In this document: positions 1-45,629 of the stretch, piece by piece
Layout: every line of letters starts with the position of its first letter
How positions within the stretch are numbered: position 1 is the stretch's first letter
NCBI GenBank assembly: GCA_018262815.1
Contig: JADFDN010000007.1
Location: 1-45,629 of the forward strand
Direction of reading: 5' to 3'
DNA: 45,629 nucleotides
Source of the DNA: Thiobacillus sp.
GTDB taxonomy: Bacteria > Pseudomonadota > Gammaproteobacteria > Burkholderiales > Thiobacillaceae
Position numbers and translations under genes: made by a program
Notes under the pieces: generated by a model
The model's database searches: none
What the model saw: only the letters and a program-made list of their open reading frames with translations
What the model was told of the DNA's origin: nothing

Positions 1-1
1 T

Positions 2-454
<453 letters not shown>

Positions 455-924
455 ACCCGGGCAGCGTTTGCTGTCTTTTCAGTTAATGTCATGTTGATGG
501 CTGCACGACCGCCAAAGCTCATGGCTGATGTGGTTGTCGCTACAGTCCGGTGTTCGGCCGAAGGCGACGATGGCCTTTTGCTTGATCGCGTCCGCTGTAC
601 TCGCAAAACCAGTCGTTGGCTCGCCTCTCGCCCCTGAACGAATGCTCTCTCACTTCGGGCGGCAGAAACTGACCCCAACCGGTCGGTGAACCACGGCTCG
701 TCGAATGACTGAATCCGCACCCACAAGGCAGACCTTCGCATCGCGACGCGCAGGAACGCTTCGCCGCGCAAGTCCAATCCGGCTGAATCCTTCTTTTTGA
801 AGCGCGCGCCGGGCTGCTCTATTCGATGATCGTCGGTGCCTGAGCGAGCACCGATGGCGGGCTCGTCAGGCCGAGGGCCAGCACGTCCCTCAGCCTTTAC
901 GTCAATTGTCGCGGACGTCGGCGG

Positions 925-2409
925 TCACTTAGGCAGCTGCCACACGGTAGCGCCGTTGTCGCGAACATTCGTGAGACCGCGCTGTGCGGCTGACATCCCC
1001 CTTACGACCAGTGCCGAGATGTCCTTTGCGATGGTGTCGGTGTCCACGAAGTACGAGTGGCCGATAATCGTGTCCCTGGCGCCGGTCGCGTCGACCGCTT
1101 CAAATTCCGAGCCGACGCCAATCGGCGTCCGCTGTCCAACCCGGGTTCCCATGCTGAACACGCTGCTGAGCCGAAGTGCCAGGTCGGTGTCCGAGACGTA
1201 CACGGTTCTCCGCTGAAACTGTCGAACCATTGCCGACGTCACTTGCGTGAACTGGCCTTTGTTGACATCGGGCGCCACCATCACGAGATCAGCGATCTTC
1301 GCCTGCCCGGGCGTCGAGACGGCCCCAAGCTTGTCGATCGCCTGTGCCAGGACGCGGTTTCCGAGACTGTGCGCAATCACGTGCAGCTTCGTGACCTTTC
1401 CGTTTCGAACGAGGAGCCGGAGAACGGCCGCAAGCTCGTTCGCCGCGGTTTCGACCTGATCGACCGCGGCAAGATACTCCCACCAGTGCTCCCCGCCAGG
1501 CCATGCGAAATAGATCGGCAGCCCACGAAAATCCAGTTCGACCGCAAGTTGCGCCGTCCGGTAGATTCCATCTTCGAACGGCGTGTTGTACCCGTGGATG
1601 AACAGCAGAGCCTCGTTCGTCGCGTTCCGCGGTGCATCGCGCGTGAGCCCGGAACCGAAATCCACCGCGTCACTATAGAGGTGAATCGAGTAGATTCGAA
1701 ACTGGTATTGATCTGACACGAGCGGGTTGTACCTCGGAGCCCGCTTGAACGTCACGGCAACGTCGTAGTACCCAAACCGCAGCTGGTCTGGTTCGTCGCC
1801 GAACAGCCGCTCAGCAACTGGCTGCGGCCCGGCATCTCGCGGCGATGCGAGCCTCCGGTTCGTCGCGTAGAAGACCCGAACGTTGTTCTTTTCGCTGTCC
1901 CATCCAGACCCTGGCGGTGGCGGGGCCGGGCGCGGCGCGACCTCCGGCTCTTCGGGATTCGGGATGAGACCGACGGGCGGAAGGTCCGGAGGTGCGTCGT
2001 AATGTAGCTCCGAGTCTGCGAAGGTCGACCGTCGCGGTTCGATTTTGACCGCGAAGGACTGGTCTCTCGGAATGGCAGCGACGTGTATTCTCGCAAAGCC
2101 CGCCTCGAACCGACCCAGGGCCGCCACAACCTCATAGTCACCTTCGGTTAGCCGGGTTGTGAATGCGAACGAGCCATCGCGGTTTACATGCCCCGCAGGC
2201 GTCCACGATCGCGGGAAGTCGACACCGAGGCTCGCAACGCCGACTCGGACGTCCGATAGGGCGGCAGCAGGGAGCTCGTGAATTGTGCCCGCCACGCTGA
2301 CAGTGACCGTCGGACGGATTCCCGGGACCTGAGTTTCAACCGGGGGCTGCGCGGCAAAAACGAATGCCGACGCACTGAGTAAGGCCAGAGCGAGTACTAA
2401 TGCGCGCAT
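925..2409 (-). CDS. Secreted alpha/beta hydrolase, DUF900-like
   Basis: Signal peptide; LLFIHGYNTPFEDG, IYFAWPGG and nucleophile elbow HVIAHSLGNRVL. Confidence 0.8.
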   Translation of the reverse strand: MRALVLALALLSASAFVFAAQPPVETQVPGIRPTVTVSVAGTIHELPAAALSDVRVGVASLGVDFPRSWTPAGHVNRDGSFAFTTRLTEGDYEVVAALGRFEAGFARIHVAAIPRDQSFAVKIEPRRSTFADSELHYDAPPDLPPVGLIPNPEEPEVAPRPAPPPPGSGWDSEKNNVRVFYATNRRLASPRDAGPQPVAERLFGDEPDQLRFGYYDVAVTFKRAPRYNPLVSDQYQFRIYSIHLYSDAVDFGSGLTRDAPRNATNEALLFIHGYNTPFEDGIYRTAQLAVELDFRGLPIYFAWPGGEHWWEYLAAVDQVETAANELAAVLRLLVRNGKVTKLHVIAHSLGNRVLAQAIDKLGAVSTPGQAKIADLVMVAPDVNKGQFTQVTSAMVRQFQRRTVYVSDTDLALRLSSVFSMGTRVGQRTPIGVGSEFEAVDATGARDTIIGHSYFVDTDTIAKDISALVVRGMSAAQRGLTNVRDNGATVWQLPK

Positions 2410-2433
2410 AGGTCTTCCTCTCTCGTAGAGATG

Positions 2434-4386
2434 CTACTGCCGCTCCATTCGCATTTCCGCCACCATGCGTTCAGCCACTTCCGTATATCGTTTCTCCCAC
2501 ATCTTCGCCATGCACCGGGCGTCGTTACCGCCGTCGCACTGCGCTCCGAACTCAGCGAGGGCCTGCGGAGACTTGAACGTCCTGACGTACGCATTTAGAC
2601 GATCGAAAGACGCCCGCGTGCCCCATGTTCCCTCAGCGCGGGCGCTCTCGTAGTAGCGTACCTTTAACCGGCCACTCAGGACGGTCACCGCATACGCCGG
2701 TGGGTACGGCAGCGCGGCTGCCCTCCGATATGCGGTCAGTGCGGCCTCGACGTTGCCAAGGCCCTCATATGCGTCCCCCAGGCGTGACTGCACCATCGCC
2801 CCAAGAGGGTCTCCATCGCGCAGTTTGCGTGACGCCTCGGTGTATCGACCTAGTGCGACGAAGAACATCTTCCAGCGATAGAAGACATCTCCGTCGTAGA
2901 CAAGTCCCAGCGGTGAATCCGGCTGGTACGCGTTCAATAAAAGAGCTGCGGAATGCGCCGGAAACGCATGGGACTCGTTCAAACACGCCGTACAGGCCCT
3001 TGCAGCTTGGCGAGCGTGGTTCGCGGCGCCAGGACTCTCCCACCAAGCGTGCGGCCACTCGTCGATGTACCGGGCGAAGCTCTTGTCGATTTCCTCCACG
3101 TCGGCCGGATCCCGCACTTCTGCCGGCTGAGCTATGACGCGTCTCCACGAATCGACGAGTTGCTTGCTCATCGTTCTGGCGAACCAGACCACGCTGTACG
3201 CGATCGCGTAGTGCGCCTCGATGTCAGTTCGATAGAACTCCTCGTTGTCGAGCAGCCGCGTCAAGGAGAAACCAGGGTGAGAACGTACATAGTCGGCCGA
3301 GATCCGGAACTGGTCGACCGCCCGGGCCGACATCGCCCCAGGCGCCTCCAGCGTCTCAAAGGCACTGTCACACGCGTTGACTGACGTCGGGTCCCGCGGC
3401 TTAGTGGGCAGGGTGCCCCAGAGCATCACCGACTCCGCCCTAGTCTGAACGTTGTCCGCCAGAAACATCGCGGCACCTTCGCTTACAAGGTCGTGCCGGT
3501 ACTCCGCAACTCGTGTCCCGTGCTGAATGGCATGGGTGAGCTCGTGTGCCGACAACTGCAGCACGAGCCAGTTCACGTACTGTTCCATATGCGCGACGGC
3601 AATTTCGGGCTGGTCATATTCCATGTTCTGGAGGGACCGTAGGGACGCGAACCAGTCAGGGGGCAGGCAGAACGCGACCTGACGGTTCGCGCGGCTGTAG
3701 TAAGCCGATGGTGGCGAGGTGAAGCGGGCTGGCGCCGCCGTTTTCGCGTACTCGGCACAGTCTGAATACAACTTGATGCGGATCTCGCCGGGCCGCAGTG
3801 GGTCGTTCGGAAGCAACGGTGCTCCGTCCGCCAGCAAAGGGTTGGACGACATGCCGATGTAGATTCGCCCGAGTGCATGGTAGGCCGCTGCGTACACGTA
3901 TGGTGCGATATGCCCCCACCCGCTCGTGGCCACCAGCCCGCGGAACGATTCCTTCGCCTCCGGAACACCCGATGCGAAGTGCTCGATCCAGCGGTCATCG
4001 TCGCGTGGAAACTGCTGGTACCGCGGCGCGATGACGCCGACGTCCGTGATGATCCGAAGTGTCATCCCTTTTGCTGGACCCAGCGGCACAACGAGCCCGC
4101 TGAATTCCTGCCATCGGGCGGCCGTGGGCTCAGGGGATCCAGGATCTGCAACAGCGGGTTGGCTACCCGCGATCCAACTGAGCGCGGCCACAGCAGCTAC
4201 GATGAGGGGGCGTATCTTGATGTGAATCTGATACGCTGCCGTATGATCTCCACCTCTTGAATCCGACGAGAACGCAAGAACGCAAGATGCGGCAGATTTT
4301 TGAATTCGCCAAACGTTTGAGGGTCGATCCAGGTGGGTACATTGGCTGGAGATGAGTCTGTCTAATCTACTCCCTGTGAATTTCAT
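2434..4386 (-). CDS. Putative secreted metallopeptidase-like protein (HExxH) with C-terminal TPR-like region; start uncertain
   Basis: SAHELTHAIQHG (HExxH) followed by VSEGAAMFLAD, as in peptidase MA-like proteins; C-terminal helical repeats; hydrophobic segment IRPLIVAAVAALSWIAGSQPAVA suggests the true start is downstream of 4386. Confidence 0.6.
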   Translation of the reverse strand: MKFTGSRLDRLISSQCTHLDRPSNVWRIQKSAASCVLAFSSDSRGGDHTAAYQIHIKIRPLIVAAVAALSWIAGSQPAVADPGSPEPTAARWQEFSGLVVPLGPAKGMTLRIITDVGVIAPRYQQFPRDDDRWIEHFASGVPEAKESFRGLVATSGWGHIAPYVYAAAYHALGRIYIGMSSNPLLADGAPLLPNDPLRPGEIRIKLYSDCAEYAKTAAPARFTSPPSAYYSRANRQVAFCLPPDWFASLRSLQNMEYDQPEIAVAHMEQYVNWLVLQLSAHELTHAIQHGTRVAEYRHDLVSEGAAMFLADNVQTRAESVMLWGTLPTKPRDPTSVNACDSAFETLEAPGAMSARAVDQFRISADYVRSHPGFSLTRLLDNEEFYRTDIEAHYAIAYSVVWFARTMSKQLVDSWRRVIAQPAEVRDPADVEEIDKSFARYIDEWPHAWWESPGAANHARQAARACTACLNESHAFPAHSAALLLNAYQPDSPLGLVYDGDVFYRWKMFFVALGRYTEASRKLRDGDPLGAMVQSRLGDAYEGLGNVEAALTAYRRAAALPYPPAYAVTVLSGRLKVRYYESARAEGTWGTRASFDRLNAYVRTFKSPQALAEFGAQCDGGNDARCMAKMWEKRYTEVAERMVAEMRMERQ

Positions 4387-4869
4387 ATCCCCCCCTCCAA
4401 CTTTGGATTCGTGACCATCAAATTCTTAAAGTAGGTATCTGAATGGTTTCGTACAGGTCTGTTTCAGCCCCAGGGGGACACTACCTCTGCACTCACACCC
4501 CCTGTTGAGTGAAAACAGTTCTAACGTTAGGACATAGACTTCAAGAGTGATATACAACTTTAGTTGTAGGTGGGAGTGGTAAACGAAGGTCGGATTGGAA
4601 CTGCGACTCCCGGGCGCTTTCAGGCGGCATATCAACTGTCTCGTCAGGGTCGGGTCCGGCCGCAGAGGAAATCAGAAAGCTGCCATTCGGTGAGATTTCC
4701 TGGCCGATGTCCGGTAACGAATCCATACCGGAAGTAGTCTGCAAAATTCCCATCGGCAGCTTAGGCCGAGGACCAGAAGCTCCATGTAATCAGCAGACCT
4801 GCCGTCAGGGTCAGATCGTCGAAGCAGTGACGTACGTCGAATTGCTGGGACACGAAGCAGGGCACTACT

Positions 4870-4894
4870 CCCGCTTGCGTCGGCCGCAAGCGGG
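4870..4894. terminator. Perfect 10-bp stem hairpin just downstream of the BrnA-like gene, no clear T-run
   Basis: CCCGCTTGCG-TCGGC-CGCAAGCGGG. Confidence 0.45.
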
Positions 4895-4902
4895 ATGAGC
4901 AT

Positions 4903-5175
4903 TTAGATGGGCGTGTGGGTTTTAAGCCAATCCTTGAGTGCCTCGTCGATCCGGCTGTGCCAACCCTTCCCAGTGGCACGAAATGGTTCCACTACCTCGG
5001 GGGAGAGACGGATCGTGATGCGTTCTTTGAGCGCTGCCTTTTGGGGGCCGCGTGGGCGCCGTGCCAGCTTGGCTTGCTGCGACTCGGGCAGAGAGGTGAA
5101 GGGGATGGCGCGTGCGAAATCCTCTTCGGTCAATTCCGGGATGTCGTTCAATACAGGTTTGGGTTGGCGATTCAT
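4903..5175 (-). CDS. BrnA-like antitoxin (ribbon-helix-helix, CopG-type)
   Basis: PELTEEDFARAIPF ... KERITIRLSPEVVEPFRATGKGWHSRIDEALKDWL, matching BrnA/CopG-like antitoxins; start taken at the MNRQPK methionine. Confidence 0.8.
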   Translation of the reverse strand: MNRQPKPVLNDIPELTEEDFARAIPFTSLPESQQAKLARRPRGPQKAALKERITIRLSPEVVEPFRATGKGWHSRIDEALKDWLKTHTPI

Positions 5176-5276
5176 AGAGCACACCCTCACGTCGATTGGT
5201 TTTCCTGAAACTGAACCCGGATATTAACCGCGTTGGACGCCCCTCCCGGAACGCGGTGCAAGTCCCGGGTTCGGCC

Positions 5277-6122
5277 TTACCAGAACCGGTACCAGGCCTT
5301 GCCTTCAGTGTTCACGCCCTTGCTGTATTTGCTGTTGGGGAAATTCAGCGTCAGCACGCGCTGGGCGTCGTCGCGCAGGTCGGTGAGTTTCAGCTTGTCG
5401 TAGGCCACCACCATGATCGCCAGCGCCTCTTCCAGCGCGGGGGCTTCGGGGTAGGTCTTCAGCACTTCCTTGGCGCGGTTGGCGGCGGCGACCCAGGCTT
5501 CGCGCTTGATGTAATACTTGGCGACATGGACTTCGTGGCTGGCCAGGGCGTTGACCAGATATTTCATGCGGGCGGTCGAGTCGGCGGCATACTTGCTTTC
5601 GGGGAAGCGGGTGACCAGTTCCTTGAATGCCAGAAACGCGTCGCGTGCGGCCTTGGGGTCGCGCTCGCTCAGATCCTGGTCGACCAGATTGCCCAGGTAG
5701 CCCAGATCGTCGTTAAAATTCGCCAGGCCCTTCAGGTAGTAGGCGTAATCGACGTTAGGGTGGTTGGGGTGCAGCTTGATGAAGCGGTCGCAGGCGGCAA
5801 TGGCGGAAATCGGCTCGTTGTCCTTGTAGTAGGCGTAGGCAACTTCGAGTTGCGCCTGCTGGGCGTAGCGGCCGAAGGGGTAGCGTGCTTCCAGCGTTTC
5901 GAACAGCTTGACCGCCCGTTCGTAGTTGCCGTCGTTGAGATTGTCCTTGGCTTCGGCGTAGATTTTCTGCGCCGACCAGCCGGCGGTTTCATCCTGAACC
6001 TCGGGCAACAGGCCGCAGCCGCCCAGGGTGAGGGTGGCGGCCAGCAGCAGGCTGCCGAACACCCGATTGAGGCCAGGCGCCCGATTGAATGCGTTAAAAC
6101 CGGATGAACGTTGCTTAAGCAT
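5277..6122 (-). CDS. bamD: Outer membrane assembly lipoprotein BamD
   Basis: Lipobox LTLGGCG, TPR-like repeats YERAVKLFETLEARYPFGRYAQQAQLEVAYAYYK; the ORF can also start at 6134. Confidence 0.93.
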   Translation of the reverse strand: MLKQRSSGFNAFNRAPGLNRVFGSLLLAATLTLGGCGLLPEVQDETAGWSAQKIYAEAKDNLNDGNYERAVKLFETLEARYPFGRYAQQAQLEVAYAYYKDNEPISAIAACDRFIKLHPNHPNVDYAYYLKGLANFNDDLGYLGNLVDQDLSERDPKAARDAFLAFKELVTRFPESKYAADSTARMKYLVNALASHEVHVAKYYIKREAWVAAANRAKEVLKTYPEAPALEEALAIMVVAYDKLKLTDLRDDAQRVLTLNFPNSKYSKGVNTEGKAWYRFW

Positions 6123-7098
6123 GGGAAAAGACACAGAAAATTTGTCGGATGATTATAAGGGAAATACCGAAGGCGATATCCGCCAGCTGGTGATTCCCGG
6201 CGAGCAGGGCGGTCTGCGCCTGGACCAGGCGCTGTCGGCCATGCTGCCCGAATTCTCGCGCAACCGCATCCAGAACTGGATCCGCGCCCGCAAGATCTCG
6301 GTGGACGATACCTGGGGCACCACCAAGATGAAGGTCAGCGGCGGCGAATCGGTGCGGGTCGAGGTCGAGCCCGACCCGAACGCGACGCCCGATGCGCCGG
6401 AAGCCATTCCGCTCGATGTGGTGTACGAGGATTCCATGCTGGTGGTGATCAACAAGCCGGTCGGCCTGGTGGTCCATCCCGGCAGCGGCAACCCGCGCGG
6501 GACGCTGCTGAACGCCCTGCTGCACCGGGTGCCGCAGGTGGCCGAGCTGCCGCGCGCCGGCATCGTCCACCGGCTGGACAAGGACACGTCGGGCCTGCTG
6601 GTCGTCGCCAAGACGCTCAGGGCGCACACCGACCTGGTGCGCCAGCTGCAGGCGCGCACGGTCAAGCGTGAATACCTGGCCCTGGTGTACGGCGAGGTCG
6701 ACCGGGCAGGGACGGTCGATGCGCCGCTGGCGCGCGATCCGCACAACCGCACCAAGCGCACGGTGCACAGCATGGGCAAGGAGGCGGTCACGCATTACGA
6801 CGTGGTCGAGCGCTTTCCCGGGATCACGCTGCTGCGCTGCAAGCTGGAAACGGGACGCACCCACCAGATCCGGGTGCACATGCAGCACATCGGCCACCCG
6901 CTGGTCGGCGATACGGTCTACAACGCCAGCCGCCGCACCCATCTCAAGATTCCGTTCCCGCGTCAGGCGCTGCATGCGGAGAAGCTGGGCCTGATCCATC
7001 CGGTCACCCAGGAATTCATGCAGTGGGAATGCCCGCTGCCACCCGATTTCACCTCGCTGCTGCAAGCGCTGCGCGATAACACCGACTGGATCAAGTAG
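6121..7098 (+). CDS. rluD: 23S rRNA pseudouridine synthase D
   Basis: S4-like N-terminus, catalytic GIVHRLDKDTSGLLVVAKT, GRTHQIRVHMQHIGHPLVGD. Confidence 0.94.
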   Translation: MGKDTENLSDDYKGNTEGDIRQLVIPGEQGGLRLDQALSAMLPEFSRNRIQNWIRARKISVDDTWGTTKMKVSGGESVRVEVEPDPNATPDAPEAIPLDVVYEDSMLVVINKPVGLVVHPGSGNPRGTLLNALLHRVPQVAELPRAGIVHRLDKDTSGLLVVAKTLRAHTDLVRQLQARTVKREYLALVYGEVDRAGTVDAPLARDPHNRTKRTVHSMGKEAVTHYDVVERFPGITLLRCKLETGRTHQIRVHMQHIGHPLVGDTVYNASRRTHLKIPFPRQALHAEKLGLIHPVTQEFMQWECPLPPDFTSLLQALRDNTDWIK

Positions 7099-7100
7099 AG

Positions 7101-7823
7101 GTGATCCTGCCCGACTGGCCCGCCCCGGCGCGGGTCAAAAGCCTGATGACCACCCGTGCGGGCGGCGTGAGCCACGCCCCCTGGGACAGCCTCAACCTGG
7201 GCGATCATGTCGGCGACGATCCGCCCCATGTGGCGGCCAACCGCGCGCGCCTGCGCCAGCAGCTGCCCGCCGAGCCGGGCTGGCTCAGGCAGGTGCACAG
7301 CCCCCGCGTGGTCGAACTCGGGCGTGAACCGAATCCCGAAGCCGATGCGTCGTTCACCCGCGAGACAGGGCAGGTCTGCGCCGTGCTCACCGCCGACTGC
7401 CTGCCGGTGCTGTTCTGCGACCGCGCCGGCAGCGTGGTCGCCGCTGCGCACGCCGGCTGGCGCGGGCTGGCCGGCGGCGTGCTGGAGGCCACGGTGGCGG
7501 CGATGCAGGTTCCTCCGGGCGAGATCCTCGCCTGGATGGGCGCCGCCATCGGCCCGCAGGCGTTCGAGGTGGGCGACGACGTGCGGCGGGCCTTCGTCGC
7601 GCAGCATCCCGCAGCCGACCTCGCATTCGTGCCGCATCCCGCCGCTGTTCCCGGCAAATGGCTCGCCGATATTTACCAGCTGGCGCGCATCCGCCTCGGT
7701 CATGCGGGCGTGAACGCCGTGCATGGGGGCGGGCGCTGCACCTTCAACGAGGCGGACCTCTTTTATTCTTACCGCCGCGAGAGCGTGACCGGACGTATGG
7801 CCTCGCTGGTCTGGCTGGAATAA
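7101..7823 (+). CDS. pgeF: Purine nucleoside phosphorylase/laccase-domain protein (YfiH family)
   Basis: TADCLPVLFCDRAGSVVAAAHAGWRGLAGGVLEATV, GRCTFNEADLFYSYRRE; GTG start directly after rluD. Confidence 0.9.
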   Translation: MILPDWPAPARVKSLMTTRAGGVSHAPWDSLNLGDHVGDDPPHVAANRARLRQQLPAEPGWLRQVHSPRVVELGREPNPEADASFTRETGQVCAVLTADCLPVLFCDRAGSVVAAAHAGWRGLAGGVLEATVAAMQVPPGEILAWMGAAIGPQAFEVGDDVRRAFVAQHPAADLAFVPHPAAVPGKWLADIYQLARIRLGHAGVNAVHGGGRCTFNEADLFYSYRRESVTGRMASLVWLE

Positions 7824-7827
7824 GGCT

Positions 7828-8688
7828 TCAGAAATCTTCGCGCACGCGCAGGTAGCGCGGAAAGCGCGGCACCCCGCGCTTCGTCAGCTGCTGGTAGCGA
7901 TAGGTGATGCGGGTGCCGATGGGCGGCGGCTGGCGGCGCAGCGCGTCGGAGAGACCGCTGCCGATGCGGAAACGCGTGCCGTCCGGCATTTCCATCTGCA
8001 GCGCTCCGGTCATGCCTCGATACTTTCCTTTGCCCGGCACATGGCCAACCACGACGGCCTCGGCGTCCTGCCAGGGTTTCAGCTTCAGCAGCGCATCGCT
8101 GCGTCCGGTCAGATAGGGCGCATCGGCGCGGTGCAGCATCAGGCCTTCGCCGCCGGCACGCACCACGGCGTCGAGCCGCTGCAGCAACGCGATACGATCG
8201 GCCACGCGCGTCTGCTCGACGACCTGCAGCCAGGGCACGCCCGCCAGTTCGGCGATCGTCCGCATCTGCCGGATGCGTGCGCTGAAGTCGCCCGCCGCGC
8301 CCGGCAACTCGAAAACCAGATAACGCACCTGCCGCCATTCGGCATCCACCGGCTCGCTCCTGCGCACGATGCCCAACAACGCGTCGAACCGGTCGCGCGC
8401 GATCCACAGCTCGCCGTCCAGCGGCACCGCCGGGAAATGTTCGGTGAACCACGCCGGCGCGGGAACGCGGCCGCCGCCGCGAAAGCGCAGCACATGGCCA
8501 TCCCACTGGGCGCGCACGCCGTCGAACTTCTCGCTGACCCAGTACTGGCTGACGTCGATATCGGCGGTGTAGACCTCGGCCAGCAGCATCGCCGGGGCGG
8601 ACGGCGGCGCGTCGCTCCAGGCCGGATGCGGCAGCCACGCGGTCCAGGCCAGCGCCAGCGCGGCGAGTGTCTGCCTCAGTCCAGCCAT
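7828..8688 (-). CDS. Minimal ATP-dependent DNA ligase with signal peptide (LigE-type)
   Basis: N-terminal signal sequence; nucleotidyltransferase motif SEKFDGVRAQW (KxDG), GEGLMLHR, LLKLKPWQDAEAVVVGH. Confidence 0.85.
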   Translation of the reverse strand: MAGLRQTLAALALAWTAWLPHPAWSDAPPSAPAMLLAEVYTADIDVSQYWVSEKFDGVRAQWDGHVLRFRGGGRVPAPAWFTEHFPAVPLDGELWIARDRFDALLGIVRRSEPVDAEWRQVRYLVFELPGAAGDFSARIRQMRTIAELAGVPWLQVVEQTRVADRIALLQRLDAVVRAGGEGLMLHRADAPYLTGRSDALLKLKPWQDAEAVVVGHVPGKGKYRGMTGALQMEMPDGTRFRIGSGLSDALRRQPPPIGTRITYRYQQLTKRGVPRFPRYLRVREDF

Positions 8689-9158
8689 TTCTGCATGAAC
8701 TGCGCGGCGCCCATTCCGGGGTCGAGCCGGTAGTCGTCGAACCCCAGTTTTTCGTAGAGCGCCCGCGCGGCGCGGTTGCCGGAGAGGACTTCCAGCGTGA
8801 GCTTGCAGGCGCCGCGTTCGCGCGCGATGGCCTCGACCTCGGCAAACAGCATCGCGGCGATGCCGCGGCCGCGGTGACTGGCCGCGACCACGACGTCGTG
8901 CACGTTGACGAGCGGTTTGCAGGCAAAGGTGGAAAAGCCCTCGATCGCGTTGACGAGGCCGACCGGAACGCCACCGTCGAAGGCCAGCACGCTGAAGACG
9001 AAAGGCCGTGCGGCGAGCTGGCCGAGCAGGTTGGCGCGGGTGAAGTCGCTAAGCGGTTCGCCGCCGCCGGCCGGGTCGCGTGCGTAATGGTCCAGCAGTT
9101 CGAGCAGCGCAGCGGCGTGCGCCGGGTCGTCGTAACGCGCGCGGACGAGCTCGATCAT
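8676..9158 (-). CDS. GNAT family N-acetyltransferase
   Basis: VVVAASHRGRGIAAMLFAEVEAIARERGACKLTLEVLSGNRAARALYEKLGF. Confidence 0.9.
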   Translation of the reverse strand: MIELVRARYDDPAHAAALLELLDHYARDPAGGGEPLSDFTRANLLGQLAARPFVFSVLAFDGGVPVGLVNAIEGFSTFACKPLVNVHDVVVAASHRGRGIAAMLFAEVEAIARERGACKLTLEVLSGNRAARALYEKLGFDDYRLDPGMGAAQFMQKWLD

Positions 9159-9168
9159 GACGCGGCGA

Positions 9169-10011
9169 TTACTGGGTCTCGATGCGCATCGACAGGTCCA
9201 CCGCGCGGATGTGCTTGGTCAGGCTGCCGATCGAAATGCGGTCGACGCCGGTGTCGGCCACGGCGCGCACCGTTTCCAGCGTGATGTTGCCGGAGGCTTC
9301 GAGCAGGGCACGGCCATGGGTGACCTGCACCGCGTGGCGCATGTCGTCGAGGCTGAAGTTGTCGAGCAGGATCAGGTTCGCGCCGGCGGCCAGCGCCTGC
9401 TCGAGCTCGTCGAGATTTTCCACCTCGATCTGTACGCTGGCTTTTTGCTCTGCCAGCTTGAACGCGGCCCCCAGCACCTGGGCGATACCGCCTGCGGCCG
9501 CGATATGGTTCTCCTTGATCAGGATACCGTCGTACAGCCCCGCGCGCTGGTTCTGCCCGCCGCCGACCCGCACCGCGTATTTCTCGGCGACGCGCAGGCC
9601 GGGCAGGGTCTTGCGGGTGTCGAGGATGGCCGCGTGGGTGCCGCGCACCGCCTCGACGTACGGCCGCGTCGCGGTGGCCACGCCCGACAGAGTCTGCAGG
9701 AAGTTCAGCGCCGGGCGCTCGGCAGTGAGCAGGGCGCGCGCATTGCCGCTGATCTCGACCAGCACGCTGCCGGCTGCGACCGGCGCCCCCTCGTTGACCC
9801 GCCAGTCGATGGCGCAGCCGAGATCGAGCGCCTTGAAGCAGGCGTCGAACCAGGGCCGGCCGGCGATCACCGCCGCTTCGCGCGTGATGACGCGGGCGCG
9901 GGCCGTCTGGTTCGACGGGATCAGCAGGGCGGTGAGGTCGCCGCTGCCGACATCCTCGGCCAGTGCGCGCGTAACGTCGGTTTCGACAGCGGAATCAATC
10001 AATTCGGACAT
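9169..10011 (-). CDS. nadC: Nicotinate-nucleotide pyrophosphorylase (carboxylating)
   Basis: LNFLQTLSGVATATRPYVEAV, ILDTRKTLPGLRVAEKYAVRVGGGQNQRAGLYDGILIKENH. Confidence 0.95.
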   Translation of the reverse strand: MSELIDSAVETDVTRALAEDVGSGDLTALLIPSNQTARARVITREAAVIAGRPWFDACFKALDLGCAIDWRVNEGAPVAAGSVLVEISGNARALLTAERPALNFLQTLSGVATATRPYVEAVRGTHAAILDTRKTLPGLRVAEKYAVRVGGGQNQRAGLYDGILIKENHIAAAGGIAQVLGAAFKLAEQKASVQIEVENLDELEQALAAGANLILLDNFSLDDMRHAVQVTHGRALLEASGNITLETVRAVADTGVDRISIGSLTKHIRAVDLSMRIETQ

Positions 10012-10038
10012 GGCGGTTTTAAATTAGGAGTCGGCGGG

Positions 10039-10065
10039 TTGAAATCGGCGGGAACGCCACTATTT
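10039..10065 (+). promoter_or_regulatory. Possible sigma-32 (heat shock) promoter of clpB
   Basis: TTGAAA-N12-CCACTATTT about 40 nt upstream of the clpB ATG; partial match to CTTGAAA/CCCCATNT. Confidence 0.35.
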
Positions 10066-10102
10066 GGGTGACATTGAATATACCTTAAGCACGGGGTCCC
10101 TT

Positions 10103-12682
<2,580 letters not shown>

Positions 12683-12716
12683 GTTCTGCAGGCCTGATCG
12701 GCAGGGCGTCGTGATG

Positions 12717-12742
12717 GAGGGCGGGATTCCGCCCTCTTTTTT
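12717..12742 (+). terminator. Rho-independent terminator of clpB
   Basis: GAGGGCGG-GATT-CCGCCCTC followed by TTTTTT. Confidence 0.9.
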
Positions 12743-12785
12743 CGTTCGGGGGGAGGATGGCTGTCAGCGCATGCTCAAGGCGTTG

Positions 12786-13565
12786 TCAGGCGCCTCGGTT
12801 CGAGGCTTGCCGGCGCGTCGCGGCGACATCGTACGAGCCGAATACCTGCTGCACGGATTTGACGTCGGGCAACACGTAGACGATGGCGCGGCGCGTCGCA
12901 AAGGTCGGCTGGATGTGGGTTTCGTAAAACTCGACCGGAACATTGATGCAGCCATACGAAATCCGGTTGTCGTCGATCGTCGGCGTGGCGAGGCGCTCCA
13001 GCCGGCGCTCGCGGGGTTCGTTCGTGCGCACGCGGTGCATCGAGACGGCGGCCTCGTAATCGACCCACACGACGTCTTCGCCCTGCGCGTTGCGGCCGCG
13101 TTCGGCGACGAAGCGCCCGGCAGGCGTCGTGCGTTCCTCGGGACGCACCTTTTCGACCGGACGCGATCCGATGCCGGGAACCGAGTCGTCTCCCAGTGCG
13201 GAACCGACTAAAACCGGACTCGCCCCGCGCAGGCGCGCGTCGGCGCCGAATACATACGCCCGGGCGTGGGGCTTGTCGACGATAATGAAATCGGCGTGTG
13301 CGTTGTCGCGCGAATCGGCTATCCAGTCGGCAAGATGGCGTGCATCCGGCGACGGCGACTCATGGCCGAAATCCGCATGGCGCACGGCCGACTGTGACCC
13401 GGGCTCCGAAGCCGACGTGGCCATGACCGAGCGAAGCGGAAGGCCGCCGGTGACGGAATCAAGCGAAATCACCGCCAGGCCCGCGACGGCGCCGATGACC
13501 AGTCCACGCCGGACAGGCGCGATCCAGCGGGACCGCGCAGAAGAGGGTGCAGAATCAACAGGCAT
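12786..13565 (-). CDS. L,D-transpeptidase (YkuD domain)
   Basis: Hydrophobic N-terminus; RISYGCINVPVEFYETHI active-site motif. Confidence 0.85.
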   Translation of the reverse strand: MPVDSAPSSARSRWIAPVRRGLVIGAVAGLAVISLDSVTGGLPLRSVMATSASEPGSQSAVRHADFGHESPSPDARHLADWIADSRDNAHADFIIVDKPHARAYVFGADARLRGASPVLVGSALGDDSVPGIGSRPVEKVRPEERTTPAGRFVAERGRNAQGEDVVWVDYEAAVSMHRVRTNEPRERRLERLATPTIDDNRISYGCINVPVEFYETHIQPTFATRRAIVYVLPDVKSVQQVFGSYDVAATRRQASNRGA

Positions 13566-13607
13566 GATGCGAATCGATCACGCTGGGCGGCACCGTCGTC
13601 CCAGGGA

Positions 13608-13632
13608 CCGGCCCCGCTGTCTGCGGGGCCGG
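13608..13632. terminator. Perfect 10-bp GC hairpin between the L,D-transpeptidase gene and the small secreted protein gene
   Basis: CCGGCCCCGC-TGTCT-GCGGGGCCGG, no T-run. Confidence 0.4.
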
Positions 13633-13671
13633 GCCTCTGCGGCGTCGAGTGCGCCTAAGGATGAGCGGGCG

Positions 13672-13899
13672 TCAGTTGCGGTCCGCACGGGCCACACGCT
13701 CGTCGTATCCAGGCGTGCCGGTCGCATCCTGGTTCATGGTGCTGGCATCCTGGCTCGTGGTGGCGCTATCGCTCATGGTGCCGGTGGTGCCGGTCTGCGT
13801 GTCGCTATAGCCGGTCTGGGCATAGGCGAAACCGATCGCGCTCGCCATCGAAATGGCCGCAGCAGCCGAAACAAGAATGTTTGTCGCTTTCATGGTCAA
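13672..13899 (-). CDS. Small secreted Ser/Thr-rich hypothetical protein
   Basis: Signal peptide MTMKATNILVSAAAAISMASAIGFAYA, then a low-complexity TGTTGTMSDSATTSQDAST region; GGAGAT RBS-like sequence upstream. Confidence 0.65.
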   Translation of the reverse strand: MTMKATNILVSAAAAISMASAIGFAYAQTGYSDTQTGTTGTMSDSATTSQDASTMNQDATGTPGYDERVARADRN

Positions 13900-14199
13900 T
13901 CTCCTTCAAGGTTGGTTGAGGCGTCGCGCCGCCCGGCACGACAGAGCTAAGACTAGACTTCTGACTCGTTATTTATGTAGGAAAAGTCCGAAATCGAATG
14001 GGTTAAAAGGCCAGTTTGCAATGTCAACCCAATACGTGTCGCGCGCTGTCGTGCAGGCTTTTCGGGAAGCCGATCCGATCCCGGTGACAACTATTCCTTT
14101 GAGACTCGGGGTTTGTACAAGACCGATCGGGTCGAATGCGCGTGTGGGGAGAGACACCTTTGCCTGTGCGCCGATTGGGCCTGACGAAAACATTGCCAT

Positions 14200-14229
14200 G
14201 CATTGTCGGTATTGTTTACACGACAATGC
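14200..14229. promoter_or_regulatory. 9-bp perfect inverted repeat, candidate upstream activator site for a sigma-54 enhancer-binding protein
   Basis: GCATTGTCG-N12-CGACAATGC, about 55-85 nt upstream of the -24 element at 14285. Confidence 0.5.
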
Positions 14230-14284
14230 TCCCTCACATTTTTCTGGATTTGTAAAAACAAGGTAATCAACAACATACGCAGGT

Positions 14285-14300
14285 TGGCATTGTTATTGCT
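14285..14300 (+). promoter_or_regulatory. Sigma-54 (RpoN) -24/-12 promoter of the PEP-CTERM gene
   Basis: TGGCAT-TGTTA-TTGCT matches TGGCAC-N5-TTGCW with the required 10-nt GG..GC spacing. Confidence 0.65.
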
Positions 14301-14379
14301 GTTAGCCACGCAGAATTTTGATAACGAGCGGCAACGCGGACCAGGGCCGCTACACAATGAATTTATCAAGGGAGACTTA

Positions 14380-15108
14380 ATGAAAAGCGTGTTGCTTCTC
14401 GCTGCCATTGGCAGCCTTGCTCTTGCCCATCCTGGCAAGCCTTTAGCCGCGGAAACCACCCAGTTCGTCATCGATCCCGCCCACAGCCATGTCAGCGCAT
14501 ACATTTTCAATGGCTGGATAAATGACGGCGCTACCTGGGACGACACGGGTGTGAACTGGCGCGTTGACTGGGCACTTTCGACCTTCCAGTTGTCGGGTTC
14601 GTTTACGGTGGAAACGATTCCTTCCGGCTCGGATCCGGAATGGAACCGGCTCTATCTGATTCACAACGAGGTCGCCACGAACGCGCCTGAATATGCGTCT
14701 TTTTCTCTGCCGGAGTTCTTCGCCACGGTGGGCGATAGCGTGGACTACTCGAGTCACCCCTGCTTCGACACGGGGTTTTATGCGCCTCCGGGCGAGAGCT
14801 GGTCCTGCTCCGGTGGTGAAATGGGGAAAACCCGATCAGACGGCGGTACGCTGATTGGCGGCGTGTTGGAGCTCGATGGGGCGATTACGGATAATCTGAG
14901 TTTCTGGGGACCCAGCAGTTATAGCATCGTGTTGCCCTATGGCGTCGAACCCGATCCCGAACTTACGATCGACTACAGTGCGTTGAATGATTTGTTCGAG
15001 TATCACATGGTGGCTGTGACCGCAGTTCCCGAGCCTGAAACCAGCCTGCTGATGCTGTTAGGAATTGGCCTTGTCGGTTACGCCGCCAGACGCCGCACGT
15101 CTCCCTGA
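14380..15108 (+). CDS. PEP-CTERM sorting domain-containing protein
   Basis: Signal peptide MKSVLLLAAIGSLALAHPGKPLAA; C-terminal VPEPETSLLMLLGIGLVGYAARRR; GGGAGA RBS upstream. Confidence 0.9.
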   Translation: MKSVLLLAAIGSLALAHPGKPLAAETTQFVIDPAHSHVSAYIFNGWINDGATWDDTGVNWRVDWALSTFQLSGSFTVETIPSGSDPEWNRLYLIHNEVATNAPEYASFSLPEFFATVGDSVDYSSHPCFDTGFYAPPGESWSCSGGEMGKTRSDGGTLIGGVLELDGAITDNLSFWGPSSYSIVLPYGVEPDPELTIDYSALNDLFEYHMVAVTAVPEPETSLLMLLGIGLVGYAARRRTSP

Positions 15109-15310
15109 CCCACTACCCAGGCATGCATGACTAGCCGGCCCTGATTGGATCTGAGTGGTTGTTCAGGGCTGCGGCCATTCGAGCGTGTTTATCGTCCGGC
15201 TCTTCTTGGCCGTACCAGCCAACGCCTCGGGCCCTCTCTGCCCTCTGCCCGCTTCGTGTCTTTTGCCCGATATCCATGCACCCCCTAGAATGGGCTGACG
15301 ATTTCTTCCC

Positions 15311-17059
15311 GTGTGGATTGTCTTGCCTGTTCGTCTTTTCAAAGCCTTGCTGTTTTTCGCCGCGCTGTGCGCGACGCCGGCGCACGCGTTGACCGTGGAG
15401 GTCGAGGCGCCAGATGAGATCAGAGCGCTGCTGACGCAGCATCTGGAAACGGCGCGGGCCGCCCGGCTGGGCGAGACGCTGGACGCGGAGGAAATGGCGC
15501 GGCTGCAGCGGCAGAGTGAACTGACGGCGCGCGATCTGCTGGCGACCGAAGGCTATTTCTCGCCTGAGGTGGACAGTGCGGTAGAGCGGGTAGGCGACGA
15601 CTGGCGGGTGACGTATCGGGTTGTCCCCGGAGCGCGGACGACGGTGCGCAGCGTGAAGCTGACCGTCGAGGGCGCGCTGAAAACGCGCGCCGAGTCGGCA
15701 GGCCTGCGGGGGCGCATCGAGCGCAATTTTTTCCTGACGCAGGGGATGCCGTTCCGCCAGGCGGACTGGGAAACGGCCAAGGTGACGGTACTGCGCCCTC
15801 TGCTCGGCGGCGCCTATCCGGCGGCGCAGATCACCGCGAGCGAGGCGCGCATCGACCCGGCCGCACAGTCGGCGGACCTGTCGGTGACGGTCGACAGCGG
15901 CCCCGCCTTCTTTTACGGCCAGCCCCGGATCAGCGGCAGCCAGCGCTATCCCGAATCGACCATCCGCAATCTCAGTCCGCTGAAACCCGGCAAGCCGGTT
16001 CGCCAGCAGGATCTGCTGGATTACCAGATGGCGCTGGAGACCAGCGGCTATTACGCGCAGGCCACGGTGCGCATCGACCCCGATCCGGCTTTGGCGGCAG
16101 CGGTGCCGATCCTGGTCGAGGTGGTGGAACGCCCGGAAAAACTGTTCAGCGTGGGTGCCGGCGTCAGCACCGATACCGGCGCGCGGGTTCAGGCATCGTG
16201 GCTGCACCGGGACATTGCCAATCGCGGGATGCGCCTGAAGCTCGATGCGCGCCTGGAAACCGCGCGCCAGACCGGGGCGGCGGAACTGGCCTGGCCGCGC
16301 AATGCCAGCGGCTACGAAAACAGCCTCGGCATGCAGCTCAAGCAGGAGGACATCGAAGGGCAGGAGACGCGTTCTTCCGTGTTCGTGGCCAAGCGCAACC
16401 GCACCCGCGGGCAGATCGAGACAACGCTCATGCTGCAGTACCAGACCGAGGAGCAGACCATCGCCAGCGTTTTGGATGAACGCAATCAGGCGCTGGTGGC
16501 CAACTATGCCTGGACGCAGCGCACGGTCGGCCGCGCGTTCTATCCGCGGCGCGGTTACGTCCTGACCCTGCAGGGCGGCGGCGCGGCCGAAGCGCTGCTG
16601 TCCGACACCAGTTTCGTCCGCCTGTATGGCCGCCACACCCAGTATTTCCGCGCCGGTACCCGAGGCCGGCTGATCGTGCGCGGCGAATTCGGCAGCGTGC
16701 TGGCGGATACGCGCGACGGCATCCCCACCGATTTCCTGTTTCGCGCTGGCGGCGACAACTCGGTGCGCGGCTACGCCTACCAGAGCCTGGGTCGCACGTT
16801 CAGCGGCGGCGTCGCGTCGGTGCGCTATCTCGCCACCGGCAGCGTCGAATACAACCACTTCTTCGAAGGCAACTGGGGCATGGCGGTATTCGTCGACGCG
16901 GGCGACGCGGCCGACAGCCCCGGCGCCCTGTCGCCGGTGTTCGGCTACGGCGTCGGCGCGCGCTACCGTTCGCCGGTGGGGCCGATCAATCTCGACCTGG
17001 CGTACGGCGAAGCCACCGAGGAATTCCGTCTGCATTTCTCGCTCGGGGTGTCGTTTTGA
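15311..17059 (+). CDS. tamA: Translocation and assembly module TamA (Omp85 family)
   Basis: POTRA-like N-terminus and Omp85 barrel: FRAGGDNSVRGYAYQSLGR, GVGARYRSPVGPINLDLAYG, terminal F; overlaps tamB by TTGA. Confidence 0.92.
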   Translation: MWIVLPVRLFKALLFFAALCATPAHALTVEVEAPDEIRALLTQHLETARAARLGETLDAEEMARLQRQSELTARDLLATEGYFSPEVDSAVERVGDDWRVTYRVVPGARTTVRSVKLTVEGALKTRAESAGLRGRIERNFFLTQGMPFRQADWETAKVTVLRPLLGGAYPAAQITASEARIDPAAQSADLSVTVDSGPAFFYGQPRISGSQRYPESTIRNLSPLKPGKPVRQQDLLDYQMALETSGYYAQATVRIDPDPALAAAVPILVEVVERPEKLFSVGAGVSTDTGARVQASWLHRDIANRGMRLKLDARLETARQTGAAELAWPRNASGYENSLGMQLKQEDIEGQETRSSVFVAKRNRTRGQIETTLMLQYQTEEQTIASVLDERNQALVANYAWTQRTVGRAFYPRRGYVLTLQGGGAAEALLSDTSFVRLYGRHTQYFRAGTRGRLIVRGEFGSVLADTRDGIPTDFLFRAGGDNSVRGYAYQSLGRTFSGGVASVRYLATGSVEYNHFFEGNWGMAVFVDAGDAADSPGALSPVFGYGVGARYRSPVGPINLDLAYGEATEEFRLHFSLGVSF

Positions 17060-20000
17060 AGCGGGCCGCCTGGATTGCCGCGGGTGTGTTTGCGCTGCTG
17101 CTGTTGCTGGCGGCGGCGGGTGCGTTCTTGACGTCGACGGCGAGCGGATTTCGCTGGCTCGCGGGCGCTGCGGAAACGCTAAGCGGCGAGCGGCTGAAGG
17201 TCGAAGGGGTCGACGGCCACCTTGGCGTGCCGCTCGGCATCCGCAAGCTGACGATCACCACCGCCGCGCAGCGCATCGAGATCGATGGCCTGCGCTTGGA
17301 ATGGCAGCCGCGCGCGCTGTGGCAGCGGCGCGTCGAGATCGATCTGCTGGCAGCGCAGGCGATGCGGGTCAATATCCTGAAGAAGGATGCGACGCCGCCC
17401 GAGCTGCCCGTCAGCCTGCGCCTGCCACTGGACGTCAATGTGCGCGTGCTCGATCTGGCGCGGTTCGATGTGATCGAGGCGGGCGATGCGCTGACGTTCC
17501 GCAATCTCCGCGGCCGCCTCGACGGTACCGGCGCGCGCTACCGGCTGAGCGGGCTGTCGCTGGAATCGCCGTGGGCGGATCTGGGCGGCGAACTCGATCT
17601 GGGTAAAGACGCGCCGTTCGCGTTGCAGGGCCGGGTCGAGGCGGCGCGCCGCGACCCGCTGCCGATCTCGGCACAGATCGAGCTCACGGGCACACTGGCC
17701 GCAGTGCAATTCCAGCTCGATGCCCAGGCGGAAAACATGATGCTCATGGCGCGCGGGGAAGCCGCGCCGTTCGCGCGCGTGCGCCTGCCGCGGCTGCTGG
17801 TGGCCGGCGAAGGCATCGATCCGCGTCAGTTCGTGGCGGATGCGCCCGCCGCCGACCTGGCGTTTTCCGGGGTGTTCGAAGGGCAGCCGGGCGAGCGCCT
17901 GCTCGGCAGCTTTAGTCTGACCAACCGGCTGGCCGGGCGCTTCGACCAGGATCGCCTGCCGCTCGCCAACCTCACCGGCGCGGTGGTGGGCGATGCCACG
18001 CACGCCGATTTCAGCGCGCTGGCGATCGACCTCGGCAGCGCCGGGCAATTCACCGGCGACGGCCGGTGGCGCGGCGACCGCTTCAGCGTCGACCTCGCGA
18101 GTCCGCGCCTGAATCTGGCCGGGCTGCATCGCGACCTCCATGCCACCCGCATCCGGACGACGCTACAGCTGGCCGGCGACGCGCTGCGGCAGACGCTCGA
18201 TGCCGAGGTGGCCGAAACCTGGGGGCAGGGGCGCTTCACGCTCAGCCATGCCGATGCCGCGCTGCGCCTGGAATCCGCTCGTTTCAGCGGCCAGGCAGGC
18301 CGGCTGAGCGCGACGGGCGTGCTGCAGCTCGATCCCGGCCGCGCTTTTTCCGCGGAGTTCGACGCCGCGCAGATCAACCCGGCACGCTTCGGCAAATTTC
18401 CGCGCGGACGACTGAATGCGCGCGGCGAAGTGAAGGGTGCGCTGGCCCCTGATCTGCGGCTGCAGACGCAGTTCACCCTGCCGCCGGGCGAGCTCGAGGG
18501 CCGCCCGGTCACCGGCCAGGGCCGCCTGCGCTACGAAAACCGGCATCTCGCCGACGCCGACGTCGACCTGAATCTGGCCGGCAACCGGGCGAAGCTGAAA
18601 GGCGCCTATGGCCGCGCCGGCGATCGCCTCGGCTGGGACATCGACGCGCCTGCGCTGGCACGGTTGAATCTCGGCCTGGCCGGGCGCCTGACCAGCAGCG
18701 GCAGCGTGAGCGGCGATCCCGCGCTGCCGCAGATCGACGCGAAGGTGACGGCCAGCGGCCTGCGCCTGCCCGGCGACATCGCTGCCGACACACTCGACCT
18801 GCAGCTCGACGTGCAGGCCACCGCCAACGGCGTTTTCGACGGCCAGCTCGACGCGCGCGGCGTGCGCCTCGCCGGGCAGCGCGTGAATGCTGTTCGCGCG
18901 AGCCTGCAGGGCCGCCGCAATGCCCATACCCTGAGGCTCGATGCCAGCCTGCCCGAGTGGCGAGTGAGCGCGAGTCTCGCGGGCGGGCTCGATGATCGCC
19001 AGATCTGGCGCGGACAGCTGACCCAGGCCGAGGCGCAGGGGCCCTGGCCGATGCGGCTGAGCGCGCCCGCCACCCTGCTGTTGTCGCGCGAGCAGCAGCA
19101 GGTCGATCATCTGGCGCTGACGCTGGCGGGAGGACGGCTGACGGTCGAGCAATTCACGCGTCAGGGTACCCGGCTGGCTTCGCGCGGCGCGCTCGCGAAT
19201 CTGCCGCTGGCGCCGCTGCTGACGCTGCTGGAAACCCCGCCGCCGTTCACCACCGATCTCAGGGTCGACGGCAACTGGAACCTGCGCATGGGCGACACGC
19301 TCGACGGCACGCTCCGCCTCGTCCGCCAGAGCGGCGATGTGCGGCTGAAGGACCCGGCGGTGAATCTTGGGTTGACGACGCTGGCGCTCGACCTCGATGC
19401 TGCGGCCAGCCGCGTGAACGCGCGCGTCGTGGCGGCCGGTCGCGAAGCCGGCCAGCTGCGTGCGGAAGGCCGCGCCACATTGCAGCGCGAAGGCGCCTTC
19501 TTCACGCTGCCGCGCAGCGCACCGCTGGCGTGGACGGTGCAGGCCGATGTGCCCGATCTGCGTCTGCTGCGGCCTTTCCTGCCTGTCGGCATTCGCGCCG
19601 ATGCCCGACTGGCCGCGCAGCTCACAGGCAGCGGCAGCCTGGCGGCGCCGCGCATCGATGGCACGGCCGAGGCCAGCCGAATTCGCTTTGCCATGCCGGA
19701 AGAAGGCATCGCCATCACCGATGGCCTGTTGAAGCTGGTGCTGGCAGACGACCGGGTGAAGGTGCAGCAGGGCGAACTCAAAGGCCAGAGCGGCCGCATC
19801 GTGGTGAGCGGCGAAGCGCAGCTGAAGAATCCGCAGGCCGGGCTGACGCTGAACTTCGAAAAGTTCGCTGCTCTCAATCGCAGTGACCGCCGCGTGATCG
19901 TGTCTGGCATCACGCGCCTCAATCTCGATCCGAAGCGCCTGGAGCTGACCGGCGAACTGAAGGCCGACCGGGCCCGGCTGGAAACGCCCGAGGCGAGCCG

Positions 20001-20781
20001 GCCCAGATTGTCGAGCGACGTGGTGATCGTGGGCCAGGCGCCGCGCGAAAAACCGGTCGCTCAGCGTTTTCCGCTGGCGCTCGACCTGAAGCTCGGCCTG
20101 GGCGACGATTTCCTGTTCAAGGGCGCGGGTCTCGATGCGCGCCTGGGCGGCCAGCTGCGCGTGTTTACGGTCAACCAGGCCTTGCGCGGCGAAGGCACGA
20201 TCCAGGTGGAAGAGGGGCGCTATGCGGCGTATGCGCAGACGCTCGATATCGAACGCGGCGTGCTGCGCTTCATCGGTCCGATCGACAACCCCGGACTGGA
20301 TGTGCTGGCAGTGCGCAAGACCCCGACGGTGAAGGTCGGCGTGCAGGTCAGAGGTACGGTGCAGCGTCCGGTGGTGACGCTGTATTCCGATCCGGCATTG
20401 CCCGACACCGAGAAGCTCGCCTGGCTGGTGCTCGGGCACGGCCTGGAAAACAGCGGCCAGGAGGAATTTGCCTTGCTGCAGATTGCCGCGGGCGCCTTGC
20501 TGAACCAGGCGGAATCGGTGAATTTCCAGGCGCAGCTGGCCGATGCGCTGCGCATCGACAGTTTCGGCGTGCGGGCGGGCGAGGGCGAAGATCTCGCCAC
20601 CACGGTGGTCAGCGTCGGCAAGCGGCTGTCCTCGCGCGCCATGCTCAGCTACGAGCAGAGCCTGGACGGGCTGAGCCAGGTGGTCAAGGTGCTGTACCAG
20701 CTGACGCCGCATGTGCGGCTGGAGGCGCAGGCCGGTCAGCAGAGCAGTTTCGACGTGTTCTACACCCGGGAATACGACTGA
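17056..20781 (+). CDS. tamB: Translocation and assembly module TamB (DUF490/AsmA-like)
   Basis: Long beta-rich protein following tamA; C-terminal TamB domain GEGTIQVEEGRYAAYAQTLDIERGVLRFIGPIDNPGLDVLAVR. Confidence 0.92.
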   Translation: MKRAAWIAAGVFALLLLLAAAGAFLTSTASGFRWLAGAAETLSGERLKVEGVDGHLGVPLGIRKLTITTAAQRIEIDGLRLEWQPRALWQRRVEIDLLAAQAMRVNILKKDATPPELPVSLRLPLDVNVRVLDLARFDVIEAGDALTFRNLRGRLDGTGARYRLSGLSLESPWADLGGELDLGKDAPFALQGRVEAARRDPLPISAQIELTGTLAAVQFQLDAQAENMMLMARGEAAPFARVRLPRLLVAGEGIDPRQFVADAPAADLAFSGVFEGQPGERLLGSFSLTNRLAGRFDQDRLPLANLTGAVVGDATHADFSALAIDLGSAGQFTGDGRWRGDRFSVDLASPRLNLAGLHRDLHATRIRTTLQLAGDALRQTLDAEVAETWGQGRFTLSHADAALRLESARFSGQAGRLSATGVLQLDPGRAFSAEFDAAQINPARFGKFPRGRLNARGEVKGALAPDLRLQTQFTLPPGELEGRPVTGQGRLRYENRHLADADVDLNLAGNRAKLKGAYGRAGDRLGWDIDAPALARLNLGLAGRLTSSGSVSGDPALPQIDAKVTASGLRLPGDIAADTLDLQLDVQATANGVFDGQLDARGVRLAGQRVNAVRASLQGRRNAHTLRLDASLPEWRVSASLAGGLDDRQIWRGQLTQAEAQGPWPMRLSAPATLLLSREQQQVDHLALTLAGGRLTVEQFTRQGTRLASRGALANLPLAPLLTLLETPPPFTTDLRVDGNWNLRMGDTLDGTLRLVRQSGDVRLKDPAVNLGLTTLALDLDAAASRVNARVVAAGREAGQLRAEGRATLQREGAFFTLPRSAPLAWTVQADVPDLRLLRPFLPVGIRADARLAAQLTGSGSLAAPRIDGTAEASRIRFAMPEEGIAITDGLLKLVLADDRVKVQQGELKGQSGRIVVSGEAQLKNPQAGLTLNFEKFAALNRSDRRVIVSGITRLNLDPKRLELTGELKADRARLETPEASRPRLSSDVVIVGQAPREKPVAQRFPLALDLKLGLGDDFLFKGAGLDARLGGQLRVFTVNQALRGEGTIQVEEGRYAAYAQTLDIERGVLRFIGPIDNPGLDVLAVRKTPTVKVGVQVRGTVQRPVVTLYSDPALPDTEKLAWLVLGHGLENSGQEEFALLQIAAGALLNQAESVNFQAQLADALRIDSFGVRAGEGEDLATTVVSVGKRLSSRAMLSYEQSLDGLSQVVKVLYQLTPHVRLEAQAGQQSSFDVFYTREYD

Positions 20782-21018
20782 ATACGGGCGTCCGCGAGGT
20801 GCGCGCCACGCGCACCCGGATCGATGCGGGACCCGCAGCATGCGCGTGCACCCGCTTTCGCGGACAACGATCCGGGCGCATCCAAAAGTGATGCGAAGTG
20901 CGATTTGTACGCTTAACCGATCAAATCCCGATGTTAGAATCGGGCGCATGTTCGACGTCCGCATCACCGTTATGATTTTCCCGCGCCGACTGCCGGTTCT
21001 GTCCGGAGGCTGCCGCTG

Positions 21019-21762
21019 ATGCGCATCCTGCTTTCCAACGACGATGGATATTTCGCCCCCGGCCTCGCTGCGCTGGCGCAGGCGCTGGCGCCGCTGGCCG
21101 ATGTCACCGTGGTGGCGCCCGAGCGCGACCGCAGCGGCGCCTCCAATTCGCTGACGCTCGACCGCCCGCTGATGCTGCGCCAGGCGCCGGGCGGCTTCTA
21201 CTACGTCAACGGCACGCCGACCGACTGCGTGCATCTGGCCGTCACCGGCATGCTCGATCACATGCCGGACATGGTGATTTCCGGCATCAATCATGGCGCC
21301 AACATGGGCGACGACACCATCTATTCCGGCACCGTGGCCGCCGCCACCGAAGGCTACCTGCTTGGCATCCCGTCGATCGCGGTGTCGCTGGCCAACCACA
21401 ACGCCCAGCATTTCGACACCGCCGCGCGCGTGGTGGCCGAGCTGGTGCAGCGCATCCAGACCCGGCCGCCGACCGAGCCGATGCTGCTCAATGTCAACGT
21501 GCCGGACCGCGCCTGGGACGGACTCGGCGGCCTGACCGTGACCCGGCTGGGCAAGCGCCACAAGGCCGAGTCTGTGGTGAAGACCACCAACCCGCGCGGC
21601 CAGATCGTGTACTGGGTGGGCGCCGCCGGCGCCGCTCAGGATGCGGGCGAGGGCACCGATTTCCACGCCGTCGCCAATGGATTTGTATCGATCACCCCGC
21701 TGCAGATGGACCTCACCCGTTTCAGCCAGATGGACAGCGTGAACACATGGCTGAAACCCTGA
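21019..21762 (+). CDS. surE: 5'/3'-nucleotidase SurE
   Basis: [62 protein letters not shown]. Confidence 0.97.
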
Positions 21763-22427
21763 GCTCCCGCGCCGGCATCGGCATGACCTCGGCACGCACT
21801 CGCGGCCGCATGGTCGAACGCCTGCGCGAGCAGGGCATCAAGGACGAGATGGTGTTGTCGGCTATGGGCAGCGTGCCGCGTCATCTGTATGTGGACCAGG
21901 CGCTGGAATCGCGCGCCTACGAAGACACCGCGCTGCCGATCGGTTTCGGTCAGACCATTTCCAATCCCTACATCGTCGCGCGCATGGCGGAGCTGGCGCG
22001 CCATGGCGAGGCCGGACAGGGACGCGCGCTCGGACGCGTGCTGGAAATCGGACTCGGCTGCGGCTATCAGGCAGCGGTGCTCGGCAAGCTGGCGCGCGAA
22101 GTGGTGTCGATGGAGCGCGTCGCCGCGCTGGTCGGCAAGACGCGCGCGCGGTTGCGCGAACTGCGGGTCAACAACGTCAAGCCGAAGCACGGCGACGGCA
22201 TGCACGGCGCCCGGGACTTCGCGCCCTTCGACGCCATCGTGATCGCGGCGGCGTTTGCCGAGGTGCCGCAGGAACTGCTGCCGCAGCTCGCGGACGGCGG
22301 GCGGCTGGTGATGCCGCTCGGCAATGCCACGCAGACGTTGTGCGTGGTGGAGCGCCAGGGCGATGCGTATACCGAGCGCCTGCTCGAAGCGGTGAAGTTC
22401 GTTCCCCTGCTGCCGGGGGTGGCGTAA
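21747..22427 (+). CDS. pcm: Protein-L-isoaspartate O-methyltransferase
   Basis: [44 protein letters not shown]. Confidence 0.96.
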
Positions 22428-22432
22428 GCGCC

Positions 22433-23338
22433 ATGGCGATCGGCTTGCGCGCACGGATGGTCCTGCTTCTGGGTGTGCTGGGCCTGGCGGGCTGCACTGC
22501 GTCCGGTCCTGCGCCGGTGAGCGATCGCGGCTCCGTGCGCATTGCGGCGGCACGTCCGGCCGCGCCGCAGATCGTGCCGTCGACCAACGGCCTGCATACC
22601 GTGCAGCGCGGCGACACCCTGTATGCCATCGCCTTTGCCAACGGCCTCGATCATCGCGAGATCGCCATCTGGAACCGGCTCGAATCGGCCGATCTGATCC
22701 TGGTCGGCCAGGTGCTGCGGCTGACGCCGCCGCCCGGCGGGGTCGAGATCAGGCCGCTCGACGACGAGCCGGCGCCAAGTGCCCGTCCGTTGGCTGAGCC
22801 CGTCGTGCTGAGCGAGCCGCAAGGGGTGTGGTTGCCGTATTCCGAGGCCAACTGGGGACGGGCGTCTGCGCCGCACCCGGTGGTCGCCGTCGCGCCGGTT
22901 GCGCCGGCACCCGCGCCTGTGCCTGTCGCGCCGCCGCCCCGGGCGCCTGACCCCGCGCCAGGCGGGGTGGTCGACAGCTGGCTGTGGCCGGCCGAAGGCA
23001 CGCTGGCCGGACGCTTTGGCGCGGCAGGCGGCAAGGGCATCGATATCGTGGGTCAGCGCCATGCGCCGGTGAAAGCCGTGGCGCCCGGCAAGGTGGTGTA
23101 CAGCGGCAGCGGCTTGCGCGGCTACGGGCGGCTGCTGATCGTCAAGCATGCCGGCGAATTCCTGTCGGCCTACGCACATAACGAAACGATCCTGGTCAAG
23201 GAAGGCGATCTGGTGACCGCCGGGCAGCGCATCGCCCTGATGGGCGACAGCGACGCCGACCGGGTGAAACTGCATTTCGAAATCCGCCGTTATGGCAAAC
23301 CGCTTGATCCCCTGACGTATCTGCCGGAGCGCTCATGA
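22433..23338 (+). CDS. nlpD: Murein hydrolase activator NlpD (LysM + M23 lipoprotein)
   Basis: Lipobox LGLAGCTA, LysM HTVQRGDTLYAIAFANGLDHREIAIWN, degenerate M23 domain; between pcm and rpoS. Confidence 0.93.
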   Translation: MAIGLRARMVLLLGVLGLAGCTASGPAPVSDRGSVRIAAARPAAPQIVPSTNGLHTVQRGDTLYAIAFANGLDHREIAIWNRLESADLILVGQVLRLTPPPGGVEIRPLDDEPAPSARPLAEPVVLSEPQGVWLPYSEANWGRASAPHPVVAVAPVAPAPAPVPVAPPPRAPDPAPGGVVDSWLWPAEGTLAGRFGAAGGKGIDIVGQRHAPVKAVAPGKVVYSGSGLRGYGRLLIVKHAGEFLSAYAHNETILVKEGDLVTAGQRIALMGDSDADRVKLHFEIRRYGKPLDPLTYLPERS

Positions 23339-24276
23339 GCCGTGAACCCAGCGACGAATCGGAAGACCTGACGCCTGACGAAAACGAAGCGGAGCAGCAT
23401 GCTGCCGATACCAACGAGGAACTGGCCTCGGCCATCCTCGACGAGCCGCAGGTCGACGTGACCCAGCTCTATCTCAACGAAATCGGCCAGGCGCCGCTGC
23501 TGACCGCGGCAGAGGAAGTCGCGCTGGCGCGGCGTACCGTGCAGGGCGATTTCGAGGCGCGCCAGACCATGATCGAGCGCAACCTGCGGCTGGTGGTCAA
23601 CATCGCCAAGCATTACGCCAACCGCGGACTGACCCTGCTCGACCTGGTGGAGGAGGGCAACCTCGGCCTGATCCACGCGCTGGAGAAATTCGATCCCGAG
23701 CGCGGCTTCCGTTTCTCGACCTACGCCACCTGGTGGATCCGCCAGAACATCGAGCGCGCGATCATGAACCAGTCGCGCACCATCCGCCTGCCGGTGCACA
23801 TCATCAAGGAACTCAACATCTACCTGCGCGCGCAGCGGCATCTGGAAACCCACGGCGTCACCGACGCCACCTCGGACGACATCGCCGCGCTGACCGGGCA
23901 TCCGGTGGAGGACGTGCGCCGCATCATGCAGCTGAACGAGCGGGTCGCCTCGCTCGATGCGCCGCTCGACGTCGATCCCACGCTGTCGCTGGGCGAGGCG
24001 ATCGCCGACGATAATGCCCACCTGCCCGACGAGATGCTGCAGCTGGAAGAAATCGAACACCACGTCCACGAATGGCTGACCCAGTTGAACGACAAGCAGC
24101 GCTGGGTGATCGAACGCCGCTTCGGCTTGAACAACTGCGAAGCCTGCACCCTGGAAGATCTGGCGCTGGAGCTGCAGGTGACGCGCGAACGCGTGCGGCA
24201 GATCCAGATGGAATCCCTGCGCATCCTGCGGCAGCTGCTGCGGCGGCGCGGCGTGTCCAAGGACGAGCTGTTCTGA
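23335..24276 (+). CDS. rpoS: RNA polymerase sigma factor RpoS
   Basis: DVTQLYLNEIGQAPLLTAAEEVALARR, EKFDPERGFRFSTYATWWIRQNIERAIMNQSRTIRLPVH; surE-pcm-nlpD-rpoS order. Confidence 0.97.
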   Translation: MSREPSDESEDLTPDENEAEQHAADTNEELASAILDEPQVDVTQLYLNEIGQAPLLTAAEEVALARRTVQGDFEARQTMIERNLRLVVNIAKHYANRGLTLLDLVEEGNLGLIHALEKFDPERGFRFSTYATWWIRQNIERAIMNQSRTIRLPVHIIKELNIYLRAQRHLETHGVTDATSDDIAALTGHPVEDVRRIMQLNERVASLDAPLDVDPTLSLGEAIADDNAHLPDEMLQLEEIEHHVHEWLTQLNDKQRWVIERRFGLNNCEACTLEDLALELQVTRERVRQIQMESLRILRQLLRRRGVSKDELF

Positions 24277-24298
24277 CCCCGATGCGGGTGCGGGTGCC

Positions 24299-24955
24299 AT
24301 GATCGACTGGTCGACCATCGACACCGTCTTCCTCGACATGGACGGCACCCTGCTCGATCTTCACTTCGACAATCATTTCTGGCGCGAGCACATGCCGCGC
24401 CGCTATGCCGAATACCACGGGCTCGACGAGGCGGTGGCGCGCGCCCACCTCGACCAGCACTACGAACGCCACGCCGGCACGCTCAACTGGTACTGCCTGG
24501 ATTTCTGGAGCAGCGAACTGGCGCTCGACATCGTGCAGCTGAAGGAAGAGGTCGTGCACCTGATCGCGGTGCGCCCCGACGTGCCGGCCTTCCTGCAGGC
24601 GCTGCGCGCGTCGGGACGCCGCGTGGTGATGGTGACCAATGCCCACCCCAAAAGTCTCGGCCTGAAAATGCGCGAAACCGGGATCGAAACCTGGTTCGAC
24701 GCGCTGATCTCATCCCATCAGGTCGGCCTGCCCAAGGAGCATCCGGATTTCTGGCAGGGCCTGCAGGCGATCGAGCCGTTCGACAGGACGCGCACCCTGT
24801 TCGTCGACGACAGCCTGCCGGTGCTGGAGAGCGCCCGGGCCTACGGCATTTCCCAGCTGCTGGCGGTGTGCAACCCGGATTCGCGGCAGCCGCACAAGGA
24901 TTGCGGGGCGTTTCAGGGGATTACGAGTTTTGAGCAGGTGATGCCGGGGGGGTGA
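24299..24955 (+). CDS. yrfG: HAD-family GMP/IMP nucleotidase (YrfG-like)
   Basis: DTVFLDMDGTLLDLHFDNHFWREHMPRRYA, VMVTNAHPKSL, LFVDDSLPVLESARAYGI. Confidence 0.88.
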   Translation: MIDWSTIDTVFLDMDGTLLDLHFDNHFWREHMPRRYAEYHGLDEAVARAHLDQHYERHAGTLNWYCLDFWSSELALDIVQLKEEVVHLIAVRPDVPAFLQALRASGRRVVMVTNAHPKSLGLKMRETGIETWFDALISSHQVGLPKEHPDFWQGLQAIEPFDRTRTLFVDDSLPVLESARAYGISQLLAVCNPDSRQPHKDCGAFQGITSFEQVMPGG

Positions 24956-25001
24956 GCTGTCGTTGCGAGGGGCTTAGCGCTGAAGTACCAGTCTTTGGTT
25001 T

Positions 25002-25674
25002 GGCGCGGAGCACGTCCGAGTAGTTGGTTTTTCGCGGGGCTGCTGACCGTTGGCCGGGGGTAGCCCGGCAGCTAGTCACTTTTTTTGTCTCGCCAAGAAA
25101 AGTAACCAAAAGAAGGCGACCCCGACAGTCCCGAATTCCCGAAGATCAAGCGCGTCGGTCGGGCGGCAAAGAACTCGCCCCGCCTTTGATGTTTTTAATT
25201 GGATTGTTGTGGACGGGGCTCAAACACCTTTGCCGCTGATCCACCCGACGCACTTGATCTTCGGCGGGTCTGTAAGGGGAAGAAGGTCAAAATCAGTTTG
25301 CCAATGGGCTGCCGTCGCGAACCGGATCAGGGCTTCGCAGTAAAGCCACCCAATTACACAGACTGCCGCGTCATCACCGACCTGATTTTGACTTTCAGCC
25401 CCTCTCAGTCCCGCCGGAAATCGAGTCTGCCGGGCGGATCAGCGGCAAAGGTGTCTGAGCCCCGCTCACCTTCGAATTCCTGCAAAAGCGGGGCGAGTTC
25501 TTTGCCGCCCGCCCGGCAGGCTCGATTTCCGGGGTTTCGGGGATGAGCGGGGTCGCTTTTTCTTTGGTTACTTTCTTTTGGCGAGACAAAAGAAAGTGAC
25601 TAGCCGCCGGGCTACCCCCGGCCAACGGTCAGCGGTCCCGCAAAGCCAGTAACTACTCAGTGTTGCTCCGCGCC
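25002..25674. repeat. Large foldback element: two ~295-bp imperfect inverted copies (25002-25296 and 25382-25674) around an ~85-bp spacer
   Basis: Reverse complement of 25382-25674 aligns along its whole length to 25002-25296 (e.g. shared CTGACCGTTGGCCGGGGGTAGCCCGGC, GGCGGCAAAGAACTCGCCCCGC, ACACCTTTGCCGCTGATCC). Confidence 0.92.
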
Positions 25675-27609
25675 TACGTCATGCGCCGCAAAAAACCGCT
25701 CCACCACCTCCAGCTTCCGCGTCCGCGTCATCGCCGGCAGCGCATTCAACAACAAGCGCCCATACGGCTTATCCGCCAGCCGCGTATCGCAGATCATCAG
25801 CACCCCGCGATCCGTCTCGGTGCGGATCAGCCGCCCCGCCCCCTGCTTGAGGCTGATCGCCGCATGCGGCAACTGGTAATCCATGAACGGCTTGCCGCCG
25901 TTCTTTTCGGACTGGGCGATGCGCGCAGCGACGACCGGATCGTCCGGCGGCTGGAACGGCAGCTTGTCGATGATGACGACCGACAGCACGTCGCCAGGCA
26001 TGTCGACGCCTTCCCAGAAGCTCTGGCTGCCAAGCAGGACGGCGTTGCCTGCTTTCTGGAAGCGGGAAAGCAGTTCGTTCTTCGGCGCGTCGCCCTGCAC
26101 CAGCAGCGGATACTCCCAGCCGCGAAACTTGAAGGCGTCGGTCAAGAGGCCACGCGCCTTGTCCAGCGCGCGCAGGCTGGTGAACAGGATGAACGCGCGC
26201 CCCTGGCTGATTTCCAGAACTGGAAGCGCGGCTTCCACGACGGCTTCGGTAAACTCGGGAGAATTGGGCGCGGGAAGTTGCTGAGGGACGTAAAGCACAC
26301 CCTGGCGCGGGTAGTCGAAGGGACTGTCGACGCACAGGGTTTCCGCCTCATCGATTCCGAGTCGGGTTTTCAGATGGCTGAAGTCGCCCCCGACCGAAAG
26401 CGTGGCCGAGGTGAGAATCCAAGCCTGCGCGCGTTCGGAGAGCCTGGCGCCGAACATCGCGCCGACGGACAGCGGCGTCGCATGCAGCAGCAATGAGCTC
26501 AGCGTGGTTTCGAGCCAGCGCACGCGCGGATGCTCAGGATCGTCATCGCGTTGCCAGCTGGCCAGCGTGGCCTGCACCGCCTGCGCGCGCTCGAAACAGT
26601 TCTTCAGATCCGCGTCGCGCTCGGCCTGGGTTTCCAGCAGTTTCGCCGTTTCATCCAGCGCCGCGCTCAGCCTCTTCAGCGCGTCCGGCCATTTATCGTA
26701 GCGCGCGAGTTCCGCAGCGGTCGCCTTGACCGGATTCTGCGGAAACGCCAGGCGCAGATCCCGCGCGGCCTTGGTGAGGTCTTCGGCGGCCCGGCGCAGG
26801 GCGGGGAAGTCGCCTGCCTTCACCGCCGCCAGCCGCTTGGTGTCACCGGCCAGATCGAGCAGCTGCGCGACGGACAGGTTTTCGCCGAAAAACTGCGCGG
26901 CGGTTTCGGCAAGCTGATGCGCCTCGTCGAGGATCACGGTGTTGCAGGCGGGCAGCAGTTCGGCGACGCCTTCGTCCTTCAGCCACAGGTCGGCGAAGAA
27001 CAGATGGTGGTTGACCACCACGACTTCCGCGTCGAGCGCGTTCTTGCGCGCAGCCATGACGAAGCAGTCCTTGTAGTGGCTGCACTCGCTGCCGAGACAG
27101 GTATCGCGGCTGGAGACGGCGTAGAGCCAGGCGGTGGCATCCTCGGGAATGCCTTCGGCCTCGGCGCGGTCGCCGCTGGTGCTGGTTTCGGCGAAGCGGG
27201 CGATCTTCTGCAGCCACGCGGCATCGTCGCGGTTTGCGAAGCGTCCGTCGCTCAAATTGCGCTGCAGGTGGTGATGGCAGACGTAGTTTGCGCGCCCCTT
27301 CAGCAGCGCAACCTTGACCGGCGACTTCAATGCGCGCCGTGCGGCTGGCAGGTCGCGATGGAACAGCTGGTCCTGCAGCGCCTTGGTGCCGGTCGAGATC
27401 ACCACCTTGCCGCCCGACAGCAGCGCGGGAATCAGATAGGCCAGGGTCTTGCCGGTGCCGGTGCCGGCTTCGGCCAGCAGCACGCTGTTGTCGGCGACCG
27501 CACGCTCGACCGCCTCGGCCATGGCCAACTGCTGCGGCCGGGCGCGCCAGCCTGGCAGCACCGCGGCGCACGCCCCATCGGGGGAAAATATGTGTTTCAG
27601 ATCAAACAT
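25657..27609 (-). CDS. dinG: ATP-dependent DNA helicase DinG/YoaA family
   Basis: LLAEAGTGTGKTLAYLIPALL, FeS-cysteine region CHHHLQ...CLGSECSHYKDC, VILDEAHQL, GSQSFWEGVDMPGD, QGAGRLIRTETDRG; start taken at MFDLKH. Confidence 0.92.
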   Translation of the reverse strand: MFDLKHIFSPDGACAAVLPGWRARPQQLAMAEAVERAVADNSVLLAEAGTGTGKTLAYLIPALLSGGKVVISTGTKALQDQLFHRDLPAARRALKSPVKVALLKGRANYVCHHHLQRNLSDGRFANRDDAAWLQKIARFAETSTSGDRAEAEGIPEDATAWLYAVSSRDTCLGSECSHYKDCFVMAARKNALDAEVVVVNHHLFFADLWLKDEGVAELLPACNTVILDEAHQLAETAAQFFGENLSVAQLLDLAGDTKRLAAVKAGDFPALRRAAEDLTKAARDLRLAFPQNPVKATAAELARYDKWPDALKRLSAALDETAKLLETQAERDADLKNCFERAQAVQATLASWQRDDDPEHPRVRWLETTLSSLLLHATPLSVGAMFGARLSERAQAWILTSATLSVGGDFSHLKTRLGIDEAETLCVDSPFDYPRQGVLYVPQQLPAPNSPEFTEAVVEAALPVLEISQGRAFILFTSLRALDKARGLLTDAFKFRGWEYPLLVQGDAPKNELLSRFQKAGNAVLLGSQSFWEGVDMPGDVLSVVIIDKLPFQPPDDPVVAARIAQSEKNGGKPFMDYQLPHAAISLKQGAGRLIRTETDRGVLMICDTRLADKPYGRLLLNALPAMTRTRKLEVVERFFAAHDVGAEQH

Positions 27610-27728
27610 TTTTGGACCAGATTTCGAGTCGGAGTGTACCATTCGGTCAAACAGCCCCGACGGTTCTTGTTTCAAGTTTGCCAAGCTATCTGACGTTAGT
27701 TCTATCGATTTCGCTTTTCGGCCTTCTC

Positions 27729-28583
27729 ATGCGCGCTTACCTGTTCTGCCTGCTGTTATCCGTATTTTCAGCAGCCGCTCACGCGGCCACCGTCGAGCAG
27801 GAGATGCGCCCCGGGATCCGAGCGAGTGCCGGATACCTGGTCGGCGAACGCAGCAAACCCGCCGTGCTGTTGCTGCACGGTTTCTTGCAGACGCGCGAAT
27901 TCCCTACCGTTGCCACGCTGGCCCGCGGCCTGCACGATACAGGCTATACGGTGCTGTCCCCCACGCTCAGCCTCAGCATCCCCAACCGGACGCAAAGCCT
28001 GGCCTGCGAGGCGGTGCACAAGCACAGCCTGGATGACGACATCGCGGAGATCGGCCGCTGGGTGAACTGGCTGAAATCGCGAGGCCACCGTTCCATCGTG
28101 CTGGTCGGCCACAGTTATGGCAGCCTGCAACTGCTGGCCTATCTGTCGCGCAAGCCGGATGCAGCCGTAACAGGCTACATCGGCGCTTCGCTGGTCGAGG
28201 CCCAGATCGGCACCAGCGCGCGACCCGAACTGATCGCGAAACTGGAAGACCGCATCCAGAACAGGCAGCGTGCGCTGTTCACCCACTCCCTGTCGTTCTG
28301 CAGGAAATACCCCTCGACGCCCGAAGGCCTGCTGTCCTACGTACGCTGGGATCAGGCCCGCGTGCTGGCGGCCTTGAGGCAATCGCCGGTCGAAGCGAGG
28401 CTCATCATGGGGGATGCCGACACCATGCTGGGAGGCGGCTGGCTCCAGGCCCTGCAGCATGTCCAGACGCCCATGGTGGTCGTGAAAGGCGCCAACCACT
28501 TCATGGATGGCGAACATGAATTCGATCTGCTGGATCACACGCTCAATTTCCTGGCAACCCTCCAGCAGGGTCCTTCCCGATGA
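27729..28583 (+). CDS. Secreted alpha/beta hydrolase
   Basis: Signal peptide MRAYLFCLLLSVFSAAAHA; VLLLHGFLQTREF; IVLVGHSYGSLQLL. Confidence 0.78.
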   Translation: MRAYLFCLLLSVFSAAAHAATVEQEMRPGIRASAGYLVGERSKPAVLLLHGFLQTREFPTVATLARGLHDTGYTVLSPTLSLSIPNRTQSLACEAVHKHSLDDDIAEIGRWVNWLKSRGHRSIVLVGHSYGSLQLLAYLSRKPDAAVTGYIGASLVEAQIGTSARPELIAKLEDRIQNRQRALFTHSLSFCRKYPSTPEGLLSYVRWDQARVLAALRQSPVEARLIMGDADTMLGGGWLQALQHVQTPMVVVKGANHFMDGEHEFDLLDHTLNFLATLQQGPSR

Positions 28584-30853
28584 AGTTTCCTGACACGATA
28601 CCCATCAGGCACATCGCGCTCGCCTTCATCACCGGGCTGATGGTTCTGGTGAGCCTGATCGGGGGCTTTGCCGCCTATCAGACGCGGGCGGTCACGCAAA
28701 GCCTGGAACGACAGAATCAGGCCGCGGTACGTTCCGAACTGACTGCTGCGGTCCAGCGTCTGCTGAGCCGGACCGAAGAGCAGGGCGCCAATCTGGCGTA
28801 CTGGGACGAAACCCGGCAACAACTGGTGCTGCCTGAGTACTACCCCTACTGGCGGGACCAGCGAGTATATGAAAGCGGCATTCTGCCCGGCCGCCTGGTG
28901 CGGACAGCGCTCTACACCCGTACCGGCACGCCGCTTGAACCCAATCCCGAAAACAAGCCGATGCCTGACCGCCTGCCTGCCGGCATCTCGCCTCACCAGC
29001 CTTTCAGCTGGCTCGCAAGGGAAGCCGCGACGATTGCGCTGTACCACACGTTTCCGATATACAACGACGAACAGCGGCAGATCCTGCTCGGCCACGGGCT
29101 GATCCGGCTCGACTTCATGCCGGCCCTGCTGCAGCAGGATTCGCTCCACTTCACCGACAGTTCCAGCGTCACGCTGGACCTCAAGCCAGGTGAAATGCTG
29201 CTCGTGCCCGACCTGCTTTCACGCCTGAACTTCAGCGCCCGCCCCGACCCCGACCAGCTGCGCTTCCAGTCCATCCTGTCGCGCACCCTGCTCGCGCTGT
29301 TTGTGCTTCTGGTCGCGGCGTCGCTACTGGGATTCGTGGTGTACAACCGCCTGCTGGTGCGCCCCCTGGGACGGCTGTCGCAGGACATCGATGCCATGCA
29401 GCACGGTCGCTTCAGCCCCCATCCGTCGCGTTCGCAAGCCATGCACATCAGCGAGCTGGAAAACATCCGGCGTTCGCTGTACGACTACCAGTTGCAGCTG
29501 CGCGAGCTGCACGGCTCGCTCGAGCACCAGAACCGCGAATTCCATTCGCAGGCGCGCCAGGACGCGCTCACCGGCTGTCACAACCGGCGCGCTTACGAGG
29601 AAGACTGGGAGAATTTCCGCCATGAACTGAAAACGTCGCCGCAGGGCGTGGCGTTCCTGCTGTTCGACTGCGACCGCTTCAAGACCATCAACGACACCTA
29701 CGGCCATGCCAAGGGCGACCGCGTACTCAGCATCATCGCCGATGCCCTGGTGATGGCACTGCGCGCCAACGATCGCCTGTACCGCCTCGGCGGCGACGAA
29801 TTCGCGACCTTCCTGTCGCGTACCACGCCCGCCCAGGCCAAGCAGATCGCGCAGCGCTGCCAGAGCCTGCTCGAAGCCTCGTCATTCACCGATCTGGGAA
29901 TCAGCGAACCGGTCGGCATCAGCATCGGCATCGCGTTCTGCGCAGCCGATCAGCTCGATCAGGTCGATGATCTGCCCAAGCAGGCCGATATTGCGATGTA
30001 TACCGCCAAGCAGCCCGGCCGCACCCGCATCGCGCTGTATGGTGAGGACACCGAACGGGCCTCGCAGACCCTGGTGGCAAGCCGCGAAACCAGCGCCCTG
30101 TTCCAGGCCCTGGCCACCCCCGGCATGATCGAGCTGCACTACCAGTCCATCCACAGTCTGCCCGGCCGCAAGGTGGGGTATTACGAGGCACTGGCGCGCA
30201 TCCGCTATCGCGATAGCCTGATCATGCCGGATGCGTTCCTGCCGGTCGTCAGCAGCCGCCGTCTGGAGACCGAATTCGACCTCGCCGTGCTGCATCAGGT
30301 CGACACCGACCTGTCGTCGGGCCAGGTGCCCGAGGGAATCGGCGTCTCGATCAACCTGTCCGCCCAGAGCATTTCGCGTCCCGAAATCGTGTCCTTCCTG
30401 CTGGAGTTGTCGCGGCACAACACGCTCCACCCGCTGATGCTGGAAATCACCGAAACGTCGCTCATCACGCAAATGGTCGAGGTGCGCACCTATCTCGATC
30501 TGCTGCGCACCGTGAACTATCGCATCGCGATGGACGATTTCGGAACCGGCTATTCGCCGTTGCGCTACCTGGTGGATTTGCCGGTCGACGTGGTCAAGTT
30601 CGACATCTCGCTGGTCAACAAGCTGGGGCAGGACGACCGCGCCGGCCAGGTGGTGGCCGACTTCGCCCGCATGATGAGCGACGCGGGGTATGTGCTGGTC
30701 GCCGAAGGGGTGGAAACCGATGCCGTGCTGAACAAGGTCGAAAGCCTGGGCATTGCGCACGTGCAGGGTTATTTGTTGAGCATGCCCGTCCCGCTGGCGG
30801 AACTGGCTTCCGCCCTCTCTACCCGGGACACCGGTCTCACCTGCAGCGCTTGA
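28580..30853 (+). CDS. Membrane diguanylate cyclase/phosphodiesterase (CHASE4-like sensor, HAMP, GGDEF, EAL)
   Basis: RLGGDEFATFLSR (GGDEF intact), YYEALARIRY (EAL intact), two TM segments flanking an extracellular region. Confidence 0.92.
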   Translation: MKFPDTIPIRHIALAFITGLMVLVSLIGGFAAYQTRAVTQSLERQNQAAVRSELTAAVQRLLSRTEEQGANLAYWDETRQQLVLPEYYPYWRDQRVYESGILPGRLVRTALYTRTGTPLEPNPENKPMPDRLPAGISPHQPFSWLAREAATIALYHTFPIYNDEQRQILLGHGLIRLDFMPALLQQDSLHFTDSSSVTLDLKPGEMLLVPDLLSRLNFSARPDPDQLRFQSILSRTLLALFVLLVAASLLGFVVYNRLLVRPLGRLSQDIDAMQHGRFSPHPSRSQAMHISELENIRRSLYDYQLQLRELHGSLEHQNREFHSQARQDALTGCHNRRAYEEDWENFRHELKTSPQGVAFLLFDCDRFKTINDTYGHAKGDRVLSIIADALVMALRANDRLYRLGGDEFATFLSRTTPAQAKQIAQRCQSLLEASSFTDLGISEPVGISIGIAFCAADQLDQVDDLPKQADIAMYTAKQPGRTRIALYGEDTERASQTLVASRETSALFQALATPGMIELHYQSIHSLPGRKVGYYEALARIRYRDSLIMPDAFLPVVSSRRLETEFDLAVLHQVDTDLSSGQVPEGIGVSINLSAQSISRPEIVSFLLELSRHNTLHPLMLEITETSLITQMVEVRTYLDLLRTVNYRIAMDDFGTGYSPLRYLVDLPVDVVKFDISLVNKLGQDDRAGQVVADFARMMSDAGYVLVAEGVETDAVLNKVESLGIAHVQGYLLSMPVPLAELASALSTRDTGLTCSA

Positions 30854-30862
30854 CGCCGGGCA

Positions 30863-32542
30863 TCAGTGCTTGCCCGAGCGCCAGATGGAAAAGATGATCC
30901 ACAGGCTGTTGAAAAACGCGATCAGGAATCCCAGCAGACCGAACAAGGGCAGGCCGAACAGCTGAGGGCCGCCCTCCACCGTCATGATGATGCTGGAGCC
31001 CACCACCAGCGAGGCGGTCAGGATGCCCATGGTCAGCCGGTTGCTGGCACTGTCCAGCTGGTGGCCGAACTGGTCCAGTCGCTTGAGGTCGAGATCGATC
31101 TTCACCCGTCCCCGCCGCATGTCGCGCAGCAGATGTTGCAGATCGCGCGGCAGATCGGCCACCATCTCCAGCGCTTCGCGCACGCTCTTGCGTCCTCGCG
31201 CGAATAGCGCCTGCGGGGTATAGCGCTGCTGGATGATGCGCTCGACGAACGGCGTCACGTGGTCGATCATGTGGAATTCGGGATCGAGCTGTTGCCCCAG
31301 CCCTTCCAGCGTGATCAGGGTCTTGAACAGCAGGGTCAGGTCGGCCGGCAGCACCAGGTTGTTGTCGCGCATCAGCGCGGTGATGTCGTTCAGCAAACCG
31401 CCGATTTTCACGTCCTTGAGCTGCAGGTCGTCGTAGCTTTGCAGCAGCTCCGTCACGTCGTAGGCCAGCCGGTCTTCGTCGATCACCGATTCGCCGCTCC
31501 AGTCGAGTAGCACCTGCAGCAGATCCTGTTCATCCTTGCGCGTCAACGCATGCAGCAGATCGACGATCTGGTTGCGGCGCAGCTGGGTCAGCATCCCCAC
31601 CATGCCGAAATCGATCATCCCGATGCGGTTGTCGGGCAGGAACAGTACATTGCCCGGATGGGGATCAGCATGGAAATAGCCGTGCTCCAGCACCATGCGC
31701 AGAACCGTGTCGGCACCGCGCGCCGCCAGCAGTTGAGGGTCGAGCCCGCCGGCCCGCAGCATGTCCGGGTATACGCCCGCCTTGCCGACGATCTCTTCCT
31801 GCACGTTGACGCGATCGTTGGTGAATTCCCAGTACACCCGGGGGATCTTCACCAGCGGATCGTCGGCGAAATGACGCGCGAACTGGTCGATGTTGCGCGC
31901 CTCCTTGGCGAGATCGAGTTCGCGCATCAGCGAACGACGGAACTGCGACACGATATGCACCGGATCGTAACGCCGGGAATCCGGCACTTCGCTTTCCAGC
32001 AATTTGGCAGCGTGTTCCAGGATGCGCAGGTCGGCCCGGATCACGCCTTCGATGCCGGGACGGCGCATCTTGACGACGACCGGCGTGCCGTCCTTGAGGG
32101 TGGCCCGGTACACCTGCGCGATGGAAGCGGCCGCCAGCGGCACCGGGTCGAAGGCGGCGAACACCTCGGCGGGTTCGCCCCTGATCGCGGCCACCAGCTC
32201 GGGGTGCAGAATCTCATAGGGTACGGCGGGCACCTGGCTGTGCAGTTTTTCGAATTCGGCAATCCAGTGCGGCGGGAACATGTCCACCCGCGTCGCCAGC
32301 ACCTGCCCCAGCTTGACGAAGGTCGGCCCCAGCTCCTCGAGTGCGCGCCGGATGCGAACCGGCGCCTCGAGCTGGCTGATTTCGCTGGTGCTGTGCCAGT
32401 GCAGTACCCGCCCGGCACGTTCCAGCGCACCGCTGATGCCGAGGACGCGCACCAGGTCGCCCCAGCCATAGCGGATCATCACGGAGGCGATTTCATGCAA
32501 TCGCGGCAGGTCGCGCACGACCGAAATGGTTTCCCAGAGCAT
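30863..32542 (-). CDS. ubiB: UbiB/AarF/ABC1 family atypical kinase
   Basis: LEELGPTFVKLGQVLATRVDMFPP, PLAAASIAQVYRATLKDGTPVVVKMRRPG, HADPHPGNVLFLPDNRIGMIDFGMVG; C-terminal TM helices. Confidence 0.9.
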   Translation of the reverse strand: MLWETISVVRDLPRLHEIASVMIRYGWGDLVRVLGISGALERAGRVLHWHSTSEISQLEAPVRIRRALEELGPTFVKLGQVLATRVDMFPPHWIAEFEKLHSQVPAVPYEILHPELVAAIRGEPAEVFAAFDPVPLAAASIAQVYRATLKDGTPVVVKMRRPGIEGVIRADLRILEHAAKLLESEVPDSRRYDPVHIVSQFRRSLMRELDLAKEARNIDQFARHFADDPLVKIPRVYWEFTNDRVNVQEEIVGKAGVYPDMLRAGGLDPQLLAARGADTVLRMVLEHGYFHADPHPGNVLFLPDNRIGMIDFGMVGMLTQLRRNQIVDLLHALTRKDEQDLLQVLLDWSGESVIDEDRLAYDVTELLQSYDDLQLKDVKIGGLLNDITALMRDNNLVLPADLTLLFKTLITLEGLGQQLDPEFHMIDHVTPFVERIIQQRYTPQALFARGRKSVREALEMVADLPRDLQHLLRDMRRGRVKIDLDLKRLDQFGHQLDSASNRLTMGILTASLVVGSSIIMTVEGGPQLFGLPLFGLLGFLIAFFNSLWIIFSIWRSGKH

Positions 32543-32574
32543 CGTTATTGTTTGTGATCAGTCATGCCGTGAGT

Positions 32575-32979
32575 GTACCCGCAAGGGGCACGCCGGATTC
32601 GTAAGAGCCGCTGAAGCGGCAACGACTCCGCAGTACCCGCAAGGGGCACGCCGGATTCGTAAGCCGCCGAAGCGGCAACGACTCCGCAGTACCCGCAAGG
32701 GGCACGCCGGATTCGTAAGCCGCCGAAGCGGCAACGACTCCGCAGTACCCGCAAGGGGCACGCCGGATTCGTAAGCCGCTGAAGCGGCAACGACTCCGCA
32801 GTACCCGCAAGGGGCACGCCGGATTCGTAAGCCGCTGAAGCGGCAACGACTCCGCAGTACCCGCAAGGGGCACGCCGGATTCGTAAGCCGCTGAAGCGGC
32901 AACGACTCCGCAGTACCCGCAAGGGGCACGCCGGATTCGTAAAGCCGCTGAAGCGGCAACGACTCCGCAGTACCCGCAG
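32575..32979. repeat. Tandem array: 7 full copies of a 56-58 bp unit plus a partial eighth
   Basis: Consensus GTACCCGCAAGGGGCACGCCGGATTCGTAAGCCGCTGAAGCGGCAACGACTCCGCA; units start at 32575, 32633, 32689, 32745, 32801, 32857, 32913 and partial at 32970. Confidence 0.97.
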
Positions 32980-33020
32980 GCGGTGCAGCGAAGGCATTTC
33001 CGCTGCCGGGTCGAACTCGA

Positions 33021-33710
33021 TCAGGAGCGCAGACGTTCGCTCTGTCGCTTGAGCGAATCGGACAGCGCTTCAAGAATGCCGCTCGCCACCTGCGACAGCC
33101 GGTCGGTGGCGGTGCTGGCCGATTCGCTCAGCCCGGCGCGACCGGCCTCGGTTCCGGTTTTCACGCCCCTGGACAATTGCTCCAGCGACGCGCGCACCTG
33201 CTCGCCGGTGCGCGTGCCGCTGTGCTTCAGGTGCTCGCTCAGGGTTTCGAGCTCTTCCTTCAGCTTGCCGCCGGACTGTTTGGCCGTCTGCTTCAGCGTG
33301 TCGACAAACTGCGCCTCCAGGTCGCGCAACTGTTCCAGGCTGGCTTTCAGTTCGTTGTCCTTGAACGCCTTCCCTTGTTCGGCCGCTTCGCGCAGGGTAT
33401 AGGATGCGGCTTGGGCTGCACTGCCCACGGCGTCATCTAGGCCGGACACGGCCTGCTTGAGCCCGTCTTTGATCTCGCCGCCGCGTGCGGTCAGCCCGCT
33501 TCCGACGCCCGAGGTGATCGCATTGACAATCTCGCGCAGGTCGTTCAGGGCCAGCCGGCGTTCATGCAGCGCACGTGCTGTCAGGTCGCGTACCCGTTCG
33601 CGCAGGTCGGGGCCGGAAGCCGCCGCGGCCGCCTCATCGTGCCATTGCGCCAGTTGCGAACTTTCGGGGATACTGGTTTCACTCGAAGCAGGGGGAGACG
33701 CGTCGTTCAT
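33021..33710 (-). CDS. Amphipathic helical, phasin/apolipoprotein-like hypothetical protein
   Basis: Ala/Glu/Leu-rich coiled-coil-like sequence (LKQTAKQSGGKLKEELETLSEHLKHSGTRTGEQVRASLEQL), no signal peptide. Confidence 0.65.
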   Translation of the reverse strand: MNDASPPASSETSIPESSQLAQWHDEAAAAASGPDLRERVRDLTARALHERRLALNDLREIVNAITSGVGSGLTARGGEIKDGLKQAVSGLDDAVGSAAQAASYTLREAAEQGKAFKDNELKASLEQLRDLEAQFVDTLKQTAKQSGGKLKEELETLSEHLKHSGTRTGEQVRASLEQLSRGVKTGTEAGRAGLSESASTATDRLSQVASGILEALSDSLKRQSERLRS

Positions 33711-33785
33711 GGTGGAGTCCTCAAAATCAAGATTTCCCGGAATTGTCCGTTTTCTGATTCAACTATAGATGCTGATCGCTATCCC

Positions 33786-34259
33786 ATGAAGGCTGTCGCG
33801 CTCTTCCTGTTGGCTACGCTGCTGGCTCTGCCTGTCCGCGCCAGCACTCCCGAGGACATCCCGATGTATGCCGTCAGTCTGGTCGGCAGCCCCTACCGCC
33901 TGGGCGGCACCTCGCCGGAAACCGGCCTCGACTGCAGCGGCTTCGTCGGCCATGTGTTCCGGCAGGCTGCCGGAGTGGTACTGCCGCGCGACAGTCGCGC
34001 CATCAGCGAAGCGGCACAGCCGCTCGCACAGGCTGAACTTCAGCCGGGGGATCTGGTCTTCTTCAACACCCTCAACCGCGCGTACTCCCATGTCGGCATC
34101 TATCTGGGCGATGATCGTTTCGTGCATGCCGCAAGCAGCCGCACGGGCTCGGTCATGGTCTCCAGCCTCAGCGACCGCTACTGGCGCGAACGCTTCGACG
34201 GCGCGCGGCGCGTCACCCCGCCCAGCACACCCGAGGCGGCGGATGCGGTCTCCGAATAA
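33786..34259 (+). CDS. C40 family (NlpC/P60) peptidase
   Basis: Signal peptide; GLDCSGFVGHVF (Cys), AYSHVGIYLGDDRFVHAAS (His). Confidence 0.92.
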   Translation: MKAVALFLLATLLALPVRASTPEDIPMYAVSLVGSPYRLGGTSPETGLDCSGFVGHVFRQAAGVVLPRDSRAISEAAQPLAQAELQPGDLVFFNTLNRAYSHVGIYLGDDRFVHAASSRTGSVMVSSLSDRYWRERFDGARRVTPPSTPEAADAVSE

Positions 34260-34908
34260 ATTCCGTCCTTCCCTGCTGTGGCGCAGCCTCGTGTTGCCCG
34301 TTGCGTTGGGCATGAGCCTGGCACACGCCGCCACCGACCTGACATTTGAAAGCGCCGCGGATGTCAACGAAGGCAGCCTGCATTTTCTGGAAGTCGTCCC
34401 CGACAAACCGCTGCACCATCACCAGAACCGCATCCGCATCGACGGCGACAGCCTTAATTCCGGCTGGGTCAGCCTGTCGCAATGCCACGACAACCTCGAC
34501 CCCGTGCCGCGCACGCAGATCACCTTTCGCGAGGGTTTCGTGCGCGATCTCAGGGTGGATACCTTCACCCAGATCGAAGACGCCTGGATCGAGGGCGCCA
34601 GCGTACAGCTGCGCAATGTCGAACGCGGTGCGCGACTGTGCCTGTCTGCGCAGACCCGTGCCTTGCGCAACAACGGCAATGGCTATTTCAACCTGCTCAA
34701 CGGCCCCTACATGCGCAGGTTTCTCGACGGCTATTACCCGATGCGGGTGTCGCTGGAAGTCGACTACCCCGCGAAGCTGCTGTCGCTGATCGACATCGAG
34801 CCCTCGGCCCAGCCCGGCCTCAAGCTCGACGAGCGTCCCGGTAGCATCCGCATGGATGCGGTATTCGAAGGAGCATTGATGACACTGATCCAGTTCGAGC
34901 GGCTCTGA
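34243..34908 (+). CDS. Secreted hypothetical protein
   Basis: In-frame ATG overlapping the C40 peptidase 3' end; signal peptide [19 protein letters not shown]; continuous ORF to 34908. Confidence 0.7.
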
Positions 34909-34943
34909 CCCGTTCTTTACGGATCTTTTTTTGTTTCCGTTAT

Positions 34944-34958
34944 TGATAACGGTTATCA
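34944..34958. promoter_or_regulatory. Fur box
   Basis: TGATAAC-G-GTTATCA perfect 15-bp palindrome, ~50 nt upstream of the iron ABC transporter binding-protein gene. Confidence 0.85.
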
Positions 34959-35005
34959 TTTTTAGTACGATTACCAACATCGTGAACCGTGAGGACCCGC
35001 TGAAG

Positions 35006-36013
35006 ATGAAACCGACCCAACTGCTCGCCGCTCTGGCGCTCGCTGTCGCCGCCCTGCCCGCCCTGGCCGAAGAAGTCGTGGTGTATTCCGCGCGCAACGA
35101 ACAGCTGATCAAGCCGCTGTTCGACGCCTACACCCGCGACACCGGGGTGCAGATCAAATTCATCACCGACAAGGAAGGCCCGCTGATGGCGCGCCTGAAG
35201 GCCGAGGGCAGGAACACGCCGGCCGACGTGCTGCTGACCGTCGATGCCGGAAACCTGTGGCAGGCCTCCGAAGAAGGCCTGTTGCGCCCGATCCAGTCGA
35301 AAACCCTGCAGGCCAACGTGCCGGCCCACCTGCGCGACCCTGGCAACGAATGGTTCGGCCTGTCTGTGCGTGCCCGCACGATGGTCTACAACACCGGCAA
35401 GGTGAAGCCCGCCGACCTGTCGACCTACGAAGATCTGGCCAGTTCGAAATGGAAAGGCCGTCTTTGCCTGCGCACGTCGAAGAAGGTCTACAACCAGAGC
35501 CTGGTGGCGATGATGATCACCGAATACGGCGAAGGCAAGACCGAGGACATGGTGCGCGGCTGGGTCGCCAACCTCGCCACCTCGCCCTTCCCCGACGACA
35601 CCAAGGCGATGGAGGCCGTGGCCGCCGGGCAGTGCGACGTCACCCTGGTCAACACCTATTATTTCGGCCGCCTGATGGCGAAAAACCCCAATCTGCCGCT
35701 GGCGATCTTCTGGCCCAACCAGAACCTGAAGAACAAGGCCGCAGGCGTACACGTCAACGTCTCGGGCGCGGGCGTCACCCGTCACGCCAAGAACCCGGCC
35801 GGCGCGCAAAAACTGATCGAATGGCTGTCGTCCGACAAGGCTCAGAACCTGTTCGCCGACGTCAACCTGGAATACCCGGTCAACCCCAAGGTGGCGCCGG
35901 ACAAGACCGTGGCAGCCTGGGGCAGCTTCAAGCAGAACCTGATCAACGTGAAAGAGGCTGGCAGCCTGCAGACCAAGGCCGTAAAATTGATGGATCGCGC
36001 CGGTTATAAATAA
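35006..36013 (+). CDS. fbpA: Fe(3+) ABC transporter substrate-binding protein
   Basis: Signal peptide then [53 protein letters not shown]. Confidence 0.92.
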
Positions 36014-36021
36014 GAGCCATC

Positions 36022-37698
36022 TTGTCCGATCACACCGCAGTACTCGCAAAAACGCCCTCAGCGGGCGTTTTTGTTTTACCTGACGCCCGTCCCCGCATCA
36101 GCGGCTGGATGCTGTTCGCGCTCGCAATCGCCGCGCTGGTGCTGGTGCCGGTTGTGGTCACCTTCTCGTCGTTTGCCCGGGTCGAAGGCGACATCCTCGC
36201 CCACCTGACCGAGTTCGTGCTGCCCGAACTGGTGGGCAATACGCTGTGGCTGGTGCTCGGCGTGGGCGCCGGCGTCAGCGTCCTGGGCGTCTCGCTGGCC
36301 TGGCTCACGGCGATGTGCGACTTCCCCGGCCGCCGCGTGTTCGGCTGGGCGTTGATGCTGCCGCTGGCGCTGCCCGCCTACGTCACCGCCTTCGTCGCGA
36401 TCGGCCTGCTGGATTTCACGGGTCCGCTGCAGACCTGGCTGCGCGATACCTGGGGCCTCACCGGACTGCCGGAAATCCGCTCGCGCGGCGGCGTCATCCT
36501 GGTGATGTCGCTGGCGCTCTATCCCTATGTGTATCTGATCGCAAAAAACGCCTTCGCGACGCAGGGGGCGATCGCGCTGGAAGCGGCGCAGTCGCTCGGA
36601 CTCTCCCGCACGCAGGGCTTCTTCCGGGTGGCGCTGCCGATGGCGCGGCCGTGGATCGCCGCCGGCCTGATGCTGGCGCTGATGGAAACCCTGGCCGATT
36701 TCGGCACCATGGCGATCTTCAATTACGACACCTTCACCACCGCCATCTACAAGGCATGGTACAGCCTGTTCTCGCTGGCGGCGGCGGCGCAGCTGGCCTC
36801 GATCCTGATCCTGTTCGTGCTGGTCGTGGTGGTGTTCGAGCAGCGTTCGCGCACGCAGATGCGCTACGGCACGGTGGGCCGCAGCGCGGCGACGCGACGC
36901 ATCCGGCTGTCGCCCGCCTTCGCTGCGCTGGCCTTCGCCTACGCCGGAACGGTACTGGCGATCGCTTTCCTCATCCCGGTGGCGCAACTGGCGCTGTGGA
37001 CACGCGATGTCATCGCCGACGATCTCGATATCCGCTACTGGGCGTTTGCCTGGCATTCGGTGCTGCTGGCCGGGATCGGCGCGCTGATGGTGGTGGGCGT
37101 GTCGCTGCTGCTGGCCTACGCCGGCCGTCAGCGTCCCGGCAACGCGATGGTGTGGACGCAGCGTCTCGCCACCCTCGGCTACGCCTTCCCCGGTGCAGTG
37201 CTCGCGGTAGGGTTGTTCATTCCGGTGGCAGCGCTGGACAACTGGCTGATCGACAGCGGCCGCGCCTGGTTCGGCTTCGATGGCACCGAAATCCTCAAGG
37301 GCACGCTGCTGGTGATGCTGCTGGCCTATCTGGTACGTTTCCTTGCCGTGGGTTTCGGGCCCATCGACAGCGGCCTGCATCGCATCACCCGCAACGTCGA
37401 CGAGGCTGCGCGCAACCTCGGCACCGGCGCCGCCGGCTTGTTGACCCGGGTCCACCTGCCGATGCTGCGCGCCAGCCTCCTGACCGCCGCCACGCTGACC
37501 TTCGTCGACATCATGAAGGAAATGCCGATCACCCTGATGACCCGCCCGTTCGGCTGGGACACGCTGGCGGTGCGGGTGTTCGAAATGACCTCGGAAGGCG
37601 AATGGGAACGCGCAGCGCTGCCCGCGCTGGCGATTGTCATTGCCGGTATCATTCCCATCATTCTCCTGACCTGGCGCGGCACGCGCCCGCTCGACTGA
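36022..37698 (+). CDS. fbpB: Iron ABC transporter permease (two fused inner-membrane domains); start uncertain (TTG 36022 or ATG 36109)
   Basis: EAAQSLGLSRTQGFFRVALPMARPWIAAGL and DEAARNLGTGAAGLLTRVHLPMLRASL EAA loops, multiple TM helices. Confidence 0.9.
   Translation: MSDHTAVLAKTPSAGVFVLPDARPRISGWMLFALAIAALVLVPVVVTFSSFARVEGDILAHLTEFVLPELVGNTLWLVLGVGAGVSVLGVSLAWLTAMCDFPGRRVFGWALMLPLALPAYVTAFVAIGLLDFTGPLQTWLRDTWGLTGLPEIRSRGGVILVMSLALYPYVYLIAKNAFATQGAIALEAAQSLGLSRTQGFFRVALPMARPWIAAGLMLALMETLADFGTMAIFNYDTFTTAIYKAWYSLFSLAAAAQLASILILFVLVVVVFEQRSRTQMRYGTVGRSAATRRIRLSPAFAALAFAYAGTVLAIAFLIPVAQLALWTRDVIADDLDIRYWAFAWHSVLLAGIGALMVVGVSLLLAYAGRQRPGNAMVWTQRLATLGYAFPGAVLAVGLFIPVAALDNWLIDSGRAWFGFDGTEILKGTLLVMLLAYLVRFLAVGFGPIDSGLHRITRNVDEAARNLGTGAAGLLTRVHLPMLRASLLTAATLTFVDIMKEMPITLMTRPFGWDTLAVRVFEMTSEGEWERAALPALAIVIAGIIPIILLTWRGTRPLD
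36047..36077 (+). terminator. Intrinsic-terminator hairpin immediately after fbpA, inside the annotated fbpB 5' end
   Basis: CAAAAACGCCC-TCAGC-GGGCGTTTTTG followed by TTTT; 11-bp perfect stem. Confidence 0.85.
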
Positions 37699-37703
37699 CC
37701 CCT

Positions 37704-38771
37704 ATGGCTGAACTGGTTCTCGATTCCGTCTCACAGTCGTACGCCAAACGACAGATCATCGCCGATCTCAGCTTCACCCTGCCCGAAGGCGCCATCGGCT
37801 GCCTGCTCGGCCCGTCGGGCTGCGGCAAGACCACGGCGTTGCGCTGCATCTCCGGATTCGAGCCGATCCAGAGTGGCGAGATCCGCATCGGCGGCGAAGT
37901 CGTCAGCCGCCCCGGCTGGATGCTGCCTGCCGAAAAGCGCCGCGTCGGCATGGTGTTCCAGGACTACGCGCTGTTTCCGCATCTGACGGTGGCGAAGAAC
38001 GTCGGCTTCGGCCTGCGCGGCGTCACCCAGGAAGCCAGGCAGGCGCGCATCGCCGAATTGCTGGACCTGGTGGGGCTGGCCGGCCACGCCGAACAGTTTC
38101 CACACCAGCTTTCCGGCGGCCAGCAGCAGCGGGTGGCGCTGGCCCGTGCCCTGGCGCCGCGCCCGCGCCTGATCCTGATGGACGAACCCTTCTCCAACCT
38201 TGACGTCGAACTGCGCGAACGCCTGTCGCTCGAGGTGCGCGACATTCTCAAGCGCGAAGCCACCACTGCGCTGATCGTCACCCACGACCAGCACGAGGCC
38301 TTCTCGCTGGCCGACTGGGTCGGCGTCATGCACGAAGGCCGCATCCAGCAGTGGGACACGCCCTACAACCTGTATCACGAACCGGTCAACCGCTTCGTCG
38401 CCGACTTCGTCGGCCAAGGTGCGTTGGTCACCGGCGAGGTCATCAACGACCATCAGGTGGAAATCGAGCTCGGCGTGCTGAACGGCCACATTCCGGTCGA
38501 GTGCGATGCCAGCGGCTGCGACGAATGCGTGCGCAGCTGCCACGTCGACGTGCTGCTGCGGCCCGACGACATCATCCACGACGACGACAGCCTGCTGATG
38601 GCCGAAGTCGAGAACAAGGCCTTCCGCGGCGCCGAATTCCTCTACACGCTGAAGCTGCCGAGCGGCCAGCGCGCGCTGTCGCTGGTGCCCTCGCATCACA
38701 ACCATGCCATCGGCGAAAAAATCGGCATCAAGCTGGCGGTCGACCACGTCGTGGCGTTTCGCCGGGAGTAA
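37704..38771 (+). CDS. fbpC: Fe(3+) ABC transporter ATP-binding protein
   Basis: GPSGCGKTTALRC, LSGGQQQRVALARALAPRPRLILMDEPFSNLD; C-terminal regulatory domain. Confidence 0.94.
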   Translation: MAELVLDSVSQSYAKRQIIADLSFTLPEGAIGCLLGPSGCGKTTALRCISGFEPIQSGEIRIGGEVVSRPGWMLPAEKRRVGMVFQDYALFPHLTVAKNVGFGLRGVTQEARQARIAELLDLVGLAGHAEQFPHQLSGGQQQRVALARALAPRPRLILMDEPFSNLDVELRERLSLEVRDILKREATTALIVTHDQHEAFSLADWVGVMHEGRIQQWDTPYNLYHEPVNRFVADFVGQGALVTGEVINDHQVEIELGVLNGHIPVECDASGCDECVRSCHVDVLLRPDDIIHDDDSLLMAEVENKAFRGAEFLYTLKLPSGQRALSLVPSHHNHAIGEKIGIKLAVDHVVAFRRE

Positions 38772-38775
38772 ACCC

Positions 38776-41349
<2,574 letters not shown>

Positions 41350-41411
41350 CGCCGCATTGACGCCTGCGTTGTGGCGCGTAGGATGAAAATTCATTCCCCG
41401 GGAGACATGCC

Positions 41412-42119
41412 ATGATGCGCCTACTTGTATTCGCTCTCGTCTGGTCTTTCAGCATGCCCGCCGCTGCCGCCGACACGTCCGCAGCACGCCCCGAAGACGC
41501 TGCGCAGCAAGGCTGGATCGGCGTCACCCCCACCCCCCACGGACCTGTGCTGATCCAGCAGGGCATGCCCCCGCCCTATCGCGACTATCAGATGAGCCGC
41601 GTCCTCGCTCCCGAGGAACGGCAGCAGTGGCTGCAGATGGCGATGCCGGCGGTGGGCAACATGATGCAGGTCGATGCGCGCGAGGCGATGAACCATTTCG
41701 CCATCAAGTACCAGGCCAGGCCCGGACTCGGCTTCGACGACGTGGTGCAGTCGATGAAGCTGCGCGCCAATCAGGTCAATCTCAAATACGTGGGCACCAA
41801 CGCGATGTGGCGTGATTTCCAGGCCGTACTCGGCGACATGGATGCGCCGCGCGTCGAAATTCTCAGCTTCTGCGACATTGCCATCGGCCGCGACCTGCTG
41901 AAAGTCCTGCCCGAGATGATCGTGTTCTTCCCTTGCCGCATCGCGGTGATGGAAGACGCCGACAAGAACATCTGGGTGCTGATGCTGGACTGGGACATCA
42001 CCTGGCTCAACCTCGCCGGCAAGCGGCTCGGCATGACGCCGGAACTGCGCAGCGGTTTCCTGTCCATCCGCGAAAAAATGGACAGCGTGATGCGCGCCGG
42101 CGCCAACGGCGAGCTATAA
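41412..42119 (+). CDS. Secreted DUF302-like protein
   Basis: Signal peptide; FDDVVQSMKLRANQVNLKYVGTNAMWRDFQAVLGD...VEILSFCDIAIGRDLLKVLPEMIVFFPCRIAVMED. Confidence 0.65.
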   Translation: MMRLLVFALVWSFSMPAAAADTSAARPEDAAQQGWIGVTPTPHGPVLIQQGMPPPYRDYQMSRVLAPEERQQWLQMAMPAVGNMMQVDAREAMNHFAIKYQARPGLGFDDVVQSMKLRANQVNLKYVGTNAMWRDFQAVLGDMDAPRVEILSFCDIAIGRDLLKVLPEMIVFFPCRIAVMEDADKNIWVLMLDWDITWLNLAGKRLGMTPELRSGFLSIREKMDSVMRAGANGEL

Positions 42120-42149
42120 ACAGCGCCGCACACGGCCCAAAAAACCTGA

Positions 42150-43232
42150 ATGCCCGCCGCCCCGGCGGGATGGCACCATACGGGATTCTTCACCGTCGTG
42201 GCTCGCCGCATGCTTCCGTTCACCTCGCACGCCGCCCTGCAACAGCGCTTTGCCGACGGGCTCGCCGCCATGCTGGAAAACCACCGCGGCCTCGGCGTCT
42301 ACATCCTCGTGCTGGCCAATGCCGTCTGCGATGCCCGGCTGTGGACGCAGCTTGCGCCCGCACTCGCGACGCGTCATGCCGAACTGGCCGAACGCGTCAC
42401 GGCTGCGCTGCGGGCCGGCCAGAAACTGGACGAGCCGGACGACGACGTGCTGGTTTTTCTGAAGCTGCTCGCGATCGGCCTGGAGCATCTGACACCGCTG
42501 GAAAACCGTCGCGCCGGGCCGTGGGAGGTGATGTTCAATCCCCTCCGCGCGCTGCGCCCGCCACGCACCAGCAGCATGAAATTCGAGGGCCTGCTGCAAG
42601 CTTTCGATCCCTCGGGTTTTCATTTCAACAAGGCCTTCCTCGCGAAAGAAGTGCTGTGGGAAGGCCCCCTCGCCGGCAAGCCGGCACGCCTGCTGTACAA
42701 CAAATTTCCTTTCGCCCGCCTGCACGGCCTCCTGGTTCCCGAACCTCTGCGCGAACTGCCGCAAATCCTCACCCCCGAACTGCACGGCTGGGCCTGGCAC
42801 CTGTGCGCGCACGCGGGCATGCGCGGCCTCTGCCTCGGCTACAACAGCTTTGGCGCCGGCGCATCGGTCAACCACCTGCATTTCCAAAGCTTCGCGCAGC
42901 CCGATCCGCTGCCGGTGCAGGACCCGCGCTTTGCCCACAACGGCGGCAGCGAGCCCTACCCGCTGCCCTGCAAGCGCTTCACCGAGCCTGCCGATGCCTG
43001 GTTCGAACTCGACCGACTGCACGAGCAGAGCATCCCCTACAACCTGATCTACAGCAAGAATTGCCTCCATCTCATCGCCCGCGTGCCGCAGGACAGCGGC
43101 CAGTTGACCACGCAGAGCCGCGGATACGGCTGGAGCGAGATGGCGGGCGCGGTGACGCTGTTCAGCCGGGAAGCTTACGAGGGCCTGCAAGCTTCGGCAT
43201 TCGAAAAAAATCTTGGGCGGTTTGCGCCGTAG
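42150..43232 (+). CDS. HIT/GalT-superfamily nucleotidyltransferase or hydrolase-like protein
   Basis: VNHLHFQS (HxHxQ-type) with LYNKFPFARLHGLLVPEPL upstream, arrangement typical of HIT/Ap4A-phosphorylase folds; exact start uncertain. Confidence 0.6.
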   Translation: MPAAPAGWHHTGFFTVVARRMLPFTSHAALQQRFADGLAAMLENHRGLGVYILVLANAVCDARLWTQLAPALATRHAELAERVTAALRAGQKLDEPDDDVLVFLKLLAIGLEHLTPLENRRAGPWEVMFNPLRALRPPRTSSMKFEGLLQAFDPSGFHFNKAFLAKEVLWEGPLAGKPARLLYNKFPFARLHGLLVPEPLRELPQILTPELHGWAWHLCAHAGMRGLCLGYNSFGAGASVNHLHFQSFAQPDPLPVQDPRFAHNGGSEPYPLPCKRFTEPADAWFELDRLHEQSIPYNLIYSKNCLHLIARVPQDSGQLTTQSRGYGWSEMAGAVTLFSREAYEGLQASAFEKNLGRFAP

Positions 43233-43314
43233 CGCCTTTCGGCAGGTGCCGGACGGGCCCTCATCCCGCCACACAGAATCCCGTTCCCCGTTTTCCTTCC
43301 AGTAGAATGGCCTC

Positions 43315-43797
43315 ATGTTCTACCTAGACCTGTTTTCGGCGCTCAACCGCCGTGTTGACTATGTTTTGATCGGCGGCCTCGCCATTGCGCTCCACGGCAT
43401 CGAACGGGCAACGATGGATATCGACGTAACGGTAGCAATGACGCCCGACAATCTCTCCGCACTAGTGGAGATGGCGCGCGAGCTCGGCATGAAGCCCGTG
43501 TTGCCGGTCCCGCTTGACGCTTTGTCCGATCTCGATCAATTGGCGCAATGGCATCGCGAACGCAATCTCGAAGCCTTTGCATTGCGCGCCCCCGGCCTGG
43601 CGGGGGTCACGCTGGATGTACTGCTTTACCCTCCGGTCGACTACGCAGACATGCGCAGTCGGGCAGTGCGCTTTCAAGCAGGCAATGTACCGGTGGTGGT
43701 TGCTTCCATCGACGACCTGATTGCCATGAAGCAGGCCGTCGGCCGCCCGATCGACCTTGCCGACATCGAACACCTCAAACGCCTGAAGGAAACCTGA
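43315..43797 (+). CDS. Nucleotidyltransferase-fold protein (AbiEii/DUF6036-like)
   Basis: YVLIGGLAIALHGIERATMDIDVTV (GG..DxD), IDDLIAMKQAVGRPIDLADIEHLKRL. Confidence 0.8.
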   Translation: MFYLDLFSALNRRVDYVLIGGLAIALHGIERATMDIDVTVAMTPDNLSALVEMARELGMKPVLPVPLDALSDLDQLAQWHRERNLEAFALRAPGLAGVTLDVLLYPPVDYADMRSRAVRFQAGNVPVVVASIDDLIAMKQAVGRPIDLADIEHLKRLKET

Positions 43798-43799
43798 AT

Positions 43800-43982
43800 A
43801 TGGCTTTCGACCCGGGCGACCGGACCTACTACATCAGCGATGCGCGACTACATGCGTTTCGCGCATTGCCGGCCGAGGACAAACTGCGCTGGGTTGAAGA
43901 ACTCGCAGCGTTTCTTCGGATAACCCGGCCAGCCGAGAAAACGTACGCAGGCCAAGGCAAGGAAGCGAAACAAGCTTCTTAA
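43800..43982 (+). CDS. 60-aa hypothetical protein, likely translationally coupled to the nucleotidyltransferase
   Basis: ATG 2 nt after the upstream TGA; MAFDPGDRTYYISDARLHAFRALPAEDKLRWVEELAAFLRITRPAEKTYAGQGKEAKQAS. Confidence 0.65.
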   Translation: MAFDPGDRTYYISDARLHAFRALPAEDKLRWVEELAAFLRITRPAEKTYAGQGKEAKQAS

Positions 43983-44021
43983 GCATATGGCAAACGAAGC
44001 GCAATCCAAGGGGCACAAGAC

Positions 44022-44726
44022 CTAGCCCCCGACTTCCTTCCGCGGCCGCCCCACCCCCTTCGAAACCGTGCGGCGCTGCGTCAACTGCTCGATTTCCTCC
44101 TTGAACCCGTCGCTCCCCAGCGCCCAGCCCTTGTGCGTGCAGCCGCGGATGGCTTTCAAATCGTCGTTCGACACCGCCGCGCGGAATAGCAGTCGATAGG
44201 CCGCCTGCCGGTCGGCCGCATTGCGGCCCAGGCGCAGGTATTCCCGGTGCGGCATCAGCCAGTTCGAATTCGGGCCGGATTCGCCTTGCGCGTTGAAGGC
44301 GTGGCTCGACCAAGGGTAGTCTCGGGGATGCGCCACCATCCCCGCTCGCACCGGGTTGAGTTCGATGTAGCGCATCAAGGTCAGCAGATAGCGCTCGCTG
44401 TCCACCACCGTCGCCCGGTAGCGCCCTTCCCACAGCGTGCCACTGCGGTTGTACGTGTAATTGAAGTACTGCACGTATTTTCGCCCCACCGACTGGAAGA
44501 CCTTGCTGATGCTGTCGTCGAATTCAGGCGTGGCCAGCAGGTGGATATGGTTGGTCATCCACACATAGGCGTGGATCGCCAGGCCATGCTTGAGCGAAGC
44601 CTCGACCAGGGCGTCGCGAAAGAACTGGTAGTCCGCCTCAGCGGCGAAGATGGTCTGGCGGTTGTTGCCGCGCTGGATGATGTGCTGCGGGTGACCGGGA
44701 ATGACGTAGCGGGGAAGACGGGCCAT
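44022..44726 (-). mobile_element. REP-associated tyrosine transposase (Y1_Tnp/RAYT)
   Basis: MARLPRYVIPGHPQHIIQRGNNRQTIF; AYVWMTNHIHLLATP (HxH); YIELNPVRAGMVAHPRDYPWSSHAFNA. Confidence 0.92.
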
Positions 44727-44764
44727 GGGGGCAGCGATACCGGGGGATGCCCGCAGCATAGCAC

Positions 44765-44826
44765 TAAATTAATCGTGTCTGACCCCTTTTATTTCTAAAT
44801 TAATCGTGTCTGACCCCTTTTATTTC
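44765..44826. repeat. Exact 31-bp tandem duplication upstream of the RAYT gene
   Basis: TAAATTAATCGTGTCTGACCCCTTTTATTTC x2 (44765-44795, 44796-44826), then a further TTTTATTTC. Confidence 0.95.
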
Positions 44827-44844
44827 TTTTATTTCGGTGTGCCG

Positions 44845-45129
44845 CTATTCTTTAGGAGCCCACTGCTGGATACGCATGGCAAGCAATATTCCGCCAAGGA
44901 TGTACACGCCCGGGATCATTCCAACCCGCACCCAGAGCGGGGCGGGCAACAACAGACTCAATGGGATAACGAGGAATGCGGCAGCGCCGTATATGCCAGA
45001 AACGATAGACGGACGCCTAACTGGCCGATGATGTTTACCGCAATATGCGCAGGTATTGCGGAATAACCGGAACCAAGGCAGCGGTTTCCCGCACGAGTAA
45101 CACTGGGTTAATTCATTACCTAATTTCAT
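44845..45129 (-). CDS. Small membrane protein with zinc ribbon; candidate immunity protein
   Basis: CYSCG...CAYCG plus two hydrophobic segments (IYGAAAFLVIPLSLLLP, VGMIPGVYILGGILLAM); ATGA overlap with upstream gene. Confidence 0.65.
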   Translation of the reverse strand: MKLGNELTQCYSCGKPLPWFRLFRNTCAYCGKHHRPVRRPSIVSGIYGAAAFLVIPLSLLLPAPLWVRVGMIPGVYILGGILLAMRIQQWAPKE

Positions 45130-45629
45130 TGAATATTCCCGAACAAGATTGCCCGCAAAACATCGGCTTGGCTATTCAGATTCACCCCAGCATTCAATAC
45201 GTTCCCGGTTACTGCGCCAACGCTAGCTGTCGCTCCTACCGGACCGCTCAACGTACTGATGGCGCCCGCTGTTGCCAAACGAGCCCCCAGCCTCCCCTGA
45301 AGGTTCGATTCCTGCTCGGGGCTCAGATTCATACACGCGATGCAAGCGATTTTCATTGCCTGTTGAGGATTGTCACGAATCAGATTTAGGGCATCGATCA
45401 CAACACGCTCCCCGGCCAATGCCTGTATCCGACGCTCTTCACCCAACAACCCATTGACCGCCAACGCGTGTTTTGGAAGGTCGTACAAGACCCCTTTGAA
45501 GTAACTTCCAATACCGCTTCCGGCACCCTTCACTAAACCGCGTGTGCAGTCAAAGTGCATACAATAATTATAAAGATACCCAAACGCCCCCGTACTCGCG
45601 CCGTTCTCGAATTTCCCACCGCCGATCAC
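45126..45629 (-). CDS. C-terminal part of a Rhs/filamentous-haemagglutinin-type polymorphic toxin (5' end outside the window)
   Basis: (V)IGGGKFENGASTGAFGYLYN matches the GGKFANGAxTGAFxYLFN junction seen in Rhs/FHA-type polymorphic toxins, followed by a distinct ~145-aa C-terminal region; frame open to the window edge. Confidence 0.65.
   Translation of the reverse strand: MIGGGKFENGASTGAFGYLYNYCMHFDCTRGLVKGAGSGIGSYFKGVLYDLPKHALAVNGLLGEERRIQALAGERVVIDALNLIRDNPQQAMKIACIACMNLSPEQESNLQGRLGARLATAGAISTLSGPVGATASVGAVTGNVLNAGVNLNSQADVLRAILFGNIQ

Follow-up and report, generated by a model that had tools for sequence, protein, structure and literature searches.

A Thiobacillus foldback between convergent genes: a candidate non-autonomous mobile gene cassette with structured ends and no cargo

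The stretch of DNA analysed here (the window) comprises 45,629 nucleotides of a Thiobacillus contig (JADFDN010000007.1, assembly GCA_018262815.1). In it, two convergent genes, coding for a yrfG-like HAD hydrolase on the left (24299-24955, plus strand) and a dinG-like helicase on the right (25657-27684, minus strand), enclose a region (25002-25674) that aligns with its own reverse complement over all 673 bases at 76% identity (442 bits, E = 1.5e-124). Ungapped blocks of 77-91% identity (I1-I6) cover both arms of this region, and all other inverted matches in the window score 36.5 bits or less, which excludes a chance origin of the repeat. Folded as single-stranded RNA, the whole unit attains -395 kcal/mol (z = -23), and a single arm folded alone has z = -6.25. 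The first-pass annotation had described the region as two full-length inverted copies forming a foldback that is explained by no ORF and encodes no transposase; this description holds, with the similarity extending well beyond short terminal motifs. A Pfam search with the small ORFs inside 25002-25674 returned no match, and a protein-coding origin of the foldback was rejected on this ground together with the lack of a conserved frame. Given that arm lengths fall in all three classes modulo 3 and that the frame between two landmarks is not constant, the 'SHFLL..KKVTKEKATP' peptides are by-products of translation; the earlier remark that similar peptides are annotated elsewhere is likely right. 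Rfam yielded no gathering-score match anywhere in the window.

Comparison of one unit at two sites narrows the mobile part to about 25052-25624 (573 bases). On either side, the outermost ~50 bp are not common to the copies of one unit at two different sites; they constitute an older palindrome that is a property of the site and not of the mobile unit. Its left half (25002-25051, plus strand; GGCGCGGAGCA...CTGACCGTTGG; blocks I6 and I2) is not shared between copies of one unit at two sites, and its right half (25625-25674, minus strand) reaches into the 3' end of dinG, whose stop codon it provides. The unit itself is made up of arm A (25052-25296, plus strand) and its inverted copy, arm B (25382-25624, minus strand), with two distinct inner ends between them: type T3 (TTTGCCAATGGGCTGCCGTCGCGAACCGGATCAGGGCTTCGCAG; 25297-25338, plus strand), which is kept in cargo-less foldbacks, and type T1 (GTCGGTGATGACGCGGCAGTCTGTGTAATTGGGTG on the minus strand; 25339-25381), which is common with the 3' side of the cargo-loaded units described below. 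Each arm runs from a terminal hairpin through a pseudoknot with a third strand to a long hairpin. The terminal hairpins form the borders of the mobile unit on the left (GCCGGG-GGTAG-CCCGGC; 25053-25069, plus strand) and on the right (25606-25622, minus strand). The triplex-pseudoknot core of the left arm (25078-25119, plus strand) reads ACTTTTTTTG, loop TCGCC, AAGAAAAGT, AACC, AAAAGAA and GGCGA, and that of the right arm lies at 25552-25598 on the minus strand. The long hairpin of the left arm (25120-25279, plus strand) shows compensatory pairs and a conserved apex, GAACTCG...GCTCAAACA.

Consensus folding of 66 arms with RNAalifold recovered 52 pairs, with double changes in 17 of them. The outermost GC hairpin is variable in sequence, and is nevertheless present in 70 of 94 units as against about 7 in shuffles. 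Across phyla the core takes the form, from outside in, ACTTTCTTTG - Y - CAAAGAAAGT - AASC - AAAGAAA - Y', where the stem formed by Y and Y' averages 4.35 bp, compared to 2.97 +/- 0.105 with shuffled partners. As Y and Y' are complementary and covary, the core amounts to an H-type pseudoknot. The last A/G run in turn covaries with the stem, keeping a mirror register in 19 of the 20 units that are asymmetric (e.g. CTTTTCTT with AAAAGAA, and CTTTTTCTT with AAAAAGAA), and so behaves as would be expected of the third strand of a triplex. On the outer-to-inner strand A.C mismatches exceed G.T mismatches (46 versus 12; 19 versus 2 when counted by pairs), which suggests that, if an RNA is the active form, it is read from the inside outwards; the support that these counts lend to the choice of strand is moderate, since the sequences share ancestry. 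Read in this direction, the third strand would be U-rich and the arrangement would equal a major-groove U.A-U triplex pseudoknot, a structure known from telomerase RNA.

The first-pass annotation had also proposed a dispersed, uncharacterised repeat family, and this is borne out: the window's own genome holds one further full pair (C80) along with four or five partial or contig-edge copies, and copies are found in 27 of 41 genomes searched, a set composed almost entirely of species of the same genus; G021 and G054 have many copies, whereas G014 and G041 have none. Most of the genomes compared are draft or metagenome-assembled, and two single-contig genomes (G011 and G024) also carry elements. 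Named Thiobacillus contigs carry the core as inverted pairs; within the genus the family occurs as facing inverted pairs or as single arms, and all pairs have the same facing orientation in the 40 loci first examined. The pairs come in two kinds: 'empty' ones with a spacer of 73-106 bp, as in the window, and loaded ones, in which 0.27-1.4 kb lie between the arms and usually contain a single AT-rich ORF. An ORF was called in 27 of the 45 pairs collected, over which the mean GC content is 0.48 for the cargo versus 0.635 for the flanks. The cargos are mutually unrelated, the exceptions being two AbiU2-type HEPN proteins and a small ORF that is shared; besides the HEPN proteins they include a DUF2971 protein, a trypsin-like protease, RraB/DUF695, a GNAT enzyme, small membrane proteins and many ORFs without a Pfam match. 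Three of them match candidate defence models weakly, no cargo was recognised as a transposase, and no transposase gene was seen between or beside the arms in the loci examined. One small membrane-protein ORF is the sole cargo at one site and is preceded by another ORF at the dinG site (L122, L320), a hint of two-gene arrays. The cargo has a fixed polarity with respect to the inner ends: type T2 (GATTACTATTTGGGCTTCAC) is found 12 times at the 5' ends of the ORFs and 3 times at their 3' ends, and type T1 (GTGCTTGTGTTGCGACGC) 14 times at 3' ends and 3 times at 5' ends (Fisher p = 0.001). Foldbacks combine T1 on one side with a third conserved inner-end type on the other, which indicates that they are a distinct conserved form and not random deletions.

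Clustering by flanking DNA places most pairs in about eight sites common to several species. At one of these, six species with both flanks orthologous contain five different cargos or a foldback; across species, the dinG site holds two foldbacks, four different cargos, a solo hairpin or nothing. Such solo hairpins (CGTTGGCCGG-n-CCGGCCAACG, ~30 bp) number 15 in 13 genomes, with at least 10 of the 15 standing at sites occupied in other genomes, and can be read either as targets or as deletion relics. A version of the palindrome without the hairpin, as would be expected of an ancestral target, was not found. Between occupied and solo sites one terminal hairpin is kept with no plain direct duplication; of the features that the first-pass annotation had suggested looking for, empty sites were found and target-site duplications were not recognised. 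Beyond this, its reading stands as regards a non-coding foldback family, and had overlooked the cassette system with single-gene cargo, the sharing of sites with cargo turnover, relocation and the conserved structured arms; the cassette nature becomes visible only with other genomes at hand. Outside the outer palindrome, the flanks in L115-L136 and L347-L361 show other palindromic repeats, either CGTCATTGCGAGCG..AAGCAATCCAG (similar to CGTC-tagged REPs) or CGTTCGCCCTGAGCCTGTCGAAGGGC pairs, with several sites nested within them.

Arm distances are 0.148 within a site and 0.160 between sites, in the midst of flanking DNA that is about 80-95% identical, and inheritance of the arms together with the site was rejected accordingly; as the arms do not cluster by site, units must arrive with their own arms. 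The one clear case of relocation is provided by the foldbacks at the dinG site of G016 (L052) and the yrfG site of G042 (L325), two unrelated sites in sister species. They are the same foldback at ~97-98% identity as counted on the alignment, and this identity begins and ends at the terminal hairpin (CGTTGG|CCGG). Presence of one foldback at two unrelated sites with such sharp borders implies that the unit moves; this pair supports relocation directly, and the missing clustering by site agrees with it in general, while no insertion was seen between strains of one species. Cargo also changes within arms, given that L042 and L045 differ in cargo and in site but are similar in their arms (96% and 93%).

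The latter case brings to the fore an alternative without dedicated mobility, wherein the arms are just long dispersed homologies, and both cargo and whole elements change hands when DNA taken up recombines homologously, in the manner of minimal mobile elements. Arms that are 80-95% alike over ~250-300 bp speak for it, and so does the mixed make-up of the window, in which the flanks of the foldback (24955-25674 region) correspond to two different sites: the left one matches the yrfG site of relatives and the right one their dinG site. The window copy thus sits at a hybrid junction, resulting either from rearrangement or recombination through the arms or from a false join in the assembly; the reciprocal flanks were not found in the window's own genome, an 82% complete draft, and the family-level conclusions are not affected by this junction. 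Recombination on its own, however, leaves unexplained the sharp terminal-hairpin border shared by L052 and L325, the origin of new sites, the polarity of the cargo and the conservation of the triplex pseudoknot across phyla, and we regard this alternative as unlikely.

Pairs lie between convergent genes in 30 of 39 cases, versus 10 of 82 other neighbouring gene pairs in the same loci. This invites the explanation that the arms are host 3'-end RNA elements, i.e. terminators or protectors of mRNA ends, which are paired on account of the convergent genes and enclose cargo incidentally. The strong structural covariation of the arms, the mismatch bias favouring an RNA read from the inside outwards and the existence of single arms and direct tandems would all fit this proposal. 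So would an Rfam-predicted Burkholderia sRNA, Bp1_684 (RF02421), whose model matches the outermost part of the homologous arm from Caballeronia on the inside-outwards strand (39.3 bits as against a gathering score of 44; E = 4e-7) and has no match to the Thiobacillus element. A known RNA family was rejected as the identity of the arm, as there is no Rfam match at threshold; RF02421 covers part of one arm, and does not include the repeat nature, the pseudoknot, the inverted pair or the cargo. Further, REPs, which are mobile, show a similar preference for convergent 3' ends (PMC3733652); location therefore does not separate the host-RNA proposal from a mobile element. The proposal is difficult to reconcile with the relocation of a whole foldback with sharp ends between unrelated neighbourhoods, with arms that do not follow the site and with a cargo polarity fixed relative to the inner ends, and we consider it quite improbable.

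Beyond Thiobacillus, the core is found in Caballeronia, Paraburkholderia, Ralstonia, Variovorax, Dechloromonas, Neisseria, Xanthomonas, Lysobacter and Pseudomonas, and also in Desulfuromonas, Mucilaginibacter, Chitinophaga, Selenomonadales, Clostridium and Ilyobacter, thereby spanning several phyla. Foldback pairs outside the genus occur in Caballeronia, Burkholderia, Ralstonia and Variovorax; two more bins (L221, L237) have pairs that apparently bear cargo. In a set of 149 genomes of the class, one per family, the exact core pattern was present in 8 and a control pattern in none, a patchy spread as for mobile DNA. Carriage by phages or plasmids was rejected: the core is absent from a phage collection and present in 6 of 2.9 million viral contigs, and the plasmid matches are to large replicons of 0.67 Mb or more. 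Inverted pairing is not universal, in that the units of G028, from another family, are single or in direct tandem (e.g. L333, 1500-1850). Among individual loci, the core directly follows two tRNA-like 3' ends (...CCA) in a Clostridium bin (L201, 3848-3885 and 4216-4253) and a strong terminator-like hairpin in Pseudoflavonifractor (L204, 5553-5615). In Burkholderia sp. Ac-20365 facing cores (L198, 3141 and 5888) surround a gene for a gabD-like aldehyde dehydrogenase adjoining a gabT-like gene, the former possibly being a host gene enclosed by arms. One Caballeronia locus (L160, 5068-5176) has a Guanidine-I riboswitch upstream of a urea ABC transporter substrate-binding gene.

Several known systems share parts of this organization. 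As in MICs, or MITEs with a passenger gene, which are thought to move in trans, inverted repeats bound a short transposase-less element with one ORF, and empty versions exist; unlike in these, the arms are structured modules of ~245-300 bp with a cross-phylum core instead of being short copies derived from IS ends, neither a parent IS nor a target duplication was recognised in the loci examined, and units reside at a few shared sites with cargo turnover. Integron cassettes resemble the element in their single AT-rich ORF, mostly unassigned or defence-like cargo, fixed polarity and folded recombination sites. They differ in having one attC in place of two long inverted arms and in forming arrays, whereas the element's units are scattered singly over many sites with no tandem array; by-eye inspection of the inner ends T1 and T2 for attC (RYYYAAC/GTTRRRY) revealed no GTTRRRY match, and no integrase was noticed next to the units. 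Minimal mobile elements of Neisseria likewise present different genes at one site between conserved flanks, but those flanks are ordinary conserved genes and not a repeated structured arm that changes site.

Closest in location are the REP, BIME and REPIN systems with RAYT (including TIRtrons), which are palindromes at convergent 3' ends, often in inverted pairs and with single copies as relics; the present element is ten times longer, carries cargo and is not linked to Y1 genes. Nonetheless, the palindromic and intergenic character that it shares with REPs at convergent 3' ends, together with the TIR families described around Y1 genes (PMC3733652), raises the idea of a REP/TIR family mobilised by IS200-type Y1 transposases (RAYT or TIRYT). 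A RAYT-type Y1 gene does occur elsewhere in the window (44025-44768, minus strand), not associated with the foldback arms. Against this idea, the element-rich G005, G012, G019 and G020 and the single-contig G024 are devoid of Y1 genes, Y1 is present in G014 where the element is absent, the core is found in none of 30 Y1 loci, and no Y1 gene lies beside the arms in the arm-bearing loci searched. In light of this phyletic and positional mismatch Y1 transposases were rejected as the general mover, and such an origin is very improbable.

Taken as a whole, we propose, with a probability of about 0.6, that the foldback represents a non-autonomous mobile gene cassette in its cargo-less state, with structured ends and moved in trans. 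A full cassette would consist of the terminal hairpin, the pseudoknot/triplex, the long hairpin, T2, one ORF, T1 and the same arm inverted. Such units may settle at a few palindromic sites between convergent genes, be lost down to one terminal hairpin and then be replaced there by units with other cargo. The folded arm, as RNA or single-stranded DNA, would most probably be recognised by a factor encoded elsewhere, and we infer the mover of the cassette to be a dedicated trans-acting recombinase or reverse transcriptase, with the folded strand being what it recognises. No mobilising enzyme was found, and the element encodes no transposase. A more far-reaching version, which we regard as doubtful although conceivable, is that these elements represent a cross-phylum class of mobile gene cassettes with folded-RNA ends, wherein arms read outwards would form a telomerase-like pseudoknot with U.A-U triples, and a trans-acting enzyme, possibly a reverse transcriptase, would capture single genes and move them between palindromic sites. 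Our literature search on the core string and on inverted-repeat cassettes retrieved nothing relevant.

These observations recast intergenic repeats, which mostly enter annotations as junk peptides, as a candidate carrier of single accessory genes in free-living bacteria, among them the two AbiU2-type HEPN proteins, weak candidate-defence matches and many proteins without an assigned function. They also furnish a motif for direct testing, the conserved triplex pseudoknot with its three-way covariation. The occurrence of different cargo at the same site in each species constitutes a natural experiment on gene swapping with neither a resident transposase nor an integron, and the class of cassettes with folded-RNA ends, if true, would be a previously undescribed system.

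Follow-up and report, generated by a model that had tools for sequence, protein, structure and literature searches.

The window, the whole stretch of 45,629 nucleotides of Thiobacillus DNA that was analysed, carries one empty (cargo-less) member of a Thiobacillus element family, in which two inverted arms of ∼270 nt lie either side of a gene slot. Such mirror-image arm pairs, framing single-gene slots whose content varies between species, suggest a type of gene-swapping site not described before. The larger fact, the framing of exchangeable genes by the arms, lies beyond what an earlier note on this DNA had in view. On balance we favour the reading that the arms are structured RNAs framing an exchangeable gene slot, with cargo swapped mainly by homologous recombination. 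If this is right, the arms form a structured RNA family not yet reported (without a match in Rfam or in the literature searched) and tied to gene slots across the genus, and these slots, which collect defence-type and other accessory genes, provide a ready list of candidates and testable sites. The parts of the window element are listed below, where R1 is a covariance model of the main hairpin and the R strand of an arm is the one that reads from the centre of the element towards its outside.

25000–25675, no strand: whole foldback element, two inverted arms and a short null centre (inverted repeats I1, I2, I3 and I7; ORFs; arm profile matches)
25002–25025, plus strand: left outer shell repeat, pairing with 25651–25674 (I7)
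25030–25297, minus strand: left arm, folded strand minus, centre to outside (R1 match, RNA fold)
25053–25074, minus strand: left hairpin C, possible H-type pseudoknot, GCCGGG/CCCGGC plus UAG/CUA (covariation, columns 263–274)
25075–25106, minus strand: left hairpin B, GTCACTTTTTTTG tctcgc CAAGAAAAGTAAC (sequence; covarying columns 239–252, 238–253 and 232–258)
25139–25264, minus strand: left main hairpin A, the left stem of the earlier note, with apical motif GTGTTTGAGC ... GCGAGTTC
25298–25381, no strand: geneless null centre, kept across sites and species in either orientation (14 empty centres compared)
25382–25645, plus strand: right arm, folded strand plus, centre to outside (R1 match, RNA fold)
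25414–25532, plus strand: right main hairpin A, the right stem of the earlier note (inverted repeats, arm alignment)
25567–25600, plus strand: right hairpin B (sequence, RNA fold, covariation scan)
25601–25622, plus strand: right hairpin C, possible pseudoknot UAG 25601–25603/CUA 25612–25614 (sequence, covariation scan)
25651–25674, minus strand: right outer shell repeat (I7)

In a repeat search, I1, I2, I3 and I7 proved to be a single inverted repeat of ∼675 bp with its own hairpin in each arm. The two foldback copies described in the earlier note do each have their own long stem, but they are not independent, being the left and right arms of this one repeat. The same search recovered the stems themselves, at 25139–25158/25245–25264 on the left (20 nt, 95% complementary) and at 25414–25437/25509–25532 on the right (24 nt, 96% complementary). 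With the left copy read from its outer to its inner end, and its counterpart on the right taken from the opposite strand, six stem positions differ, each with a changed partner base (6/6), as had been claimed and far beyond chance. These are positions 4 (A-T to G-C), 6 (G-C to A-T) and 10 (A-T to G-C) of the 12-bp stem, and positions 14 (G-C to C-G), 15 (C-G to T-A) and 17 (T-A to C-G) in the extension. R1 matches the left arm at 25123–25283 on the minus strand (174.6 bits) and the right arm at 25395–25548 on the plus strand (169.7 bits). The element also contains open frames, at 25050–25343 and 25199–25546 on the plus strand (e.g. ...KKSNQKKA...), which are probably spurious; databases may list them as hypothetical proteins.

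The genes converging on the element are, as we read their translations, presumably a HAD-family hydrolase (24299–24955, plus strand) and a dinG-like helicase (25657–27684, minus strand). In most relatives the converging neighbour of dinG is instead a bcp-like peroxiredoxin, and the HAD hydrolase of the window flanks another element site elsewhere; the pairing seen in the window reflects either recombination between two elements or repeat-driven misassembly. The assembly of the window's genome is fragmented (2.5 Mb in 168 contigs, 82% complete), and many of the genomes used are metagenome assemblies, which are prone to misjoins at repeats. Since elements are also present in the isolate T. thioparus DSM 505 (L144) and in two single-contig genomes (G011 and G024), the pattern is not only an artefact of metagenome assembly.

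The arm-profile search gave 60 unique pairs, or 65 with later loci, and all complete pairs (59/59) were inward-facing (+-). Six ++ or -- cases are mostly one arm split by a short insertion or a match gap, and one locus (L191) is a second minus arm beside a pair. About one third of pairs have, as in the window, the conserved geneless null centre of ∼110 bp, generally about 91–123 bp long. The remaining centres, of 220–1320 bp, nearly always hold one ORF, which may lie in either orientation. This cargo is highly diverse (about 36 families in 40 ORFs), and most of the proteins have no Pfam name. Those named comprise HEPN_AbiU2 (twice), CAP12/Pycsar TIR, DUF2971, RDD, DUF695+RraB, DUF3592, DUF4145, P63C, SHOCT and a weak trypsin-like domain. 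Lipoproteins and a TIR effector are among the cargos, the TIR protein being a strong match to the PADLOC candidate PDC-S35; other PADLOC matches were weak.

When elements were grouped by their flanking genes, a limited set of sites was found to be occupied repeatedly. The names that we use for the flanks (trpC, ampD, mpl, bcp, cynS and LysR) are presumptive, coming from reading of translations rather than from a database result. Five unrelated cargos are carried by five species at the trpC site, which lies between trpC and the gene converging on it. Four different cargos occur at the ampD site, four cargos and one null centre at mpl/LysR, and three cargos and two null centres at bcp/dinG. A search of 57 genomes with the joined trpC flanks showed that the element is missing from many species, the join being shorter than 50 bp in at least 11 of these, and at both the bcp/dinG and trpC sites some species have a short palindrome only. 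By eye, short palindromes that keep the element's outer ends (L204, L206, L210, L224, L298 and L306) look like deletions between direct repeats of the arms. One and the same syntenic intergenic site thus holds different single genes, a null centre, shortened palindromes or no element at all, depending on the species. The nearest neighbour of an arm came from the same site in 19/135 cases, against 5.3 expected; this weak tracking of sites fits recombination, and it also fits mobility. At several loci (L065, L075, L284 and others) the arms are directly bordered on the outside by extra short palindromic repeats, in many cases nested as outer shells (GTCATTGCGAGCG..AGCGAAGCAATCCAG; CCGTTCGCCCTGAGC.TGTCGAAGGGC; CCCCCTTTGGAAAAGGGGG), and because of these shells the outer boundary of the element is fuzzy.

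The reading we favour would have a structured RNA pair framing a fixed chromosomal slot, and, with moderate confidence, cargo would be exchanged by homologous recombination, via the shared arms or the flanking genes. Our model for such replacement is the minimal mobile element (MME) of Neisseria (PMC3082526). As with MMEs, different whole-gene cassettes are met at element sites between the same two conserved genes; unlike MMEs, a shared, inverted and structured pair of arms frames each cassette, that frame is repeated at many sites across one genus, and recombination is in the present case inferred. A point against the favoured reading is that movement between sites lacks support, none of the cargo families having been observed at two sites that are clearly unrelated.

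As to function, transcripts of the slot in either direction might end in an arm, which could terminate them, protect them or insulate them from the converging neighbours. Such a role would account for the outward facing of both arms whatever the orientation of the cargo. Gene orientation beside the arms, taken from a simple codon-usage gene caller, showed the outside gene with its 3′ end facing the arm in 114/136 cases. This fits a transcript-ending or insulating role without proving it, and it means that an R-strand transcript of the arm would run antisense into the neighbour. Two negatives speak against the favoured reading: within the element no sigma-70-like promoter was found, nor an intrinsic terminator with a convincing T-tract after the main hairpin.

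The main rival, to which we give a minor share of our belief, is a non-autonomous transposon with passenger genes, resembling a mobile insertion cassette. The arms would be its long terminal inverted repeats, a transposase would act in trans, and the preferred target would be the palindrome between converging genes. Inverted arms do enclose passenger genes, the element is present or absent at the trpC site, and the other palindromes nested as shells around the arms would equally suit insertion into palindromes. However, no transposase or recombinase (Pfam) was found in any scanned cargo protein, the site families are limited and repeatedly occupied, no clear target-site duplication could be seen by eye, and the ends of a transposon need no G.U-biased covariation on one strand of the kind described below. 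A trans-acting enzyme elsewhere in the genome is possible as mobiliser. RAYT/Y1_Tnp or reverse transcriptase in this role was rejected, since neither is consistently associated with the arms or required in the same genome: two genomes with 13 and 14 arms (G072 and G070) have neither Y1_Tnp nor reverse transcriptase, and arms occur without PF01797 in these, in G024 and in others, so that the co-occurrence with RAYT expected of a REP/RAYT system does not hold. The window itself has a Y1_Tnp domain (PF01797, RAYT/IS200-like) at 44361–44684 on the minus strand, inside a 248-aa open frame; no link between this frame and the element was found. Mobile insertion cassettes of the MIC231 type and MITEs share inverted ends, passenger genes and the lack of a transposase with the present elements, whereas arms of ∼270 nt with internal covarying hairpins set the latter apart, and a donor insertion sequence was not identified. 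Similarly, REP/BIME palindromes are repeated intergenic hairpins, often at gene 3′ ends, whilst the arms here are far longer, contain multiple hairpins, have cargo between them and do not depend on RAYT (Y1_Tnp).

A more speculative proposal, which we hold only tentatively, is a gene-capture system not described so far. The outward-facing pair of structured RNAs would mark the slot and help to exchange single genes through an unknown protein or through the RNA itself. The elements would then be a genus-wide, non-integron cassette platform without a recombinase of its own, and the module UGUYUGAGC-helix-GCGAGUUCU would extend more widely in Gamma/Betaproteobacteria. The IS110 bridge RNA, likewise found by covariation, is a structured non-coding RNA encoded within a mobile element (PMC11208160); in contrast, the present elements have no recombinase gene, and the internal loops in Thiobacillus are conserved rather than target-variable. 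Literature searches, with limited coverage of subscription papers, returned nothing matching the arm repeat or similar cassettes.

The case for structured arms rests on an alignment of 99 non-redundant arms (<93% alike, with the window's left arm added). It contains 43 pairs, with 97.1% of cells paired and double changes in 25/43 pairs. Compensatory cells numbered 271, against a mean of 87 in shuffles and at most 47 with slid partners; the observed value exceeds all 500 shuffles and all slid controls, which are simple controls used in place of R-scape on copies that are related and recombining. The covariation is real and the helices are supported. The proposal in the earlier note, that a folded RNA or ssDNA is under selection or is corrected within each hairpin, is borne out as far as the covariation of the 99 copies goes, and correction as the sole cause is disfavoured. 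An unguided general covariation scan also recovered hairpin B, at the three column pairs listed above. In the same scan, an A-T/T-A swap at columns 263–274 (113 versus 30 copies) pairs UAG with CUA inside the loop of GCCGGG-CUACC-CCCGGC, and would fit either an H-type pseudoknot or an alternative hairpin. RNA-fold z-scores of the window arms against shuffles were −8.3 (right) and −7.3 (left), and in 86/99 arms the fold of the R strand is more stable than that of the complementary strand, the structure itself being derived from the R strand. A closing helix, P1, suggested by single-sequence folding, is absent from the top covarying pairs and is not claimed. The Rfam check proposed in the earlier note gave no credible match at gathering or relaxed thresholds, and the arms are likely to be a structured non-coding RNA family new to Rfam. 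At the apices of the main hairpins (25139–25264, minus strand; 25414–25532, plus strand), the conserved UGAGC ... GCGAG strands set two G-A steps opposite each other, which by eye resemble tandem sheared G.A pairs of the kink-turn or loop-E kind.

The strand that folds is the one running from centre to outside. Non-Watson–Crick changes on the R strand are mostly G.U, and the other strand shows the same changes as A.C; raw counts over 150 arms were 340 of the favoured kind versus 42. Placed on a tree, G.U and A.C events in hairpin A numbered 191:34 in total, made up of 124:21 starting from G-C and 67:13 starting from A-U pairs. Although the tree is approximate, because arms recombine, the direction is identical in every informative column, with 31 columns of hairpins A and B together favouring G.U and 0 favouring A.C. 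In unpaired columns, counts divided by consensus base counts gave a per-site skew of only ∼2-fold for C>T over G>A and 1.3-fold for A>G over T>C, against 5–6-fold in paired columns. On terminal branches the G.U:A.C ratio was 35:4 for empty elements and 63:11 for single arms; next to cargo it was 38:4 for arms lying downstream and 28:11 for those lying upstream. Empty elements and single arms share the asymmetry, so structure matters with no cargo present. A pure 3′-UTR role for cargo transcripts is therefore insufficient, and the asymmetry of empty elements, equal to that of arms downstream of cargo, counts against it.

Symmetric palindrome correction predicts no strand preference; it is hence one specific strand that folds, and RNA is its most likely form. 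Conserved apical loops and the covarying possible pseudoknot would favour RNA over ssDNA. An attC-like site of folded ssDNA, where a recombinase recognises one strand of each arm and RNA is irrelevant, seems to us distinctly unlikely. It would show the same strand-specific tolerance of G.T, with the same sign, and the cargo is cassette-like. As in integrons, the single-gene accessory cargo is diverse, including defence-type and membrane proteins, and the ends resemble folded recombination sites; unlike integrons, each gene has two inverted arms rather than one attC, and single slots are scattered over the chromosome. The core RYYYAAC...GTTRRRY, however, was present in 0/150 arms, which rejects identity with integron attC, and the two arms favour the fold on opposite strands, so that no single strand exposes both. 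Quasi-palindrome correction is an established process, and templated correction acts on duplex DNA, where no strand preference is expected. As the sole source of the paired changes, such within-hairpin correction (templated mutagenesis) would account for six perfectly compensated differences between two copies, yet it is very improbable given the asymmetry in 31/31 informative columns, the restorations to Watson–Crick pairs in hairpin A (74 from G.U, 6 from A.C) and the lack of arm-to-arm homogenisation. Nothing points to such homogenisation across the large foldback: left and right arms of one element are 82.5% identical, random arms 82.4%, and mates were nearest neighbours for 7/102 arms, so homogenisation between arms is not the cause. 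The G.U versus A.C asymmetry thus offers a simple sequence test of RNA selection against palindrome correction in inverted repeats.

Arms are present in 54/57 Thiobacillus genomes, 19 being the most in any one of them. When named genomes were scanned for an 18-base stretch of arm sequence, the matches were mostly Thiobacillus and Hydrogenophilales records, including that of T. thioparus DSM 505, whose element lies at the mpl site. R1 also detects arms in two further genera of the family and gives weak matches in a single other family; among 387 class-wide genomes it matched only the window's own. In the more distant elements the two-inverted-arm plan and the apical motif TGTYTGAGC-helix-GCGAGTTC are retained, whereas the long stems have different sequences, also when the two arms of a single element are compared. 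In 8/9 of these arms the R strand is the more stable one. The apical pattern alone occurs in 11/387 class genomes, often several times, against three matches for a reversed control, and these occurrences probably belong to the same element family. Exact matches to CTGTYTGAGC..GCGAGTTC were also present in 56 stretches of contigs from a viral collection (L314–L369), and are either prophage-borne elements or chance. Phage records gave no arm match, and plasmid records gave one, in a Variovorax megaplasmid.
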